Shown here: piece by piece, positions 1 to 64,000 of the stretch
How the letters are laid out: each line of letters opens with the position of its first letter
Numbering within the stretch: the stretch's first letter is position 1
From: Acetoanaerobium noterae
GTDB lineage: Bacteria > Bacillota > Clostridia > Peptostreptococcales > Filifactoraceae
Direction: 5' to 3'
NCBI RefSeq assembly: GCF_900168025.1
Contig: NZ_FUYN01000003.1
Span: 434,001 to 498,000, forward strand
Length of the DNA stretch: 64,000 nt
Notes under the pieces: generated by a model
Databases searched by the model: none
What the model saw: only the letters and a program-made list of their open reading frames with translations
What the model was told of the DNA's origin: nothing
Made by a program: the position numbers and the translations under genes

Positions 1-76
1 TACTTATATCCTATTTACCCCTTTTTTATCTATAGTATCATTTTATAATTTTATGCATAAACTCCCCATAATTCAT

Positions 77-1087
77 TTACTCGACTCTTGTATTTAGTAT
101 CATTTCATCAAGCTTGTTAATATTATCTACGACATCTTCTCTCATTTGGCTTATGCTTCTTTGTCTAAATACCTCTGCCATTTTAAACCTGATTCTTGGA
201 AGCTCCTTTTCCAAGGTATCTGTCCAGTTAATTTTAGTTTTCCCCTGATATAAATCCATATCTACTATTCTAGTTCCATCGCTGGTATACTCAAAACCAA
301 GCAGAACTTTTTTTATATCTTTTGGTGGGTTAAATGTAAAGAATCTAATTCTATACACCCCCACTGGCATAAACATTCTAGGGTAATCCTTAGTCCAAGC
401 CTCTCCTAAAACTAATCCTAGCTCAAGTTCTTCTAAAATCTCAATTAATCTATCGTATTGAAGGCTATAGGCTTGATATCTATCGTAGATTCTTATCTCT
501 AATTCATACCAATCCTTTTTGCCTATCCCTTCGTTAATATATCTCAGTGCATGCATTCTCATATCTGCCATAAAGGTTTCATAAGGAAGCTTGATATACA
601 AAGCTTTTTTATAAAGGCTTCTAATAAAAACATCCGATTTCAAGCTTCTATCAGTAAAGCTTAATATTACACCCTTATCATTTCCTTGCTCTAAAAGATC
701 TACAAAGCTACCTTCCCTACAATCATAGTCGTGCTCAATCTCACTTATAATCTTTTCCACATCACCAAAATATCTCATTACAATAATTGAAGGAGCACTT
801 CTTACCTTTGTATTTTGGGGAGGATTTTCCTGAGATATAAATCTAGATAGTAAATCTTCGCTGCTGATATTAGCAATTATAACCTTTTCAAGATTTTCAC
901 TACTGACTTTATCAGCCATTTCTTTAGTCAAAATTACTATAGTATCATCTTCACCTGATGAATCAAAAGCCTCTTCGAGAGAAAGCTCTTGCCCTTTGCT
1001 AATTTCAAGTATATTATCTCTTAACATAGAGATGTCATCTGAAGCCCAAACTATAAAATTTACTCCATTTCTAAAAAAAGAAAACAT
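77..1087 (-). CDS. Hypothetical protein, last gene of the pcrA operon
   Basis: I do not recognise this 336-residue protein. It is predicted soluble: no signal peptide or membrane segment is visible, and it is rich in acidic and aliphatic residues, with a central region of aromatic and charged residues (around residues 190-280) that looks like alternating helix and strand. The start codon has a good GGGAGG ribosome site eight bases upstream. It lies 33 bp behind the phosphoesterase-like gene and ends the run of minus-strand genes that begins with the nitroreductase-like gene near 6.0 kb, so it is probably cotranscribed with pcrA. No function can be assigned from the sequence; only the reading frame and operon position are firm. 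Confidence 0.75.
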   Translation of the reverse strand: MFSFFRNGVNFIVWASDDISMLRDNILEISKGQELSLEEAFDSSGEDDTIVILTKEMADKVSSENLEKVIIANISSEDLLSRFISQENPPQNTKVRSAPSIIVMRYFGDVEKIISEIEHDYDCREGSFVDLLEQGNDKGVILSFTDRSLKSDVFIRSLYKKALYIKLPYETFMADMRMHALRYINEGIGKKDWYELEIRIYDRYQAYSLQYDRLIEILEELELGLVLGEAWTKDYPRMFMPVGVYRIRFFTFNPPKDIKKVLLGFEYTSDGTRIVDMDLYQGKTKINWTDTLEKELPRIRFKMAEVFRQRSISQMREDVVDNINKLDEMILNTRVE

Positions 1088-1120
1088 AGACTATGCCTCC
1101 CTTGTCCTTTAAATATAACA

Positions 1121-1753
1121 CTAAAATCCAATTCTACCTTTTTTTAGTCTTGCATCATCAGTGCCTATAGGATACTGGAGTTTATATATAGTTCCTGACT
1201 TTAGCATGATTATATTAATAGTTTTTATACCGTTTAAATAAATAGAATTTTCAGAAATTTCATCTTTTACTGAGAGGTCATGCCCATAAAGTCCATATGA
1301 ATTTGGTGTGTCTTTCAGAGCTTCAAGGTAATGAGCATATTGAATTGTTTTATTTCCTAATTTAATGCTATTAGGCTCTCTGCCTACAGTTATTCTATTA
1401 TCTAATTTCTTATACTCAGAAATAGCTTCTATATCGTCATGATTGCCAAGGGAAATATATATTCCCTTGACAAATGGTTTTTGCATTATTTTCATTAGGT
1501 TCTTTAGATATAATTTATATCTAGGTAAAGATTTAGGATAAAGCTCTAGTTTTATATTGTCCACTAAATCTCCTGTATGCACTATATACTCAGGTTTTAA
1601 TGTCATAATCAAACTATCTAGAGCTGAAAATATGCTATATGGTGTATCTGATATATGAAGCAATATTTCTTCATTTCTATTGATTAGTGATTTAGAAACT
1701 CTTACTCTGCCAGAAAGTCTATATATCACATCCCATATATGTTCATAATTCAT
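1121..1753 (-). CDS. Calcineurin-like metallophosphoesterase with incomplete metal site
   Basis: This 210-residue protein has two hallmark motifs of the calcineurin-like phosphoesterase fold, GDLVDN and GNHDD, in the right order after an N-terminal ISDTPY. In active family members the first motif is D-x-H and the last is GHxH; here they read SDTPY and YGHDLS, so the metal-binding histidines of both motifs are missing. One candidate histidine (YAHYLE) remains between them. The gene starts two bases after the aminopeptidase stop codon without a clear ribosome site, which suggests translational coupling. It may be a phosphoesterase with reduced or altered metal binding; the substrate is unknown. 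Confidence 0.7.
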   Translation of the reverse strand: MNYEHIWDVIYRLSGRVRVSKSLINRNEEILLHISDTPYSIFSALDSLIMTLKPEYIVHTGDLVDNIKLELYPKSLPRYKLYLKNLMKIMQKPFVKGIYISLGNHDDIEAISEYKKLDNRITVGREPNSIKLGNKTIQYAHYLEALKDTPNSYGLYGHDLSVKDEISENSIYLNGIKTINIIMLKSGTIYKLQYPIGTDDARLKKGRIGF

Positions 1754-1755
1754 GT

Positions 1756-3036
1756 CTACACCGTAAAGAACTTATAGAATATCTTTGTTAGGTAATATTG
1801 ATCATCTGAACCGCACAATTCTCTTATAGAGTGCATAGAAAGCATTGGATTTCCGATATCTATAGATTTAATTGAAAGATGTGAAGAAGATATCGGTCCT
1901 ATAGTTGATCCTCCTACTTGGTCAGACGGATTTACAAAGGTCTGGTATGGCGCTGAGGCTTCCTCGCAAAGATTTTTAAATACAGCAGAAGAATAACCAT
2001 CTGTTGTATATCTTTTGTTTGCACTGAGCTTTATAACAGGTCCAGCATTAAGCTTAGGTCTATTAGTAGGATCATGTTTTTCAGGAGAATTCGGGTGAAC
2101 TGCATGAGCCATATCTGCTGATATCATAAATGATTTATCTATGTTTATCATATGCTCTTCCTTATTTAACCCAAGAGCTAAATCAATTCTCTCTAGAGCA
2201 TCTGCAAGGATAGTTGAATCTGCTCCTAATCTGCTCATGCTTCCTACTTCTTCATTATCAAAGCTCACTACCATCTTAATTCCTGTTCCTTTTTCAGCTT
2301 CTATTAGAGCTTTTAATGAAGCATGAAGCATAGAAAGGTTATCTATTCTAGGTGCTGATATAAATTCATCATTAAATCCAACAAATGAGCTTGGTTGAGG
2401 ATCATAAACATATAGCTCATAATCCAGGATTCCTTGTTTTTCAATAGACAGGTACTCAGCGATTTTATGAATCAAATGATCCTCACCTATAAAGTCTCCA
2501 CTAAGAGAAACTAGAGGAAGCATGTCCTTTTGTTTATTAAGCTCAATTCCTTTATTTACATCTCTATTTAAGTGGATAGCTAGATTTGGGATAATTGCTA
2601 CAGGCTTTTCAAAATCTATAAGTACCTCTGTAGGCTCCATAGATTTTCCAGAGCGAAGCAGCACTCTTCCTCCTAAAGATAGAGGTCTATCCATCCATGT
2701 ATTTAAAATAGGTCCACCGTAAATCTCAGTGTTTAGCTTTACATAACCGTTGTCCTTTATTACTGCTTTAGGCTTAATCATCATTGCTGGAGAGTCGGTG
2801 TGACTTCCTATTATCTGATAGCCATCTGTTTTTGTATGAACTCTAAAAGCAATCAATGCAGTTCCATACTCTATATAGTAGCCTTTGCCTTCTTTGACTT
2901 CAAATTTTTTGTTTAGGTTTAATCTTTTAAAGCCAGCTTCCTTTAATTTTTCTACAGATATTTTAACGGCATGATAAGGCGTTTTTGATGCATCCAAAAA
3001 TTTCATCATATCGAGTGCTACTGCTTTTTTTTCCAT
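1756..3036 (-). CDS. apeB: M18-family aminopeptidase
   Basis: Cytosolic metallo-aminopeptidase of the M18 family (aspartyl aminopeptidase / ApeB type), removing N-terminal residues from peptides. Family motifs are clear: GSHTDSPAM in the first third, APRIDNLS, the FDNEEVGS segment with the catalytic and metal-binding acids, and HAVHPN with a metal histidine near the C terminus. The length of 426 residues fits the family. The frame is open seven codons further upstream, but the ATG at 3036 has a GGGGAG ribosome site at good distance, so I use that start. It sits 31 bp after pcrA in the same orientation and is probably part of that operon. Confidence 0.93.
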   Translation of the reverse strand: MEKKAVALDMMKFLDASKTPYHAVKISVEKLKEAGFKRLNLNKKFEVKEGKGYYIEYGTALIAFRVHTKTDGYQIIGSHTDSPAMMIKPKAVIKDNGYVKLNTEIYGGPILNTWMDRPLSLGGRVLLRSGKSMEPTEVLIDFEKPVAIIPNLAIHLNRDVNKGIELNKQKDMLPLVSLSGDFIGEDHLIHKIAEYLSIEKQGILDYELYVYDPQPSSFVGFNDEFISAPRIDNLSMLHASLKALIEAEKGTGIKMVVSFDNEEVGSMSRLGADSTILADALERIDLALGLNKEEHMINIDKSFMISADMAHAVHPNSPEKHDPTNRPKLNAGPVIKLSANKRYTTDGYSSAVFKNLCEEASAPYQTFVNPSDQVGGSTIGPISSSHLSIKSIDIGNPMLSMHSIRELCGSDDQYYLTKIFYKFFTV

Positions 3037-3067
3037 AATAGTTCTCCCCTTTTGCATTTACTAAATT

Positions 3068-5230
3068 CTATAGCTTGCTTAGACTGATAAACGTAGTGTC
3101 AATTTGCTTTATGCCCTGTCCTTCAAATGCTATCGTGTAGACAGTGCCTGTTTTTGCAACTACCATACCTATGCCAAATTTAGGATGCTTGATTTTTGAG
3201 CCTACAGTAATATCATCCTGACCATCAAATTTAGGTTTATCATCTTGTCCTATCTTATATTTATCCTTATACCTGTCATATAAACTCTGAGGTTTCGTCT
3301 TTTCTATTTTAGCATTCTCTTCAAAAAGACTTTCATCTATTTCAGATATGAATCTAGAGGCAATAGCATGATTTCGCCTTCCATATAGAGTTCTCTCATT
3401 TGCATAGGTAATATATAAAATTTGTTTTGCCCTCGTCATACCCACATAGCAAAGTCTTCTCTCTTCTTCCAATTGATTTTCATCTAGCATAGCTCTAGAT
3501 ATAGGGAAAATTCCTTCCTCTACTCCAGCTAAAAATACCACTGGAAATTCCAAGCCTTTTGCACTGTGAAGGGTCATCAAGGTTACAAAATCATCCTCTT
3601 CATCTATACTGTCTAAATCAGACACTAAAGACACTGAAGATAAAAACTCTTCCAAAGTTTTTTCCTCTGAATTTTGCATAAACTCCATTACAACAGACTT
3701 AAACTCTTCTATATTTTCAATCCTTCCTCTTGCTTCATCTGTATCTTCTGCCTTTAGCTCATCCACATATCTTGTGTTGTCTATGACTTTTTGAACAAAC
3801 TCAGTAAGCGGCAAAATCTCTTTCATATCCATAAATGAATTAATCATCATTACAAACTTATTTAAGGTAGTTTTTACCTTAGTGGATAAATCAAAGCCAG
3901 ACAAATCATGAAGTAATCCAAACAAGCTCTCCCCAGTGACTAATGCTCTTTCTTCTAGTTTTTCTAGAGTCTTAGCTCCTATACCACGTTTTGGCACGTT
4001 TACTATTCGTTTTAAAGCCAAATCATCTAGAGGGTTTTGAACCAATCTAAGATATGCCATTATGTCTTTGATTTCTTTTCTATCGTAGAACTTCAGCGAG
4101 CCAAATATCTTATATGAAATCGAATGCTTAATAAGAGCCTCTTCAAGTGCTCTTGACTGAGCATTTGTTCTATATAAAAGAGCAAAATCTCTTAGATTTC
4201 TATCTTCTTCCTCTTGTCTTTTTTTAATTTCTCTAGCTATAAAATTAGCTTCATCTTTTTCATCATAGGCTTTATGAAGCTTGATTTTTTCGCCTTCCTT
4301 CAGCTGAGTCCAAAGTTTTTTGTTTTTTCTTCCTAGATTTCTTTTTATTACGCTGTTTGCTCCATCTAAAATCACTTCAGTAGAACGATAATTTTGCTCT
4401 AGCTTGACTACAAAAGCATCCTTATAATCCTTTTCAAAATCTAGAATGTTTGCTATGTCTGCGCCTCTCCATCCGTAAATAGACTGGTCATCGTCTCCTA
4501 CTACGCATAGATTTTTATGCATCTCACTTAGAAGGTTTATAAGCACATACTGAGCATGATTGGTATCCTGATACTCATCGACCATGACATATTGAAATTT
4601 TCTTTGGTAAAAATCTCTCACAAACTCATCAGTTTTTAAAAGCTCTACTGTTTTAAAAATAAGATCATCAAAATCTAGTGCATTATTTGATTTTAGTTTT
4701 CTTTGATATAAGTCATAAACTTTAGAAATCTTTGATAATCTAAAATCATTAAAATATCTAGCCTCGAATGCCTTTGGGTTAAGTAGCTTATCTTTAGCCC
4801 CAGAAATTGCAGAGAGGACACTGCTTGGTTTAAAGCTGTCCTCTCTTAGGCCGCATTCCTTTATACACTCTTTAATTAAGCTTAGCTGATCCTGAGTATC
4901 ATAGATTACAAAGGATCTATTGTAGCCTATTCGTTCTATATCTCTTCTTAATATCCTAACGCAAAGAGAGTGAAAAGTGCTAATCCACATATCCTTGGCT
5001 CTATCTCCAATTAATGAATTAACCCTTTCCCTCATCTCTTTTGCGGCTTTATTTGTAAATGTGATAGCCAGCAAAGAATAAGGTGATATTTTTAAATCCT
5101 CTATCATATGAGCTATCCTATACGTTATTACTCTAGTCTTACCTGAGCCCGCACCAGCTAAAATTAGCAAAGGTCCTTCGACTCTTGTAACCGCTGATAG
5201 CTGGTCTTTATTTAAGCCCGTCAAATCCAT
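3068..5230 (-). CDS. pcrA: ATP-dependent DNA helicase PcrA (UvrD/Rep family)
   Basis: Superfamily 1A 3'-5' DNA helicase involved in nucleotide excision repair, replication restart and removal of RecA filaments. All helicase motifs are present: Walker A AGAGSGKT at about residues 25-32, the Walker B region VDEYQDTN, SIYGWRGAD, the conserved TLHSAKGLEF and the motif VI segment CYVGMTRAK. The last 45 residues (GSKIKHPKFGIGMV and following) form the small Tudor-like domain typical of PcrA that contacts RNA polymerase. At 720 residues it has normal length. A GGAGG ribosome site precedes the ATG. It lies 12 bp after the nitroreductase-like gene and heads several downstream genes. Confidence 0.97.
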   Translation of the reverse strand: MDLTGLNKDQLSAVTRVEGPLLILAGAGSGKTRVITYRIAHMIEDLKISPYSLLAITFTNKAAKEMRERVNSLIGDRAKDMWISTFHSLCVRILRRDIERIGYNRSFVIYDTQDQLSLIKECIKECGLREDSFKPSSVLSAISGAKDKLLNPKAFEARYFNDFRLSKISKVYDLYQRKLKSNNALDFDDLIFKTVELLKTDEFVRDFYQRKFQYVMVDEYQDTNHAQYVLINLLSEMHKNLCVVGDDDQSIYGWRGADIANILDFEKDYKDAFVVKLEQNYRSTEVILDGANSVIKRNLGRKNKKLWTQLKEGEKIKLHKAYDEKDEANFIAREIKKRQEEEDRNLRDFALLYRTNAQSRALEEALIKHSISYKIFGSLKFYDRKEIKDIMAYLRLVQNPLDDLALKRIVNVPKRGIGAKTLEKLEERALVTGESLFGLLHDLSGFDLSTKVKTTLNKFVMMINSFMDMKEILPLTEFVQKVIDNTRYVDELKAEDTDEARGRIENIEEFKSVVMEFMQNSEEKTLEEFLSSVSLVSDLDSIDEEDDFVTLMTLHSAKGLEFPVVFLAGVEEGIFPISRAMLDENQLEEERRLCYVGMTRAKQILYITYANERTLYGRRNHAIASRFISEIDESLFEENAKIEKTKPQSLYDRYKDKYKIGQDDKPKFDGQDDITVGSKIKHPKFGIGMVVAKTGTVYTIAFEGQGIKQIDTTFISLSKL

Positions 5231-5242
5231 AATTGCCTCCAG

Positions 5243-6037
5243 TTATATATTATATACCGCTCTAATTTCATAGCTCTCTGGAATATTAAACTCTCCACTT
5301 GCTTCAGCAGTCTGAAGTGATAATCCCTTGTCTACACAAGCTTTTTCAAAATAGAATTTAATAATTCCTGTATCCAAATCTGTATCTGCGCTTGAATCCT
5401 TCTCAACCGCAAGAATAACATGTTTTTTTAGAATTAAGAACTTCCATGGCTGTTTATTTCCCCATGATGGAGCAAATCTAGTTAAATAAAAGACTTGATC
5501 TAAGCCTCTTGCTTCTAAATCTTCCCATTCAGGAGTATTGCCCCACTCATCCATATATGTTATTTCTATTGCTCCTTGTCTAAATGCTTTTTCTTGAATA
5601 TCTTTTTTGAAGATACCTGCATAACGGTAGCCTATAGCTAAAAATCCGCAAAGTGAACGTGCTGCATCTATACCTAAATCAGCTTTAATCTCATCTGTAT
5701 TAGGAATAGTTATCCAGCAGCTTCCAAGACCTTCCTTATGAGCCTTGAATCTCATCATCTCCATAATATAAGCTGCATCTTCTTTAGATTTTCTTCCGTC
5801 ATCGCTTAGAACAGCAATATAGTGAGGTGCACCTATGAATTTACCGAAGTATCCAGCTTTACCTTCTAATTTTTGCTTTGTTTGTTCTCCATCTTCAAAT
5901 AATACTATGTCTAGTCCGTGATTTTCTAGTGCAGTATCTCCAGCAGATATTATTTCTTTTAAAAGCTCGCCCTTTACTACAGTTTCTTTATAATCTCTTG
6001 TCGATTTGATTTCTTCCATGATGTTTGAATAATTCAT
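5243..6037 (-). CDS. Nitroreductase-superfamily protein
   Basis: A 264-residue protein resembling the small FMN-binding nitroreductases annotated as TM nitroreductases in clostridia. It has two successive related halves: one around APHYIAVLSDDG and GLGSCWITIP, the other around FAPSWGNKQPWKFLIL, where the N-K/Q-P-W pattern resembles the FMN-binding NxQPW of nitroreductases. The electron donor and substrate are unknown. A GGGAGGG ribosome site lies before the ATG, and a TATAAT-like -10 (minus strand, about 6072-6077) suggests that the promoter of the whole pcrA operon lies here. The family call is reasonably safe; a redox role is inference. Confidence 0.8.
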   Translation of the reverse strand: MNYSNIMEEIKSTRDYKETVVKGELLKEIISAGDTALENHGLDIVLFEDGEQTKQKLEGKAGYFGKFIGAPHYIAVLSDDGRKSKEDAAYIMEMMRFKAHKEGLGSCWITIPNTDEIKADLGIDAARSLCGFLAIGYRYAGIFKKDIQEKAFRQGAIEITYMDEWGNTPEWEDLEARGLDQVFYLTRFAPSWGNKQPWKFLILKKHVILAVEKDSSADTDLDTGIIKFYFEKACVDKGLSLQTAEASGEFNIPESYEIRAVYNI

Positions 6038-6134
6038 AACTATCCCTCCCTAATTATTAATCGCTATACCTATTATATATCAAATATGCAGTACTATACA
6101 TATTTTCTGTATTGATAAAAATATAATTTTTGAT

Positions 6135-6998
6135 TTACTTAATTTTACTCATCCAATCACTCAAATCTGCCCAGATATCATGTGCATCTTCATATCCAGT
6201 TTTATAAAAATCAGCAAGCTTCGATTTATTTCTCTCCATCCTGTCTATTTCCACTTTTCTTCTAGGTCTAATAACAAATACCTCGCCCTGCTCTTCTAAG
6301 CTTTCAATATAGTCCAAGGTTTCATTATAAACCCTATATCTACTTGAAATAGTTTCTTGTAGCTTTGGGAAATTTTTATACACTTTTTTTGAAATGAAAG
6401 CAGTATTTGATGGTTTTTTTCTATATTCCCTACCTCTGGTAAGTACAATAATATTTTTTTTATTGCCATCAGCAATAGCCTTTTTTATAGGTATAGAGTC
6501 TGCTATGCCTCCATCTAGCACTGGCTCTCCCCGAACATCTACTATTGGGGTTACAAACGGAAGACTACTTGAGGCTCTGCAGGTATCTAAAACAAACTGC
6601 TTGCTTTTATCCTTCTTTGCATCAAAGTAGAGAGCTTGTCCAGTCTTACAGCTAGTTCCTACCAAAATACATTTTTGCTCATTTTCAAAAAAAGTATCAT
6701 AATCAAAAAGCTCATATTTATTTGGAATTTCATCAAATAAAAAATCCATATCCATAATAGAACGCTTAAACACAAGATTTCTCTTACTTATATATCTGGG
6801 ATTCTCTATATGGTTTAGAATTGCATTTTTCCCTCTGCCTCTTTGCCTAGATACGTAAGATACTCCTTGGCAAGCTCCAGCTGATACTCCTATCACATAT
6901 GGAAGATAAAAATTCTTATCCATAAAAAAGTCCAATACTCCAGCGGTATATATTCCTCTCATGCCTCCGCCTTCCAATACTAAACCTATGTCTTTCAT
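6135..6998 (-). CDS. Patatin-like phospholipase
   Basis: Serine lipid acyl hydrolase of the patatin family, 287 residues. The oxyanion-hole glycine-rich stretch GGGMRGIYTAG is near the N terminus, followed by the nucleophile elbow GVSAG and the catalytic aspartate in LDGGIADSIP; together they form the Ser-Asp dyad typical of bacterial patatins of the RssA/YjjU kind. No signal peptide is visible, so it probably acts on membrane lipids from the cytosol. The C-terminal third is rich in basic residues, which may help membrane contact. It is a single gene with an AGAGGTG ribosome site, between the pcrA operon and an ion transporter, both on the same strand. Confidence 0.9.
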   Translation of the reverse strand: MKDIGLVLEGGGMRGIYTAGVLDFFMDKNFYLPYVIGVSAGACQGVSYVSRQRGRGKNAILNHIENPRYISKRNLVFKRSIMDMDFLFDEIPNKYELFDYDTFFENEQKCILVGTSCKTGQALYFDAKKDKSKQFVLDTCRASSSLPFVTPIVDVRGEPVLDGGIADSIPIKKAIADGNKKNIIVLTRGREYRKKPSNTAFISKKVYKNFPKLQETISSRYRVYNETLDYIESLEEQGEVFVIRPRRKVEIDRMERNKSKLADFYKTGYEDAHDIWADLSDWMSKIK

Positions 6999-7074
6999 CT
7001 AAAACACCTCTAGTCTAAAATATATATCCTACAATTCTATCACGATGATTTTTTTCTGTCCAATTTCAAGCATT

Positions 7075-7133
7075 AAAAAGGAGCAGATGACGCTGTGGAC
7101 TAGTTAAAAATCCACAAAGTCATAATTGCTCCT
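7075..7133 (-). terminator. Terminator overlapping the end of the transporter gene
   Basis: On the minus strand AGGAGCA pairs with TGCTCCT, continued inward by ATGAC/GTCAT and GTGGA/TCCAC, and is followed by a run of five T. The stop codon of the transporter gene (7100-7102) falls in the loop, so the 5' half of the hairpin is coding sequence. Confidence 0.8.
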
Positions 7134-8197
7134 ACAAAAATCAACAATATTACATTGGTTAATGTAAAGTATCTAAAGTATTTTCTTTTTGGAAAAGCCT
7201 TGATATAAAGCTTCCATGATATCAAGTTAGCAAGTGATGCTATAAGAGTTCCAAATCCACCTAGCGAAACGCCTATTAGCAAAGCTTCCTTATTTAATGT
7301 AAATGGAGATAGCAATATAGCGGCCGGAACATTGCTTATGCCTTGAGACGCTATAGCAGATACCCACATAGTCTTAAGTGGCGTTTGTAGCTGTGTACTA
7401 ATTATATCTACAATATTATCTAAAGCTAAAAGATTATCAACCAGCAAGAAAAATAGTACAAAGGTTCCTAACAAAAAATAATCCACATCGATAATTAATT
7501 TTTTCTTCATAATAAAAATTACTATAAAGATCATGGGTGTAATTAAATGCCAAGATAACACATGCAAAATCGATAAAATGGCAACTACCAGTAACCCTAA
7601 ATATACTATTATTTCCGTTTTCGATTTAATTATAATTTTTTCTAAATCAAAATCTAGCTTGCTTTTGGAGCAAGTCATTGCTATAAGTAGCAGTCCTATC
7701 ATAGATATGATTACAAATGGAGCAGTGAAAGAAAAAAACTCCAATGGCTTCATATTAAAATAATTAAATAGAAAAATATTTTGAGGGTTTCCAAATGGAG
7801 TCAAGCTACTTCCTACATTAGCAGCTATAGTTTCAAGAGCCACTAATTTATATGGATTAAACCTTCCTTTTTTCCCTATTATTATAGTTATTGGAACTAA
7901 AGTCAAAAGAGCGACATCATTTGTCATGAACATTGCAAATAAAGCGCTAAGTCCTATAAGTGCAAAAGCAAGCTTTCTTTCAGTATGGTACCTTATGCAG
8001 ATTTTATTGGCTAAATAATCTAAAAACCTCTGCTCCTCAAGAGCAAGTGCAACTACCATAAGATTCCAAAGTGCAGCTAATACGCCCCAGTCTATGGCTT
8101 CTATAGTAGGTATCCTAAAAAATACTGAAACCGAAAAAACAAACAGCAAAACAATAAATACAACCTCTTCAGATAATTTGTCTATTATACTTTTCAA
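7100..8197 (-). CDS. Anion/sodium transporter of the ArsB/NhaD-SLC13 superfamily
   Basis: Polytopic membrane protein of 365 residues with about ten hydrophobic segments. Conserved ion-transporter superfamily features include FMTNDVALLTLVPI, the substrate-site signature GSSLTPFGNPQN, and the second-repeat counterpart SQGISNVPAAILLSP with an NxP motif. This places it among ArsB/CitM/YbiR-type carriers. The substrate (sodium, arsenite or a carboxylate) cannot be read from the sequence. Translation most likely starts at TTG (8197) behind a TAGGAG ribosome site. The gene is monocistronic, with a terminator that overlaps its own 3' end. The structured sequence at 8307-8365 lies about 110 bp upstream and could in principle belong to its leader. 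Confidence 0.8.
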   Translation of the reverse strand: MKSIIDKLSEEVVFIVLLFVFSVSVFFRIPTIEAIDWGVLAALWNLMVVALALEEQRFLDYLANKICIRYHTERKLAFALIGLSALFAMFMTNDVALLTLVPITIIIGKKGRFNPYKLVALETIAANVGSSLTPFGNPQNIFLFNYFNMKPLEFFSFTAPFVIISMIGLLLIAMTCSKSKLDFDLEKIIIKSKTEIIVYLGLLVVAILSILHVLSWHLITPMIFIVIFIMKKKLIIDVDYFLLGTFVLFFLLVDNLLALDNIVDIISTQLQTPLKTMWVSAIASQGISNVPAAILLSPFTLNKEALLIGVSLGGFGTLIASLANLISWKLYIKAFPKRKYFRYFTLTNVILLIFVGAIMTLWIFN

Positions 8198-8276
8198 AAT
8201 AAATAACTCCTAGCAAAATATGTTTTGATTCTTAACCTTAATGTAACAGTTAAGATTGTGTAAAATCTATTGCAGT

Positions 8277-8305
8277 TTGATATTAAATCTATAAAATAAT
8301 ACATA
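8277..8305 (+). promoter_or_regulatory. Candidate promoter for a small RNA
   Basis: TTGATA, 17 bases, TACATA on the plus strand, just before the structured segment at 8307. Good spacing with one off-consensus box; nothing on this strand downstream is protein-coding. Confidence 0.45.
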
Positions 8306-8306
8306 A

Positions 8307-8437
8307 GGGATGGCGTGACAGTCGCCCTAGAGGTGAACCTTGAAAGGATAGGTAGCCTCTATATAGCAAATTCTTCTTTTCAAATATACCCTTCTGTAAA
8401 ACCATGAGAAAGCTAAATTCTCATGGTTTTTACTTTT
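8307..8437 (+). ncRNA. Candidate structured small RNA (or transporter leader element on the other strand)
   Basis: This non-coding stretch has clear secondary structure. GGCG (8312-8315) pairs with CGCC (8323-8326). TAGAGG (8328-8333) pairs with CCTCTA (8356-8361), enclosing a second helix ACCT/AGGT (8337-8340 with 8350-8353) across a small internal loop. A perfect 10-bp terminator hairpin with a T run follows at 8401-8431. With the promoter at 8277-8305 this gives a transcript of about 125 nt between two minus-strand genes. The GC-rich element stands out from the AT-rich surroundings. The same helices can form on the minus strand, where they would lie in the transporter leader. It matches no riboswitch consensus I can recall (TPP, M-box, fluoride, yybP, SRP RNA). 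Confidence 0.45.
8399..8436. terminator. Bidirectional terminator after cca
   Basis: Perfect 10-bp hairpin ACCATGAGAA/TTCTCATGGT with a 7-base loop. It has T runs in both directions (TTTTT then ACTTTT on plus, TTTTAC on minus). It ends the uvrC-cca operon and could also end the candidate small RNA. Confidence 0.85.
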
Positions 8438-9770
8438 ACTCTAAATTAGAGTATATCTCCTTAGCATATAGCATAAGCTGATTTTTGTTATTTTTAGAGG
8501 CATCCTCACTGACTAGCTCAAGTAGCTCATTTAATATGTCTCCAATTTGCTTTCCCTTTGCTCCAATTTTCATCAAATCATATCCATCTATGTCTAAATC
8601 TTTGACTGAAAATGGAATATTTTCCTCTAAAACTTGTCTTATTTTTAATCTAAATACATCTTCCTTTACTCCCATAGTTGTACAGCTTGAATCTGCAAAG
8701 TGCAAATCAGCAAGCACGAAGATATTATTTTCACCAAAAATCCTAAGAAGCTTTTGTATCCCTTTTTTTCCTATTACATTTGCTTGTATCATATGATATC
8801 TCACAAGCTGAGATGTCAGCTCTATAATCTCATTTGAATATCTCAATCTTTTTAGCACTGATTTTGTTATCTCTTCACTGACCGAATCATGACCATAAAA
8901 ATGACCTATTCCATTTTCATCTAGTGTAACTGTATCTATTTTTCCTGCATCGTGAAATAAAGCTGCAAGCCTAAGCTGAAGCCTTGGCTCTACTTTATCT
9001 AGGACGCATAAAGTATGCTCTAGAAGCTCTAAGTGATGAAAGGGATTATTCTGGTTAAAGCCTGATAGCCTTGATATTTCTGGTAGTACATAATCTAATA
9101 GCTTTGAATCAAGTAGCAATCTTATTCCTCTAGATGGCTTACTGCTCATGAATATCTTGTTTAGCTCTGCTTGAATTCTCTCTTTGCTTATATGCTCAAT
9201 CCTTGAGGCATTATGCTTTATAGCCTCAAAGGTGTTTTTCTCAATATCAAAGTTTAGTACACATGCAAATCTTACAGCCCTTAACATTCTAAGAGCATCT
9301 TCACTGAATCTTTCATCTGGGCTTCCTACACATCTTATAAGCTTGTTATTTAAATCCTCTTCTCCAGAGAATAAGTCCACAAGCTTTTTAGATTGATTGT
9401 AAGCCATAGCATTTATAGTAAAATCTCTTCTTTTTAAATCTTCATCTACATTTTTTTCAAAGCTTACACTATCTGGTCTTCTACTATCTAAATACACAGA
9501 TTCACTTCTAAATGTAGTAATTTCGACAGGTTTATCATTATATATTAGAGTGACAGTTCCAAAATCTATGCCTGTATCAATAGTTTTATAGCTATTGAAT
9601 ATTCGTTTTATCTCGGTAGGACTAGCTGATGAAGCTATATCTATGTCTTTTGGCTGCATACCTAAAAGGGAGTCTCTAAGACTCCCTCCTACTATATAGG
9701 CTTCATAGCCTGAATCCTCTATTATATTTATGATTTCCAAAGCTTCTTTAATAAGCTCATTATCTATCAT
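8436..9770 (-). CDS. cca: CCA-adding tRNA nucleotidyltransferase
   Basis: Class II CCA-adding enzyme that builds or repairs the 3' CCA end of tRNAs using CTP and ATP. The N-terminal nucleotidyltransferase signature GGSLRDSLLG followed by DIDIA gives the metal-binding acidic pair. Next come the RRDFTINAMAY motif and the RFxEDALRMLRAVRFA region. A metal-dependent HD domain (LFHDAGK, about residue 275) follows, as in many Firmicutes and proteobacterial versions with added phosphohydrolase-type domains. The 444-residue length is normal. It is 14 bp after the antiporter gene, preceded by AGAGGG, and is the last gene of the DUF554-uvrC operon, closed by a strong terminator. Confidence 0.95.
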   Translation of the reverse strand: MIDNELIKEALEIINIIEDSGYEAYIVGGSLRDSLLGMQPKDIDIASSASPTEIKRIFNSYKTIDTGIDFGTVTLIYNDKPVEITTFRSESVYLDSRRPDSVSFEKNVDEDLKRRDFTINAMAYNQSKKLVDLFSGEEDLNNKLIRCVGSPDERFSEDALRMLRAVRFACVLNFDIEKNTFEAIKHNASRIEHISKERIQAELNKIFMSSKPSRGIRLLLDSKLLDYVLPEISRLSGFNQNNPFHHLELLEHTLCVLDKVEPRLQLRLAALFHDAGKIDTVTLDENGIGHFYGHDSVSEEITKSVLKRLRYSNEIIELTSQLVRYHMIQANVIGKKGIQKLLRIFGENNIFVLADLHFADSSCTTMGVKEDVFRLKIRQVLEENIPFSVKDLDIDGYDLMKIGAKGKQIGDILNELLELVSEDASKNNKNQLMLYAKEIYSNLE

Positions 9771-9784
9771 ATTACTTCATCCCT

Positions 9785-10738
9785 CTAATTTCTGATAATT
9801 ATATACACCATATACGCAATATACATTGCTGTAAGTGCAAAGCCTTCTTTCTTATCGACTTCTTTTTTACTATATGCAAATACATGAGATATTACAGTAA
9901 CTATAGCCAAAATAATAAAATCAAAAATTAATTTGCTTGATACAGCAATAGGGTGTATTGTAGCTGATACTCCAAGCACAAAGAATATATTAAATAATCC
10001 AGAACCTATGATATTTCCTATAGCTATATCACTCTCGCCTTTTCTAGCCGCTGTCACGGAAGTAACCAGCTCTGGAAGCGATGTTCCAACTGCCACAATA
10101 GTAAGCCCTACAAGAGTTTCACTCATTCCAACATGTAATGCAATATCCGTAGCTGATTTCACAACCATATCCCCGCCAAAAACTATTCCAACTAATCCTA
10201 AAATAGAGAAGATGATACTTTTGGAAAGTGGTAGCTTAACTATTTCTTCTACCTCATCATCAGCTTCTTTTGATAGGACTGCCATTTCTATTAGATAGAA
10301 CATAAATACTCCAAATCCAAGCAGAAGTATTAGTCCGTCACCTCTTGTAAGTAAATTCGCATCGTTTCCTGCAAATAAATTATCAAGAGATAGTATTATC
10401 AGGAGTGCTACAGAATAAATTGATAGAGGATATTCCTTAATGATAGTTGTTTTTTGAACCTTAATAGGTCTAATCATAGCCGATAAACCTACTGCGACAA
10501 GCAAATTAAAGATATTCGAACCTATAATATTTCCAATCGCGATATCATTAGACCCTTTTAATGCCGCATTAATACTTACAGCTGCTTCTGGAGCACTTGT
10601 TCCAAATGCAACTATTGTGAGTCCTATTAGCAAGGTAGGCATTTTTGCAATCTTTGCTATAGATGAGGCTCCATCTACAAAGAAATCTGCCCCTTTGATA
10701 AGTATAATAAATCCAATTACTAGCAATACATAGCTCAA
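9785..10738 (-). CDS. Calcium/sodium antiporter of the CaCA superfamily
   Basis: Inner-membrane cation antiporter of about 317 residues with the internal duplication typical of the YrbG family. The first repeat contains GTSAPEAAVSINAALKG and GNIIGSNIFN; the second contains GTSLPELVTSVTAARKG and GNIIGSGLFN. These are the ion-binding alpha repeats. In the second repeat the usual GSN is GSG. About ten membrane segments are visible. The frame is open to a GTG at 10747, but TTG at 10738 has an AGAGGTG ribosome site at proper distance, so I choose TTG. It lies between the DUF3786 gene and cca in one operon. It probably exports Ca2+ in exchange for Na+, but the ions are inferred from the family. Confidence 0.9.
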   Translation of the reverse strand: MSYVLLVIGFIILIKGADFFVDGASSIAKIAKMPTLLIGLTIVAFGTSAPEAAVSINAALKGSNDIAIGNIIGSNIFNLLVAVGLSAMIRPIKVQKTTIIKEYPLSIYSVALLIILSLDNLFAGNDANLLTRGDGLILLLGFGVFMFYLIEMAVLSKEADDEVEEIVKLPLSKSIIFSILGLVGIVFGGDMVVKSATDIALHVGMSETLVGLTIVAVGTSLPELVTSVTAARKGESDIAIGNIIGSGLFNIFFVLGVSATIHPIAVSSKLIFDFIILAIVTVISHVFAYSKKEVDKKEGFALTAMYIAYMVYIIIRN

Positions 10739-10759
10739 ATTCGTCACCTCTGATAATTA

Positions 10760-11413
10760 TTAGATGGATTTCTTTTTATATAAACCTATCCAATCTGGCA
10801 TTATACCCTTATTTTTAATAATGTCAATAGCGACATCTGGAACTACCGCAAGATCCTCAGCATCAAAATAAAATTGGATGTTTTGGTCAAACAAAATATT
10901 TGCAGCAGGTGGAAATTCTTCATCCTTTTCCCATATTATAAAAGTCATATAGGTTTCGTTCATAAATGGAAATTTGTAAGCCTTATCCCCTTGCAAAACC
11001 TTAACTGCTCCTATACTCTGCATATCGCTTTCGAATTTTTCTAAATCACTTCCATAGGTTTTAGCTAATCTTTCAATTGTTCTCTTACTAAAATTTGGAT
11101 AGTAAACTAGCCCACCAGGTATGTCTTTGTAGGTTACATGCTTTCCTGTAGGCTTTATCCCTTGACCATTAACTAAAAACCTTAAAAATAAAATTCTTAC
11201 AGTATAAAATTCTACTTCTTTATTATTTTCATCAAAGATTTTACCAGAAGGATGCTGAACTGCATAAGGCCTTCCCATAAAATTCATGTGAATAGTTGAG
11301 TTTATTAATTTACTAAATGTATTTTTCGCCATAATCTCTGGGTTTGCCTTTGAAAATTTATCTCTTATATATTCAAATGGAACCCTTCCCTGTCTATCAT
11401 CTGTATGCGACAA
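10760..11413 (-). CDS. DUF3786-family protein
   Basis: A 217-residue soluble protein resembling the DUF3786 family of anaerobes. The central pattern is characteristic: a run of conserved FRILFLRFLVNGQG-like residues followed by YKDIPGGLVYYPNFSKRT. The function is unknown; in other genomes relatives are found near corrinoid or metal-related genes, but here it is between a ROK glucokinase and a Ca/Na antiporter. It starts with TTG behind a GGGGGG ribosome site and has no signal peptide or membrane segment. The C-terminal half contains a likely beta-rich region (YMTFIIWEKDEEFPP) before a short tail. The family assignment is from memory of its pattern. Confidence 0.7.
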   Translation of the reverse strand: MSHTDDRQGRVPFEYIRDKFSKANPEIMAKNTFSKLINSTIHMNFMGRPYAVQHPSGKIFDENNKEVEFYTVRILFLRFLVNGQGIKPTGKHVTYKDIPGGLVYYPNFSKRTIERLAKTYGSDLEKFESDMQSIGAVKVLQGDKAYKFPFMNETYMTFIIWEKDEEFPPAANILFDQNIQFYFDAEDLAVVPDVAIDIIKNKGIMPDWIGLYKKKSI

Positions 11414-11430
11414 CTCTATCCCCCCTTATA

Positions 11431-12387
11431 TTACATATATAACCCTAGCATAGCTGCTCCTATTGCTCCAGCATCATTTCCTAGCTTAGCTTTTACAATT
11501 TTTCCCCTAGGAGCATTTTTAAATGTCAATCTTTCATCTACTTCTTTCTCAAGTTCATCTATAAATAAATCATAGGCTTTTGATACTCCTCCACCTATAA
11601 CAAAAACCTCTGGATCGTATACGTTCATAAGGTTTATGATTCCTATAGAAAGATAAGTAACAAAGCGTTTAACTATAATTTTTGCCATTAAATCCTTTTC
11701 TTTATAGGCATCAAATATAAGCTTTGCTGTGATATTTTCAGGTTTAGAATCTGTCATATCTATTATTTTGCTACATGGGCTGTCTACAAATAATCTCTGA
11801 GCATATTTTATAATGGCAGTAGCCGAGCAATAAGTCTCTAGGCAACCATTGTTCCCACAATTGCAATTATAGAAATTTTCTCCTACTATGAGGTGACCTA
11901 TTTCTGAAGCTATTCCATTAGTTCCACTGTATAGCTTATCATTTATGATAACCCCTCCGCCTACTCCAGTTCCTAGTGTTATCATTACAGCATTTTTTGC
12001 TCCCTTTATAGCTCCAAAATGATGCTCTGCAAGAGCGGCTACTGAAGCATCATTGGCAATAAATACTCTTGTCTTAGGAAAATGCCTATCCATTTCTGCC
12101 TTTATATCTATATCTACCCAAGAGATATTTGGAGCCATATATACCTTTGACTTTCCATCAGTAAGCCCCGGAATACCTATGCCTATAGAATTAACCATGG
12201 AAAGTGATACCTTGTTATCATCTAATAAAGTTTTTATCTGATTTGCAATCATATTTATGGTATGAACATAGCCTTTTTCTGACTCTGTAGGGATATTTTG
12301 TGCAAATACTGCTTTGTCGTTTTCATCCACCAAGGCAGTCTTTACTTCAGTTCCTCCTATATCTACACCTATATAAAATCTACTCAC
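11431..12387 (-). CDS. glcK: ROK-family glucokinase
   Basis: Sugar kinase of the ROK family, 318 residues, most likely phosphorylating glucose (or N-acetylglucosamine-like sugars) with ATP. It shows the N-terminal phosphate-binding DIGGTEVKTALVD, the NDASVAALAE segment with the catalytic aspartate, GTGVGGGVI, and the zinc-binding CNCGNNGCLE. It has no N-terminal helix-turn-helix, so it is a kinase rather than a NagC-like repressor. GTG start with an AGGAGG ribosome site, one base after the hprK stop. The pairing with HPr kinase links it to carbon control, and it could feed sugar imported by the ChvE-type transporter nearby into glycolysis. Confidence 0.88.
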   Translation of the reverse strand: MSRFYIGVDIGGTEVKTALVDENDKAVFAQNIPTESEKGYVHTINMIANQIKTLLDDNKVSLSMVNSIGIGIPGLTDGKSKVYMAPNISWVDIDIKAEMDRHFPKTRVFIANDASVAALAEHHFGAIKGAKNAVMITLGTGVGGGVIINDKLYSGTNGIASEIGHLIVGENFYNCNCGNNGCLETYCSATAIIKYAQRLFVDSPCSKIIDMTDSKPENITAKLIFDAYKEKDLMAKIIVKRFVTYLSIGIINLMNVYDPEVFVIGGGVSKAYDLFIDELEKEVDERLTFKNAPRGKIVKAKLGNDAGAIGAAMLGLYM

Positions 12388-12388
12388 T

Positions 12389-13330
12389 TTACCCCTCCTC
12401 AGATAGTCTTTTCATCAAGTTTTCATTAAATGTCTGGGCTGCATTATAACCCATTCTTTTTAACCGATTATTTCTAGCAGCAATTTCTAAAATCACAGCC
12501 AAATTTCTTCCAGGCTTTACTGGAATAGTTATTTTTTCAACAGCTACACCTAAAATCTCTATAAATTCATCATCTAAGCCTATTCTGTCATAGTACTTGC
12601 CTTCAACCCACGGCTCTAAATGCGCAACTAAATCAATTATTTTCGTAGGTTTAACTGCGCCTATTCCATAAAGACTTTTTATATCGAGTATTCCAAGTCC
12701 TCTAATCTCCATAAAATATCTTATAGTCTCAGGAGATTTTCCTACTAGCATATCATCTTCAATTTTTTTTATCTCAACAGCGTCATCAGCAACAAGTCTA
12801 TGGCTTCTTTTTATAAGCTCTAGTGCAGTTTCACTTTTGCCTACTCCGCTTTCACCTGTGATTAGTATCCCCATTCCATCTACATCAACTAAAACCCCAT
12901 GCATCATAGTTTCAGGAGCTAAGAGCTCGTTTAAATAATCAAGCAGCTTATAGATGAATTTAGTAGTGCCCATAGGGGTTGTAAGTATTATTCTATTATA
13001 CTTCCTTGCCGCATTAATCATAATTTCATCTGGCATTTGAGCTCTTGCTACTATCACTACAGGCAAATCATATGACATGTATTTATCCATACGCTCTTTT
13101 TTTGTTTCTTCGTCCAGTGAAAGATAGTATGAATATTCGACCTTTCCCATGACCTGTATTCTGTCATCTGGGAAATGATCATAGTACCCGTTAAGCTGCA
13201 TGCCAGGTCTATTTATATCTGTAGTAGAAATATGATAATCTACTCCATCAGGTATATAGGCAACTCCAATCTTTAAATCCTCAATGATTTTCCTTATTGA
13301 AACTTTTTTAGTATCTGATTTATCAATCAC
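12389..13330 (-). CDS. hprK: HPr kinase/phosphorylase
   Basis: Bifunctional HPr(Ser) kinase/phosphorylase that controls carbon catabolite repression in Firmicutes by phosphorylating Ser46 of HPr. The P-loop GESGVGKSETALEL, the preceding HGVLVDVDGMG, and the family signature EIRGLGILDIKSLYG are all intact. The frame is open to a TTG at 13357, but the GTG at 13330 follows AAAGGGG at good spacing, giving 313 residues as in homologues. That start overlaps the uvrC stop by eight bases, so translation is probably coupled. Its presence implies CcpA-type regulation in this organism. It is directly followed by a ROK glucokinase. Confidence 0.95.
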   Translation of the reverse strand: MIDKSDTKKVSIRKIIEDLKIGVAYIPDGVDYHISTTDINRPGMQLNGYYDHFPDDRIQVMGKVEYSYYLSLDEETKKERMDKYMSYDLPVVIVARAQMPDEIMINAARKYNRIILTTPMGTTKFIYKLLDYLNELLAPETMMHGVLVDVDGMGILITGESGVGKSETALELIKRSHRLVADDAVEIKKIEDDMLVGKSPETIRYFMEIRGLGILDIKSLYGIGAVKPTKIIDLVAHLEPWVEGKYYDRIGLDDEFIEILGVAVEKITIPVKPGRNLAVILEIAARNNRLKRMGYNAAQTFNENLMKRLSEEG

Positions 13331-15149
13331 TTTTTTGCCCCTTTCTAAAATGTTCAAATACTGCTTGGGCAGATTTTTTATTCATGCCTTCTACAGAGGC
13401 TAGCTCTTCCAACGTGGCATTTTTTAGACGCTCTATTGTTTTAAACTCTGAAATAAGAGCCATCTTTCTAGTCTTTCCTATGCCTGATATTTCATCAAGC
13501 TCCGATTTTTCCATCCCTTTATCTCGTAAAGATCTGTGATAGCTAATAGCAAACCTGTGAACCTCTTCCTGCACACTAGCTATAAATCTATATATCAGGC
13601 TGTGCTTTGAAAGCTCTACAGCTTGACTTTCAGTAGTAAGTCCTAGGGTTTTATGCCTCGAATCCTTATACATACCTAGCACTGGTATGCTTAGACCTTC
13701 TTCAGCTATTACCTTTTTAGCAACTGAAACCTGTCCTTTTCCACCATCCATAAGTATTAAATCAGGCAAATCAGGATGCTTTAGTCTTCTTCTTATTATT
13801 TCTTCCATTGATGCATAGTCGTTTGGTCCATCCACAGACTTAATTTTATATCTTCTGTATAGCTTTTTTGCTTTTTCTCCATTTACAAAAACTACTTGAG
13901 CTCCCACTGAGTCAACACCTTGGATATTTGATATATCAAAAGCTTCGACTCTTACTGGCATCTCATCTAGCTGAAGAAATTCCTGAAGCTCCTTCATTAC
14001 TCCAACTGTTCTTTCTAGCTTTGCCATTTTAAGATTACTTTTTTGCTTTATAGCTTCAAAGGCATTCTTTCTTACTAAATCCAAAAGATGCTTTTTATCC
14101 CCTTTTTGAGGTACTGTTATTTGAACCTTCTGACCCTTTTTGCTTGAAAGCCAGTCAGACATTATTTGCATATCTTCAAAATCAGTATCTACAACAAGCT
14201 CTTTAGGAACGTAATTCACGCTCATATAAAACTGCTTTATAAATGAGCTTATTATTTCTTCTGCTTGAGAATTTCTGCTCTTGTCGAAAATAAAATTCTC
14301 TCTTCCAACTACCTTGCCGCCTCTTACGAAGAATACTTGAATACATGACAGATCCTCTTCCTTGGCTACAGCGATATAATCTTGGTCTATGGTAGAGGCT
14401 GAAACAATTTTTTGTCTTTCAAGCATGCCTTTCATACTAGATATTTTATCTCTAAGAATTGCTGCTTCTTCGAAATCCAGATTTTTTGCAGCTTGTCTCA
14501 TTTTTTCTTCTAGTATGCTTATCATATCCTCGCTTTTTCCAGATAGAAAATCGATGATTTCATATATCATCTTCATATATTCAGCTTCATCTACTTTTCC
14601 AGTACAGGGTCCCACACATTTTTTGATGTAAAGGTTAAGACAAGGTCTTTCCTTTTTTTCTATAGACCTTTTAATATCTCTAGTGCAGGTTCTTATAGGA
14701 TATATTTCCTTTATAACCTCCAAGGTCTCGTTTACTATAAAAGCATTTGTATACGGTCCAAAATATTTTGCCTTATCCTTTTCTACCTTTCGAACCTTTA
14801 GTACCCTAGGGAAATATTCGTTTAGAGTAACCTTTATGTACGGATAGGTTTTATCATCTCTAAGCAAAATGTTATATTGAGGCTTATATTCTTTTATTAA
14901 ATTATTTTCTAATATCAGAGCTTCCATTTCCGAGTCTGTAACGATGTATTCAAACTCATCTATATGACTCACCATAGCCCTTACTTTTGCATCCATGTTT
15001 TTCTTACTCTGAAAATACTGCCTAACTCTATTTTTAAGTGAGATAGCTTTTCCCACATAGATTACTTTCTTGGTTTTATCTTTCATAAGATAAACTCCCG
15101 GCTGATGCGGGAGGTTCTTAATTAAATCCTTTAATTTATCGCTTAGCAA
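13323..15149 (-). CDS. uvrC: Excinuclease ABC subunit C
   Basis: UvrC makes both incisions in nucleotide excision repair after UvrA/UvrB damage recognition. The N-terminal GIY-YIG nuclease (QPGVYLMKD and VIYVGKAISLKNRVRQYF) makes the 3' cut. A UvrB-binding UVR motif lies around residues 200-235 (KNLDFEEAAILRDKI). The C-terminal RNase-H-like nuclease (FDISNIQGVDSVGAQVVF with the catalytic aspartate) makes the 5' cut. A helix-hairpin-helix pair ends the protein. Length 608 is normal. Translation starts at TTG with a weak AGGAA site, four bases after the DUF554 gene. uvrA and uvrB are about 38 kb away in this window. Confidence 0.97.
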   Translation of the reverse strand: MLSDKLKDLIKNLPHQPGVYLMKDKTKKVIYVGKAISLKNRVRQYFQSKKNMDAKVRAMVSHIDEFEYIVTDSEMEALILENNLIKEYKPQYNILLRDDKTYPYIKVTLNEYFPRVLKVRKVEKDKAKYFGPYTNAFIVNETLEVIKEIYPIRTCTRDIKRSIEKKERPCLNLYIKKCVGPCTGKVDEAEYMKMIYEIIDFLSGKSEDMISILEEKMRQAAKNLDFEEAAILRDKISSMKGMLERQKIVSASTIDQDYIAVAKEEDLSCIQVFFVRGGKVVGRENFIFDKSRNSQAEEIISSFIKQFYMSVNYVPKELVVDTDFEDMQIMSDWLSSKKGQKVQITVPQKGDKKHLLDLVRKNAFEAIKQKSNLKMAKLERTVGVMKELQEFLQLDEMPVRVEAFDISNIQGVDSVGAQVVFVNGEKAKKLYRRYKIKSVDGPNDYASMEEIIRRRLKHPDLPDLILMDGGKGQVSVAKKVIAEEGLSIPVLGMYKDSRHKTLGLTTESQAVELSKHSLIYRFIASVQEEVHRFAISYHRSLRDKGMEKSELDEISGIGKTRKMALISEFKTIERLKNATLEELASVEGMNKKSAQAVFEHFRKGQKSD

Positions 15150-15153
15150 ACTA

Positions 15154-15849
15154 TCACATTCCTATTCCTATTTTCATAATCATTCCATAAATGAAAGGGA
15201 TTAATACAGCTGGCAATATATTTGCAACCTTTATCTTAGTTGCTCCTACCATATTTAGTCCTATTCCCAAAATAAGCAAGCTTCCTACAGCAGTCATCTC
15301 AGCAACTATAGCATCTGTTAAAAGCGCTTTTATAGAGCTTGCTAATAGTGTAACTGCTCCTTGATATATAAATACGCTAACAGCTGAAAGAATAACACCT
15401 ATACCCATAGTAGAGGTAAATATAATTGAGGTTATTCCGTCTAGTACAGATTTAGTAAACAAGGTCTCATGATTGCCTTCTAGTCCACTTTGCAGTGACC
15501 CAACTATAGCCATTGAGCCTACGCAAAAAAGCAAGCTTGCATTTACAAAGCCTTCTGCTATTTTAGATTCTCCATTTTTGTTTAGCTTTTTTTCAACGAA
15601 ATCTCCAAGCTCTGCAAATCGTTTATCTATGTCTATAAGTTCTCCTATTATCGCTCCTATTACTAGTGAAAAAATCACAAGCAATAGATTTTGGGTGCTC
15701 ATGGTTCCTGACATACCTATGTATATGATGCAAAGTCCGAGTCCCTTACTTATTGTTTCTCCCATCGATACAGGGATTCCACCTTTTAAAAAAAGCCCTA
15801 TCAAGCTTCCAGCAACAATTGAAAGTGCATTTACTATAGTCCCTAGCAT
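15154..15849 (-). CDS. DUF554 (YdfK-type) membrane protein
   Basis: Polytopic membrane protein of 231 residues belonging to the DUF554/YdfK family. Recognisable features are the N-terminal MLGTIVNALSIVAGSLIG, GIGMSGT-like and GSMAIVGSLQSGLEG segments and about six to seven glycine-rich hydrophobic helices. The function is not established, although the fold suggests a transporter or channel. The frame is open 14 codons further upstream, but the ATG at 15849 has a GGGGG ribosome site and matches the family N terminus. It is four bases ahead of uvrC, so it is probably the first gene of the seven-gene uvrC-hprK-cca operon. Confidence 0.88.
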   Translation of the reverse strand: MLGTIVNALSIVAGSLIGLFLKGGIPVSMGETISKGLGLCIIYIGMSGTMSTQNLLLVIFSLVIGAIIGELIDIDKRFAELGDFVEKKLNKNGESKIAEGFVNASLLFCVGSMAIVGSLQSGLEGNHETLFTKSVLDGITSIIFTSTMGIGVILSAVSVFIYQGAVTLLASSIKALLTDAIVAEMTAVGSLLILGIGLNMVGATKIKVANILPAVLIPFIYGMIMKIGIGM

Positions 15850-15986
15850 AAATTTTCCCCCGTATCTACCGTTTAGTATTTGTATATACAATAATATACA
15901 ACAAAAATCCGAAGAAATAAACGAATCATGATATAATAGACAAAAGATTTTTATAATAAATCACTATGAAAAAGGAGATAGATTTT

Positions 15987-16259
15987 GTGAATTCATTATC
16001 GTTTGTTATTATTGGCTCTTGCCTTATGAGTATAGTTGGTTTCATACTTATGTATATAGATAAAAGAAGGGCAAAAAAAAATCATTGGAGAATTAAAGAA
16101 AGCACCTTATTTATAACTTCGGCGTTATTTGGAAGTCCAGGAGTTCTTCTTGGAATGTATGCATTTCGCCATAAAACAAAGCATGCTAGCTTCGTATATG
16201 GGGTACCTGCAATTTTATTTATTCAGATATTTGCTTTATATTATTTTAATATAATTTAA
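15987..16259 (+). CDS. Small DUF1294 membrane protein
   Basis: A 90-residue membrane protein of the DUF1294 family with three hydrophobic segments. Key conserved pieces are the YIDKRRAKKNHWRI loop after the first helix and the SALFGSPGVLLGMYAFRHKTKHASF segment. The function is unknown. An upstream in-frame ATG at 15966 exists, but its first codons contain an AAGGAG that sits nine bases before GTG at 15987; the GTG is therefore the likelier start. A TATAAT at 15932-15937 may be the -10 of its promoter. It is a single gene divergent from the DUF554-uvrC operon, closed by a hairpin at 16261-16306. Confidence 0.82.
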   Translation: MNSLSFVIIGSCLMSIVGFILMYIDKRRAKKNHWRIKESTLFITSALFGSPGVLLGMYAFRHKTKHASFVYGVPAILFIQIFALYYFNII

Positions 16260-16260
16260 A

Positions 16261-16306
16261 AATAGCTCTGCTCTTTGTTTTCACAATATAGAGCAGGCTA
16301 TTTTTT
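16261..16306. terminator. Bidirectional terminator
   Basis: AATAGC-TCTGCTCT pairs with AGAGCA-GGCTATT and is followed by six T on the plus strand. It sits between the convergent DUF1294 gene and the sugar permease gene, so it can serve both. Confidence 0.8.
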
Positions 16307-16317
16307 ATGGAGGGGTC

Positions 16318-17493
16318 TTACTTACTTCTGTTTCTAGTTTTTACATCAAATATTACTGCTACTGCTAGAATAATACCTCTTATAATATACTGGTAGGATA
16401 TTCCTACTCCAACCAAGTTCATACCATTTGTAAGAGAAGCCATTACGAAAGCTCCTATAATAGAACCCGTAACCTTTCCTACTCCTCCGTTTGCAGATAC
16501 TCCACCTACATAGGCGGCAGCTATTGCATCTAGCTCAAATAGCGTTCCTGCTGTTGTAGTAGCTGACTGAAGCCTAGAAGTATATAATATGCCTGATAAA
16601 GCTGATAACATCCCCATGGATGCAAACACTATCATGGTGATTCGTTCTACATTAATACCGCTTAGTTTTGCTGCTTCAGCATTTCCACCTACTGCATAAA
16701 CATGGCGTCCTATAATAGTTTTAGTAGTTATAAAGTGATAGATTAAAACTACTATAATAGTAATTACAACTGTCCAAGATAAGCCGTTATATCCTGCTAG
16801 TATCCATGTTACGTATCCTATAACTGCACTTATAGCAACTAGCTTCATAGTAAACATAGTGCTAGAAATCACTTCGAAATTATACTTTATCTTATCATTT
16901 CTTGTTTTTATCTCTGACCAAACATAAGCTGCAATTCCCACTATTCCTATAATAAGAGTGAGCACATGGAGATTTCCCATATTTACGAAATCTGGAATAA
17001 ACCCATTTCCAATAGCATTAAACGCTTTGTTTGAAATTACTATAGTTCCTGTACCTTCAGTAACCATAAGCAGTGCACCTCTAAATACAAGCATTGCTGC
17101 AAGAGATGCAACGAAAGCTGGAATTCCCATCTTCGCAACTAAAAATCCTGTAAAGGTTCCTGTTATCGTTCCAAATACTAGAACTAAAAGTATAGTCACT
17201 GGAACAGATACATTAAATCTCATCATAAGTATTGCCGCTATAGCACCTAGAAATCCTGCCAAAAATCCAACTGACAAATCTATGTGCTTTATAACCATAA
17301 CTAGAGTCATACCTACTGCAAGTACTGCTATATACCCAGTTTGATTTATAAGATTACTTATATTTCTCGAGGACATGAACAGTCCTCCTGTAGCTGCACT
17401 GAAGGTAACCATTATGATTATCAAGGCAATATACATACCATATTCTCGAATGTTTTGTTTTATTAAGCCCTTAGCTTCATTTATTAAACTCAT
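16318..17493 (-). CDS. gguB: Monosaccharide ABC transporter permease (GguB/XylH type)
   Basis: Permease of a CUT2-class monosaccharide importer, 391 residues with about ten or more membrane segments. The sequence TSRLQSATTTAGTLFELDAIAAAYVGGVSANGG is split here by position: TSRLQSATTTAG followed by ELDAIAAAYVGG is the cytoplasmic-loop signature of the RbsC/XylH/GguB family that contacts the ATPase. It lies ten bases after the ATPase gene and completes the binding protein-ATPase-permease set. Along with the ChvE-like receptor, it most resembles the GguAB-ChvE multiple-monosaccharide transporter and also XylFGH; the sugar is likely xylose, glucose or galactose, which cannot be fixed from sequence alone. 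Confidence 0.88.
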   Translation of the reverse strand: MSLINEAKGLIKQNIREYGMYIALIIIMVTFSAATGGLFMSSRNISNLINQTGYIAVLAVGMTLVMVIKHIDLSVGFLAGFLGAIAAILMMRFNVSVPVTILLVLVFGTITGTFTGFLVAKMGIPAFVASLAAMLVFRGALLMVTEGTGTIVISNKAFNAIGNGFIPDFVNMGNLHVLTLIIGIVGIAAYVWSEIKTRNDKIKYNFEVISSTMFTMKLVAISAVIGYVTWILAGYNGLSWTVVITIIVVLIYHFITTKTIIGRHVYAVGGNAEAAKLSGINVERITMIVFASMGMLSALSGILYTSRLQSATTTAGTLFELDAIAAAYVGGVSANGGVGKVTGSIIGAFVMASLTNGMNLVGVGISYQYIIRGIILAVAVIFDVKTRNRSK

Positions 17494-17503
17494 TGCCTGC
17501 CTC

Positions 17504-19024
17504 CTAATTCGTGGCCATCTGCATAATTATTTCTTGATTTGCTTCCTCGCTAGATAAAACTCCTGTCATTTTACCCTCAGCCATGACATAAATTCTATCA
17601 CACATTCCCAGTATCTCTGGAAGCTCTGAAGAAATCATAATAATGCTCAGACCCTTTGATATCAAATCATTTATTATGGTATATATCTCATACTTTGCTC
17701 CTACATCTATTCCTCTAGTAGGCTCATCCAGAATCAGAAGCTTAGGTGAAACAAACAGCCACTTTGCAAAGGATACCTTTTGCTGATTTCCTCCACTTAG
17801 ATTCCCTACCTTTTGTTCTATGCTAGGTGCCTTAATATTCATAGAATCTTTATACCACGATGCTATTTTTACTTCTTCATTTTTGTTTATAAGACCATTT
17901 GGAGAGAATTTTTTTAAATTTGCTAGCGTTATGTTTTGCTTGATATCATCTATTAATATGAGTCCATCACCTTTTCTATCCTCTGAAACATAAGCAATTC
18001 CAGCTTTAATTGCATCGTATGGATTTCTAAGCTGAACTGCCTTACCTAAAAATTCAATCTCTCCTGATAATTTATAATTACTGATATTACCAAACACGCT
18101 ATGGGCAAACTCAGTTCTTCCTGCTCCCATAAGTCCTGCTATTCCAACAACTTCGCCTTCTCTTACGTCAAAATCTATGTTTTTAAGAATGTCTCTTCCT
18201 TGTTTATAGTCAAAAGCATTCCAATTTTTCACTTCAAATATTACTTCACCGATATTATGCTCTTCTCTTTTAGGATAAATATTATCAATATCTCTTCCTA
18301 CCATATTTTTAATTATAAATGGTTCACTTATAGGTTCGTCTTCATTGCTCTTTGAGCATATGGTTTTTCCATCTCTTAAAACTGTAACTGTATCAGCAAT
18401 AGCAATAACCTCTTTTAATTTATGAGAAATCATAATAGAAGTTACTCCGTGAGACTTTAATTCCTTAAGTAGTGTTAGTAGATTTTCGCTATCATCTTCA
18501 TTTAGCGCTGCTGTTGGTTCGTCTAGTATAAGCAATTTAACTTCCTTGCTAAGCGCCTTTGCAATTTCTATAAGCTGTCTCTTTCCCACTCCATGTTCTT
18601 TGACCTTTGATGAAGGATCGACATTTAATTTAACCTTATTTAAAAGCTCTTTAGATTTTAAAATTGTTTCATTCCAATCAATCAATCTACCTTTTTTAAT
18701 TTCATGGCCTAAAAATATATTTTCATATACTGTAAGCTCTGGAACAAGTGCTAGTTCTTGGTAGATTATAGCAATGCCAGCTTTTTCGCTGTCGCTTATC
18801 CCTGAATATTTTTGAACCTGACCATTAAAAACTATATCTCCCTCATAATCACCGTGAGGATATACTCCGCTTAGTACTTTCATAAGTGTAGATTTTCCTG
18901 CTCCGTTTTCTCCTACCAAACAGTGAATCTCACCTTTTTTTACTTTAAAACTAACCTCATCCAAAGCTTTTACTCCTGGAAAGGTTTTGGATATGTTATT
19001 CATCTCCAATATATATTCACTCAT
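17504..19024 (-). CDS. gguA: Monosaccharide ABC transporter ATPase (GguA/XylG type)
   Basis: Double-domain ABC ATPase of the CUT2 sugar importers, 506 residues. The first domain has Walker A GENGAGKSTLMKVL and the Walker B segment LLILDEPTAAL. The second has the variant GLMGAGRTEF in place of a normal Walker A, signature LSGGNQQK and LLILDEPTRGIDVGAK. The asymmetric second P-loop is standard for the family. The frame is open to a TTG five codons upstream, but that overlaps the GGAGG ribosome site serving the ATG at 19024. It sits between the binding-protein gene and the permease gene, behind a hairpin that may lower its expression relative to the receptor. Confidence 0.93.
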   Translation of the reverse strand: MSEYILEMNNISKTFPGVKALDEVSFKVKKGEIHCLVGENGAGKSTLMKVLSGVYPHGDYEGDIVFNGQVQKYSGISDSEKAGIAIIYQELALVPELTVYENIFLGHEIKKGRLIDWNETILKSKELLNKVKLNVDPSSKVKEHGVGKRQLIEIAKALSKEVKLLILDEPTAALNEDDSENLLTLLKELKSHGVTSIMISHKLKEVIAIADTVTVLRDGKTICSKSNEDEPISEPFIIKNMVGRDIDNIYPKREEHNIGEVIFEVKNWNAFDYKQGRDILKNIDFDVREGEVVGIAGLMGAGRTEFAHSVFGNISNYKLSGEIEFLGKAVQLRNPYDAIKAGIAYVSEDRKGDGLILIDDIKQNITLANLKKFSPNGLINKNEEVKIASWYKDSMNIKAPSIEQKVGNLSGGNQQKVSFAKWLFVSPKLLILDEPTRGIDVGAKYEIYTIINDLISKGLSIIMISSELPEILGMCDRIYVMAEGKMTGVLSSEEANQEIIMQMATN

Positions 19025-19069
19025 GGACAATTCCTCCAAAACAAACTCTAATTAAAGCTATGAGTTTTA

Positions 19070-19104
19070 AGAGACTTGCAAAGGTTTAGCCCTTGCAAGC
19101 CTCT
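19070..19104 (-). terminator. Intra-operon hairpin after the sugar-receptor gene
   Basis: On the minus strand AGAGGCTTGCAA pairs with TTGCAAGTCTCT around a 10-11-base loop, followed by TAAAA rather than a proper T run. Such hairpins behind receptor genes usually act as leaky terminators or 3' mRNA stabilisers. Confidence 0.55.
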
Positions 19105-19114
19105 ATTAATTTAA

Positions 19115-20206
19115 TTACTCAAGCCCAGTAAATTCTTCTGCTTTATAGTATCCAGAATCAACTAGCTCAGCTTTTACATTTTCTTTATCTACAACTATAA
19201 CTTCTGTTTGCTTAGCTTTTACATCTATTTTTCCATTGTTATATGATCCAGTTGTATCAGGTGTTCCTCCTGATAATAATGCAACTGCCATATCAATTGA
19301 GTCTTTAACTAAAGTACGAACATCTTTAAATACTGTCATAGATTGTTTTCCATCTATGATGTATTGAACTGAAGCTATCTCAGCATCTTGACCTGTTACA
19401 AGGTAGCTAGTTACAGCTGCGTCTGATCCAAATGCATCTGCTATAGCTCTTGCAGTTCCATCGTTTGGAGCTAGTATAAATACATCTCCCTTATCTGCAT
19501 CTGCTGCTGAAGTAAGGTGAGCTTCTGCTTTGTTCTTAGCTTCGTTGAAATCCCAGTTAGTAGTGATTTGGCCGATAATTTTACCCATTTCATCTCTTGT
19601 AAGTGTTGCTTTGTCTTGAAGAGCTATAGCCTCTGAAGAGTTCTTGATTACAAAAGTTCCATCAGCGATTTTAGGCTGAAGTACGTTCCAAGCTCCTTCA
19701 AAGAATAGGAAAGCGTTATTATCTGATGCAGCTCCTGCATACAGGTAAAGTGGATGTCCAGTTCCAGTTGCATTGTCTACTAAGTATTGAGCTTGAGCTT
19801 CACCAACAGCTATAGAATCAAATGTTACATAATAATCTACAGCTTCAGTATCAGTGATTAAACGGTCATAAGATATTACATTTATTCCCTCTGCCTTAGC
19901 TGCTTCAACCGCTGCCGCTGCTGCTCCACCATCGTGAGGACAGATAATTAGAGTCTTAATACCTTTTGCAATAAGAGCATCTACATTTTCTTTTTCCTTA
20001 GCTGATGAACCTTGGCTAAATAGAATCTCTACAGAATACTCTGTATCTTTTAATGCTTCTCTAAAACGAGTTTCATCCTGAACCCATCTAGGCTCGTCTT
20101 TGGTTGGTAGAACTATTCCTACGTCAACTTGTGCACTTTGTCCAGAGCACGCAGTTAGTCCCATTAAAACTACGACAAACATAAGTAGTGCTAATACTTT
20201 TTTCAT
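19115..20206 (-). CDS. chvE: Sugar-binding lipoprotein (ChvE/XylF type)
   Basis: Extracellular receptor of the CUT2 sugar importer, 363 residues, held to the membrane as a lipoprotein: the signal MKKVLALLMFVVVLMGLTAC ends in an LTAC lipobox with Cys20. The mature part is a type-1 periplasmic-binding fold with hallmarks of ChvE-like receptors: PTKDEPRW near the start, the DYYVTFDSIAVG hinge region, YAGAASDNNAFLFFEGAW, and LVTGQDAE. It sits upstream of gguA and gguB. A 180-bp gap before it may hold its own promoter. A cre-like sequence (20223-20236, weak) lies just before the ribosome site. The ligand is probably an aldose such as xylose or glucose (inference). Confidence 0.92.
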   Translation of the reverse strand: MKKVLALLMFVVVLMGLTACSGQSAQVDVGIVLPTKDEPRWVQDETRFREALKDTEYSVEILFSQGSSAKEKENVDALIAKGIKTLIICPHDGGAAAAAVEAAKAEGINVISYDRLITDTEAVDYYVTFDSIAVGEAQAQYLVDNATGTGHPLYLYAGAASDNNAFLFFEGAWNVLQPKIADGTFVIKNSSEAIALQDKATLTRDEMGKIIGQITTNWDFNEAKNKAEAHLTSAADADKGDVFILAPNDGTARAIADAFGSDAAVTSYLVTGQDAEIASVQYIIDGKQSMTVFKDVRTLVKDSIDMAVALLSGGTPDTTGSYNNGKIDVKAKQTEVIVVDKENVKAELVDSGYYKAEEFTGLE

Positions 20207-20386
20207 TACCCTTCCTCCTTAAATAAATCGTTTTCCTGATAAACATAAGATTTTTATCTCTTAAATTATCTCAAAATTCTAAAATTAAGTAACTATACTA
20301 ATTTAACAACATATATAAGGATTTGGGGGGATTAATAAAAAAAATGTAAATTTTAGAAAATATCTGTAATATTTTGTGTCTAAATT

Positions 20387-21466
20387 TTACTGTTTGCGAT
20401 ATACATCTGATTTTAAGTGAAATCCGTCTTTTATTATTGTTTCGTCTATATTAGATTTATCAACTGCAACTGGTTCTAAAAATAAGCACTTGATATCATA
20501 AGTCCCGTCGCTCATTGTGGCTTTAGTTTCAATTTTCTCACCATTTGCAAGCTTTATAGCCATCTCTATAGCTATAGTAACCAAATCATCTATTGGTTTG
20601 TATACTGTCATAAGCTGAGTGCCTTCTACTATTCTTTGACAAGCAGTTAAATCTGCATCTTGCCCCACTAGTATAACTTCGCCTGAGAGTCTGTATTCAG
20701 AAAGTGCTTCAAATGCAGCTTCAGCAAGACTGTCATTTCCAGATATAATTGCATCTGGTTTTACATCACTTTTCAAAGTCTCTTCTGTATATCTAAAAGC
20801 CTCTTCCTTAAGCCAGTTTGTGGCCCAATATTCTTCAATTAAATTGATTTCGCCACTTTCAATATAAGGCTTTAATATTGAGTCATAGCCTTGTTTTATC
20901 ATATTTGTATTGTTATCAGACTTTGCTCCATTAATTATCAGTAAATCCTGTACTTGTTCGTCTACTACTGTCTGTGCCATAAGCTGGCCTACTTTGAAGT
21001 TGTCAAAGGATATGTAAAGGTCTACATTTGCATTTTGAACTAGCCTGTCATAAGAAATAACAGGAACTCCTTTCGCCTTGGCAAGAGATACCGCCTCTGC
21101 TGCTGCTTTATAATCTGTTGGAACTATCATTAAAACATCTATCTCTTGTTTTAATAGATATTTCACCTGCTCTATTTGGTCGTTGTCATTGTTATTTGCA
21201 TTTAGAACTATCAAATCAACTCCGTATTCAGCCGCCTTTGCTCTTAGAAGGCCACTGTCCTTTATCCATCTATCTTCCTTTAGTGTCCCAAGAGTAAGAC
21301 CTATTTTCGTTAGCTTGTTTTCTGCTTTTAAGATACTGTCGTTTTTTTCATTTGCTTTAAGATATATGTTAGTTTCATAGGCTATCATAATTACAAGTGC
21401 TAACAATGTAATAATCAGCGCTCCTATAATTATTTTTTTTGTATCTAGTTTAGGTTTATTCATCAT
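20387..21466 (-). CDS. Membrane-anchored XylF-like sugar-binding protein, probable sensor partner
   Basis: A 359-residue periplasmic-binding-fold protein related to XylF. Instead of a cleavable lipoprotein signal, it has an uncleaved N-terminal membrane helix (IIIGALIITLLALVIMIAYE) with no lipobox cysteine. Shared XylF features are LGTLKEDRWIKD, VPVISYDRLV, YISFDNFKVGQLMAQ and VILVGQDADL. Its start overlaps the response-regulator stop by four bases (ATGA), so it is made together with the two-component system. In Clostridium beijerinckii a similar anchored protein, XylFII, binds xylose and works with LytS and YesN to switch on xylFGH. This protein probably has such a sensing role, although direct transport cannot be excluded. 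Confidence 0.82.
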   Translation of the reverse strand: MMNKPKLDTKKIIIGALIITLLALVIMIAYETNIYLKANEKNDSILKAENKLTKIGLTLGTLKEDRWIKDSGLLRAKAAEYGVDLIVLNANNNDNDQIEQVKYLLKQEIDVLMIVPTDYKAAAEAVSLAKAKGVPVISYDRLVQNANVDLYISFDNFKVGQLMAQTVVDEQVQDLLIINGAKSDNNTNMIKQGYDSILKPYIESGEINLIEEYWATNWLKEEAFRYTEETLKSDVKPDAIISGNDSLAEAAFEALSEYRLSGEVILVGQDADLTACQRIVEGTQLMTVYKPIDDLVTIAIEMAIKLANGEKIETKATMSDGTYDIKCLFLEPVAVDKSNIDETIIKDGFHLKSDVYRKQ

Positions 21467-23010
21467 TTATCACTCCCGGCTCTGTATTCAGTCGGTGTCA
21501 ATCCAGTTATTTTTTTAAAAATCTTGCAATAGTAATTCGGGTCATTATATCCTATCTCAAGGCTTATATCCTTGACACTTTTTTGAGTCCTGCTTAACAT
21601 TTCGAGTGACTTTTCTATTCTTAAATCCGTAAGATAATCTGTAAAGCTTTTTCCAATTTTCTGCTTAAAAATTTTACTGAAATAATGGTAGCTGATATTC
21701 ACTTGCTTGGCTACAAAATCCATGCTAATATTCTCATTGTAATGCTTATCAATGTATTTTAAGGCATCTGGAATCACGCCTTCTTCTATAGACAGTAGCT
21801 GAGCTTTTGCTTCACTATCCCACTGCAATATGAAATTAGAAAACTGATTCGCCATTTCTAATATAGAGTCTGAGTTTAATAACCGCTCTATTTTTTCTCC
21901 TGTTTTTTGAGTCATATCTATAGGAAGGTGCTTTTCACATATCACTAGGGCTTCTAATAATCTTTGCTTATATATATGCGCTGGAAGGTGAGATATTTTA
22001 TCATGGAATTTTTTTAAGCTGTGCTTTGCTCCCACAAAGTCTAGTCTTCCAATATTCTCAGCTAGCCTTACAAGCTGATAGGCATAGTCCTTTACCTCAG
22101 ACTCATTCACGCTATTATCAGCTTCATAAACGTTAACCTTATAATCACCAAAAGCTGCTAGCTCACTTTCTTTTAGGGACTCATATATATTTTCATAATC
22201 CTTTAAGCTGCCTATGCCTATCTTAAACTCATAAGGAAACTGTCTCGATAATTTCTGATGCAAGGATTTTATTTCATCGATTAAGAAATCTGATATTCGC
22301 CTATCATCAGTATTTGGCACCCATGCGTACTGCTTGCTTGCAACGCTCTGGCTCACAATACAAGGAGCTATTTTTTTTAATAATATCCTAGCTGTTTCAA
22401 AAAAAGCTTGAATTTGACTAGATGTTTTGTAATCATCTGGCCCATCCTCAGTTATTTTCAGTGTGATTGCACATCCTTTTTCAAGATTTATTTCAAATAA
22501 ATTTTCATAAAAATCCTTTGAAAAAAAATCTTCAAATGCATACATATGCTGAGTTATAAACTGATTTTCAAGCAATGGCGAAACAAGGGTTAGCTTCTCT
22601 TTTAGCTCATACTCCCACTTATTTTGAATTTGCTTGCTTTTAACTATCTTGCTTGCTTTCTCTATTGCCATAAGAAGCTGGTCTTTTTTTATTGGCTTTA
22701 GCAGATATTCTACCGCTCCAAGACCGATAGATTCTTTTGCATAATCAAAAAGATCATATGCTGTAAGCACTATAAACAATATATTTGGATTGCTGGCTTT
22801 AATCTGTCTAATTGCTTCTAGTCCATCTATTCCAGGCATTTGAATGTCCATTATAGCTATATCTGGACTAAGCTCATTAACTTTAATTATAGCTTCTTTT
22901 CCACTAGATGCAGTTGCTACTATATTTACATCCTCAATATTGTTTTTTATTATCTTCTTAACAGCCTCTATCGCTAGATATTCATCATCTGCAATCAGTA
23001 TTCTTAGCAT
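21463..23010 (-). CDS. YesN-type response regulator (AraC-family DNA-binding domain)
   Basis: Response regulator of 515 residues. The N-terminal receiver domain contains the phosphoacceptor aspartate in DIAIMDIQMPGIDG at about residue 55 and the conserved lysine in LLKPIKK. A long middle region of unknown fold follows, and the C-terminal 100 residues form a double helix-turn-helix of AraC type (NISYHYFSKIFKQKIG, then VKDISLEIGYNDPNYYCKIFKK). The layout matches the YesN family paired with YesM/LytS-type kinases. It lies ten bases behind the kinase gene. The likely targets are the chvE-gguAB genes downstream and its own operon, by analogy to YesN control of xylFGH. Confidence 0.92.
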   Translation of the reverse strand: MLRILIADDEYLAIEAVKKIIKNNIEDVNIVATASSGKEAIIKVNELSPDIAIMDIQMPGIDGLEAIRQIKASNPNILFIVLTAYDLFDYAKESIGLGAVEYLLKPIKKDQLLMAIEKASKIVKSKQIQNKWEYELKEKLTLVSPLLENQFITQHMYAFEDFFSKDFYENLFEINLEKGCAITLKITEDGPDDYKTSSQIQAFFETARILLKKIAPCIVSQSVASKQYAWVPNTDDRRISDFLIDEIKSLHQKLSRQFPYEFKIGIGSLKDYENIYESLKESELAAFGDYKVNVYEADNSVNESEVKDYAYQLVRLAENIGRLDFVGAKHSLKKFHDKISHLPAHIYKQRLLEALVICEKHLPIDMTQKTGEKIERLLNSDSILEMANQFSNFILQWDSEAKAQLLSIEEGVIPDALKYIDKHYNENISMDFVAKQVNISYHYFSKIFKQKIGKSFTDYLTDLRIEKSLEMLSRTQKSVKDISLEIGYNDPNYYCKIFKKITGLTPTEYRAGSDK

Positions 23011-23019
23011 AAAACACCT

Positions 23020-24531
23020 CTATAGTCTATTATTGAGTGGTAAACTTAAGATTACCTTGGTTCCCTTGTCTGGTGTACTCACTATATCAATTATCTTTTG
23101 TTTTTCTTCTACTTGAAATGAAAGCTTGAGTCTTTTTATAACATTACTTACACCTATGCCTGAAAGATGCTTATTTGAGTTTTCTACAGCTGTTTCCTCG
23201 GCATTATCTTCATTTATTAAATTATCTACCTGCTCTTTTGTCATCCCCATCCCATCATCCTCAATGGAAATTATAAGAACATCATTTTCTACTTTAGTTT
23301 CAAGCCTTATAGTTCCATTTCTTTCAAGATTTTGAAGTCCGTGAATATATGCATTTTCTATTATTGGCTGAAGTGTAATCCTAGGGATTTTTATTCCTAG
23401 CGAGTCCTTGTCTATGTTATATTCATAAGCTATTCTCTCCCCAAACCTCATCTTGAGTATACTCATATAGTTGCTCACAAATTCAAGTTCATCACTAAGG
23501 GGTACTAGCTCGTCCAAGCTTTTTAGATTGTATCTAAATATATCCGCTATATTTTGTATGAAAAGTGAAGTCGTCTCTGCATCCTCAATTACAGCTAGCT
23601 GAGAAGCTGCATTTAATGTATTGAAAAGAAAATGTGGATTAATCTGAGACTGTAAAAATTTCAGTTCAGATTCCTTTAAAAGGGCTTTCATTTTAAAGTT
23701 CTGTACCTCTTGGTCTCTTAATCTATTTTCAACCTCCGCTTGATTTTTTATATCTACTATATGTCCCTTTACGCTGTCCATCATTTTTATAAAGGCTTCA
23801 GAAAGTATATCAATTTCATCTCCTGTATGGGTCTTTTCCATTTCTATATAAAAATTCCCTTTGGCTATTTCTTCAGCATTATGAGACAAATCTGTAAGAG
23901 GCTGGGTGAGCTTATACGATGACCTTATTGCTACAATAAGGGTTACTACTATCATAGAAATAATAAGACCTAAATTGAGTATAAACAAGAATCTCATAGT
24001 CTGATTTAAAACGTCATATCGCTTTGAGCCTTCCTCTAGGCGGTTGTTCAGCATTTCTACTATATATGAATCTATATATGCTCTGATTTCATTACTTCTT
24101 GCAAAATGCTCGGTATACTGGCTACTTACTCTTCCACGCTTTGAAATTACAGCCTTATCAGTTTCAGCTAGCAAGTCCTCTAGCATAAAGCCTATGTCTT
24201 TTAACAGCATTTCATCTCTGTTATAGCTTAATTTTCTAGGAATTTTAGCTGCCAGATTATTTAGACTATTATAATGGGAATAATAGTCTAGCAAATCTTC
24301 AGAAGAAGCACTGATTAGATATTTCTCAAGCTCCATATTTAACTCAGTTACATCGTTTTTCAAATTATTAAGATATACGTAATCCACTATTATATCCTGA
24401 GTATTGCTCTTTAAAAATACTGCCGTAAAATATGAAATCATACTTACGCTTCCAAGCAAAAATATAGGAACTAAAAAGTAAATTATGAGCTTTTTTCTTA
24501 TTCCAATGAATTTAGCAAAATAGTTTTTCAT
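23020..24531 (-). CDS. YesM/LytS-type sensor histidine kinase
   Basis: Membrane histidine kinase of 503 residues. Two membrane helices (about residues 13-38 and 180-205) enclose an extracytoplasmic domain of about 140 residues. A HAMP domain follows (LTQPLTDLSHNAEEIAKGNF). The His_kinase domain has the phosphoacceptor histidine in QSQINPHFLFNTLNAASQ, and the ATPase N-box reads PIIENAYIHGL with G-boxes DDGMGM and SGIGVSNV. It lies four bases after the upstream sugar-binding protein gene. By analogy to XylFII-LytS, its outer domain probably reads ligand occupancy of one or both anchored binding proteins and passes the signal to the adjacent YesN-type regulator. Confidence 0.92.
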   Translation of the reverse strand: MKNYFAKFIGIRKKLIIYFLVPIFLLGSVSMISYFTAVFLKSNTQDIIVDYVYLNNLKNDVTELNMELEKYLISASSEDLLDYYSHYNSLNNLAAKIPRKLSYNRDEMLLKDIGFMLEDLLAETDKAVISKRGRVSSQYTEHFARSNEIRAYIDSYIVEMLNNRLEEGSKRYDVLNQTMRFLFILNLGLIISMIVVTLIVAIRSSYKLTQPLTDLSHNAEEIAKGNFYIEMEKTHTGDEIDILSEAFIKMMDSVKGHIVDIKNQAEVENRLRDQEVQNFKMKALLKESELKFLQSQINPHFLFNTLNAASQLAVIEDAETTSLFIQNIADIFRYNLKSLDELVPLSDELEFVSNYMSILKMRFGERIAYEYNIDKDSLGIKIPRITLQPIIENAYIHGLQNLERNGTIRLETKVENDVLIISIEDDGMGMTKEQVDNLINEDNAEETAVENSNKHLSGIGVSNVIKRLKLSFQVEEKQKIIDIVSTPDKGTKVILSLPLNNRL

Positions 24532-24535
24532 CTTA

Positions 24536-25501
24536 TCACCTACCTTGCTTTTGGATGTTTATCTGAGTATTTATGTAGGTAGGAGTGTAGTAACCTTTAT
24601 TAATATTTACCATACTCTCTACACTCATATATCCCATGCTGTATCCATCGCTTTCAATAGTACTGTGAATGATGCCTTTATCTATATAATCTTTTATTTT
24701 ATCTGAGCTTCCTGTTCCTACAAGTTTAATTTTTCCTACTCTATTTCTATCTACTATAAGCCTCGCACTACCTAGAGTATCTGAAGTGCTAAGCGTAAGA
24801 ATAGCGTTAATTTCAGGATGATTGCTTATTATATCCTGAGTTATTTCCTCTGAGCTAATTACTCCCATAGCAGAGGTATATACCTTTACTATTTCCATAT
24901 TTGGCTGTTCCTTTAAAAAATCGAAGAATCCGCTCATTTTAAGGTCATATTCCAAGGTATCGCTTCCTATATCTTCATTGGAAATTACTGCTATTTTAGC
25001 AATCCCTCCAGTAGCTTCATGCATTAGCTTTGCAGCTTCTTTTCCAAATGTATAGCTGTTTGCTCCTATATATACCTGTCTTTTGCTAGAAGAGGAATCG
25101 CTATCTACTGTCACAACTGGGATATTTTGTTCAAAAGCTTGGTCGATACGCTTTGAGTAATCAGCCAATCTAGGCACATAGGTAATTATTCCATCGACGT
25201 TTGAAATAGTTGCTATGTCAAGATACTTATAAGCCTCTTGAGCATTAGAAAATCTCGGAGATACATATTCTACATAGACATTGTAGTCAAGTGCAGCTTT
25301 TTTTACTCCCTCCTCTACTTTTTGCCAAAAAGGGTCAGTCGAGCTTTGAGCGATGAAATAAAAATGATAGTCTGGAGCTTCTTCAACGAGCTTTGAATTA
25401 ATAGCTTTTAACTGTCCTAGCACTACAGATGCCAAGCATATGGCTATAACAAGTAAGCTTATAGAGTATTTTTTTATCAGCCTAACCAAGCCTCTTAGCA
25501 T
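24536..25501 (-). CDS. Membrane-anchored RbsB-like sugar-binding protein, probable sensor partner
   Basis: A 321-residue type-1 periplasmic-binding protein of the RbsB/LacI-like branch with an N-terminal membrane helix (SISLLVIAICLASVVLG) and no lipobox. Core features are IAQSSTDPFWQKVEEGVKKAA, VDGIITYVPR, IPVVTVDSDSSSS, VYIGANSYTFGKEAAKLM and KLVGTGSSDKIKDYI. It is only four bases ahead of the kinase gene, the usual position of a receptor feeding a YesM/LytS-type kinase. It differs clearly from the XylF-like anchored protein on the other side of the two-component genes, so the locus carries two separate extracellular sugar sensors. The ligand is unknown. Confidence 0.82.
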   Translation of the reverse strand: MLRGLVRLIKKYSISLLVIAICLASVVLGQLKAINSKLVEEAPDYHFYFIAQSSTDPFWQKVEEGVKKAALDYNVYVEYVSPRFSNAQEAYKYLDIATISNVDGIITYVPRLADYSKRIDQAFEQNIPVVTVDSDSSSSKRQVYIGANSYTFGKEAAKLMHEATGGIAKIAVISNEDIGSDTLEYDLKMSGFFDFLKEQPNMEIVKVYTSAMGVISSEEITQDIISNHPEINAILTLSTSDTLGSARLIVDRNRVGKIKLVGTGSSDKIKDYIDKGIIHSTIESDGYSMGYMSVESMVNINKGYYTPTYINTQINIQKQGR

Positions 25502-25531
25502 AGGCAGCTATCCCCTTTCACGATTTATAAT

Positions 25532-26602
25532 CTAGATATTTTCTTTTACAGAAATTCTTCTTTTTTCTGCATCGCTCATATGTCCTAGCTCTATTAGACG
25601 AATCACTTGATAAGCCTCTAAAGCAGTCACAGGAGGTATTGTTTTATTAACTATAGCTTCGTAAATTCCTTTGTAATAAAGTCTATAGTCTCCAGTTAAT
25701 GTAGGTATGACTTTTTTATTATCTTCTTCATATAAAATTCCATAGGATTCTTCATCTACAGCTGCAATAGGATAGCTCTCACCACATCTTAGAGCATTTT
25801 CCTGAGGATCTAGACCGTAAGTTGCGTAGCTTCCCTTAGTACCTAAGGCCATAAATCTTGGCAAAACAACATTTACAAGTGAGCCCGCTTTTAATGTCAC
25901 TTTAAGGTTTTTTTCTTCGTAGTAAAGTATCATTTCAAACTGGTCTACCTCACTTGATTGTCTTTGCCTTGCAATATCGCAGTATAATTCATCTGGCATC
26001 CCAAATAAATCAAGTGCTTGGTCTATAAGGTGCGAGCCTAAATCAAACAATACTCCAGATCCTGGGAGACTGCATTCTCTCCAGCCATCTTTTTTAACCT
26101 CTGGTCTAAATCTATCAAAATGAGATTCAAGCTCTACCAGTCTTCCTAAACTGCCATTAGCTATTAGACTTTTTAGAGTCAGATAGTCTCCATCATATCT
26201 TCTATTTTGGTATGCAGAAAGTACTAGCTTTAGCTTCTCTGCTTTTTCAATCAGAACTTTTGCACTTAGAGAGTCTGGTGTAAATGGCTTTTCAATTACA
26301 ACATGCTTCCCATCATCTAGTGCTTTGTTTGCCAGTTCAAAGTGCAGCTGATTAGGTGTACTTATAATCACTAAATCTATATTATCATTTTTTGTAATTT
26401 CATCTATATTATCGACAATTTCTGCCCTAGGAAAATCCAGCTTAGCTTGAACTTTTTTCTCCGGATTTGTCGTAACTATCATCTTTATATCAAACTCTTT
26501 TAAACCTCTTAATACTCCACCTTGAAAAAACCTTCCTGATAGGCCATAGCCTACTAAACCTACATTAATTACAGTCTTATTTTCTTTATTCTCGATTTTC
26601 AT
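25532..26602 (-). CDS. Gfo/Idh/MocA-family oxidoreductase
   Basis: NAD(P)-dependent oxidoreductase of 356 residues. The N-terminal Rossmann fold begins with GLVGYGLSGRFFQGG. The family motif EKPFTPDS contains the catalytic lysine, and the C-terminal alpha/beta domain includes GSGVLFDLGSHLIDQALDLFG with the usual histidine. Such enzymes oxidise or epimerise sugars and inositols. The GRFFQGG variant is common in the YhhX/YdgJ branch. It lies 30 bp before the membrane-anchored receptor gene and is probably the first gene of the sugar locus, so its substrate is likely a sugar (derivative) entering through the ChvE-type importer. A CGAGGTG ribosome site precedes the ATG. Confidence 0.88.
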   Translation of the reverse strand: MKIENKENKTVINVGLVGYGLSGRFFQGGVLRGLKEFDIKMIVTTNPEKKVQAKLDFPRAEIVDNIDEITKNDNIDLVIISTPNQLHFELANKALDDGKHVVIEKPFTPDSLSAKVLIEKAEKLKLVLSAYQNRRYDGDYLTLKSLIANGSLGRLVELESHFDRFRPEVKKDGWRECSLPGSGVLFDLGSHLIDQALDLFGMPDELYCDIARQRQSSEVDQFEMILYYEEKNLKVTLKAGSLVNVVLPRFMALGTKGSYATYGLDPQENALRCGESYPIAAVDEESYGILYEEDNKKVIPTLTGDYRLYYKGIYEAIVNKTIPPVTALEAYQVIRLIELGHMSDAEKRRISVKENI

Positions 26603-26626
26603 ATACTCACCTCGATTGTTTTAGGT

Positions 26627-26671
26627 TAAAAAACAGCTTGAGCCATGCCTATGCATTTAAACTCAAGCTGT
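26627..26671 (-). terminator. Terminator of ridA
   Basis: On the minus strand ACAGCTTGAG pairs perfectly with CTCAAGCTGT around a 19-base loop and is followed by TTTTTT. It separates ridA from the sugar operon. Confidence 0.88.
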
Positions 26672-26691
26672 AAGTACATAATATATGATTA

Positions 26692-27069
26692 TTAAAGAGC
26701 TGCTATAACTTCTATTTCTACTATTGCGTCCTTAGGAAGTCTAGCTACCTCTACAGCTGATCTAGCTGGAGGGTTTTGTGGAAAATATGTTGCATATACT
26801 TCATTCATAGCTACGAAATTATTCATATCGCTTAGGAAAACAGTTGTTTTTATAACGTTATCCATAGTAGCTCCTTCAACTTCAAGTATAGCCTTTACGT
26901 TTTCTAATGATTGCTTTGTAGCTGCAGCAATCTCAGTAACCATTTCTCCAGTTGCTGGATTAAGTGGAATCTGTCCTGAAGTAAAAATCATATTTCCTAT
27001 TCTCATAGCCTGAGAGTATGGTCCTATTGCTCCCGGTGCTTTTTCTGTTGCGATTACTTTTTTACTCAT
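26692..27069 (-). CDS. ridA: RidA family enamine/imine deaminase
   Basis: Small trimeric protein of 125 residues that hydrolyses reactive 2-aminoacrylate and related enamines made by PLP enzymes such as threonine or serine dehydratases. The family pattern is complete: PGAIGPYSQAMRIGNMIFTSGQIPLNP, then TKQSLENVKAILEVEG, and the catalytic-arginine segment PPARSAVEVARLPKDAIVEIE. The length is typical. It is a single gene ending in its own terminator. Its housekeeping role fits an amino-acid-fermenting organism; the window also encodes a D-serine dehydratase that would produce 2-aminoacrylate. Confidence 0.95.
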   Translation of the reverse strand: MSKKVIATEKAPGAIGPYSQAMRIGNMIFTSGQIPLNPATGEMVTEIAAATKQSLENVKAILEVEGATMDNVIKTTVFLSDMNNFVAMNEVYATYFPQNPPARSAVEVARLPKDAIVEIEVIAAL

Positions 27070-27128
27070 TGATATATCACTCCTTATATGAATTTATTCT
27101 TATTCTACCACGAAATTTCTGCATAAGA

Positions 27129-27168
27129 AAGTACACTGTAAATATAGCAATATATCTACAGTGTACTT
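27129..27168 (-). terminator. Hairpin after folD
   Basis: AAGTACACTGTA and TACAGTGTACTT form a perfect 12-bp stem with a 16-base loop just downstream of folD on the minus strand. The following T run is weak (TTTCTTATG), so termination may be partial. Confidence 0.6.
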
Positions 27169-27190
27169 ATAAAATTCGAAATTTATTTAA

Positions 27191-28075
27191 TTAGTTCATT
27201 ACTGCTTCGATTTCTTTTGAATTTACATGGTTTTGTTGCTTGCAAGCTTTAATTACGTGCTTAGCAAGGATAGAAGTAGTAACTGATCCAACTCCTCCTG
27301 GAACTGGAGTAATCATAGCTGCTTTATCAACTATGTTATCAAAATCAGTATCTCCACACATATTTCCATCTTTATCTACGTTTATACCTACATCTATAAC
27401 TACAGCGCCTTCTCTTACCCAGTTTTCTTTAACTAGTCTAGGAACTCCAACGCCTACTACAACTACATCAGCCTCTTTAGTCATCTTAGCAGAATCCTTT
27501 GTAAAGATATGGCAAGTAGTTACAGTTGCAAATTCATTAAGTAAAAGTATAGATACTGGCTTACCAACAACCATAGATGCTCCAACTACTGTAACATCTT
27601 TACCTTTTACATCTACATCGTAGAACTTAAGAATTTCCATAACTGCAGTTGGTGTACATGGTGGGAAACCTGTTTCGTCTCCTTCAGTCATTTTACCAAC
27701 ATTTACAGGGCTAAAACAATCTACGTCTTTTTCTGGTGAGATTATGTACTTAATTACGCTCTCATCAAGCTGTTGTGGCAATGGTCTAAATATTAGCATA
27801 CCATTAACTGATGCATCGTTATTTAATTCTTGAAGCTTTGCTATAAAGTCATCTTGTGTAATGTCTGCTGCAAGCTCTACAACTTGAGTCTCAATTCCAA
27901 CTTTTTTGCATTTTGTTAGAGCTCCTTTTTCATAAGCTAAATCGTCTCCTCTAGCTCCAACTCTTACGATAGCTAGCTTTGGTGTTATCCCCCTAACACT
28001 TAATAGCTCAACTTCCTGAATAAGCTCTTCAGTAATACTATCTGCTACTGGTTTACCTTTAATTATCTCTCCCAT
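27191..28075 (-). CDS. folD: FolD-type methylene-THF dehydrogenase, cyclohydrolase residues missing
   Basis: A 294-residue FolD-family enzyme acting on 5,10-methylene-tetrahydrofolate. The fold is complete: PCTPTAVMEIL, the Rossmann motif VVGASMVVGKPVS and MITPVPGGVGSVTTSIL. The catalytic motif normally written YVxxKxKxC reads YEKGALTKC here. Tyr48 is kept, but the lysine four residues on is replaced by Ala52. The QLPLP segment is FRPLP (Phe96 instead of Gln), and DVDGFHP is DVDCFSP. The Lys and Gln are needed for cyclohydrolase chemistry in classical FolD, so this is probably a dehydrogenase only, with a separate cyclohydrolase such as FchA. The -10 of its promoter may be TATAAT (minus strand, 28128-28133). 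Confidence 0.88.
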   Translation of the reverse strand: MGEIIKGKPVADSITEELIQEVELLSVRGITPKLAIVRVGARGDDLAYEKGALTKCKKVGIETQVVELAADITQDDFIAKLQELNNDASVNGMLIFRPLPQQLDESVIKYIISPEKDVDCFSPVNVGKMTEGDETGFPPCTPTAVMEILKFYDVDVKGKDVTVVGASMVVGKPVSILLLNEFATVTTCHIFTKDSAKMTKEADVVVVGVGVPRLVKENWVREGAVVIDVGINVDKDGNMCGDTDFDNIVDKAAMITPVPGGVGSVTTSILAKHVIKACKQQNHVNSKEIEAVMN

Positions 28076-28398
28076 TTAACACGCCTCCCTATAATAAAAA
28101 AATTTATCATCTAGTGCTGCTATTCTCATTATATACTATTTTATTCACAAAATAAATAATTATTCGAAATATATTATTTTTATACATAAATATTCATAGT
28201 TATAATAATAATTAGAAATTTTTATTTCACATTTTCAACCTATCACTTAGGCTAATATAATTATCGCTAAAATTTAATAGCAATAATTATCTTCAGCTTT
28301 CCCATAAAACTTATAGTATTTGGCTTTTCAAACACTAAATATGAGATATAATTATAGCTATATCATTAAAAATACAGCTGTGCAAAGGAGTAGATTAG
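28076..28398. other. Divergent intergenic region folD / EamA permease
   Basis: Very AT-rich 323-bp region. It holds a TATAAT on the minus strand (28128-28133) for folD and one on the plus strand (28347-28352) for the permease; neither has a convincing -35. An inverted repeat ATAATTAT-c-GCTA ... TAGC-a-ATAATTAT spans 28257-28290 without a T run, so it is not an obvious terminator and might be a binding site. No riboswitch or small ORF was recognised. Confidence 0.4.
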
Positions 28399-29280
28399 AT
28401 GACAAAACAACTTAAGGCAGATATTGCCTTACTACTTGTTACGGTTGGATGGGGAGCTTCCTTTATATTGACCAAAAACTCACTGTCTGAGCTTCAATCC
28501 TATAATTTTCTTGCTTTAAGATTCATTTTTGCTTTTTTTATATCTGCAGTAATTTATTACAAAAAAATAATTTCAATTGATAAATTTACCTTAAAGTATG
28601 GAATTTTGCTGGGCTTATTGTTATTTGCAACCTATGCTTTTCAAACAGTAGGAATAAATTACACCACAGCATCCAAATCCGCTTTTATCACTGGATTTAG
28701 CGTAATACTTGTTCCTATTTTTTCTGCAATAATCGCAAGAAAGCTTCCAAATCTTCTAACTGTAATAAGTGTCGCCTTAGCTTTTTCGGGTCTTGCCTTA
28801 ATCACCCTAAATCAAGATGTAGGCGGACTAAATATTGGAGATATCTACACAGGAGTTTGCGCTGTATTCTTTGCAATTTATATCATTCTCGTGGGCAAGT
28901 TTACTGTAAAAGCAGAATCCATAGCCTTTGCAATAGTTCAAATCGGAGTAGTAGGTTTCTTAAGTCTTATAGTATCTCTAGCAATAGAAACTCCTACAGT
29001 ACCTGTAAGTCTTCCAGTGTGGATTAACCTAGCTATATTAAGCTTAGTATGTACTTCTGGAGCCTATATAGTTCAAAACGTAGCTCAAAAATACACCTCA
29101 GCTACTCACACTGCACTTATTTACACCTGTGAGCCAGTATTTGCAGCTATATTTGCATACCTTGCAGTGGGCGAAGTTCTAGGAGTAAAAGGAAGTATGG
29201 GCGCTGTTCTTATAGTTGTAGGAATGCTTCTTATCGAGCTTGATATTCCAAAGCTCCTTTATAAAAAAACTCATCCTTAA
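28399..29280 (+). CDS. EamA/DMT-superfamily permease
   Basis: Membrane transporter of 293 residues with ten hydrophobic helices and two EamA repeats typical of the drug/metabolite transporter superfamily. The first repeat starts at LLLVTVGWGASFILTKNSL; the second contains NVAQKYTSATHTALIYTCEPVFAAIFAYLAVGE, interrupted here only for length: NVAQKYTSATHTAL then EPVFAAIFAYLAVGE is the standard second-repeat signature. Substrates of such YdcZ/RhaT/EamA-like proteins include amino acids, nucleotides or drugs; none can be assigned here. It begins with ATG behind AAAGGAG and is followed by the PadR operator hairpin, which may also end its transcript. Confidence 0.85.
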   Translation: MTKQLKADIALLLVTVGWGASFILTKNSLSELQSYNFLALRFIFAFFISAVIYYKKIISIDKFTLKYGILLGLLLFATYAFQTVGINYTTASKSAFITGFSVILVPIFSAIIARKLPNLLTVISVALAFSGLALITLNQDVGGLNIGDIYTGVCAVFFAIYIILVGKFTVKAESIAFAIVQIGVVGFLSLIVSLAIETPTVPVSLPVWINLAILSLVCTSGAYIVQNVAQKYTSATHTALIYTCEPVFAAIFAYLAVGEVLGVKGSMGAVLIVVGMLLIELDIPKLLYKKTHP

Positions 29281-29298
29281 TGTTCCGCATGACTTTCA

Positions 29299-29327
29299 TT
29301 GTAAAAAAATTTATAAAATGCTATAAT
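29299..29327 (+). promoter_or_regulatory. Promoter of the padR-fetAB operon
   Basis: TTGTAA, 17 bases, TATAAT. A near-consensus sigma-A promoter directly followed by a palindrome. Confidence 0.75.
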
Positions 29328-29330
29328 TAA

Positions 29331-29355
29331 AACAATATCGATATTCGATATTGTT
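29331..29355. promoter_or_regulatory. Probable PadR operator (perfect 11-bp inverted repeat)
   Basis: AACAATATCGA and TCGATATTGTT form a perfect inverted repeat around TAT. It begins three bases after the -10 and so covers the transcription start of the padR-fetAB operon. This is the expected place for autorepression by the PadR-family protein encoded next. The same hairpin followed by TTTTC could weakly terminate the upstream permease transcript. Confidence 0.7.
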
Positions 29356-29385
29356 TTTCGTTTAAATAATATTGAGGTGATACAC

Positions 29386-29691
29386 TTGGCAGATCAAATC
29401 TTAAGAAAATTTTTTCTTGGCTTTATTCAGATTCACATATTGCATCATGCAAAGAAAGAGCCTATCTATGGTACTTGGATGATAGACGAGCTAGAAGAGC
29501 ATGGCTATGATATGAGTCCTGGCACACTTTATCCTATACTTCACAGTATGGAAAATAAAGGACTGCTTACTAAAGAGGATAAAAATGTAGATGGCAAAAT
29601 TAGAAAATACTATTCTATCACTCCTCTTGGCGAAGATATACTAGAGCAAGCTAAAGCCAAAGCTTATGAACTCTTTAAAGAGATTAAATAA
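29386..29691 (+). CDS. PadR-family transcriptional regulator
   Basis: A 101-residue winged-helix repressor of the PadR family. Typical elements are the N-terminal helix followed by LHHAKKEPIYGTWMIDELEEHG, the recognition-helix area MSPGTLYPILHSMENKGLLT, and the wing GKIRKYYSITPLGEDILEQA. The frame is open to a GTG at 29377, but that overlaps the GAGGTGA ribosome site; the TTG at 29386 is the better start. It lacks the long C-terminal coiled helices of large PadR proteins, so it is a short subfamily-2-like form. It lies nine bases before a two-gene ABC exporter and presumably represses the operon from the palindrome at 29331-29355; the inducing signal is unknown. Confidence 0.87.
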   Translation: MADQILRKFFLGFIQIHILHHAKKEPIYGTWMIDELEEHGYDMSPGTLYPILHSMENKGLLTKEDKNVDGKIRKYYSITPLGEDILEQAKAKAYELFKEIK

Positions 29692-29700
29692 GGGGGTATT

Positions 29701-30339
29701 ATGTTTAAAATAGAAAATCTTAAATACAAAAATATATTAGATGTAAAAGATTTAGAAATTGGTTCAAACATAGTCACTACTATAGTAGGAAAAAGCGGAA
29801 GTGGTAAAACTACTCTTCTTAAGCTTTTAAACAAACTCATTAGTCCTGAAAGCGGAAAAGTTTACTACCTAGAAAATGATTTAGAACAAGTAGATTCAAT
29901 CGCTCATAGACGAAACGTAGTAATGTTATCTCAGACTCCTGTTGTTTTTGCTGGTTCAGTTAAAGATAATCTTCTAATTGGACTTGATTTCTCAGAAAAG
30001 CCTCACCCATCTGATGATAAGCTAATCGAGGTTCTTCATAAAGTTCAACTTAACCTTTCACTATCTGCAGATGCAGACAAGCTATCTGGTGGAGAAAAGC
30101 AAAGACTATCCCTAGGAAGAATATTGCTCATGAACCCTGAAGTTTATTTGCTAGATGAGCCTTCCTCTGCACTCGACAAAGAAACTGAAGGTATCGTCAT
30201 ATCGACTTTGTATACACATGTAAAGGAAACTAATAAAACCTTGATAATGGTAAGTCATTCTACTGAGGTTGCAGATGATTATTCTGACTGCATAATAAAA
30301 ATGGAAAACGGCTCAGTAATTGATATTAAGGAGGTGTAG
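29701..30339 (+). CDS. fetA: ABC transporter ATPase, FetA (YbbL) type
   Basis: ABC ATPase of 212 residues with Walker A GKSGSGKTTLLKLLNKL, Q-loop MLSQTPVVFAGSVKDNLL, signature LSGGEKQRLSLG, Walker B VYLLDEPSSALD and the switch histidine in IMVSHSTE. Its size and its pairing with an UPF0014 permease immediately downstream identify it as FetA/YbbL-like. In E. coli FetAB exports iron and raises oxidative-stress resistance; the metal here is inferred from homology. It sits nine bases after padR and three before the permease gene, with a GGGGG ribosome site. Confidence 0.85.
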   Translation: MFKIENLKYKNILDVKDLEIGSNIVTTIVGKSGSGKTTLLKLLNKLISPESGKVYYLENDLEQVDSIAHRRNVVMLSQTPVVFAGSVKDNLLIGLDFSEKPHPSDDKLIEVLHKVQLNLSLSADADKLSGGEKQRLSLGRILLMNPEVYLLDEPSSALDKETEGIVISTLYTHVKETNKTLIMVSHSTEVADDYSDCIIKMENGSVIDIKEV

Positions 30340-30342
30340 AAA

Positions 30343-31125
30343 TTGGATTCTTCGATATTGGAGCTGAGCTTTATTCAGCTTGGACTTGCATATATTTTTG
30401 TGCTAATTACACTTGTAATCATAAGAAAAAGAAAGCTAAATCGGGAAAAAGAACTTCTGATTTCCACTATCAGAATGACTATTCAGCTTATACTGACTGG
30501 CTATGTACTTGTATATATCTTTGATAATGTAAGTATGCTTTATACGATTTGCATAATTATTTTGATGGAGTGCTTTGCAATCTATACTATATTTAAGCAA
30601 AGCAAGCATCCTCTTAGCTCAAAGCTAAAAAAAATAATAGCTTTTTCTATGAGCATCGGCACCTTATCTAGCTTATTTTATTTCTTGATTATAGTTGTTC
30701 GGATATCACCATGGTATGACCCTAGATATTTTATCCCAATAGCTGGAATGCTTATAGGAAACTCTATGACAGGTATTTCTCTCGGAATATCTACATTAAT
30801 AAAAGGCATGACTACTCAAAAGGACAAAGTAGAAACTGCACTTATGCTGGGTGCAACTCCAAAACAAGCCTCAAAAGAATTTATAGATTCAGCTTTCGAT
30901 TCAGCTATATTGCCAACCATCAACTCCATGCTTGGAATGGGGATAATTTTTCTTCCTGGTATGATGACTGGTCAAATACTATCAGGTACTTCTCCAGTGG
31001 TTGCCATAAGATATCAAATAGCTATTATGCTAGGAATTTTGGGAAGTGTGTCTTTTACTACTATATTGAGTCTTAGCCTAGGCTATAAAACATTTTTCAA
31101 CTCAAATAAACAGCTCGATTATTAA
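30343..31125 (+). CDS. fetB: ABC exporter permease, FetB (UPF0014/YbbM) type
   Basis: Permease of 260 residues with about seven membrane helices, matching the UPF0014/FetB family. Diagnostic segments are STIRMTIQLILTGYVLVYIF, YFIPIAGMLIGNSMTGISLG, the coupling-helix area ETALMLGATPKQASKEF, and LPTINSMLGMGIIFLPGMMTGQILSG (given here in part: PTINSMLGMGIIFLPGMM). It starts at TTG behind AAGGAGGTG, three bases after fetA. With FetA it should form a metal (iron) exporter under PadR control. The substrate is inferred from E. coli FetAB only. Confidence 0.87.
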   Translation: MDSSILELSFIQLGLAYIFVLITLVIIRKRKLNREKELLISTIRMTIQLILTGYVLVYIFDNVSMLYTICIIILMECFAIYTIFKQSKHPLSSKLKKIIAFSMSIGTLSSLFYFLIIVVRISPWYDPRYFIPIAGMLIGNSMTGISLGISTLIKGMTTQKDKVETALMLGATPKQASKEFIDSAFDSAILPTINSMLGMGIIFLPGMMTGQILSGTSPVVAIRYQIAIMLGILGSVSFTTILSLSLGYKTFFNSNKQLDY

Positions 31126-31170
31126 ACTACATCTTTTACATTTTTCACATGAAATATTGTCATTTAGATG

Positions 31171-31200
31171 TTAACCTTATTTATGTATATGTGTTATAAT
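31171..31200 (+). promoter_or_regulatory. Promoter of the signal peptidase gene
   Basis: TTAACC, 18 bases, TATAAT, followed by two copies of AATTTGCAT (about 31199-31221) before the GGAGG ribosome site. Confidence 0.55.
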
Positions 31201-31243
31201 TTGCATGATAATAATTTGCATATGAAATTTGGAGGTTTCTTTA

Positions 31244-31792
31244 ATGAAAAATGTAATTTTTGAATGGATTAAAACTATTGTGATAGCTTTTGCTGCAGCA
31301 TTTCTTATAAATGTATTTATCACTCCACTTCAAGTTCACAGTGTATCAATGAATCCAACTCTAGTTGAAAATGACTATCTTATTTTAAACGACCATGCCA
31401 AAATAGAGCGTGGAGATATTGTATCCTTCACTTCAGATATCCCTTTTGAAGAATATGAACTGCAAAGCTTCAACTTCATCCAAAAGTTTCAAGCTGGAGA
31501 TACAAAAAACCTAATCAAAAGAGTCATTGCTCTTCCTGGTGATCAGCTTCAAATCTACGATGGTAAAGTATATCTCAATGGAGAGTTACAAGAAGAACCT
31601 TACATCTTAGGCGATTTTACTTTTGGTGATATCTATATAGAAGAAATTCCAGAAGGTGAAATTTTTGTAATGGGAGATAATAGAGATAATAGCTTGGATA
31701 GCAGAAGCTTTGGAACCGTATCTATAGATAAAGTCCAAGGAAGAGCTATGGTACGTCTTTTCCCTTTTAATAAAATAGGAGTCTTAGAATAA
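31244..31792 (+). CDS. lepB: Signal peptidase I
   Basis: Membrane serine protease that removes signal peptides from exported proteins, 182 residues, the short Gram-positive (SipS-like) form. A single N-terminal membrane helix (IVIAFAAAFLINVFI) precedes the catalytic serine at about residue 35 (SVSMNPTL). The general-base lysine is Lys92 in IKRVIALPGD, and the conserved box MGDNRDNSLDSRSFG follows. A GGAGG site precedes the ATG at 31244; the frame is open five codons upstream but without a separate ribosome site. It is a single gene with its own promoter and terminator. It would process exported proteins such as the SLH protein in this window. Confidence 0.95.
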   Translation: MKNVIFEWIKTIVIAFAAAFLINVFITPLQVHSVSMNPTLVENDYLILNDHAKIERGDIVSFTSDIPFEEYELQSFNFIQKFQAGDTKNLIKRVIALPGDQLQIYDGKVYLNGELQEEPYILGDFTFGDIYIEEIPEGEIFVMGDNRDNSLDSRSFGTVSIDKVQGRAMVRLFPFNKIGVLE

Positions 31793-31795
31793 CTT

Positions 31796-31840
31796 AAAAA
31801 GCCTTGAATCATTTAGTATAAAATGATTCAAGGCTTTTAT
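31796..31840 (+). terminator. Terminator of lepB
   Basis: AAAAGCCTTGAATCATTT pairs with AAATGATTCAAGGCTTTT around a short loop (about 31797-31838); one of the strongest terminator hairpins in the window. Confidence 0.9.
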
Positions 31841-31913
31841 TGTTAATAAAATAAGTTTTTCAGTATAATAAAACTTGTGCTTTTATAATTAGTTAAAAAT
31901 TTTTGATTTTAAA

Positions 31914-32477
31914 TTATTCGTTAGCCCATTCGTCCATACGTTTCATAACTTCATCGTAGGTTTTTTGAGAAATTTCAGGAAGATATCCTCCAAGTGCTTC
32001 CTTGGCTTGCTTAAATCCATCTTCTATAGCTGCTTTTAGCTTACCAATCTGAGCTTTATCTCCCCCAGAAATTGCTTTTGCAAAATCAACTATTCTAGTC
32101 GCTACTGCATCTACGCTATATTCTCCGCCTTCTTCTATCGATGCCTGAGCTTCTAGCCTAGTCTGCTCATCTACTTTTACTTCTTTTCCGTCTTCAAATA
32201 CGTCATTAAAAGTAAGCCCTTGTCTTCTCAAAAGCTCCTTAACCATGTTCCTTAGGTTAGCATGTCTTTGCTCAGCTTCAGCTTTTAATTTATCAACAGC
32301 AGTTTTATCGTAGGTTATATATTTTTCTTCAACTTTTTCTGATTTCTCATACTTTACCGCTGGATTATTTTCTACTTTTGGAGAGCTGACATCCTTGTCC
32401 TTCTCAGCTAGCTTTTCTTTCACAGGCTTACCTTGAGGTAGTATCTGTCCCTGCGAATTAACTGATTTAATATCCAT
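31914..32477 (-). CDS. Hypothetical charged protein
   Basis: A 187-residue soluble protein, very rich in Lys and Glu. Residues 1-60 look disordered (KEKLAEKDKDVSSPKVENN); a helical middle follows (KLKAEAEQRHANLRNMVKELLRRQG); and the C-terminal half contains ARIVDFAKAISGGDKAQIGKLKAAIEDGFKQAKEALGG and ends in helices (shortened here: DFAKAISGGDK then IEDGFKQAKEALGG). I recall similar C-terminal patterns in proteins loosely labelled hydrogenase-4 component G, but I would not transfer that name. The frame is open upstream to 32516, but the ATG at 32477 has AAGGAGG before it. It lies alone between lepB and the his operon. Confidence 0.7.
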   Translation of the reverse strand: MDIKSVNSQGQILPQGKPVKEKLAEKDKDVSSPKVENNPAVKYEKSEKVEEKYITYDKTAVDKLKAEAEQRHANLRNMVKELLRRQGLTFNDVFEDGKEVKVDEQTRLEAQASIEEGGEYSVDAVATRIVDFAKAISGGDKAQIGKLKAAIEDGFKQAKEALGGYLPEISQKTYDEVMKRMDEWANE

Positions 32478-32571
32478 ATTATTTCCTCCTTGATAATCAA
32501 CAAAAATACAAGTCATATTTCCATTTTTGCTCTATATTATATATCGGCAGAAAATAAAAACTTAATAGATA

Positions 32572-32850
32572 TCATTTCCTTCTTTTTTCCAATTCCTCAT
32601 CTATATCTTTATAATCTACACCCTTTTCGACCATAAGTACTGTAAGGTGATACAGCAAATCTGATATCTCATATATAAGCTCTGATTTGTCATCATTTTT
32701 TGCTGCGATAATCACTTCTGCACTTTCTTCCCCTACTTTTTTGAGGATTTTATCCAGTCCCTTGTCAAATAAATACGAGGTATAAGAACCCTCTACCTTA
32801 TTTGCTTTTCTGTTTAAAACAACTTCATAAAGCTCACTTAAATTTTTCAT
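32572..32850 (-). CDS. hisE: Phosphoribosyl-ATP pyrophosphatase
   Basis: Second step of histidine synthesis: hydrolyses phosphoribosyl-ATP to phosphoribosyl-AMP and PPi. At 92 residues it is the free-standing HisE, here not fused to HisI. The MazG-like all-alpha fold shows [32 protein letters not shown] in order (quoted in pieces: [15 protein letters not shown] and [13 protein letters not shown]), with acidic residues for Mg2+ binding. It is the last his gene, 112 bp behind hisI, a wider gap than elsewhere in the operon but with no visible terminator between. Confidence 0.93.
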
Positions 32851-32962
32851 TTTTCCACCACCTTTAAAAGTCTATATCGTTCATATATCATTAAATACAT
32901 ACCGATTAAAATTTTATTAAAATACCTTTTTAATTTTTAATTTCTATATTCTATATAATCTC

Positions 32963-33295
32963 TTAAACAATCTGGTTGAAAAAACAGCTAGTTTCACCAG
33001 TATGACAAGTAGGGCCTTCTGGTAGGGCTTTTATAAGTACTGTATCTGAGTCACAGTCTAAATACAGCTCTTTAACCTTTAAAATATTTCCTGAGGTTTC
33101 CCCTTTTTTCCAGAGTTTATCTCTGCTTCGGCTATAAAAATATACACACCTAGTCTCAAGTGTTTTACTATACGCTTCCTCGTTTGTGTATCCTAGCATC
33201 AGCACCTGATTTGTATTATAATCTTGAACTATTACTGGAACCAATCCTTTGCTAAAATCAACCATAGCTTTATCCCACCCTAACTGATATTTCAT
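32963..33295 (-). CDS. hisI: Phosphoribosyl-AMP cyclohydrolase
   Basis: Third step of histidine synthesis: opens the adenine ring of phosphoribosyl-AMP. The 110-residue protein is HisI only. Zinc and magnesium sites are visible in LDCDSDTVL and [13 protein letters not shown], and [14 protein letters not shown] is the usual substrate loop. The ATG at 33295 overlaps the end of hisF by 26 bases; a second in-frame ATG at 33265 preceded by GGGTGGG would give a protein closer to the common family length. Both starts imply translational coupling to hisF. Confidence 0.94.
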
Positions 33296-34028
33296 TTTGT
33301 GATAGATACTTTTTTACACTTCCTATGCTATCTTGATTGTAGTGAAATATAGAAGCAGCTAAAGCTCCAGTAGCTCCTGTTTTTTCAAATACCTCTAAGA
33401 TATCTTCTTTTGAACCACAACCTCCAGAGGCTATCACTGGAATATTTACAGCCTTTGTTACTTTATCTAGAAATTCAGTATCATATCCACTCTTTGTTCC
33501 GTCACTGTCCATACTAGTTAAAAGTATCTCTCCAGCTCCTAAATCTGCCGCCTTTTTTATCCACTCTAAAGCATCCATTCCTGTCTGAGTAGTACCTCCA
33601 TTTATTACTACTTCTTCTCTGCCATTTATTTTTTTGGTATCTACTGCTACTACTATGCATTGACTTCCAAATAGCTTGGCTCCATCTGTTATCAGCTTAG
33701 GATTTTTCACTGCACTGCTGTTAATCGATACCTTATCCGCTCCTTTTAAAATCACATTTCTCATATCCTCAACTGTTGAGATTCCTCCTCCCACAGTAAA
33801 TGGAATAAATATTGATTTTGCGACTTTTTCCACCATTTCAAGCATAGTTTTTCTAGCTTCTAAGGTTGCTGATATATCTAAAAATACAAGCTCATCTGCT
33901 CCATCCATGTAGTATTTTTGAGCAAGCTCAACTGGATCTGCTATAGTTTTTAAGCCTTCAAAATTAATACCTTTAACTACCTTTGAATCCTTTACATCAA
34001 GACATGGGATAATGCGTTTATATGCCAT
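33270..34028 (-). CDS. hisF: Imidazole glycerol phosphate synthase, cyclase subunit
   Basis: TIM-barrel cyclase subunit of IGP synthase, 252 residues. With ammonia supplied by HisH it converts PRFAR to IGP and AICAR. Catalytic aspartates lie in [15 protein letters not shown] and in [15 protein letters not shown]. Phosphate-binding loops VGGGIST and [11 protein letters not shown] are in place. It overlaps hisA by 11 bases and hisI by 26, showing a tightly packed operon. Normal length and no missing motif. Confidence 0.96.
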
Positions 34029-34752
34029 AACTTCCTCCTAATTCAAATGCTTTTTCCAAATCTATTCTGCCACTGTAAATGGACTTGCCTAGTATTGCTC
34101 CTGCAAGCTTATTATCTTTTATACTCTCTAAATCTTCATAGTCAGCTACTCCACCTGATACTATTATCTCGCCACTGTAGATTTTGCTTAGCTCTAGAGC
34201 TAAGTTAATATTTGGCCCCAAAAGTGTTCCATCCTTTGTGATATCTGTTAATACTATTCTTCTTACATTTAGATTTTCCAGCTTACTCGTGATATCATAT
34301 ACCAGTGCCTCTGAACCATCTAGCCAGCCTCTAGTCATCAGCACTTCACCTTTCACATCAAGAGCTGCAACTATTTTATCTTTATATATTCCTACTGCTT
34401 TTACAAATAGCTCAAAATCTTCTGCTATCATGGAGCCAATAACTACAGAGTCTATCCCAAGCTCTAGAGCAGTTTCTATATCTTCAATAGTTTTTATTCC
34501 ACCTCCTAGCTGAATCTTTTGCCTTTGTGATGTTTTCAATTTACATATGTCCTTTATTATCCCCATATTTGCAGACTTATCCCCAAGAGCCCCATCTAAA
34601 TTCACTATATGGACTTCTTCTGCTCCTAGATTAAGAAAGTTATTCACAATAGCAACTGGATTTTCCCCAACTACTGTTTCTTTTGCAAAATTTCCTTGAT
34701 AGAGTCTTACCGCTCTTCCCGATTTAATGTCTACAGATGGTATAATTTTCAT
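34018..34752 (-). CDS. hisA: ProFAR isomerase (HisA)
   Basis: TIM-barrel isomerase that converts ProFAR to PRFAR in histidine synthesis, 244 residues. The catalytic base aspartate is in the N-terminal [18 protein letters not shown] and the acid in [17 protein letters not shown]. The phosphate loops [13 protein letters not shown] and [12 protein letters not shown] are intact. It overlaps hisH by 29 bases at its start and hisF by 11 at its end. HisA homology to HisF is visible along the whole length but the order of genes and the signature loops separate them clearly. Confidence 0.95.
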
Positions 34753-35350
34753 AGCACATCTCCTTAAAATTTCTTAGTATCTTAAGTCCTGAGTTTCCAC
34801 TTTTTTCTGGGTGAAACTGAAGTCCATATATATTGTCCTTTGCCACTATAACTGGCATATCTTCTGTATAGCTACAGATGCCTACGACCTCATCTTTTTG
34901 TTCATATGCTCTATATGAGTGAGCAAAATATCCGTCAAACTTATCGCCTAAGCCTCTAGTGAGCCTAGTGCTTTTTCTTAGCTCAATTTTATTCCAACCC
35001 ATATGAGGAGTCACCACTGCCTTATCTAGCAAATCCACTTTCCCTGAAAAAAATCCTAGCCCAGTGCTTAGCCCTTCCTCAGTCCCAGAGTCATAAAATA
35101 TTTGCATTCCCAAGCAAATCCCCAGTATCTTCTTTGTCTTTGCAAACTCTGATATGACCTCTTTAGTAAAACCTTTAGCTTTTAGATTTTCTATTGCAGT
35201 CTTAAATGAGCCAACTCCAGGGATAATCAGTCCAGAAATTTCACTTAACTGAGCTGGACACGTTATTACCATTGATTTTGCTTCAATGTTTTCAAGGGCA
35301 CTTTCTACACTTTTTAAATTTCCTGCATTGTAATCTAAAATTCCTATCAT
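34724..35350 (-). CDS. hisH: Imidazole glycerol phosphate synthase, glutaminase subunit
   Basis: Class-I glutamine amidotransferase that supplies ammonia to HisF, 208 residues. It starts MIGILDYNAGNLKSV, has the oxyanion strand IIPGVGSF, the nucleophile cysteine in GICLGMQIFYDSG, and the His-Glu pair in GLQFHPEKSG. The hisB stop codon directly precedes its ATG, and it overlaps hisA downstream. All catalytic residues are present. Confidence 0.96.
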   Translation of the reverse strand: MIGILDYNAGNLKSVESALENIEAKSMVITCPAQLSEISGLIIPGVGSFKTAIENLKAKGFTKEVISEFAKTKKILGICLGMQIFYDSGTEEGLSTGLGFFSGKVDLLDKAVVTPHMGWNKIELRKSTRLTRGLGDKFDGYFAHSYRAYEQKDEVVGICSYTEDMPVIVAKDNIYGLQFHPEKSGNSGLKILRNFKEMCYENYTICRH

Positions 35351-35935
35351 TTATTCCTCCACCTTTCCTTTGGTCGAAAATATTTCTCCATCCACTACTG
35401 TTATTGCTTGTTTTATTGCTAATCCTAAGCTTTTAAAAATAGCCTCTGTTATATGATGGTCATTCTTCCCTTTTAATACATCTATGTGAATGGTAGATTC
35501 GCTGTTATTTGCGATAGCCCTTAAAAACTCAAGTGTCATATCCGTATCGTAAGCTCCGATTTTTTCTCTTTTAAATTCATAGTCAAAATCTAGATAAGCT
35601 CTACCACCCATATCTATAACTGTTCTAACTAGAGCTTCATCCATAGGAATAATTGCGTTTGCATATCTATTTATTGAGGTATCCTTTATCATCATTTTTA
35701 AAGTCTTGCCTAAAGCTATTGCAGTATCTTCGATTGTATGATGAGTATCTACAAACAAGTCTCCTTCGACTTTTATATAACCATTCAAGTTCGCATATCG
35801 TCCAAAGGTTATGAGCATATGGTCGAAAAATCCAATTCCAGTATCTGATTCTAAGCTTTTATACTCATCAGCCCTGGTATCTAAAAGAATTTCGATTTTT
35901 GTCTCCGATGTGAGTCTTTTATACTGCCCTCTCAT
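35351..35935 (-). CDS. hisB: Imidazoleglycerol-phosphate dehydratase
   Basis: Dehydrates IGP to imidazole acetol phosphate, 194 residues, the monofunctional form without the histidinol-phosphatase domain of enterobacterial HisB. Manganese-binding histidines are in the two hallmark motifs GFFDHMLITFGRY and DTHHTIEDTAIALG, repeated in the second half as KGKNDHHITEAIFKSLG. The frame is open ten codons further upstream, but the ATG at 35935 follows AAGGGG. Its start overlaps the end of hisC by 17 bases. A separate histidinol phosphatase (HisJ/HisN) is not in this window. Confidence 0.95.
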   Translation of the reverse strand: MRGQYKRLTSETKIEILLDTRADEYKSLESDTGIGFFDHMLITFGRYANLNGYIKVEGDLFVDTHHTIEDTAIALGKTLKMMIKDTSINRYANAIIPMDEALVRTVIDMGGRAYLDFDYEFKREKIGAYDTDMTLEFLRAIANNSESTIHIDVLKGKNDHHITEAIFKSLGLAIKQAITVVDGEIFSTKGKVEE

Positions 35936-36944
35936 TTTGATATCCCCTTCTTTCTTCTTTAGCAAGTGATATAGCTCTTTTTATCTCAGATACCAGCTTC
36001 ACATTGTCCTCTATATTGCCTGCAGTTATTCTTATCCCATCTTCAAATGAACGAATTAGGATTCCTTTTTCTAGTAAATATTCATAGATATCTGCTGAGT
36101 ACTTTGTTTTTATATAGATAAAATTAGCTGAGCTTTCATAAATCTCGGTTTCATCATCATTTATTTCAGCTATAAGTGAAGAATATAAATCATCTCTTGA
36201 GCATTTCACTTCTTTAATGTATTTTGCAATAAGCTTAGGATAACTCAGTATCTCAGTAGCTATATTTTGGGTCAAGCTGTTCACATTGTATGGAGAGCGT
36301 ATCTGCTCTATTTTATCTATATTCTTTGAATTGGAGCCTAAGAAGCCTACTCTTATCCCTGCCAGCCCTAAGGCTTTTGAGCAAGTTTTGGTTATTACAA
36401 GATTGTCGTATTTTGATATCAGGTCAGACACGCTTTGATTGTAAAAATCCATGTAGGCTTCATCTACTATAACAGTTCCCCAGAATGTTTTAACCAGCTG
36501 CTCTACATCTGATTTCAAAAAACCTTTGCCAGTTGGATTGTTGGGATTTGAAAAAACTATAACTGATGCCATATTTATTCTTGCAGCATTTATAAGGTCT
36601 TCGAGCTTCATGGTCTTAACCTTAATCAAGCTAGCATTATATTTTTTAGAATATACCTCATACATTGAAAAATCTGGATCAAAGCAAACTACAGTTTTAG
36701 ACTGAGCAAATACTGAAAATGCTAAATCTATAAGCTCATCAGAACCATTTCCTGCAACTAGGTTTTCATAAGGAATTTTGGAATACTTGCTATATGCCTT
36801 TCTTAGCTTAATAGCCTTTGCATCAGGATATCTATTTATACTCACTTTGGAAAGTACTGACTTTTGTATGATTGAAGCTATTATCTCTGCTTCATAATCC
36901 TTAGCTCTCTCATTAGCATCTAGCTTTAATATATTACTCATCAT
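35919..36944 (-). CDS. hisC: Histidinol-phosphate aminotransferase
   Basis: PLP-dependent class-I/II aminotransferase converting imidazole acetol phosphate to histidinol phosphate, 341 residues. The N-terminal LDANER corresponds to the LNxNEN-like family start; NGSDELIDLAFSVF forms the PLP phosphate site; VIVDEAYMDF has the cofactor aspartate; and TKTCSKALGLAGIRVGF carries the Schiff-base lysine. The ATG at 36944 has GGAGG seven bases before it and overlaps the end of hisD by 11 bases. The position right after hisD supports HisC over other aminotransferases of the family. Confidence 0.95.
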   Translation of the reverse strand: MMSNILKLDANERAKDYEAEIIASIIQKSVLSKVSINRYPDAKAIKLRKAYSKYSKIPYENLVAGNGSDELIDLAFSVFAQSKTVVCFDPDFSMYEVYSKKYNASLIKVKTMKLEDLINAARINMASVIVFSNPNNPTGKGFLKSDVEQLVKTFWGTVIVDEAYMDFYNQSVSDLISKYDNLVITKTCSKALGLAGIRVGFLGSNSKNIDKIEQIRSPYNVNSLTQNIATEILSYPKLIAKYIKEVKCSRDDLYSSLIAEINDDETEIYESSANFIYIKTKYSADIYEYLLEKGILIRSFEDGIRITAGNIEDNVKLVSEIKRAISLAKEERRGYQNERAV

Positions 36945-38220
36945 CTGAAAACCTCCTCAAAATCGAATTTGCATGTCCATCTAAATTTTCTGCCTTTGCA
37001 AAACAAGCTATATCCTTATAAATTTTTTCAAGCCCTTCTTTGCTTGCTTCTATATAGTTACTTCTTTTCATAAAACTTTGAATCCCTAGAGGCGAAAAAG
37101 CTCTAGCGCTTCCATTGGTTGGAAGTATGTGATTCGGCCCAGCCATATAATCTCCTAGTGGTTCCGGTGAGTATTTTCCTGAAAAAATACATCCAGCATT
37201 TATAAGGCTGTCAGTAAATTTTTTATCTTCTAACAAAACCTCAAGGTGCTCTGGAGCTATTTGATTAGCTATATCTATGAGTTCTTGCTTAGTATCACAT
37301 ACTAGAATTGCCCCATAGTTTTTAATTGCTTCAGATGCAATTTTAGATTTCGGAAGCTTTGATAGCTGAACGCCCACTTCATTTGATACAGCCTCTGCTT
37401 CTTTATCGCTTAGAGTTAGTAGTATAGATGATGCTAGCTCATCATGCTCTGCCTGTGAAATCAAATCTGCCGCTATATAGCTTGGATTTTGATTTCCATC
37501 TGATACTATTAGTATTTCACTAGGTCCAGCTATCATATCTACATTTACAGCTCCATAAACTAATTTTTTTGCAACTGACACATAGATATTTCCTGGCCCT
37601 GTAATTACATCTACCTTTGGAATAGACTCAGTACCATATGCAAGAGCTGCTATTGCCTGTGCTCCTCCGACCTTGAATATTCTATCTACCTTGCAAAGCT
37701 TTGCAGCATATAGCACTTCAGGGTTTATCCCTCCATTTTCATCGCAAGGAACTGTCATGATGATATTTTTAACCCCAGCTGCTCTTGCTGGTATGGCATT
37801 CATAAGTACCGATGATGGATAGGCAGCCTTGCCCCCTGGTACATAAATTCCTGCTGTTTCTATAGGTATATATCTAGTTTTAGATACGATTCCTTCCTTT
37901 TCGTAAATAAAATCCTCAGGCTTTTGAGCTGATTGAAATTCCCATATATTCTCATATGCCTTATCTATAGCTTTTTTAACATCTTTATCAATTTTATTTT
38001 CGGCCTCGCTTAGCTCTATACTGCTTACTTCTAGGCTTTTTAAATCTACCTTGTCAAACTGCTTTGCATAGCCTATTAATGCATTATCTCCGTTTTGTCT
38101 TACCTTGTTTATTATTTCTCTAACAGTATCTAGCACCTTATCTTCCATATCTGCTTGCCTAGAGCTTATTTTATTTAGGAAAGCTTTTGCTTTTTCAGAA
38201 TTTAGCTTAAATATATTCAC
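36934..38220 (-). CDS. hisD: Histidinol dehydrogenase
   Basis: Zinc-dependent NAD enzyme that makes the last two oxidations from histidinol to histidine, 428 residues. Recognisable parts are GIYVPGGKAAYPSSVLMNAIPA, ITGPGNIYVSVAKKLV, the zinc segment SQAEHDELASSILLT and GPNHILPTNGSARAFSPLG. The frame is open nine codons upstream, but the GTG at 38220 has GGAGG eight bases ahead and gives the normal N terminus. The GTG overlaps the hisG stop region by 14 bases, so these two are translationally coupled. Confidence 0.96.
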   Translation of the reverse strand: MNIFKLNSEKAKAFLNKISSRQADMEDKVLDTVREIINKVRQNGDNALIGYAKQFDKVDLKSLEVSSIELSEAENKIDKDVKKAIDKAYENIWEFQSAQKPEDFIYEKEGIVSKTRYIPIETAGIYVPGGKAAYPSSVLMNAIPARAAGVKNIIMTVPCDENGGINPEVLYAAKLCKVDRIFKVGGAQAIAALAYGTESIPKVDVITGPGNIYVSVAKKLVYGAVNVDMIAGPSEILIVSDGNQNPSYIAADLISQAEHDELASSILLTLSDKEAEAVSNEVGVQLSKLPKSKIASEAIKNYGAILVCDTKQELIDIANQIAPEHLEVLLEDKKFTDSLINAGCIFSGKYSPEPLGDYMAGPNHILPTNGSARAFSPLGIQSFMKRSNYIEASKEGLEKIYKDIACFAKAENLDGHANSILRRFSDDE

Positions 38221-38830
38221 AGCGCTCTCCTCCTCTTTGTAATTCATTTATCAAGCTATCTATCATTGCAAATTTTCTGCTTGATATTGCATTAGATACT
38301 ACTAGCTTTGCATTAATATCAAATAGCTCCTCATAAACTACAAGTCCATTTTCTTTTAAGGTTCTGCCTGTTTGAACTATATCTACTATGATATCAGCTA
38401 TTCCAGTTGCCACAGCAAGCTCCACAGAGCCTTGAAGATAAATGATTTCAGCATCAATTCCTTTATTTTTAAAAATATCCTTCGCTATATTTGGGTATTT
38501 AGTTGCTACAGTTTTATACTTAACTTTTCCTTTGTTTTCAGTAGGTCCAGCTATTACCATCTTGCATCTTCCAAGCTCTAAATCCATTACCTCTTTTAAG
38601 TTGCTTTTGCACTCTAGAAGTACGTCCTTGCCCACCACACCTATATCAGCCATTCCCATATCTAAGTACTGAGGTACATCTTGAGATTTTGGAAGAAGAA
38701 TTTCCCAGTTTCTTAATCTATCTGTTAATCTTAAGCTTCTTTTGTTTTGACTCATAGTGCCTTGATTTTGGTATATTAAATCTAAAAAATCCTCCTGAAG
38801 CCTTCCTTTTGCAAGTGCTATTCTTAGCAT
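38207..38830 (-). CDS. hisG: ATP phosphoribosyltransferase, short form
   Basis: First enzyme of histidine synthesis, condensing ATP and PRPP; the usual point of feedback control. At 207 residues this is the short form: it ends right after the catalytic domains and lacks the C-terminal regulatory ACT-like domain. LRIALAKGRLQED, GMADIGVVGKD and the PRPP loop VELAVATGIADIIVDIVQTG are intact. Short HisG normally needs the HisZ subunit, and no hisZ is present in this operon or window. The ATG at 38830 follows AAAAGGAGAG. A terminator lies only 25 bp upstream, at the end of a peptide-coding leader. Confidence 0.95.
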   Translation of the reverse strand: MLRIALAKGRLQEDFLDLIYQNQGTMSQNKRSLRLTDRLRNWEILLPKSQDVPQYLDMGMADIGVVGKDVLLECKSNLKEVMDLELGRCKMVIAGPTENKGKVKYKTVATKYPNIAKDIFKNKGIDAEIIYLQGSVELAVATGIADIIVDIVQTGRTLKENGLVVYEELFDINAKLVVSNAISSRKFAMIDSLINELQRGGERCEYI

Positions 38831-38854
38831 AATATCTCTCCTTTTTATTGAATT

Positions 38855-39041
38855 AAAAAAAGCCACCTTGGACTATAAATCCAAAATGGCTCTTGTGCGT
38901 ACTAAAAATAAAATATATCTTATTTTCGCCATTATTAGAAGTTAGCCCTTTCAAAACACGAACAGGGCTGGACCAATAACGGCACATACCCTTCTAATAA
39001 TGATGATGTAGTTGTACAGTTGTAAGTATTAGAAGGTTCAT
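38855..39041 (-). promoter_or_regulatory. his operon attenuator: competing RNA helices and terminator
   Basis: Pairing segments on the minus strand in transcript order: A CCTTCTAATA (39036-39027, inside the leader peptide), B TATTAGAAGG (38999-38990), C GCCGTTATT (38983-38975), D CTTCTAATAATGGC (38941-38928), E GCCATT (38890-38885, inside the 5' terminator strand), F the 3' terminator strand. A:B, C:D (9 bp with one G-U) and the 12-bp terminator E:F (38861-38891, then seven U) can all form together. The alternative is B:D (9 bp) with the end of D pairing to E (AATGGC/GCCATT), which would break the terminator. A small AGCCCT/AGGGCT hairpin sits in the C:D loop. This resembles the A-F scheme of enterobacterial his leaders. 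No T-box sequence is present. Confidence 0.8.
38994..39041 (-). CDS. hisL: His leader peptide (15 residues, three His codons)
   Basis: A short ORF encoding MNLLILTTVQLHHHY. It begins at ATG 39041, eight bases after a strong AAGGAG ribosome site (39050-39055), and ends at TAG (38994-38996). Three successive CAT histidine codons lie next to the stop, a composition very unlikely by chance directly ahead of hisG. Translation of this peptide would let the ribosome measure charged tRNA-His: stalling at the CAT codons would change which of the downstream RNA segments can pair and so decide between reading on into hisG or stopping at the terminator at 38855-38891. The peptide itself probably has no further function. 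Confidence 0.85.
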   Translation of the reverse strand: MNLLILTTVQLHHHY

Positions 39042-39090
39042 TAGTATCTCTCCTTAGATATATTTTTAATCGTTTTTTTATTTGATAGCT

Positions 39091-39119
39091 ATTATATTTT
39101 ATACCGAATAAAAATGCAA
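39091..39119 (-). promoter_or_regulatory. Promoter of the his operon
   Basis: On the minus strand TTGCAT, 17 bases, TATAAT. The predicted start lies about 40 bases before the leader-peptide ATG. Confidence 0.75.
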
Positions 39120-39147
39120 GCTATTTTTTAAAAATTTGAAATATTAA

Positions 39148-42100
39148 CTATTTCTGCTCTGTTAATTCTATAAATTTTCTTAGCACAGAGCTTACTTCAG
39201 CTCTTGTAGCTATTCCTTTTGGATCAAATTTGTTGTCAGGTTTTCCTGATAATATGCCTGACATTTGGATGGCTTTTACAGCTTCTGTTGCCCAGGCGCT
39301 CATTTCATCTGTATCAGCAAAATTATTTTCTTCATTTAGCTTCGTTAAATCTATATTCATTGCTTTAATATAGTTTAGTAGCATAACTGCCATTTGCTCT
39401 CTAGATATTTCCATATCTGGCGCAAACTCTTCTGAGGATATTCCATTTACTATTCCAGAAGTATTTGCCCACTGGATATACGGAAGGTAGTAAGCATCTG
39501 TTTTTACATCCTTAAAATCCGTTGAATCAAATCCAGTTAAATCTGCTTTTGCTAGTTTTCCTAGAACTGTTACAAACATTCCTCTAGTCATTGGCATATT
39601 TGGAGAGAATTTGCCATCTCCTGTTCCACCAAATAAGCCTCTTTGTATTACGAAATCTATATCTGATTTCGCCCAGTGATTTTCAGTATCTGAAAATACT
39701 GGAGCGTTAGTGCTGTTTTGCTCAGTAGTTTGTAGTGGTAGTTCTCCTTGTGCTGGTGGTGTTTGATTTACTGGAGCTTTAGTTGGCTCTTTATCGTCCT
39801 TGTCATCTTTATTAGATGAGCTACCGCTAGAAGAACCATTTCCACTGTTATTGCCTGAATCTCCATTATTACCATTATTTCCATTACTACTATTTATTAC
39901 TGTCATCTTGCCATTTGTATAGCTTATCTCATAGCTATCAGAATTTGACACTTCTGCTTCTGATATGGATATTACATACTCGCCTACGGCATTAGTATCT
40001 GTAGCACTTGTAGTAATTACTGGCTCTTTAGTTAGAATGTCTGAGCCTACTAGGCCATTAACTTTGTAAGTTAGGGTTGGCATGGTGCTTCCTTTTACTA
40101 CATTTAGCTTATCATCAGCTTTTATATTAAGAGCTTTTTTGCTTATATTTATTGATTTAGTTGCAAAGGTTTCTAGATAATTTATATCTGTTTGTTTTTT
40201 TGCAGTTATGGTTACATTTCCAGCTTTTTTTATTGTTGCTATATCACCATTTATACTTAGTACTTCAGCATCTGAACTTTCAAATGATATATCTCCTTCA
40301 CCACTTCCACCTGTAGTAGCTAGAGTAAAGGTTTCATCTCCATAGGTTTTTAGTCCAGTTTCATTTACACTTAGCTCATCTTGCTCTAGCTTTTTATTTA
40401 TTACAACTTTTTTAGCTGCATTTGTTCCTGAAATTGAAGCTGGATTTGATTCCTCTATCCTAAGTATATTTTCATTAGGAGAAAGTACTGAGCTTACATT
40501 TTGTGCTCCAAATGCCTGAGTTTGTGATGAAATTATATTTGCATTTTCGGGGGTAAGAATCCTTCTTGTTTTTCCTAATATAATTCCATTTGAGTTTGGC
40601 TCAACATCTAATACCAGCAATGCTATCCTTGAACTTTTTGCTATGATTTTTCCATCATTGATGGATAGAGTTTTGTTTGCTAGTATGCAAGGTAAATTTT
40701 CAGTTTCTATTTTTAAAAAACCTGCTCCATCCACTATTAAGTTGTCATCTGCTAATATTCCTAATTTACCGGCAGAAATATGGCTTATTCCCTCAAGTTT
40801 AACAGTAGCTTCCTTTGGAAGCTTAATAGCGTAGTCATATACACTCCCTATTAATATATTTCCTAAAGTTAGAACTTTATTTATACTATCAAAGCTATAT
40901 CCATCAGTTTCTAATGTGGCATAAGCTTTGTAGCTTCCATGAGATGGATCTGTTGTAAAGTCGAGTGAATCAGTTACTAAAAAAAGCCTACGGCCTTGTG
41001 AGTAAAATGCTGAAGGCTCTCCTGCACCAGTTACTATCTCACATAGTCCATCTCCAGTTACATTTTTTACAAAATTCTCATCAGTTGATGATGGGAAAAC
41101 AATTCTTTCCTCATTTACTATATCTCCACTACCACTAATACTATCTGTGATTGTTAGTTTTGCATTATTTTCTATACTTGAATTATTTATTAGTTCCTTT
41201 ATAGTGATATCACTTAAGGTGATTAGTTTAGCTTGACCTTCTACTATTACCTTAGTATCAGTTCCTTCTAAGCTTCCATTTAGAGTAAGCTCTCCACTTC
41301 CTCCTAGCTTTAGCTCCCCTTTTGTATGGATATCTCCTACAGCATTTTCTCCGGTAAGTATTATACTCGTAGGTTCACTAAGCTTTAAATCTCCAGCAAA
41401 GCTGGCATTATTTAGTCTAAGTGTAGCAGGATTTGTTACATTTGCTACCTCATAAGATACGGTTCCATCTCCTAGTACATCATGAGAGTTTAGCCTAGTT
41501 ACTTGCACATCATTTACATATACATCATAAATGGTAGTTGCCTTGATATATTTAATGTTTTCAAACTTTCCATTTACAGTAGCCCAATCCTCAGCGCTAG
41601 TGTAAATAGTAGGGTTACTACCATCTTTATTTTCACTGATTTCGTAGTAAACCGGTGGCTCAGTTATAGTTACTGGTGTACTTGATGGATAGATAGCTCC
41701 TGAGCCTCCTGATGCAAGAAATCCGCCTCCGTCTATAGTGATAGAGCCTCCTGAAGTTTTTACTCCATATACTCCATAACCTGATGTTGGGCCAGGATTT
41801 CCTGCTCTAGCTTCGACACTTCCAGTTCCTAGTACTTTTAGGTTAGAGTTATATAGATAAATTCCAGAACCATATTTTCTATCTGCAGCATCTGCAGATT
41901 CTACGATTAGTTTTCCATTTACCTCTATATTAGCATTAAGGGCATCTATTCCTTTATTATTTCCACCATTTCCAAACCTGGCAAAAGCACTTACCATCGC
42001 TTCATTCCCTATGGTCATCTGACCAAATAAATGAATTCCTGTGTTTTGCCCTCCGTTATTTGCTCGTCCTATCAAATGGGCCCTGTCTGTAACAGTTGCA

Positions 42101-43062
42101 TTTCTAAGAATAGCAATACCACCACCAGAATAGTTTGTAAACTCTGTTTCTTTTGCAAAAATACCTTCTAGTTCTACATCATCTTGAACCCTTAAATCGC
42201 CATCAGCAAGAAGTCCTCTGAACAGTCCTCCAAATGTCAGCTTGCCATTTCCTGATACTGTCGTATTACCCTTAATATAAGCTCCCATACTTCTCTGAGG
42301 AGAAAACTCTCTCATATCAATTGTGTTATTCCCGTTAACCACTATATTTAAATCGCCTCTACAGAAGAGTCCATAACGAGCCGCACTTAAATCCAAATTT
42401 CCGTAGTCTATCTCATCACTTGGTGCTGCCTTTATAATATTTGCTCCATTTAATGTAAGTGTGCAAGTACTATTATCATAGCTCCAGCCTATACCACTAG
42501 TAGTAAATACTGCTTCTCCGCTTACTACCTTTGTAGGTCCTATCCACAGCTCTGTGACTGGGTTTGTTCCTCTAGTTGACATGAGGATAGGAGTAGTTCC
42601 TACTAGTACTGTTATATTCGGTAGTGAAACACCACTATCTAATACTAGCTCATCTCCTATGCTATCTGTAGCTGGTAGCTTTGCTTTGTAGGTATAGCTA
42701 GCACCACTTTGAGATGAATCAAAGGTAGCTGATTCACTATTTGCCTCATCCAGCTCCCAGGTTACATTTTCTATGGTGATTTCTATGGCTGAGCCTGTAG
42801 TTGTTTCTTGATATGAGGCAGTAAGTGAGCTTGGCATTTTTTCTACTACCTCTCCTTCAGTGCTATCTACCTCTACAGTGATGTTTTTTACATCATCTGC
42901 TAGCTCTTCAAAGGCTACTATCCTCTTTTGATTTTCTTCATTCTCTGCAAATACTGCTGGAATACTAACTTGGAATATCATAGTAAGGGCAAGTAGCATT
43001 GAGAGAACTTTTTTCTTCTTATTTGCTTTTAGTTGAATTGTTTTCATTTGACTTGTTTTCAA
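39148..43062 (-). CDS. Large SLH-domain surface protein
   Basis: Exported cell-wall protein of 1304 residues. A signal peptide with a basic N terminus and hydrophobic core (KVLSMLLALTMIFQVSIPAVFA) is probably cleaved after AVFA. Next is a beta-rich Ig-like part to about residue 155, then a long repetitive beta-strand region (about 165-900) with many GNGxLxxxG-type turns that looks like a beta-helix or carbohydrate-binding scaffold. An MBG-type domain follows (ISKKALNIKADDKL, about 1000-1090), then a low-complexity N/G/S linker, and three SLH motifs at the end (NHWAKSDIDFVIQRGLFGGT, AYYLPYIQWANTSGIVNG, SAWATEAVKAIQMSGILSG) that anchor it to wall polymer. TTG start after AAGGAGG. The binding target is unknown. 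Confidence 0.88.
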   Translation of the reverse strand: MKTSQMKTIQLKANKKKKVLSMLLALTMIFQVSIPAVFAENEENQKRIVAFEELADDVKNITVEVDSTEGEVVEKMPSSLTASYQETTTGSAIEITIENVTWELDEANSESATFDSSQSGASYTYKAKLPATDSIGDELVLDSGVSLPNITVLVGTTPILMSTRGTNPVTELWIGPTKVVSGEAVFTTSGIGWSYDNSTCTLTLNGANIIKAAPSDEIDYGNLDLSAARYGLFCRGDLNIVVNGNNTIDMREFSPQRSMGAYIKGNTTVSGNGKLTFGGLFRGLLADGDLRVQDDVELEGIFAKETEFTNYSGGGIAILRNATVTDRAHLIGRANNGGQNTGIHLFGQMTIGNEAMVSAFARFGNGGNNKGIDALNANIEVNGKLIVESADAADRKYGSGIYLYNSNLKVLGTGSVEARAGNPGPTSGYGVYGVKTSGGSITIDGGGFLASGGSGAIYPSSTPVTITEPPVYYEISENKDGSNPTIYTSAEDWATVNGKFENIKYIKATTIYDVYVNDVQVTRLNSHDVLGDGTVSYEVANVTNPATLRLNNASFAGDLKLSEPTSIILTGENAVGDIHTKGELKLGGSGELTLNGSLEGTDTKVIVEGQAKLITLSDITIKELINNSSIENNAKLTITDSISGSGDIVNEERIVFPSSTDENFVKNVTGDGLCEIVTGAGEPSAFYSQGRRLFLVTDSLDFTTDPSHGSYKAYATLETDGYSFDSINKVLTLGNILIGSVYDYAIKLPKEATVKLEGISHISAGKLGILADDNLIVDGAGFLKIETENLPCILANKTLSINDGKIIAKSSRIALLVLDVEPNSNGIILGKTRRILTPENANIISSQTQAFGAQNVSSVLSPNENILRIEESNPASISGTNAAKKVVINKKLEQDELSVNETGLKTYGDETFTLATTGGSGEGDISFESSDAEVLSINGDIATIKKAGNVTITAKKQTDINYLETFATKSINISKKALNIKADDKLNVVKGSTMPTLTYKVNGLVGSDILTKEPVITTSATDTNAVGEYVISISEAEVSNSDSYEISYTNGKMTVINSSNGNNGNNGDSGNNSGNGSSSGSSSNKDDKDDKEPTKAPVNQTPPAQGELPLQTTEQNSTNAPVFSDTENHWAKSDIDFVIQRGLFGGTGDGKFSPNMPMTRGMFVTVLGKLAKADLTGFDSTDFKDVKTDAYYLPYIQWANTSGIVNGISSEEFAPDMEISREQMAVMLLNYIKAMNIDLTKLNEENNFADTDEMSAWATEAVKAIQMSGILSGKPDNKFDPKGIATRAEVSSVLRKFIELTEQK

Positions 43063-43289
43063 TATTTTTTACCTCCTTTTTTAGTTCAATTCTTAATTTT
43101 TTTACATGTTATCTAAGTATAGACTAGTTTTAATAGCCATAGACACACACCGTTTATTCTATATTTTAAGTTTATTTTTTTCTATGGATTTTTACCGAGC
43201 GGTCATTTTTTTGACTGAGTGGTAAATATTTTTTGAAGATGGTAAATTTTTGATATATAATTATATTAACAATAACTAGGAGGTCCGTT
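43063..43289. promoter_or_regulatory. Divergent control region between SLH gene and LytTR system
   Basis: Contains a promoter for the LytTR gene on the plus strand: TTGAAG (43233-43238), 17 bases, TATAAT (43256-43261). Two direct repeats TGGTAAAT (43220-43227 and 43240-43247) are exactly 20 bp apart and flank the -35. A third copy in inverted orientation (TTTTTACC-gagc-GGTCA, about 43187-43205) faces TGACTGAGTGGTAAA (about 43212-43226). Direct repeats about two turns apart are typical of LytTR binding sites. No short AgrD-like peptide gene was found. Confidence 0.55.
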
Positions 43290-44024
43290 TTGAAAATAGC
43301 AGTTGTAGATGATTTAGTACAAGAGAGAAACGAGATTATCAGTCTTGTTACTGACTATTTTTCTGTTCGCTTTCAACAGTTTGATATTACTCCTGAGTTT
43401 TGTGAATATGAAAGTGGCGAAGAGTTTATAGATGGCTTTATGCCAGCAGAATTTGACCTAGTACTCTTGGATATTTATATGGCAGAGCTCACTGGGATTG
43501 AAACTGCAGAAAAATTATTGCTACTTGATAAAAATATCAAGATTATTTTTTTTACTACTAGCACTGAACATATCCTAGATGGATATGGGGTTCATGCTCT
43601 GAGTTATATACTAAAACCTGTAACTAAACATATGAAAGCTTTTTACAAGGCTTTGGATTATTTTGTAGAGCTACTTAATCTTGATAAATGTGGGATAACT
43701 ATAAAGACAAGCTCTGGGGACATGTTTGTTTTGAATAAAAATATCGTATATATTGAAAGCTCAGTTAGAAACTTATTTATCCATTTTGCTTCTGAAGTTG
43801 TTCAGTCTTCAGGAAAATATTCTGATTATTCTAAAGCTTTACGTGAAGACCATCGTTTTTTAGAATGCTATAGAAATCTCACTGTAAATATGGATTATAT
43901 AGTCAAACCTATAGAAAACGACTTTCTACTTAAAACAGGAGAAAAAATTCCTATCAGTAGAAGAAGAAAGACTGAGGTTATAGAACAATATACTACTTAT
44001 TTTATAAATAGAAGGGGTTTTTGA
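43290..44024 (+). CDS. LytTR-family response regulator (AgrA/ComE type)
   Basis: Response regulator of 244 residues. The receiver domain has the acidic pair in AVVDD, the phosphoacceptor aspartate in FDLVLLDIYMAELTGIE at about residue 57 and the lysine in YILKPVTK. The C-terminal LytTR DNA-binding domain (residues about 145-240) includes KNIVYIESSVRNLFIHF and FLECYRNLTVNMDYIV. It begins at TTG after an AGGAGG site. Its stop codon overlaps the next gene by one base. By analogy with AgrA/ComE it would bind paired direct repeats, and candidates lie in its own promoter. It is divergent from the SLH protein gene, a plausible target. Confidence 0.92.
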   Translation: MKIAVVDDLVQERNEIISLVTDYFSVRFQQFDITPEFCEYESGEEFIDGFMPAEFDLVLLDIYMAELTGIETAEKLLLLDKNIKIIFFTTSTEHILDGYGVHALSYILKPVTKHMKAFYKALDYFVELLNLDKCGITIKTSSGDMFVLNKNIVYIESSVRNLFIHFASEVVQSSGKYSDYSKALREDHRFLECYRNLTVNMDYIVKPIENDFLLKTGEKIPISRRRKTEVIEQYTTYFINRRGF

Positions 44025-45340
44025 TGCCGTTATTTATAACTATACTTGCTATCACTATTGCCCAGCTTCCTGGGCTAGTCATGAGATACCTTCCTTTTTC
44101 AAAATCTCTAGAACTTGGAAGAAAAAAAAAGCTTTTTATATATTACACTGCTGCATTTATTTTTCAGCATTTTGCTGTGTATGTTCTCGTTAGGGGTGAT
44201 TATAGCAACGTCACGCTTCTTACATATAAACGTCTCTTATTTTTACTATCTACAATCTATGTTTTTATAAATATTGCATTTATCAAAGGAAATTTATACA
44301 AGCATATTTTTATTTATGGAATGCAAGGTGGCTACTCTTTATTTCTACATTCCATAGTGGCTTTATTTGTAGGTAGAATAAGCACTGCTACACCTTTGTA
44401 CCTTCAACTTTCCATTCAAACCATCGGCTATAGCATTTTATTTATTCTTTTCTTCATTCCACTTTGGAAGAAAGTTTCTAACTCGATTATTTTTAATAGC
44501 CAAATAACAAATGATTATTATTGGAATGTAATATGGATGATTCCTGCCCTTGCAATTTACAGTGATGCAATGGTTACTATGAATAACGAGTGGATTAATA
44601 GCCTTCCTCAGATTATCTCTAGAATAATGACCGCTTTGTCCTTAATTATATCTTGGAAATGGATTACTCTCGATTTTGAATCTCTGGAAAACATGCTTTA
44701 CTTAAAGAATCAAAATAAAATCATGAATCTTCAAACAGAAGGCATCTTAGCTCAAGCTGAAATTCTTAGAGAATCAGAAAATCACATTAAAATCTGCAAA
44801 CACGATATGAGACATAACCTTGGAATAATTAGGTCATTAATTCAAGATAAAAAAACTGAAGATGTACTTAAATATATTGAAGAGCTAGACGCAACTATGA
44901 AAGCTACTGAACCTCTCGTATATTGTAAAAACACTATAGTAAATTCTGCCTTATTGGTTTATATGACAAAGGCTAAAGAGAAAAATATAGATGTGAAATT
45001 AGAGCTTAATATACCAGATAAGCTTCCGTGGAATAGCAACGATATAGCCATTCTGATAGCCAACGCTTTTGAAAATGCAATAATCGCTAGCTCTAAGCAA
45101 AGCCTTGATGAGCAAGAAATCTATATAAGTGCTAGATTCTATGATGAAAAGCTAGCTATCATCTTCAAAAATAGATTTAACGGTGAAATTTTAATTGGAA
45201 GGAGTGGGTTCCCAACAAGCACTGAGCCTGGTCATGGAATAGGCATGCAGTCTATATTGTCAATCGTAAATAAATATAAGGCGTCTGCAAGCTGTACTAG
45301 TAATAACGGTTGGTTTAATATGACATTCTTATTCACATAA
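44024..45340 (+). CDS. GHKL sensor histidine kinase (AgrC/ComD type)
   Basis: Membrane sensor kinase of 438 residues. The N-terminal half contains about six or seven membrane helices. The dimerisation segment has the phosphoacceptor histidine in ICKHDMRHNLGIIRSLIQ, and the C-terminal GHKL ATPase has the N-box ILIANAFENAIIAS and the G-box PGHGIGMQSI. This layout is typical of AgrC/ComD-like receptors of peptide or other extracellular signals. The ATG at 44024 overlaps the regulator's TGA by one base and follows AAGGGG. No agrB- or agrD-like gene is adjacent, so the ligand is unknown and may come from elsewhere. Confidence 0.9.
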   Translation: MPLFITILAITIAQLPGLVMRYLPFSKSLELGRKKKLFIYYTAAFIFQHFAVYVLVRGDYSNVTLLTYKRLLFLLSTIYVFINIAFIKGNLYKHIFIYGMQGGYSLFLHSIVALFVGRISTATPLYLQLSIQTIGYSILFILFFIPLWKKVSNSIIFNSQITNDYYWNVIWMIPALAIYSDAMVTMNNEWINSLPQIISRIMTALSLIISWKWITLDFESLENMLYLKNQNKIMNLQTEGILAQAEILRESENHIKICKHDMRHNLGIIRSLIQDKKTEDVLKYIEELDATMKATEPLVYCKNTIVNSALLVYMTKAKEKNIDVKLELNIPDKLPWNSNDIAILIANAFENAIIASSKQSLDEQEIYISARFYDEKLAIIFKNRFNGEILIGRSGFPTSTEPGHGIGMQSILSIVNKYKASASCTSNNGWFNMTFLFT

Positions 45341-45382
45341 CTTGCTAGTTTGCAAACTAAAATACCTATTTATAGACATTAA

Positions 45383-45441
45383 AAATCCTAGATTATTTTT
45401 AAGCCTTTACATTTCTGTAGTTGCTTATTAATCTAGGATTT
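45383..45441. terminator. Bidirectional terminator between convergent genes
   Basis: AAATCCTAGATTA and TAATCTAGGATTT form a perfect 13-bp stem with a long 33-base loop. It lies between the kinase gene and the convergent membrane-protein gene; T-rich on both sides. Confidence 0.65.
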
Positions 45442-45454
45442 CTTAATTTCATTG

Positions 45455-47035
45455 TTATATATAGTACACCGCTAGATAAGGGAAAAATATCAGCATATAC
45501 AGTATAGTATTTACAGTAAAAAACTCAAAATATGTTCCCCAAAGTCTTTGTTTCATGTCATTTCTAGTATGCCTGTAAAAAATAAATGCAAGTGATATCA
45601 GCAAGCTTATTACTATCATAGCAATTACTATTACTGGATTTTTTAGATAAAATGGCAAAGCTATGTTTGATGGAGCATTTTGAATGAGATAGCTCGACAT
45701 AGTCATAAGCTGAGCAATCAAATGCATTACAGCAGCTGCGATTATTATCTTTCCTGGGTTTCTCTCTGTCCAGCTCACAAAAAACAACATGGCTGAGAAA
45801 AATAATAATGAAATAAATATAAATATATATCCGAAATAGCTAAGAGAAAAAGCATATCCAAATACTGAAGCTGCAACTGTTTCTCCTAGTATACCGTTTA
45901 CTTCATCCACACTTGGCTTACTAGTTTTTTCCATTATGCTTGGGCTTGATGAGGCAAGATACACTTCTTTTTTGTTTGCCATTACATTTTCATACTTTAA
46001 ATAATCATGCCCATTAAGGCTTATCATTTCTGGATTGTAAGCTGTTATTTTGCCTTTAGTAAGAAGCTTTTTAGGCTCTGAGGCATTTAAATCAGCAATT
46101 GCGGCTTGAGTATATACACTATTTCCCTTTACATCATCAATTAATAAAATCATCTCGCTAGTACCATTGTAAAAAACTGGTGCTGAATCCTGATGAAGTG
46201 ATGATACAGAAACTGGCTTTGCTTCAGCCTTATCTATATCCACAGTATAATATGCCACATTCTGGCTTTTGTGATCCTTTATTCCATAAATTAAAGTACT
46301 TTGGTTTTGATTTGATTCCAATACCAAGCTTCTCAATTTTCTATTTATATCTGTACCAAGCTCAGCAATATCCCTATAATCACTAAACGCGGCATTTAAG
46401 TATTTAGTATATCTAAGATGAGTAGTCATATCTGATATAGTTGCATAAACTATTTTTACACCTTCATCACTCACCTTAATGTCTGCATTTATGACTTTAT
46501 CTTGAGTTTTCAGGATATAAGTTTTTCCATCCTTTTCAACTACTCCTAACCCATCATTTTTCCCATATACTAGATAACCATCCTTTTGAACCATAAAATC
46601 GGCTTCATCTATTCTAATATCTTTGCCAATTCTTTTTAAATTTTTGGACTCTACTATAGTTTTTCTTATATTGCCATCTGCAAGTGTGTATAATAAATAA
46701 TTCTCTCCATCTACTTTTATAGCAAAATCCTTAACTCCAGTAAATTCAGTTTTTAGCTGATTTACTTTATTTAGATTTTCATCATAGAACTCAAAAAATA
46801 AATTGCCCTTTTCTAAGTATCCAACTGCAAAGGCATCATCGCCTAAATCTAAAAGCTTGGATTTATTTGAAATATTTTGCTCAATTGTATCTGCTTTTAA
46901 TATTTTTTGAAGAATACCTCTACTCATATCTGGATTAGGCGGTCTTAGAGTATTTGAATATATCCAAGTGCCTAATGCTAAAAGCAAAATCAAAAAATTA
47001 AGAATTACCAATCCCCAGGCTAATTTCTTTTTCAC
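45455..47035 (-). CDS. Membrane protein with large outer domain, unknown function
   Basis: I do not recognise this 526-residue protein. It has one membrane helix near the N terminus (LAWGLVILNFLILLLALGTW), then about 340 residues outside the membrane, rich in short beta repeats such as DENLNKVNQLKTEF and KDGYLVYGKNDGLGVVEKDG that suggest a beta-propeller. Four further helices lie in the last 140 residues (FGYIFIFISLLFFSAMLFF, IIIAAAVMHLIAQLM, PVIVIAMIVISLLISLAFI, FFTVNTILYMLIFFPYLAVY). The frame is open to a TTG upstream, but the GTG at 47035 has GGGGGG seven bases before it. It is last in an operon with the BusR-like regulator and dehydrogenase-like genes, 20 bp behind the regulator. Confidence 0.8.
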   Translation of the reverse strand: MKKKLAWGLVILNFLILLLALGTWIYSNTLRPPNPDMSRGILQKILKADTIEQNISNKSKLLDLGDDAFAVGYLEKGNLFFEFYDENLNKVNQLKTEFTGVKDFAIKVDGENYLLYTLADGNIRKTIVESKNLKRIGKDIRIDEADFMVQKDGYLVYGKNDGLGVVEKDGKTYILKTQDKVINADIKVSDEGVKIVYATISDMTTHLRYTKYLNAAFSDYRDIAELGTDINRKLRSLVLESNQNQSTLIYGIKDHKSQNVAYYTVDIDKAEAKPVSVSSLHQDSAPVFYNGTSEMILLIDDVKGNSVYTQAAIADLNASEPKKLLTKGKITAYNPEMISLNGHDYLKYENVMANKKEVYLASSSPSIMEKTSKPSVDEVNGILGETVAASVFGYAFSLSYFGYIFIFISLLFFSAMLFFVSWTERNPGKIIIAAAVMHLIAQLMTMSSYLIQNAPSNIALPFYLKNPVIVIAMIVISLLISLAFIFYRHTRNDMKQRLWGTYFEFFTVNTILYMLIFFPYLAVYYI

Positions 47036-47055
47036 GGACAAGCCCCCCAAAACAA

Positions 47056-47673
47056 TTATGAATACAAGAACTCATATACCTTTTCATAGACATTGTTGCT
47101 ACCTATTACTACTATGGTGTCTCCCTCTTCAAATACATAATCAGGTCCAGGTGATATCACGGTTTCACCTTTACGTCTGTATGCAACCATAGTTGTTCCT
47201 GTAGTTTGCCAAAGCCTAACTTCATTTATTTTTTTACCTATTTTTTTTGAATCAGCAGTAACTTTAATTTCTATAAACGTATATGGCGTATCACTTTTGA
47301 ATCTTTCAATATAGTCAAAAATAGTGTCAAAGCTCTCTTGTATTTGCTCATCGATTTTCTTTTTTTGTTGCATCAAATCTCTAATCTCATCTTTAATAGA
47401 AGAAATATATCTGCTGCTTTTATTTTTCTCGATAAATTTCTCTGCCGCAGATTTAGATATGACATCAATTCCACTACCTCTGCTACTGTTTACTACATCC
47501 ATATCTTCCAGCAGGACTATCGCTCTTCTAATTGTCTCTGGAGAAACATTGTACATACTGGCTAGTGTTGACCTTCCACTAATCTTTTGTTTTTCTCGAA
47601 ATTCTCCATTTAATATCTTGTTCGCGATATCCAATGCAATAGAGACATATGCTGCCTTCTTTTGCCCTTTCAT
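47056..47673 (-). CDS. BusR-like GntR regulator with RCK_C (TrkA-C) domain
   Basis: A 205-residue regulator with an N-terminal GntR winged helix (about residues 10-75: SGRSTLASMYNVSPETIRRAI then DVVNSSRGSGIDVISK), a coiled-coil linker (about 85-125) and a C-terminal RCK_C/TrkA-C domain ending in TVISPGPDYVFEEGDTIVVIG. The order and the SPGP motif (174-177) match BusR of lactic acid bacteria, which binds cyclic di-AMP and represses the glycine-betaine importer busAB. Here no betaine transporter is adjacent; the neighbours are an alanine-dehydrogenase-like enzyme upstream and a membrane protein downstream. It probably controls this operon from the palindromes at 48867-48924. Binding of cyclic di-AMP is inferred. 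Confidence 0.85.
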   Translation of the reverse strand: MKGQKKAAYVSIALDIANKILNGEFREKQKISGRSTLASMYNVSPETIRRAIVLLEDMDVVNSSRGSGIDVISKSAAEKFIEKNKSSRYISSIKDEIRDLMQQKKKIDEQIQESFDTIFDYIERFKSDTPYTFIEIKVTADSKKIGKKINEVRLWQTTGTTMVAYRRKGETVISPGPDYVFEEGDTIVVIGSNNVYEKVYEFLYS

Positions 47674-47698
47674 AACTTACAACCCCTCCACAAATTCA

Positions 47699-48829
47699 TT
47701 ATTCTGTTTTAATTTTATCATATTTGAAAAAGTAATCTAGAGTTGCTCTATATATTGCTCTTTCAAAATAATAAGGACTTTCTAAAGACATCTCATCAAA
47801 TTCCTTTTCTAGAAGCTTTGTAATAAGCGGAAGCATCTGCACAGCATAAAGCTCCATACATTCACGAGGCTTGACTCCAGGCCATGCATCGCAGCTCACA
47901 ACAGTTCTTCGATTAGATGTATTTACTGTATCAGGTATATCATAATACTCTTTGTCATCTTTGTATATAACATATTTATCAAGGGTACCCGTAGGAATTC
48001 CCTCTATGGCTTTTACTTGGATTCCTTCTTCATCAACTAAATATGGATCAGCAGTCAAATCAAGTATTATAGCCTCTTCTTTTAAGTTCCCAAGTAGCTC
48101 ATTGTCAACAATATATTCATAAGGATTGTCTCTAGTTGAGGCATCTACTAATATATCGGTTCTTTTTAATATTTTAATCATCTCTTCTCTATCTGAGGTG
48201 ATGTTTCTAGGTAGCATATTAATAAGTACGCCCTTTGCCTTAGCTTCTTTTATTTTCTTTGCTATTTCTGGAAGAGCAAATTTACTAGCGGCTTTTCCAG
48301 CTTGTAAGCCTACCATACCCATACCAATTATAGATACCTCTAATGGGCCTCTGGTATTGCTATAAAAGTCTGGTTTTATCTTCTCTAGCTCAGAAAATGC
48401 TATCTCCATCCCATGAAGAGAAGTTCCTTTGGCGTTAAATACAAGTCTTTGAAGAAAATCTCCTCGTATAGAATCTAGCGATACTGCTTTAATATTCTTT
48501 CTTTTAAGAACTTTGATTCTCTTTGCTCTAGTTGGATAATGAAGCATGCTGACTAATATTTTCCCATCCGGTATAAGTTCAAGCTCATCAAACTCTGGAC
48601 TTCTAAGTACTATAATAATATCTTGCTTGTAGCTTTCCTCTTTTGAGACAAATTCTATATTTTTATTTACAGATAAATAGTCTTCTTTTTTATACCCCAT
48701 CTTAGAGCCATAGCCTTCTTCTATATAAATTTTAGCACCATTAACCTCTAATTTTTCAAAAAAATCTGGTAAAAACGCTCTTATTTCTCCTTTTTCCTTG
48801 TGCATTCTTGGGAATCCTAGTGTTTTCAT
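47699..48829 (-). CDS. Alanine-dehydrogenase/PNT-family amino-acid dehydrogenase
   Basis: A 376-residue enzyme with the bilobed layout of the alanine dehydrogenase / pyridine-nucleotide transhydrogenase family. The N-terminal substrate domain starts KTLGFPRMHKEKGEIRAFLP and contains VLRSPEFDELELIPDGKILVS (quoted in part: ELELIPDGKILVS). The NAD-binding Rossmann domain begins VSIIGMGMVGLQAGKAASKF (glycine motif at about 169-174). Relatives include alanine dehydrogenase, N5-(carboxyethyl)ornithine synthase and saccharopine-type dehydrogenases; I cannot decide among them. The loop DAWPGVKPRECMELYA near the end is unlike classic alanine dehydrogenase. It is first in an operon with the BusR-like regulator, so its product may be linked to osmotic or cyclic di-AMP control (inference). 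Confidence 0.78.
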   Translation of the reverse strand: MKTLGFPRMHKEKGEIRAFLPDFFEKLEVNGAKIYIEEGYGSKMGYKKEDYLSVNKNIEFVSKEESYKQDIIIVLRSPEFDELELIPDGKILVSMLHYPTRAKRIKVLKRKNIKAVSLDSIRGDFLQRLVFNAKGTSLHGMEIAFSELEKIKPDFYSNTRGPLEVSIIGMGMVGLQAGKAASKFALPEIAKKIKEAKAKGVLINMLPRNITSDREEMIKILKRTDILVDASTRDNPYEYIVDNELLGNLKEEAIILDLTADPYLVDEEGIQVKAIEGIPTGTLDKYVIYKDDKEYYDIPDTVNTSNRRTVVSCDAWPGVKPRECMELYAVQMLPLITKLLEKEFDEMSLESPYYFERAIYRATLDYFFKYDKIKTE

Positions 48830-48866
48830 AGTCCTTCTCCTTTACTGTTTAATTTTGACAAGTTCA

Positions 48867-48889
48867 AACTTTATGTATATAATAAAGTT
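48867..48889. promoter_or_regulatory. Palindrome 1, over the -10 of the dehydrogenase promoter
   Basis: Near-perfect palindrome of 23 bp with outer arms AACTTTAT and ATAAAGTT. It covers the TATACA -10 (48874-48879) of the minus-strand promoter TTGTTA-17-TATACA. It shares the core with palindrome 2 in inverted orientation, and is the likely operator for the BusR-like regulator. Confidence 0.65.
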
Positions 48890-48902
48890 GGCAATCTAAC
48901 AA
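48874..48902 (-). promoter_or_regulatory. Promoter of the dehydrogenase-busR-like operon
   Basis: TTGTTA (48902-48897), 17 bases, TATACA (48879-48874) on the minus strand; its -10 lies inside palindrome 1. Confidence 0.6.
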
Positions 48903-48916
48903 CTTAATTATATACA
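48888..48916 (+). promoter_or_regulatory. Promoter of the deacetylase-like gene
   Basis: TTGGCA (48888-48893), 17 bases, TATACA (48911-48916); its -10 lies inside palindrome 2. It overlaps the opposed promoter, so the two starts face away from each other from nearly the same DNA. Confidence 0.65.
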
Positions 48917-48924
48917 TAAGTTGT
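48899..48924. promoter_or_regulatory. Palindrome 2, over the -10 of the deacetylase-like promoter
   Basis: Arms ACAACTTA and TAAGTTGT are perfect inverted repeats around a 10-bp centre containing TATATACA. It is an inverted copy of palindrome 1; the centres are about 33 bp (three helical turns) apart. Confidence 0.65.
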
Positions 48925-48953
48925 AACTTTAACAAGAGAGGAGATATAAAATC

Positions 48954-49772
48954 ATGTCAAATTCTGTAAATAAACCCATTTATAACAACGATATCCGTTC
49001 CCTATTTGAAAACGAAGGCTTTGAGCTAGTGGTCAGCATGGACTGTGAAGGTACAAATTACGATAAAAATTTAGAAAATAATGTATTGAATCTCGAGCGT
49101 TTTTTAAAGCTTGCAACAAATAATAACATAACCTGTATTCTATTTATAACTCCGTACTTTGCAGACATGCTTTCTAAGCTAAATCTAATTGATAAAATCA
49201 AAGAAAATTACAAAGTAATTTTTGGACTTCATATACATCCAGACAATCTTCCAGAAGCTATAGCTTCAAAATGCTCATTTATTAGACCTGACGAGGAATA
49301 CCTAGCTAGCTACAGCTATGAAGAGCAAAAACAAATCGTAAATCTATGCATGAAATATTTGGATAATAAAGGAATTGAACCTATTCAGATATATAGAGGT
49401 GGCTGTTTCTCAATGAATGAAGATACTAGTAAAATACTAGCAGAGCTTACAGATATTAAGTACGAATCTCATAATCCATACAGAGAGCAGTACACTCCAC
49501 TTAAAGGACTACTTAATCCTATGCCTGTTTATGCTCTTAGCAGGAATGAAGAGCTTAGATTAGAATTTTTTACAACAGAAAAGCTTCAGAATATGGTAGC
49601 TGAAGCCTATGATAAAGGTGCAAAAACTATAGCCATCACCCATAGCTATATGTTAGATTCTAATGATTTTCACTATGAGCGTGACGGTATAATCGACGAT
49701 ATCCACATTAGATTAGAAAAAATATTAGAAACAATCCAAGAAAAAACTACAGTTCCAAAAATAGCAAATTAA
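48954..49772 (+). CDS. Polysaccharide-deacetylase-like (NodB-fold) protein
   Basis: A 272-residue cytosolic protein with motifs of the NodB/polysaccharide-deacetylase fold: an acidic strand VVSMDCEGTNYD at the start, a histidine motif GLHIHPDN, then YRGGCFSMNEDT where family members have R-P-P/RGG, and ITHSYMLD near the end. This resembles the WalW-type or sugar-amidohydrolase branch, which lacks a signal peptide. The metal triad can be drawn as Asp-His-His, but the substrate is unknown. An AGAGGAG ribosome site precedes the ATG. Its promoter is back-to-back with that of the dehydrogenase/BusR-like operon and carries a shared palindrome, so both are probably coregulated. Confidence 0.7.
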   Translation: MSNSVNKPIYNNDIRSLFENEGFELVVSMDCEGTNYDKNLENNVLNLERFLKLATNNNITCILFITPYFADMLSKLNLIDKIKENYKVIFGLHIHPDNLPEAIASKCSFIRPDEEYLASYSYEEQKQIVNLCMKYLDNKGIEPIQIYRGGCFSMNEDTSKILAELTDIKYESHNPYREQYTPLKGLLNPMPVYALSRNEELRLEFFTTEKLQNMVAEAYDKGAKTIAITHSYMLDSNDFHYERDGIIDDIHIRLEKILETIQEKTTVPKIAN

Positions 49773-49785
49773 TTGTCATAAAAGT

Positions 49786-49837
49786 AAAAAAGCTGAACAT
49801 TCTAAAGTTTACTCTAGGAAGTTCAGCTTTTTTTATA
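49786..49837 (+). terminator. Terminator of the deacetylase-like gene
   Basis: AAAAAGCTGAAC pairs with GTTCAGCTTTTT with a further weaker inner stem TCTA/TAGG-type pairing, then a run of seven T. Strong on the plus strand. Confidence 0.88.
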
Positions 49838-49911
49838 TAAAATTATCAATCAAAAAACTGCTAGCAGTTTTTCTTAAATATATGGAAATTCTTTTAAGTT
49901 TTATATTTCTG

Positions 49912-50553
49912 CTAAAAAATATTGTTGCTAAGTGTATATACTGCAATTTGAGTTCTATCATTTAAGGATAGCTTTCTAAGTATGCTTGATACGTGGTTTT
50001 TAACTGTTTTATCGCTTATTTCTAAATGCTTTGCTATGGCTTTATTTGACATTCCTTTTGATATTAGTGACATAACTTGCAGTTCTCTTTTTGTAAGCTT
50101 TTGAGATTTGGTATTCTCCTCTATCTGCTTTCTAACATAATCCATATCCTCTATGATAAGGTCAGATACCTTTGGGAAAGTCACCATCTCACCATCATGT
50201 ACTCTTAGTATTGCGTCAATTATGCCTTCGCAGTCTACATCTTTGGAAAGGTAGCCATCTGCTCCAAGATTAAGGCATTTGAGTACTATTTCTTTATCCT
50301 TACAGCTAGTAAGCATGATTACCTTTATATGGGGATATAGGTTTTTAATCTTTTGAAGTACCTCAATTCCATTAATTTTAGGCATACCTATATCAAGAAG
50401 AACTAAGTCTACTTTATTTATTTCTAAATATTCCAAGGCGTCAAACCCGTCCTCCGCCTTGTGAACCAGCTCTATTTGGCTATTATCTTCCAATATCTTT
50501 TGTACAATATCTCGAATTAGTGCATCGTTATCTACTACAATCGTTTTTATCAT
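49912..50553 (-). CDS. NarL/FixJ-family response regulator, orphan
   Basis: Response regulator of 213 residues. The receiver domain has VVDND at the start, the phosphoacceptor aspartate in VDLVLLDIGMPKINGIE at about residue 55 and the lysine position YLSKDVD. The C-terminal LuxR-type helix-turn-helix reads LTKRELQVMSLISKGMSNKAIAKHLEISDKTVKNHVS (quoted in part: KAIAKHLEISDKTVKNHVSS). No histidine kinase is adjacent, so its partner is elsewhere. A promoter TTTACA-17-TATAAT lies upstream. The regulator is flanked by a lipoprotein gene and a convergent deacetylase-like gene; its targets are unknown. Confidence 0.92.
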   Translation of the reverse strand: MIKTIVVDNDALIRDIVQKILEDNSQIELVHKAEDGFDALEYLEINKVDLVLLDIGMPKINGIEVLQKIKNLYPHIKVIMLTSCKDKEIVLKCLNLGADGYLSKDVDCEGIIDAILRVHDGEMVTFPKVSDLIIEDMDYVRKQIEENTKSQKLTKRELQVMSLISKGMSNKAIAKHLEISDKTVKNHVSSILRKLSLNDRTQIAVYTLSNNIF

Positions 50554-50614
50554 TATTATACCTCTCAGTCTGGACTAAATTGGACCCACAACTTCATTCT
50601 AAAGACCTAGTAAT

Positions 50615-50643
50615 ATTATAACTTAATTACCGTTTTTTGTAAA
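50615..50643 (-). promoter_or_regulatory. Promoter of the NarL-type regulator gene
   Basis: On the minus strand TTTACA, 17 bases, TATAAT; leader of about 55 bases before the ATG. Confidence 0.7.
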
Positions 50644-50693
50644 TTAAAAGACATCCTATTTCAGTAGTTTTTCCTACTAAAGTATGATGTCTT
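50644..50693 (-). terminator. Terminator of the lipoprotein gene
   Basis: AAGACATC pairs with GATGTCTT, continued inward by TACT-TTAGTAG / CTACTGAAA-type pairing, then TTAATTT on the minus strand. It directly abuts the regulator promoter. Confidence 0.75.
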
Positions 50694-50722
50694 GTTTGTG
50701 CATAAAATAGGATACCTGTAAA

Positions 50723-51319
50723 TTATTGACCTCGTTTAAAAGATTCTAACACAGGATTGGCTATAGGTATTTCATTGGTTTTTATAGTAATTTCTAGTAG
50801 TTCATTTGTATTTACTTTTTCAAGTTCAGTTTTTAAAGCTTCAGGTATCTGAAGTACAAAAGCCTTATTCATTATTTCAAACTCAGCAAAATTGTTGTCT
50901 GCAAAGCCTATATACTTCGCCTTAGCTGTTGCTTTATCAGCATCTTTGGCATTGTATACCTCTATTCCTTTGCTTGACTCCTTAATTTGAAGGCTAACCA
51001 CTGTATTTACTTCTTTATCAGTTAAAAATACTCTAGCTTCATCTTTTAGAGTTATTTCTTTTGAATCTAAATTTGAATCTAAAATTATCATATCTGCCTT
51101 ATCAGCATCCATAGAGTAAAATATTGCATTTACTTGTTTTAAATCTTTATCTACTGCAGGCTCATCTTCAGGTTTAGCTTGATTATCTGGATTTTCTTGC
51201 CCTTCATTAGACTCTACTGGGATTTTGTCAGGCTCAGATGGTTTAATTTGGTTGTTACATCCAGTTACCATAATCCCTAAAACTAATAATACTGCAAGTA
51301 ACTTAGTTAATTTTTTCAT
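50723..51319 (-). CDS. Lipoprotein of unknown function
   Basis: A 198-residue exported lipoprotein. The signal KKLTKLLAVLLVLGIMVTGC ends in a lipobox with Cys21 or so, followed by a Pro/Glu-rich stretch (about residues 25-55) that may be a flexible tether to the membrane. The mature domain, about 130 residues, alternates short strands with acidic helices (DADKADMIILDSNLDSKEI, KYIGFADNNFAEFEIMNKAF) and ends in a predicted beta hairpin. I recognise no family; a small ligand- or metal-binding outer domain is possible but not supported. It is monocistronic with its own terminator. Confidence 0.78.
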   Translation of the reverse strand: MKKLTKLLAVLLVLGIMVTGCNNQIKPSEPDKIPVESNEGQENPDNQAKPEDEPAVDKDLKQVNAIFYSMDADKADMIILDSNLDSKEITLKDEARVFLTDKEVNTVVSLQIKESSKGIEVYNAKDADKATAKAKYIGFADNNFAEFEIMNKAFVLQIPEALKTELEKVNTNELLEITIKTNEIPIANPVLESFKRGQ

Positions 51320-51451
51320 TTATAACACTCCTTAAGACAAAGAATTCATTATTGAATCTCGTTGTATTCATAAATTACTATAATTTCATAGCCATCGATG
51401 CTTCTACTTATAGTTTAGCAGATTTTACCTCTAGTTGAAATAACAGTATCA

Positions 51452-54280
51452 TTACAGATATTTTTTTAGGAAATATCCTGTATATGAATCTTTGCACTTA
51501 ATTATTTCTTCAGGTGTCCCCTCTATTAGGACAGAGCCACCTTTATCTCCACCCTCAGGGCCTAAGTCAATAATATGGTCGCAGGTCTTAATAACATCTA
51601 GGTTGTGCTCTATTACTACGACTGTGTTTCCACCATCTACTAGTTTTTGAAGAACTTCTATGAGCTTCTTTACATCGTCTACATGAAGACCTGTAGTCGG
51701 CTCATCTAGGATGTATAGCGTTTTTCCTGTGGCTCTTTTGCTCAGCTCAGTTGCAAGCTTAATCCTCTGAGCTTCTCCTCCAGATAGCTGAGTCGATGGC
51801 TGTCCCAAGGTTATATATGCTAGCCCTACTTCGCTAAGAGTCTCTAGTTTTCTCTTTATCTTAGGGATATTCTCAAAAAACTCAAGCGCTTCTTCTACAT
51901 TCATAGAAAGCACATCTGAAATACTCTTGCCCTTGTATTTTACTTGAAGAGTTTCTCTGTTATAGCGTTCACCCTTACATACCTCACAAGGAACATATAC
52001 ATCAGGAAGAAAGTGCATTTCTATTTTGATAATTCCATCGCCTTTACATGCCTCGCAGCGTCCACCTTTTACATTGAAGCTGAATCTTCCTTTGCTATAG
52101 CCTCTTGCTTTTGCTTCAGGAGTAAGTGCATAGACATCTCTTATCATATCGAAAACGCCAGTGTAAGTCGCTGGGTTCGACCTAGGTGTTCTTCCTATAG
52201 GCGACTGATCTATATCTACTACTTTATCTATTTGCTCCAGCCCTAGTATCTCGTCATGCTTTCCTGGTCTTTCCTTTAATCTTTGGGTTTTAGCCGCCGC
52301 TCCTTTATAAAGAATTTCATTTATAAGCGAGCTTTTCCCAGAGCCAGACACTCCGGTCACACAGGTAAACACCCCTAGTGGTATATCCACATCTATATTT
52401 TTAAGGTTATTTTCTGATGCATTTTTAATTGTTAGCTTAGCTCCATTTGGAGCTCTTCTTTCCTTAGGAACCTCGATTCGTTTTTTACCACTTAGGTATT
52501 GTCCAGTTATCGAATTTGGATTCTTCTTTATATCCTCTAGGGTTCCCTGCGCTATTATTTCTCCTCCATGGATTCCTGCTTTTGGTCCAATATCCACTAT
52601 ATGGTCTGCCGCTCTCATAGTATCATCATCATGCTCTACTACAATCAAAGTGTTTCCAATATCAGTAAGGTGTCTAAGACTTGCAAGTAGCTTGTCGTTA
52701 TCTCTTTGGTGAAGTCCTATCGATGGCTCATCTAATACATAAAGCACACCTACCAAGGCTGAACCTATTTGAGTCGCTAGCCTAATTCTTTGAGATTCTC
52801 CACCTGAAAGCGTTCCTGCTTTTCTAGACAAGGTAAGATAATCAAGTCCAACATTCTTTAAGAAATTAGTTCTTACTTTTATTTCTTTTAGAATTTCTTT
52901 AGATATGAATTCTTGTTTTGGTGTAAGCTCAAGAGAATCTACGTAATCTAGAATCTCATTTACAGAGAAATCCGTAACCTCAGATATATTTCTATTTCCT
53001 AAAGTAACTGACAGTATCTCTGGTCTTAATCTAGCTCCATGACAGCTTGGGCATGGACTTTCAAACATATAACTTTCGATTTTTTCTCTTATATACTCTG
53101 ATGGAGTCTCTTTATACCTGCGCTCTAGGTTCGGGATTACTCCCTCAAAAGGTGCTTTATAGGTTCTGTTTCCTCCATACTTGCTTTCATACTTAAACTC
53201 AATCATATCTGGTGTTCCATATAGTAGCTTTTGCTTAAACTCTTTATCCAAATCTCTAAAAGGTACGTCAAGCGATGCTTTATAAGTTGTTGCTAGGGAT
53301 TCTATCATTTTGAAGTAATAGGTATCTTCATTTGCTCCTGAGCCTGAAGAAAACCAAGCATCTATAGCACCTTGTCTTAGAGACAAATCTTGATTTGGCA
53401 CTACTAGATACTCATCTACTTTTTTCATGCTCCCTAGTCCATTACAAGTTTCGCAGGCTCCATAAGGTGCATTGAAAGAGAACATTCTAGGTGTGAGCTC
53501 CTCTATACCTACACCATGCTCTGGGCATGCAAATTTAGTAGATAATAGCATTTCCTTATCATCTATTACATCTATAATAACTAGCCCATCTGAAAGCTTT
53601 ACTGCTGTTTCAATGGAATCTGAAAGTCTACTTTCTATTCCTGATTTTACAGCTATACGGTCAACTACTACATCTATAGTGTGTTTTTTATTCTTATCTA
53701 GCTCAATATCATCTGTTATTTCCATATTTTCGCCATCTACTCTTATTCTTACATATCCATCTTTTCTTATAGCTTCAAGTAATTTCTCATGGCGTCCTTT
53801 TTTTCCTCTTACTACAGGTGACATTATCTGAATTTTAGTCCTGTCGTGAAGTTCCATTACCTTATCCACTATCTCTTGAACTGTAAGCTGGCTTATAGGC
53901 TCATGACACACAGGGCAATGCGGAACTCCTATCCTCGCAAATAGAAGTCTCAGATAGTCATAAATTTCAGTTACTGTTCCAACTGTAGAACGTGGATTTC
54001 TAGATGTGGTTTTTTGGTCTATTGATATGGAAGGAGAAAGCCCTTCTATATACTCTACATTTGGTTTTTCCATCTGTCCCAAAAACTGTCTGGCATAAGA
54101 GGAAAGACTCTCTACATAACGTCTTTGTCCCTCGGCATATATGGTATCAAATGCCAATGAGGATTTTCCTGAGCCTGATAATCCTGTAAATACAATAAAT
54201 TTATTTCTAGGTAAAGTCACATCTACATTTTTTAGATTATGCTCCTTAGCCCCTTTAATTATTATCTCGCTTCTTTCCAT
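51452..54280 (-). CDS. uvrA: Excinuclease ABC subunit A
   Basis: Damage-recognition ATPase of nucleotide excision repair, 942 residues, normal length. Two ABC modules are present: Walker [15 protein letters not shown] near the start with signature [12 protein letters not shown], and the second module with [13 protein letters not shown], signature [15 protein letters not shown] and [12 protein letters not shown]. Zinc-binding CxxC pairs appear in [25 protein letters not shown] and CEVCKGER. It lies 36 bp downstream of uvrB, and the two are probably cotranscribed under LexA. UvrC is encoded elsewhere in the window. Confidence 0.98.
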
Positions 54281-54316
54281 TTCTTCCTCCGTTTTATCTC
54301 ATAAAAATTACTAGGA

Positions 54317-56281
54317 TTATAACTTTGATTCAAGCTCTCTTATCCTGTCTCTAAGGCTTGCTGCTTTTTCAAATTCAAGCGCTTCTGCAGCCTCAACCAT
54401 CTCAGTGCTTAGCTTAATAATCTCGTCCTTAACTCTCTCTCTGTCTATAGTTTCTCTTACTGAGTAAGTTCCTTCTCCTTCAGCTGCACTAGTAGCTGCT
54501 ATTACTCCTCTTATTTCTTTGAATATAGTAGTAGGAGTTATATTATTTTCCTTATTGTAATTAATTTGGATTTCTCTTCTTCTATATGTCTCTGTTATAG
54601 CTCTTTGCATTGAGCCTGTCATGTTGTCAGCATACATGATAACTTTTCCATTTGAGTTTCTTGCCGCTCTTCCTACAGTTTGTATTAGAGAAGTCTCAGA
54701 TCTCAAGAAGCCTTCCTTGTCAGCGTCCAAAATAGCAACAAGCGAAACCTCTGGTAAATCTAGACCTTCTCTTAGAAGATTTATCCCTACAAGTACATCA
54801 AATTCTCCAAGTCTTAAGTCTCTTATTATCTCTATACGCTCTAAGGTCTCAATATCAGAGTGAAGATATCTTACCTTTACAGAAGCTTCTTTAAGATATT
54901 GAGTTAGATTTTCTGACATTTTCTTTGTAAGAGTAGTTATTAATACACGCTCTTTCTTTTTAACTCTTTCATTTATTTCAAATAACAAGTCATCTATCTG
55001 CCCTTTTATCGGTCTTATTTCTATTTCAGGGTCAACTAATCCTGTAGGTCTGATTACTTGCTCTCCAAATGCTACAGAATGTTCCATTTCGTATTTCGAA
55101 GGTGTCGCAGATACATAGAGAATTTGGTTTGCAACTTGCTCAAACTCCTCGAACCTAAGAGGTCTGTTGTCAAATGCTGAAGGCAATCTAAATCCATAAT
55201 CGATAAGTGTACCTTTTCTTGACCTATCACCTGCATACATAGCGTGAAGCTGAGGAAGCATTACGTGAGATTCGTCTATTATAATCAAAAAATCATCTGG
55301 AAAGAAATCCATAAGTGTAAATGGTCTTTCCCCTTCATCTCTTCCACTAAGATGTCTTGAGTAGTTCTCTATGCCCTTGCAAGTGCCTATTTCTTTTAGC
55401 ATTTCTAAATCGTACTTAGTTCTTTGCTCTATTCTTTGAGCTTCTAGGAACATATCCCTTTCCTTAAAGTACTCAATTCTTTCTTCTAGCTCTGCTTCTA
55501 TTTTTTCGATTGCTTTAGCTAGCTTCTCCTTGCTTGTAACATAATGTGATGCCGGGAAAATAGCTACGTGATTTCTCAGTCCTACTATCTCTCCAGTAAT
55601 ATAATCTATCTCCGAAATTCTTTCTATTTCATCACCAAAAAACTCTATTCGTATACCTCTCTCATCAGTGTTTATAGGAAGTATTTCTATTATATCTCCT
55701 CTTACTCTGAATGTACCACGCACAAAGTTGATATCATTGCGTTCATATTGAATCTCAACGAGCTCTTTAATAACATCATCTCTATCTTTATTTTGCCCTG
55801 GGCGAAGCGAAACCATCATCTCTTCATAGTCAGAAGGATCCCCCAAACCATAAATACAAGAAACTGAGGCTACTATTATTACATCTCTTCTCTCTAGAAC
55901 AGCTGCTGTAGCGCTATGTCTTAGCTTATCTATCTCATCATTTATACTAGAATCCTTCTCTATATAGGTATCTGAATGAGCTACATAGGCTTCTGGCTGA
56001 TAATAATCATAATAAGAAACAAAATACTCTACAGCATTTTCTGGAAAAAACTCCTTGAATTCACCATAAAGCTGAGCGGCGAGTGTCTTATTATGCGCTA
56101 TAACCAAGGTCGGTTTTTGAGTTCTTTCTATTATATTTGCCATGGTAAAGGTCTTACCAGAACCAGTAACCCCAAGTAAGGTCTGATGCTTTGCTCCTGA
56201 TTCTATCGAGCGAACCATGGTGTCTATAGCCTGAGGCTGGTCTCCCATAGGTTTGTAATCTGATACTATTTTAAATTCCAT
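54317..56281 (-). CDS. uvrB: Excinuclease ABC subunit B
   Basis: DNA-damage verification helicase-like subunit of nucleotide excision repair, 654 residues. P-loop [13 protein letters not shown] is near residue 40; the beta-hairpin that clamps DNA is around [15 protein letters not shown]; helicase motifs DESHV, YVSATPS and QTVGRAARN are present; and the C-terminal UVR domain ([19 protein letters not shown]) binds UvrC and UvrA. The first gene of the uvrBA pair; its promoter carries a LexA box. GAGGTG ribosome site before ATG. Confidence 0.98.
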
Positions 56282-56300
56282 TTCATCACCTCTACAAAAA

Positions 56301-56314
56301 CGAACATAAGTTCC
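56301..56314. promoter_or_regulatory. LexA (DinR) box of uvrBA
   Basis: CGAACATAAGTTCC matches the Firmicutes LexA consensus CGAACRNRYGTTYC at 13 of 14 positions. It lies a few bases downstream of the -10 of the uvrB promoter, over the expected transcription start. Confidence 0.85.
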
Positions 56315-56320
56315 TATATC

Positions 56321-56349
56321 ATTTTATATCAAAAACTTTACATAGTAAA
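56321..56349 (-). promoter_or_regulatory. Probable promoter of uvrBA
   Basis: On the minus strand TTTACT, 17 bases, TAAAAT; a TATAAA overlapping the -10 is an alternative. Placed right before the LexA box. Confidence 0.55.
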
Positions 56350-56359
56350 TACTGGAAGC

Positions 56360-56398
56360 AAAAAAAGGACATATCCTAAAAATACCTCGATATGTCCT
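56360..56398 (-). terminator. Terminator of the D-serine dehydratase operon
   Basis: AGGACATATC pairs perfectly with GATATGTCCT around a 13-base loop, followed by TTTTTTT on the minus strand. Confidence 0.92.
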
Positions 56399-56412
56399 AA
56401 CATAAACACTAT

Positions 56413-57768
56413 TTATTTTCTAAGCTTGTCACCAGTTTCATAATAAAGCTTCATCTCAGCTTCTGGCACCATACTTCCACCTGTAGCCCAAGCAATGTGA
56501 ACAGCAGATTTCATTTTATCAGCTAAATTATTTTTTTCTATATAACCCTTTGCCTCTTCACTATGCATATGAACTATTCCATTTACTCCAGCAAGTGCAG
56601 AAGGCTCAAGGTATATTTCTTCTAAATCAGCTAAATCAGAAAGCATTATAAATAGATTTTCATCAGTAACGCTGTAAACTCCGCTTAGTAAATTTTCTAA
56701 TATTTTTCCTACAAACCCAGATGGTCTTCCTACTGCAAGCCCGTCAGCAGCAGTTTTATTGTCAATGTCAAAATCCTGTACGCTTACCTTGTCATGCAGT
56801 GAAGTCATCATCCCTATGAGCATGCATGGAGAATGAGTAGGCTCAGCAAAGAAGCAATGAACATTATCTCCAAATATCAGCTTAAGTCCATATGCTACCC
56901 CTCCAGGGCCTCCTCCAACTCCGCAAGGCAGATAAACAAATAATGGATGCTCACTATCTACAGCTATATTCATATCCTTTAGCTGCTTGCTGAGTCTAAG
57001 AGCTGCAACCGCATATCCTAGAAATAAATTGACAGAGTTTTCATCGTCTACGAAATACATCTTGTCATCTAGCTCTGCCTGTTTTCTTCCTTCTTCTACA
57101 GCCTTGCTATAATCAGATTCGTACTCAATTACTGTAACCCCTTTACTTCTAAGTAAATCCTTTTTCCATTTTTTCGCATCTGAAGACATGTGAACATAAA
57201 CTTTGAACCCAAGCCTAGCACTTATTATTCCTATACTAAGCCCTAGATTTCCAGTAGAGCCTACAGCTATGGAATGCTGAGAAAATAAAGCTCTAAACTC
57301 CTCTGAATCAAAAACAGAATAATCCATGCCTTCCTTTAAAAGACCATGACTAATAGCCAAATCCTCTGCATGCTTTAGTACCTCATATATTCCACCTCTG
57401 GCTTTTATTGAGCCAGATATAGGAAGAGCATGGTCTCCTTTTATAAACAATCTTCCCTCAAAATCCTTATTAGCTTTCTTTGCTAAATCATTTTTCATCA
57501 TATCAATTTCAAATAGCTCTGACTCAATGATTCCATCACTTTCTCTAGTTACAGGAAATGCAACCTTTATATATGAAGCAAACCTACCCAAGCGATTCAT
57601 AGCATCCAAAATATCATCCATGCTAGGTTCAAAGCTTGTTTTACTTTTTATTGATTCATACTTGTCATTAATCCAAAGCACTTCCTTTAAATCATACACC
57701 TCTCTTAGCTTAGGAAATTCATTAAACCACGTTTCTAAACTTTTCCCTTGAACGATTTTCTCTAGCAT
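56413..57768 (-). CDS. dsdA: D-serine ammonia-lyase (D-serine dehydratase)
   Basis: PLP-dependent fold-type II enzyme that deaminates D-serine to pyruvate and ammonia, 451 residues. The PLP lysine lies in [17 protein letters not shown] (about residue 116), the phosphate loop reads [14 protein letters not shown], and [13 protein letters not shown] is the conserved glycine loop. The N-terminal pattern ([14 protein letters not shown]) is characteristic of DsdA rather than of threonine dehydratases. It lies 62 bp behind a D-amino-acid-oxidase-like flavoprotein in the same orientation. Unlike E. coli, no DsdC regulator or DsdX transporter is adjacent. Pyruvate formation from D-serine would suit an amino-acid fermenter. 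Confidence 0.94.
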
Positions 57769-57830
57769 ATCCTTACCTCCGATTTATAATAGTTTTCAAA
57801 GATTTATAATAAGATATTTTAAATTTATCA

Positions 57831-59030
57831 TTATCCTTGTCTATCTAAGCTCACAATATGAGCATATTTATTTGATTTTCCTTCTATTAGGTCAGCAATT
57901 ATTTTTGAGCCAGCCATACTATATACAGTTCCATTTCCTCCAAAGCCAAGACAATAATAAACATCTTTGTCATCTGTGTCCTGTCCTATAAATGGAATTC
58001 CATCGTCAGATTCTCCAAATACAGCATTCCATGAATACTCGATTTTGGTTTCAATATGTGGAAAAAGATTTGTCAGCTTTTCTAGTAGCTTTAATGTATT
58101 TTTTTGCAATTTTTCTTCACTATTTGTTATACTATCCTTTTCTTCGTCTTCACCGCCTAGTATGATTCTATTATCTTCTGTCATTCTAGCGTAAAAATAA
58201 GGTCTAGCAGTTTCCCAAATTAAGCATCTATCCTTCCAGCTGTCACCAGAGATAGGCTCTGTTGCTAGTGCATAGGTTCTATTTATCTCTCCATCTTTTA
58301 TTTCACTGTAATTACTAGCTTTATATCCCGTAGCATATACTAGCTTCTCTGCTTTTATACTACCATCCTTTGTTTTAATAATAAAACAATCATCTGATTT
58401 GTCAATGTCTAAAACTTTAGAATTTTCAAATATATCAAGTCCTAACCTTACTGCCTCCTTTGATATTTCAAGTATAAATTTATACGGATTTACTTCTGCA
58501 TCTTCTTTAGTAAGCAAAGCCTCAGTTCCTTTTATCCCATAGTCAGTCTCTAGAGCCTTGCTGTCAATATACTCAACTGGAAAATCATTTTCCAAAAGAG
58601 CTTTATACTCTTTTTTAAGCTTCGTTATATCCTCAATTTTACTTGCCAAATACAAGCTCTTTCTAGTTACAAAATCTCCTCTTTCAGGAAGCCTTTCAGA
58701 AAGAGTTTTTAAATCTTTCATGGCTTCATGGCACATCCTATAAAATAATACAGCATTTTCTTTTCCAATCTCATCTATAAACTCATAAAGCATCTTATCG
58801 CTAGAATATTGTAATAGTCCAGTATTGGCACTACTGCTACCTTTAGCTATTTCTTCAGCCTCTACTAAAACTACCTCATGTCCTCTTTTTGCTAATTCAT
58901 AACCACATAAGATGCCTGACATCCCCGCACCTATTATAGCTATATCTTTATCTATATCCGTATTTAAGCTATCATATTTTATAGATTTTTTTGTTGTAGG
59001 CCAGTACATATTTCCTTCATATAATTTCAT
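57831..59030 (-). CDS. FAD-dependent oxidoreductase, D-amino-acid-oxidase family
   Basis: A 399-residue flavoprotein of the DAO family. The N-terminal FAD-binding Rossmann motif is DIAIIGAGMSGILCGYELAKRG, followed by the VLVEAEEIAKGSSSANTGLLQ segment (quoted in pieces here: VVLVEAEEIAKG and SSSANTGLL), and the C-terminal FAD contact GFGGNGTVYSMAGSKIIADL. It probably oxidises a secondary or D-amino acid, like glycine oxidase or PuuB-type enzymes, although in an anaerobe the electron acceptor is unlikely to be oxygen. The ATG at 59030 has no good ribosome site; a strong AGGAGGGGC lies about 35 bases upstream, before ATG-ATT-TAG. It precedes dsdA and may act with it on D-amino acids (inference). 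Confidence 0.82.
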   Translation of the reverse strand: MKLYEGNMYWPTTKKSIKYDSLNTDIDKDIAIIGAGMSGILCGYELAKRGHEVVLVEAEEIAKGSSSANTGLLQYSSDKMLYEFIDEIGKENAVLFYRMCHEAMKDLKTLSERLPERGDFVTRKSLYLASKIEDITKLKKEYKALLENDFPVEYIDSKALETDYGIKGTEALLTKEDAEVNPYKFILEISKEAVRLGLDIFENSKVLDIDKSDDCFIIKTKDGSIKAEKLVYATGYKASNYSEIKDGEINRTYALATEPISGDSWKDRCLIWETARPYFYARMTEDNRIILGGEDEEKDSITNSEEKLQKNTLKLLEKLTNLFPHIETKIEYSWNAVFGESDDGIPFIGQDTDDKDVYYCLGFGGNGTVYSMAGSKIIADLIEGKSNKYAHIVSLDRQG

Positions 59031-59326
59031 AATGGCTTAGCACAATCTAACTTTGGCTAAATCATGCCCCTCCTTTTCATATTTTTTAAACATTATTCTC
59101 AAATATATAATATCCGTTTTATGTTATTTCTAATCTCATTATAATTTTCAAATCAATAGCTATCTCATTTTGATACTAAATATCAAAAATGTTTAATATC
59201 GATTTTAGTGGTTATATATATACTAGGTTGTTTTTTTTTTATGTTTAATATTTTCAATGTGTTAATTTTGAACCAACCTATAGTGTTAATGTGTTTTTTC
59301 CAATTAATAGTCTAAGGAGGCTTATT
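59031..59326. other. Divergent intergenic region, flavoprotein / stress protein
   Basis: AT-rich 296-bp region. A perfect inverted repeat TTTTGATA-n5-TATCAAAA lies at 59168-59188 and its right part overlaps a possible plus-strand promoter TTGATA-17-TTAATA (59070-frame numbering: 59170-59198). A run of twelve T is at about 59227-59240. The strong ribosome site AGGAGG at about 59074-59080 (minus strand) sits before a two-codon ORF (ATG ATT TAG), not before the flavoprotein start. No RNA gene recognised. Confidence 0.35.
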
Positions 59327-59866
59327 ATGGTTAACAAGAAACTTATAGGAGTATTTAAAACAGAAACTGATGCAATCAAAGTTATTGAAAGTCTTAGAGC
59401 AAATGGATATAGCGACAAAGAAATATCTGTTATGGCTAAACATCATGATGAAATAAGAAATGTAGAGAATGTAACTAATACTAAAATAAAAACTGAGGAC
59501 ACTGCTAGAAATACTACAACAGGTGCAGTAACCGGTGGTATTATAGGCGGGGCAGGAGCCTTACTTGCTGAAATAGGAGTACTTGCTATCCCTGGCGTAG
59601 GACCGTTTTTAGCTGCTGGCCCTATAGCCGCAACTCTTGGAGGTATAATAGCAGGTGGAGCAGTAGGCGGACTTGCTGGTGCTTTAGTTGATTTAGGAGT
59701 AGATGAAGCTGAACTTGATGAATTTAAAGGATATCTAGACCAAGGATATATTATAGTTGCGGTTGATGAACGTGATGATTACAGAAGAGATCTAGTATAT
59801 ACACATTATCGTGACAACAACAGTGTAATTATGGATAAATATGATTACGACAATAGAGTATTATAA
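59327..59866 (+). CDS. Glycine-zipper stress protein (YflT/DUF1269-like)
   Basis: A 179-residue protein. The N-terminal 60 residues form a ferredoxin-like domain as in general stress protein 17M/YflT (KKLIGVFKTETDAIKVIESL, GYSDKEISVMAK). The middle (about 70-125) is a glycine-zipper double hairpin of hydrophobic helices (GGIIGGAGALLAEIGV, GGIIAGGAVGGLAGALVDLG) that can insert in membranes or mediate oligomerisation. The C-terminal part continues the first fold (EFKGYLDQGYIIVAVDERDD). Such proteins are induced by general stress. The frame is open 12 codons upstream, but the ATG at 59327 has AAGGAGG seven bases ahead. No clear sigma-B promoter is visible. Confidence 0.82.
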   Translation: MVNKKLIGVFKTETDAIKVIESLRANGYSDKEISVMAKHHDEIRNVENVTNTKIKTEDTARNTTTGAVTGGIIGGAGALLAEIGVLAIPGVGPFLAAGPIAATLGGIIAGGAVGGLAGALVDLGVDEAELDEFKGYLDQGYIIVAVDERDDYRRDLVYTHYRDNNSVIMDKYDYDNRVL

Positions 59867-59966
59867 GTTTAAACAGTATAAAAATTATAAAATTTAAGAA
59901 CTAGATTAAAGCAGCTTGATAAAAAGATTTTAATACTAAATGATTTTTTTATTTTTATATAGAAAA

Positions 59967-60012
59967 TAAAAAAGCTAAAGACGAGGCTAAGGCTTCTCTT
60001 TAGCTTTTATTG
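59967..60012. terminator. Bidirectional terminator
   Basis: AAAAGCTAAAGA pairs with TCTTTAGCTTTT around an inner GC-rich loop with AGCCT/GGCTT-type pairing. The longer T run is on the minus strand (TTTTTTATTTT), so it mainly ends the cbiMQO transcript. Confidence 0.82.
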
Positions 60013-60034
60013 ATTGTAAATATATTTCTAAAAA

Positions 60035-60793
60035 TCATTCACTTTGCTTTGAGCATTTAGGACAGCTAGCCATTCGAAGTGGAATTTCTAAAGAGCATTC
60101 TTCCAAAAGCTTTGCATCTGAAAATATCTCTAAAGTAGGCCCATCAGCAGCTACTAATCCATCCTTTAAAATTATAGTTCTGTCACATAAATCTATTACC
60201 ATATCCATATCGTGAGTTGCAATAATTTTTGTATGCTCAAAAGAACCTAAAATATTAATTAAATTTCTTCTTGATTTAGGATCAAGTCCTGAGGTTGGCT
60301 CATCCATCACCAAAATATCAGGAGACATTGCTAATACACTAGCAATAGCGGCTGACTTTTTTTCTCCTCCAGAAAGCTTATACGGAGCCCTTTCAGCTAA
60401 ATGCTCGATACCCATCCTATTTAAACTTTCTTTAACTATATCATCCACTTTATCTTCTGGAATATTGTAATTTCTAGGTCCAAATGCTACATCATCATAT
60501 ACTCTATTCATAAAAAGCTGATTATCAGAATCCTGAAAAACCAATCCAACTTTTTGCCTTATTGTCTGAAGCGTTGTTTTATTTACAGGTATATGTCCTA
60601 CTTCTATACTTCCACTTGAAGCCATTAGCACACCTACAAGATGCTGAAGTAATGTAGATTTTCCAGCTCCATTTGCTCCAACTAAACCTATAGATTCTCC
60701 TTGCTGTACTTCAAAGGAAATTCCTCTTAGCGCTTCTCTTTTATCGGGATATGTATGATGCAAATCCATTACTTTTATAGTATTATGGCTCAT
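60035..60793 (-). CDS. cbiO: Cobalt/nickel ECF transporter ATPase CbiO
   Basis: ATPase of an energy-coupling-factor importer for Co2+ or Ni2+, 252 residues. Walker A GANGAGKSTLLQHL, Q-loop VFQDSDNQLFMNRVYDDVAFGP, signature LSGGEKKSAAIA, Walker B ILVMDEPTSGLDP and switch histidine TKIIATHDMD are complete. The QDSDNQLF loop is typical for ECF ATPases. The C-terminal tail ends CPKCSKQSE, an extra CxxC pair (Cys244 and Cys247) that is not a normal feature of CbiO. It lies one base after cbiQ and ends the operon. Confidence 0.94.
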   Translation of the reverse strand: MSHNTIKVMDLHHTYPDKREALRGISFEVQQGESIGLVGANGAGKSTLLQHLVGVLMASSGSIEVGHIPVNKTTLQTIRQKVGLVFQDSDNQLFMNRVYDDVAFGPRNYNIPEDKVDDIVKESLNRMGIEHLAERAPYKLSGGEKKSAAIASVLAMSPDILVMDEPTSGLDPKSRRNLINILGSFEHTKIIATHDMDMVIDLCDRTIILKDGLVAADGPTLEIFSDAKLLEECSLEIPLRMASCPKCSKQSE

Positions 60794-60794
60794 A

Positions 60795-61601
60795 TTAAAA
60801 CTCTCCTATAATCAAATTTCCAATTATCTGTGATAAATTAAAATATCTAATAAAAATAAATAAACTCGACCATACAGCTAAATATATAATATCAGTTTTA
60901 TTTATCTTAGGATTTTTTCCAGTTACATAATCTCCATGAAAACCTCTTAGACACATCGCTTCATATATTTTCTGAGATCTATCAATAGTTCTAAGCAAGA
61001 TATTTCCCACGAGATATCCGTATGACTTATATGAAACCCCTTTGTTGTTTGCTCTTAAAGAGTGAGCTGTGAGAGTTGTGTTTACTTCCTCCATAAAAAC
61101 AGTGATATATCTATAAGTCAACATAATCTGAACTGCAAATATCTTAGGAAGTCCAATTTTTCTAAGTGCCATTCCAAGGTTATTTATTCCAGTAGTAGCG
61201 ACTAATAGCAATCCTGAAATTACTGTCATCAATGATTTTATAAATAACGTACAAAAAGAAAGCATACCAAAAGAAATAGGTATGCTTCCTATGTAATATG
61301 CAACTTCTCGATTAAAAATAGGGTTGAATATCCCAATCCCAATTATAAGTGGCAGTGATACAGCAGAAAGCTTAAGTAAATGAATCAGTGAAATCTCAGC
61401 AAGTGAGCTCACAATGAATATGTAAAAAATAAATGGAATAAGCCTCTGAGGTGAATAGTTGTCAAAGGATATTATAGTAAATATATAAATCAAAGATACG
61501 ACTAGCTTTACAACTGGGTTTATCCTGTGAATTATAGTGTTTTTATCGCTTTGATTATCCATCCATCTTAAATTTTGACTAGATTTAGCAATATTAGACA
61601 T
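60795..61601 (-). CDS. cbiQ: Cobalt/nickel ECF transporter transmembrane protein CbiQ
   Basis: T-component of the ECF importer, 268 residues, five to six membrane segments. It carries the two coupling motifs expected for the family: the ARG-like pair reads LRANNKG and CLRGFHGDY, which touch the ATPases. The segment LTYRYITVFMEEVNTTLTAHSLRA leads into the first (quoted in part: LTYRYITVFMEEVN). The basic N terminus and hydrophobic run VVKLVVSLIYIFTIISF are typical. It lies between cbiM and cbiO, 13 bp behind cbiM. The metal (Co or Ni) is not decided by this subunit. Confidence 0.92.
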   Translation of the reverse strand: MSNIAKSSQNLRWMDNQSDKNTIIHRINPVVKLVVSLIYIFTIISFDNYSPQRLIPFIFYIFIVSSLAEISLIHLLKLSAVSLPLIIGIGIFNPIFNREVAYYIGSIPISFGMLSFCTLFIKSLMTVISGLLLVATTGINNLGMALRKIGLPKIFAVQIMLTYRYITVFMEEVNTTLTAHSLRANNKGVSYKSYGYLVGNILLRTIDRSQKIYEAMCLRGFHGDYVTGKNPKINKTDIIYLAVWSSLFIFIRYFNLSQIIGNLIIGEF

Positions 61602-61614
61602 ATATCACTTTCCT

Positions 61615-62628
61615 TTATGCAGCTTTTTTATCTGTTTTATTTTTCTTTTTATATTGATTAATCCCAAATCCCAAAGCAGATGCAACGACAAATGTAATTC
61701 CACCGCCTATAATTCCAGATACTGAAGTTCCTATATTGCTTCCTTCTGTATTCTTAAAGCCATAATCGGGAAGTACTGCAGTTTTTTCTTGAAGGCTAGC
61801 AGATTTTTCATAAACATGGCCATCTGCTTCTAGCTCTTCTTGTCCAGATGTTTTAAACATCGACCATTCAAGTCCATCGGGATTTGAGGATGCAAACCAA
61901 GAAACAAAGCCTCCTGTTAAAATAGCCATAATCATAATCATTGATGCTACGCTTTTAATAGAAACTCCTGAAAGTTTATTATTCTCAAAAGATGATGAAA
62001 TAATCTCTGGTCTATTCTTCCAAACAAAAGTAACTACAGCTGCAGTAACTAAACCTTCAACTACTCCAATTGCAAGATGTATAGGTTGCATTAGAAGTAA
62101 AAAGTTCCAAAATGGCAGTTCGGTTTTGCCTGAAATCAAAGTTTCAAGTACAACTGCAAAGGCTCCCATTTGAAGTCCTAATATTGAAGCTGTAAGGCTT
62201 GCTTTAAATAAATTCTTCTCATCAAATTTATTTTTCATCATAGGTTTAAAAATATATGGATATGCAATAAAACAAGTAAAAAATCCTAGGTTTATAATAT
62301 TCGCTCCTAATGCTAGCAACCCTCCATCTGCAAAAAACAAAGCTTGGATTGCCAGTATTGACGCCATCGTTATGAATGCCGCATAAGGTCCTAACATAAT
62401 TGATAACAACAAGCCTCCACCTATATGTCCACTAGAGCCTGTCATAGGTATTGTAAAGTTAATCATTTGAGCCGCGAAAACAAAAGCCCCCATAACTCCC
62501 ATCAGTGGAATTTTATTATCGTCCAACCCACTTTGAACCTTTTTTGAAGAATAAGCCATAGCCACTGCACTGCTTCCCCATAAAGCAGTTCCTACAGCAG
62601 GTGACATTAAAGCATCAGCCATATGCAT
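61615..62628 (-). CDS. cbiM: Cobalt/nickel ECF substrate-binding protein CbiM fused to a PDGLE (CbiN-like) domain
   Basis: Substrate-capture protein of the ECF importer, 337 residues. Residues 1-210 are CbiM: the N terminus MHMADALMSPAVGTALWG starts with Met-His, whose amino group and His2 bind the metal in CbiM/NikM, and MNFTIPMTGSSGHIGGGLL-like text follows (here INFTIPMTGSSGHIGGG). The C-terminal part has a hydrophobic helix, the SSNPDGLEW signature of the PDGLE/CbiN-like domain, a loop and a final helix, so this gene replaces separate cbiM and cbiN genes. The frame is open 12 codons upstream, but the ATG at 62628 follows GGGAGGG and yields the essential Met-His start. The leader contains a terminator. 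Confidence 0.93.
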   Translation of the reverse strand: MHMADALMSPAVGTALWGSSAVAMAYSSKKVQSGLDDNKIPLMGVMGAFVFAAQMINFTIPMTGSSGHIGGGLLLSIMLGPYAAFITMASILAIQALFFADGGLLALGANIINLGFFTCFIAYPYIFKPMMKNKFDEKNLFKASLTASILGLQMGAFAVVLETLISGKTELPFWNFLLLMQPIHLAIGVVEGLVTAAVVTFVWKNRPEIISSSFENNKLSGVSIKSVASMIMIMAILTGGFVSWFASSNPDGLEWSMFKTSGQEELEADGHVYEKSASLQEKTAVLPDYGFKNTEGSNIGTSVSGIIGGGITFVVASALGFGINQYKKKNKTDKKAA

Positions 62629-62662
62629 AATAATTCCCTCCCGAATATATAAAAAATCAAAC

Positions 62663-62768
62663 AAAAAAAAGCCGCAACAAACAACGTTATCTTTAGTCGT
62701 TTCAACGGCTCAGTTTCCTTTCATAGGAAAACTAAATTTTAAATTTTACTTTGTTAATTATTTCTCTA
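62663..62768 (-). promoter_or_regulatory. cbiM leader with hairpin and terminator, probable attenuator
   Basis: From the predicted start near 62768 the leader runs about 140 bases to the cbiM ATG. It contains a hairpin AGTTTTCC/GGAAACT (62712-62733) directly followed by a terminator: AGCCG pairs with CGGCT, with inner AAACGAC/GTTGTTT, then nine T (62663-62710). Since the terminator lies between promoter and start codon, expression must depend on its regulated avoidance. The segment before it is too short for a cobalamin riboswitch and lacks its motifs; it may be another metal-sensing RNA or a protein-dependent attenuator. Confidence 0.6.
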
Positions 62769-62774
62769 TTTATA

Positions 62775-62803
62775 ATTATACAACCTTTATTTAATATTAT
62801 CAA
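62775..62803 (-). promoter_or_regulatory. Promoter of the cbiMQO operon
   Basis: On the minus strand TTGATA, 17 bases, TATAAT; close to the sigma-A consensus. Confidence 0.78.
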
Positions 62804-62865
62804 TAAAAATATCTAAATAATTAAAAATATTAATTTCATATATAATCACATTATAATCCTCTATC

Positions 62866-63519
62866 CTAATATATTCCATAGGCTTTATTAACTTTTTGCA
62901 CAAACAATATTCCATTTCCAGATTCATCAAGCTTCATTTTTTTATTTATGTTGTCACAAACAGCCTGTGTGATATCGTCTTTTGTAAGAATTAAAACAAT
63001 TTCTTTCTCCGGTTCTATTTCTATCGCAAAGATTTTACTAGTTTCATGGACTCCAGAGCCTCTTGCATTTACAATAGTTGCTCCTCTAGCTCCAGCCTCG
63101 CTAGCTGCATCTACTACATCCTCACCTTTTCCTTTATCAACTATTACAAAAATAGAATCGTAATTAAACATAACTTCTCCTCCAGTTTGGCAGTAATTTA
63201 AAGTATCCTTCTTGTAGCTTGTATACCCCATGACCTTTGATAGCTCAATAGAAAAAGCTATTCCATGATTCTGATGTATCAAATTAAATTCGCTATTAGC
63301 TCTTTCTAAGAACTTGCACCCTAGCTCTCTATTTGCAATAATTAAAACTATCTCTTTAGTAGACTCAGCTAGCTCAAAAAAACTCAAAAAAGAATTTCTG
63401 ATGGTTCCTTTTCCAAGGAGCACAGTTCCTCCTGATATATTGCATTCCTTTGCCATAGCTATAGCTTTACTACCCATACCATGCTTTAAAATCAGTACAT
63501 TCATATCATATATTATCAT
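62866..63519 (-). CDS. Tandem PII-like protein paired with DUF1538
   Basis: A 217-residue protein with two successive PII-like (nitrogen-regulatory fold) halves: the first starts MNVLILKHGMGSKAIAMAKE and includes GGTVLLGKGT; the second starts about residue 115 with DSIFVIVDKGKGEDVVDAA and has GARGATIVNARGSG, the typical PII pattern around the T-loop base. It overlaps the DUF1538 membrane-protein gene by four bases (ATGA), so both are made together. By analogy with PII/transporter pairs, it probably gates or senses the DUF1538 protein in response to a nucleotide; neither ligand nor substrate is known. A second Met at codon 6 is an alternative start. Confidence 0.82.
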   Translation of the reverse strand: MIIYDMNVLILKHGMGSKAIAMAKECNISGGTVLLGKGTIRNSFLSFFELAESTKEIVLIIANRELGCKFLERANSEFNLIHQNHGIAFSIELSKVMGYTSYKKDTLNYCQTGGEVMFNYDSIFVIVDKGKGEDVVDAASEAGARGATIVNARGSGVHETSKIFAIEIEPEKEIVLILTKDDITQAVCDNINKKMKLDESGNGILFVQKVNKAYGIY

Positions 63520-64000
63520 AAGGATTTCTCTTCTCCTTCTATCGTTTTTCTATTTTTAATCTTAAAAACAAGTCCTAAAATCTGCAGTGTGATTATTGGC
63601 ATCATGGCAACCATGGCTATCATTCCAAAGCCATCTGCTAGTAGCTCTGCATTAGGATAGCTGTTTGCCGCCCCTTGAGTAAATGCCAAAATAAAAGTTG
63701 CTGTCATCGGACCTGTTGCTACTCCTCCTGCGTCAAAAGCAATACCTACAAAGAGCTTTGGAGCAAAGAATGTCAGCATAACTGCAATAATGTAGCCTGG
63801 AAGCAAATAATGCCATAGCCTTATATCACTAGTTACAATCCTCAGCATAGATAAAGCAACGGCTAGTCCAACTCCAGCAGATAGAGCTACTAAAACTGAT
63901 CTTCTTTTTACATAACCAGCTGTTACCTCTTCTATCTGATGAGTAAGTACATATACAGCAGGCTCTGCAAGAATAGTAACTATTCCTAAAACAAACCCTA
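63516..64000 (-). CDS. DUF1538 membrane protein, 5' part beyond the window
   Basis: C-terminal 160 residues or so of a membrane protein of the DUF1538 family. The frame stays open through the window end at 64000, reading GFVLGIVTILAEPAVYVLTH at the edge, so an internal Met at 63848 is not the true start. Visible membrane helices carry AVYVLTHQIEEVTAG, IAFDAGGVATGPMTATFILA and MIAMVAMMPIITLQILGLVF; the DAGGVATGPMT loop is the family signature. It probably transports an ion or small molecule under control of the PII-like protein encoded directly downstream, but no function has been shown to my knowledge. Confidence 0.85.
   Translation of the reverse strand, partial: GFVLGIVTILAEPAVYVLTHQIEEVTAGYVKRRSVLVALSAGVGLAVALSMLRIVTSDIRLWHYLLPGYIIAVMLTFFAPKLFVGIAFDAGGVATGPMTATFILAFTQGAANSYPNAELLADGFGMIAMVAMMPIITLQILGLVFKIKNRKTIEGEEKSL

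Follow-up and report, generated by a model that had tools for sequence, protein, structure and literature searches.

What governs expression of the histidine operon in Acetoanaerobium noterae, and does its leader stand alone or belong to a wider class of RNAs? The operon lies in the window, i.e. the whole 64,000-nucleotide stretch of DNA analysed here, and comprises eight genes in the order hisG-hisD-hisC-hisB-hisH-hisA-hisF-hisI. Its leader had been described in a first-pass annotation as a histidine attenuator read by the ribosome. To our knowledge, leader-peptide attenuators are usually treated as unrelated inventions made gene by gene. The sequence comparisons and folding calculations reported below make it very probable that this leader is a transcription attenuator in which translation of a small peptide serves to sense charged tRNA-His, and that one RNA scaffold serves with runs of His, Tyr or Phe codons. 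The direct basis comprises the parts of the leader, their conservation and covariation, homology to other leaders, and the match between codon run and downstream gene.

Organization of the his operon leader

All leader elements are located on the minus strand between window positions 38855 and 39119 (Table 1), and every part named by the first-pass annotation, i.e. the promoter, the Shine-Dalgarno sequence, the 15-codon ORF and the segments CCTTCTAATA, TATTAGAAGG and CTTCTAATAATGGC, was found there. A strict consensus scan called no promoter, and the -35 hexamer matches the consensus at three of six positions. The three consecutive CAT codons are present but do not abut the stop as had been stated; one Tyr codon precedes the TAG, and the run thus ends one codon short of the stop. 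The TAG, the Tyr codon before it and the final base of the His run all fall within segment B (B1). An intrinsic terminator with a U run indeed separates the leader ORF from hisG, with 17 pairs by the terminator scan rather than 12 bp, and with 24 nt rather than 25 between the end of the U run and the hisG ATG (38830). By hand count, the segment equivalent to B2 of the relatives described below forms ~4-5 bp with C. The 214-nt leader folds with a z-score of -6.3 relative to its own shuffles.

Among the operon genes, hisD, hisB and the hisF-type ORF were assigned by Pfam, and hisC, hisH, hisA and hisI by eye from their translations. The 5' neighbour of the leader is the gene for a 1304-residue S-layer-homology protein (39148-43062). 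The hisG gene is short (207 residues) and the operon contains no hisZ (L152, L155). The two matches to the HisS/HisZ Pfam family in this genome both score above the hisS cut-off and below the hisZ cut-off; an attenuated HisS paralog (see below) might stand in for HisZ. Elsewhere in the window, RF03531, an sRNA described from Clostridioides difficile, matches above cut-off on the minus strand at 3398-3494.

Table 1 Features of the his operon leader and operon in the window.
Feature	Position	Strand	Details and evidence
Promoter	39091-39119	minus	TTGCAT at 39114-39119, 17-nt spacer, TATAAT at 39091-39096
Shine-Dalgarno sequence AAGGAGAG of leader ORF	39048-39055	minus	Read from sequence
Leader peptide ORF, 15 codons, MNLLILTTVQLHHHY and stop	38994-39041	minus	QLHHH-x-stop kept in sister species
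Three CAT His codons (putative sensor)	39000-39008	minus	Runs also in most independent covariance-model matches
Segment A of the first-pass annotation (CCTTCTAATA)	39027-39036	minus	Not kept in sister species
Segment B / B1	38990-39000	minus	B:D pairing with two compensatory double changes
B2-equivalent (AGAAGGGTATG)	38985-38995	minus	Alignment to family
Segment C (GCCGTTATTGG)	38973-38983	minus	Folding
Hairpin between C and D (AGCCCT..AGGGCT)	38944-38969	minus	Folding, alignment
Segment D (CTTCTAATAATGGC)	38928-38941	minus	Competing partner of B, C and E
Segment E, 5' arm of terminator	38880-38892	minus	Alignment, terminator scan
Segment F and U run, 3' arm of intrinsic terminator	38855-38872	minus	Alignment, terminator scan
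hisG, first operon gene	38210-38830	minus	PF01634 and TIGR00070
hisD, hisC, hisB, hisH, hisA, hisF, hisI	32963-38247	minus	ORFs

Conservation upstream of hisG

Over 913 bases, the stretch comprising hisG and the leader shares 96.4% identity with that of A. noterae NZ_CP154629. A single further genome was found for the genus, that of a sister species (G001; the window's genome is G000), whose HisG is 61% identical to the window HisG. Its leader encodes MIFKSKPMFTQLHHHS followed by a stop, with promoter hexamers TTGCAA and TAGAAT. Aligning these three sequences shows 13 B:D pairs to be retained, two of which have undergone compensatory double changes (U-A to A-U and A-U to G-C), and the terminator of the sister species is the same as that of the window with its letters changed. 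The retained QLHHH-x-stop ending, the B:D covariation and the terminator argue for the ribosome-read attenuator that had been proposed. The C:D helix is reduced in the sister species to ~CGCCA/UGGCG plus a neighbouring hairpin.

HisG was found in 235 of the 393 members of the order, and 78 stretches upstream of hisG were sampled from these, i.e. that of the sister species and 77 among the places listed, all outside the large family f10. A small ORF, defined as one of at most 45 codons containing HHH, is present in 31/78. These fall into four families, f1 (1/1), f8 (2/2), f4 (15/17) and f2 (13/15), together 31/35, and there is none among the 43 stretches from the seven families f3, f5, f6, f7, f9, f11 and f12. 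One f2 miss (G106) reflects a stretch ended by a contig end, and the leader of that genome was found on another contig (L218). The peptides typically end in QLHHHHRLKGL-stop. In 30 of the 31 cases the next long ORF is best matched by reference HisZ (the frame in L122 is short), and in the 31st, the sister species, hisG follows directly; TIGR00443 (hisZ) was the best NCBIfam match of all six next ORFs tested, in each case below its cut-off. The HisG scan of named genomes yielded one distant locus.

Two further observations concern this gene neighbourhood. Genome G028 has one leader before a hisZ-like ORF and another before hisD (L202, L122), and many HisG matches in f10 genomes belong to reading frames of ~550 residues, a length that would suit a HisZ-HisG fusion.

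Distribution relative to HisR and T-boxes

The premise of the first-pass annotation that T-boxes are the usual control of his genes in Firmicutes is an oversimplification. According to PMC9413887, HisR is the usual Clostridial his repressor, and most of the Eubacteriales genomes covered there carry it. Using a strong match to PF01371 (E<1e-20), the family to which HisR belongs, as a proxy, HisR-type proteins were detected in 46/79 genomes. Such matches occur in 4 of the 32 genomes with a leader (G011, G202, G235 and G241) versus 42 of the 47 without, where leader status was taken from the HHH-ORF reading and G106 counted as lacking one; the two Acetoanaerobium genomes, G000 and G001, have none. 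The his leader and HisR are thus near-exclusive.

The absence of a T-box from the leader itself, as had been claimed, was borne out: RF00230 gave no match there, either with Rfam at the gathering threshold or at E up to 10 on 601 bases, and the 18 T-box matches of this genome, of which 16 exceed the cut-off, all lie elsewhere, none at his. T-box, PyrR-type and enterobacterial his leader candidates were rejected for this site, with no Rfam gathering match and weak others only. Were the element a constitutive terminator behind a fortuitous His-rich ORF, with no regulation, neither the conservation and covariation of the leader, nor its near-exclusion with HisR, nor the codon-gene match described below would be expected, and we give this explanation almost no weight.

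Alternative pairings in the family

Twenty-four leaders of families f2 and f4 (21 distinct rows, alignment A4) share the segments B1 (CATCATAGATT, which includes the run codons), B2 (GGGTTTGTA, which in many leaders reaches up to the stop), C (TTCATAGATGCAAGCTC), D (GGGCTTGAATCTATGATGG), E and F. Three structures were drawn on A4: C:D + E:F, with 95.4% of cells paired; B2:C + inner hairpin + D:E, with 87.4%; and B1:D + B2:C + inner hairpin + E:F, with 89.7%. When the partners were slid against each other, at most 49.2% of cells paired, a comparison that favours the three structures as they were drawn from one row (L085). The D:E helix alone is paired in 98.2% of cells. The inner hairpin pairs in 69% only, and one B2:C pair fails in 10/21 rows. 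The number of double changes supporting B2:C + D:E lies within the range of shuffled alignments, 57 of 500 of which reach the observed count.

In these relatives eight columns of D take part in both B1:D and D:E; therefore, B:D cannot take part in the antiterminator there. As the run codons are part of B1, a ribosome stalled on them would cover it. The first-pass annotation had noted as an open point that a stalled ribosome may mask segment B in part; in the family this masking would be the design itself. The conserved pairings are mutually exclusive and placed such that the position of the ribosome decides between them, as seen in A4 and in the mask folding described below. On this sequence and folding evidence the family anatomy matches the enterobacterial plan, with B2:C + D:E as the probable antiterminator in the 24 relatives, and the likeness to the enterobacterial A-F logic that had been pointed out is upheld. 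A variant is seen in L141 and L145, where C:D is itself a hairpin with a U run, a second terminator-like hairpin lies downstream, and B is complementary to the 3' arm of the C:D hairpin; the polarity is plain by eye.

We infer from these elements that the attenuator works, and in which direction. A ribosome delayed on the His codons would allow the D:E antiterminator to form in the nascent RNA and the operon would be read, while a ribosome that reaches the stop codon would leave C:D to form, E free to pair with F, and transcription to stop. In terms of the family segments, stalling on the run would mask B1 and permit B2:C + D:E; a ribosome at the stop would mask B2 and favour C:D plus the terminator; and with no ribosome B1:D (with B2:C) would tie up D, so that termination would be favoured.

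Folding with a ribosome mask

RNAs were folded up to the end of E either whole (no ribosome) or with an assumed ribosome footprint. In the two masked states folding began 12 nt downstream of a codon's first base, the codon being the first of the run (stalled) or the stop codon (at stop). A first set comprised 29 leaders after four of different layout were dropped. The median probability that E pairs upstream was 0.80 stalled, 0.27 at stop and 0.42 with no ribosome, and the stalled value fell to 0.43 when the segment from the run to 12 nt past the stop was shuffled. Stalling gave the higher probability in 24/29 leaders relative to the stop position and in 27/29 relative to no ribosome. A later set contained 78 of 81 His or aromatic leaders (3 were dropped), with stalled above stop in 68/78: 25 of 28 aromatic leaders (medians 0.82 vs 0.43, and 0.39 with no ribosome) and 43 of 50 His leaders (0.63 vs 0.43, and 0.44). 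Thus 5/29 and 10/78 leaders go in the wrong direction or do not gain on stalling, and E is not clearly freer without a ribosome than with one at the stop.

The minimum-energy folds of L085, L124 and L148 are B1:D + B2:C with no ribosome, B2:C + D:E when stalled, and C:D at the stop. L126 passes through the same three folds and additionally forms C:D with the ribosome at the last His codon; for L149 the first two folds are seen, and C:D at the last codon; and L146 forms C:D even in a stall at the first codon.

The window leader illustrates this behaviour poorly, with a switch that appears weak by folding. Its probability that E pairs upstream is 0.25 with no ribosome, 0.27 stalled and 0.07 at the stop, the A. 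noterae leader gives 0.20, 0.26 and 0.07, and the sister species runs the wrong way between the two ribosome positions (0.01, 0.23 and 0.38). It is here that the exact wiring in Acetoanaerobium, which we infer, has to be weighed. The first-pass annotation had opposed A:B + C:D + terminator to a B:D + D:E antiterminator. A:B is not supported as a general part of the leader: segment A, and hence the helix, is absent from the sister species when aligned with the window. The B:D + D:E antiterminator, excluded in the 24 relatives by the shared D nucleotides, is possible in Acetoanaerobium, where the two helices abut exactly, without overlap, in both the window and the sister species. For the window leader, upstream pairing of E reaches a probability of 0.33-0.37 if the unmasked RNA starts 7-11 nt past the first base of the first His codon, against 0.05-0.10 for starts at 13-27 nt; the profile of the sister species lacks the 7-11 nt peak. 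A ribosome on the first His codon frees only part of B. The best D:E structure lies 3.9-6.6 kcal/mol above C:D in the window at six ribosome positions, and D:E structures lie ~2-4 kcal/mol above the best fold in the sister species. The folding program gives, it is believed, no credit for flush stacking of abutting helices, and such stacking of B:D on D:E could help this wiring. Taken together, we hold the wiring of the first-pass annotation to be less likely than not for Acetoanaerobium, although in this genus B:D stacked on D:E may take the place of B2:C + D:E.

Codon-swapped homologues

A covariance model, R2, was built from A4 with no Acetoanaerobium sequence. It matches the window leader with 48.3 bits (E 4.5e-7 in 86,621 bases), and a sensitive run over 34 genomes returned two places in the window's genome at E<=0.5, namely the window leader and C4:153967-154121 (L185:501-655; E 7.9e-6). 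The latter encodes MTKQILSQLNKLHHHR and a stop directly before a HisS paralog; A. noterae also has a second leader before its HisS paralog. R2 matches occur in 16/391 genomes of the class and 78/393 of the order. Many matches of an earlier model, R1, are plain terminators, and 4 of the 11 listed are leaders (L046, L047, L048 and L055).

A total of 101 R2 places, none used in building the model, were classified: 17 of 20 from the class run, 20 chosen from 71 of the sensitive run (E up to 0.39), and 64 from the order run that had not been read before (all E<=0.001). A script chose the leader ORF by its Shine-Dalgarno sequence first and then by enrichment in H or Y/F/W, and typed the next ORF against reference proteins. 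This yielded 53 His leaders, 28 aromatic leaders and 20 that are neither, a choice biased in part by codon enrichment, yet none of the 11 leaderless matches was called His or aromatic. The 64-place subset comprises 36 His, 21 aromatic and 7 neither, two of these without a leader (L266, L268). The other R2 matches set aside as leaderless are L190, L191, L194, L195, L196, L198, L199, L203 and L204. Separately, L194 looks antisense to a leader and the call for L197 is doubtful; eight places are of Phe or His type by eye only (L179, L200, L201, L247, L248, L251, L254 and L258).

The His leaders precede hisZ (20), hisS types (19), the substrate-binding protein of an amino-acid ABC transporter (7) and hisD (2), with no gene read in 2 cases and an unclassified one in 3. 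The aromatic leaders precede BrnQ-type carriers (15), NSS-type transporters (9), ABC permeases (3) and one unclassified gene. Thus 48 His leaders stand before his-type genes and 27 aromatic leaders before transporters with no crossovers (48, 0, 0, 27), counts from related genomes that are not independent draws. Among those tested, the transporters belong to PF05525, PF00209, PF02653 and PF00497. The peptides MITILNTINLNKNYYYYYR and MNNNTTFTFINFNTYYYGYYR precede NSS transporters, MNNLLNIKNSFFFNSKFR an ABC permease and MKNMSLTKKAQFNLYYYSYYR a BrnQ-type carrier, each ending in a stop. A BLAST search of a BrnQ-type leader against plasmids gave no match.

Such leaders predict substrates. Tyr- or aromatic-rich leaders point to tyrosine or phenylalanine as the likely substrate of the NSS-type transporters (L170, L172, L222, L224, L225, L228, L233, L261 and L267) and of the BrnQ-type carriers, which are annotated as branched-chain (L171, L187, L238, L240, L244, L245, L246, L249, L250, L256, L257, L259, L260, L262 and L263). 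Two PF03553 proteins form a pair: that of L229, above the NhaC cut-off, follows a YYYYYR-stop leader, and that of L242, below the NhaC cut-off, an HHQHHH-stop leader. By their matching attenuators they are predicted to be candidate tyrosine and histidine permeases, respectively.

In 32 aromatic leaders (31 distinct) aligned to R2, the run codons still lie in B1. The structures are paired in 94.0% of cells (at most 47.5% when slid), and B1:D in 93.5%, figures that are favoured by the fitting of this alignment to the R2 model. Two codon positions alternate between C-G and U-G, and 13/31 leaders have no letters in most of B2:C. Complementarity of the run to downstream sequence, scored without alignment, is 22.4 for aromatic (n=28) and 22.8 for His leaders (n=53), compared with 15.4 and 14.7 for shuffled runs; the run beats 95% of its own shuffles in 17/28 and 38/53, respectively. 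A change from CAU to UAU replaces C by U in the first base and would keep B1:D as U.G, which offers a simple route to a new specificity. The occurrence of the same RNA design with Tyr or Phe codons before transporters suggests a general, re-codable amino-acid sensor.

Relationship to orphan RNAs and known systems

Of 13 family loci compared with the Rfam family RF04312 ('trpB ncRNA motif'), 11 match, with scores of 38.8-56.3 bits that fall short of its 59-bit cut-off; the A. noterae leader and the second leader of the window's genome are not matched, nor is the window leader. Across 196 genomes there is no match above cut-off and 9 have one at E<=0.001, of which five places fall on leaders of the R2 family and four do not do so convincingly. 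In the three alignments shown, the matches lie over C:D and E:F. In PMC11109978 the motif (SRC-39-1), with over 900 representatives reported, is ranked as a strong riboswitch candidate, found mostly before an amino-acid-type ABC transporter and with an anti-terminator placed in the right shoulder of P1, which corresponds to D. The two hairpins of the motif line up with C:D and E:F. The differences are that it is an orphan riboswitch candidate and that loci of the R2 family score below its cut-off.

These matches and that ranking would suit a metabolite-binding riboswitch or a protein-bound attenuator in which the small ORF is incidental. We judge this very unlikely, since leaders have conserved the ORF, the codon run and the match of run to gene, since the runs form part of a pairing arm, and since the authors of the motif, in PMC11109978, themselves left a classic attenuator possible. 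We propose instead to merge the two. The reading that we moderately favour is that the window leader belongs to a large homologous, codon-swappable family of Clostridia attenuators, whose specificity would be set by the B1 codons and whose targets change along with them (his operon, hisS and His ABC uptake; NSS, BrnQ-type, NhaC-type and ABC transporters), and that the trpB motif would correspond to the 3' portion of that family, responding to charged tRNA by way of a ribosome instead of to a ligand. No record of the trpB motif as a leader-peptide attenuator was found in the open-licence PMC literature.

RF02863 (Enterococcus sRNA 2410) matches 6 of 13 family loci, with the BrnQ-type L256 and L260 above cut-off. 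It resembles the R2 family in this sequence-model match and differs in being catalogued as an sRNA, not a leader.

His leader peptides were seen earlier in bacilli (PMC2965389), and the His attenuator of the Acetoanaerobium his operon is already in print. Table 3 of PMC9413887 predicts His-leader RNA attenuators before the his operon in five Eubacteriales genomes, of Lutispora, Acetoanaerobium, Clostridioides, Intestinibacter and Terrisporobacter, and for this operon only; that of Acetoanaerobium is very likely the same element as the window leader. The main text of PMC9413887 does not contain 'hisS', and its four mentions of 'tyrosine' concern the HisR paralog and its gene cluster. The wiring and the spread to hisS, uptake genes and Tyr/Phe transporters yielded no print record in the open-licence PMC literature.

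The A-F pairing scheme is that of the enterobacterial his leader (RF00514), with which the family shares the His codon run, alternative pairings of this style and a terminator. The R2 family differs in having B1:D as an additional state, where the run codons are themselves paired. RF00514 has no match at the window leader (Rfam gathering threshold; E up to 10 on 601 bases).

The T-box (RF00230) likewise uses one scaffold for several amino acids, senses charged tRNA and precedes genes for biosynthesis, uptake and tRNA ligases. In contrast, in the R2 family it is the translating ribosome that would read the tRNA, and the site gives no T-box match. If the reading proposed here is correct, a homologous, codon-swapping family would exist as the ribosome-reading counterpart of the T-box, with a simple evolutionary path from CAU to UAU to UUU, one base at each step, and pairing partly kept by G.U. 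Substrates would become predictable for uncharacterised transporters, and an orphan riboswitch candidate would receive a testable answer.
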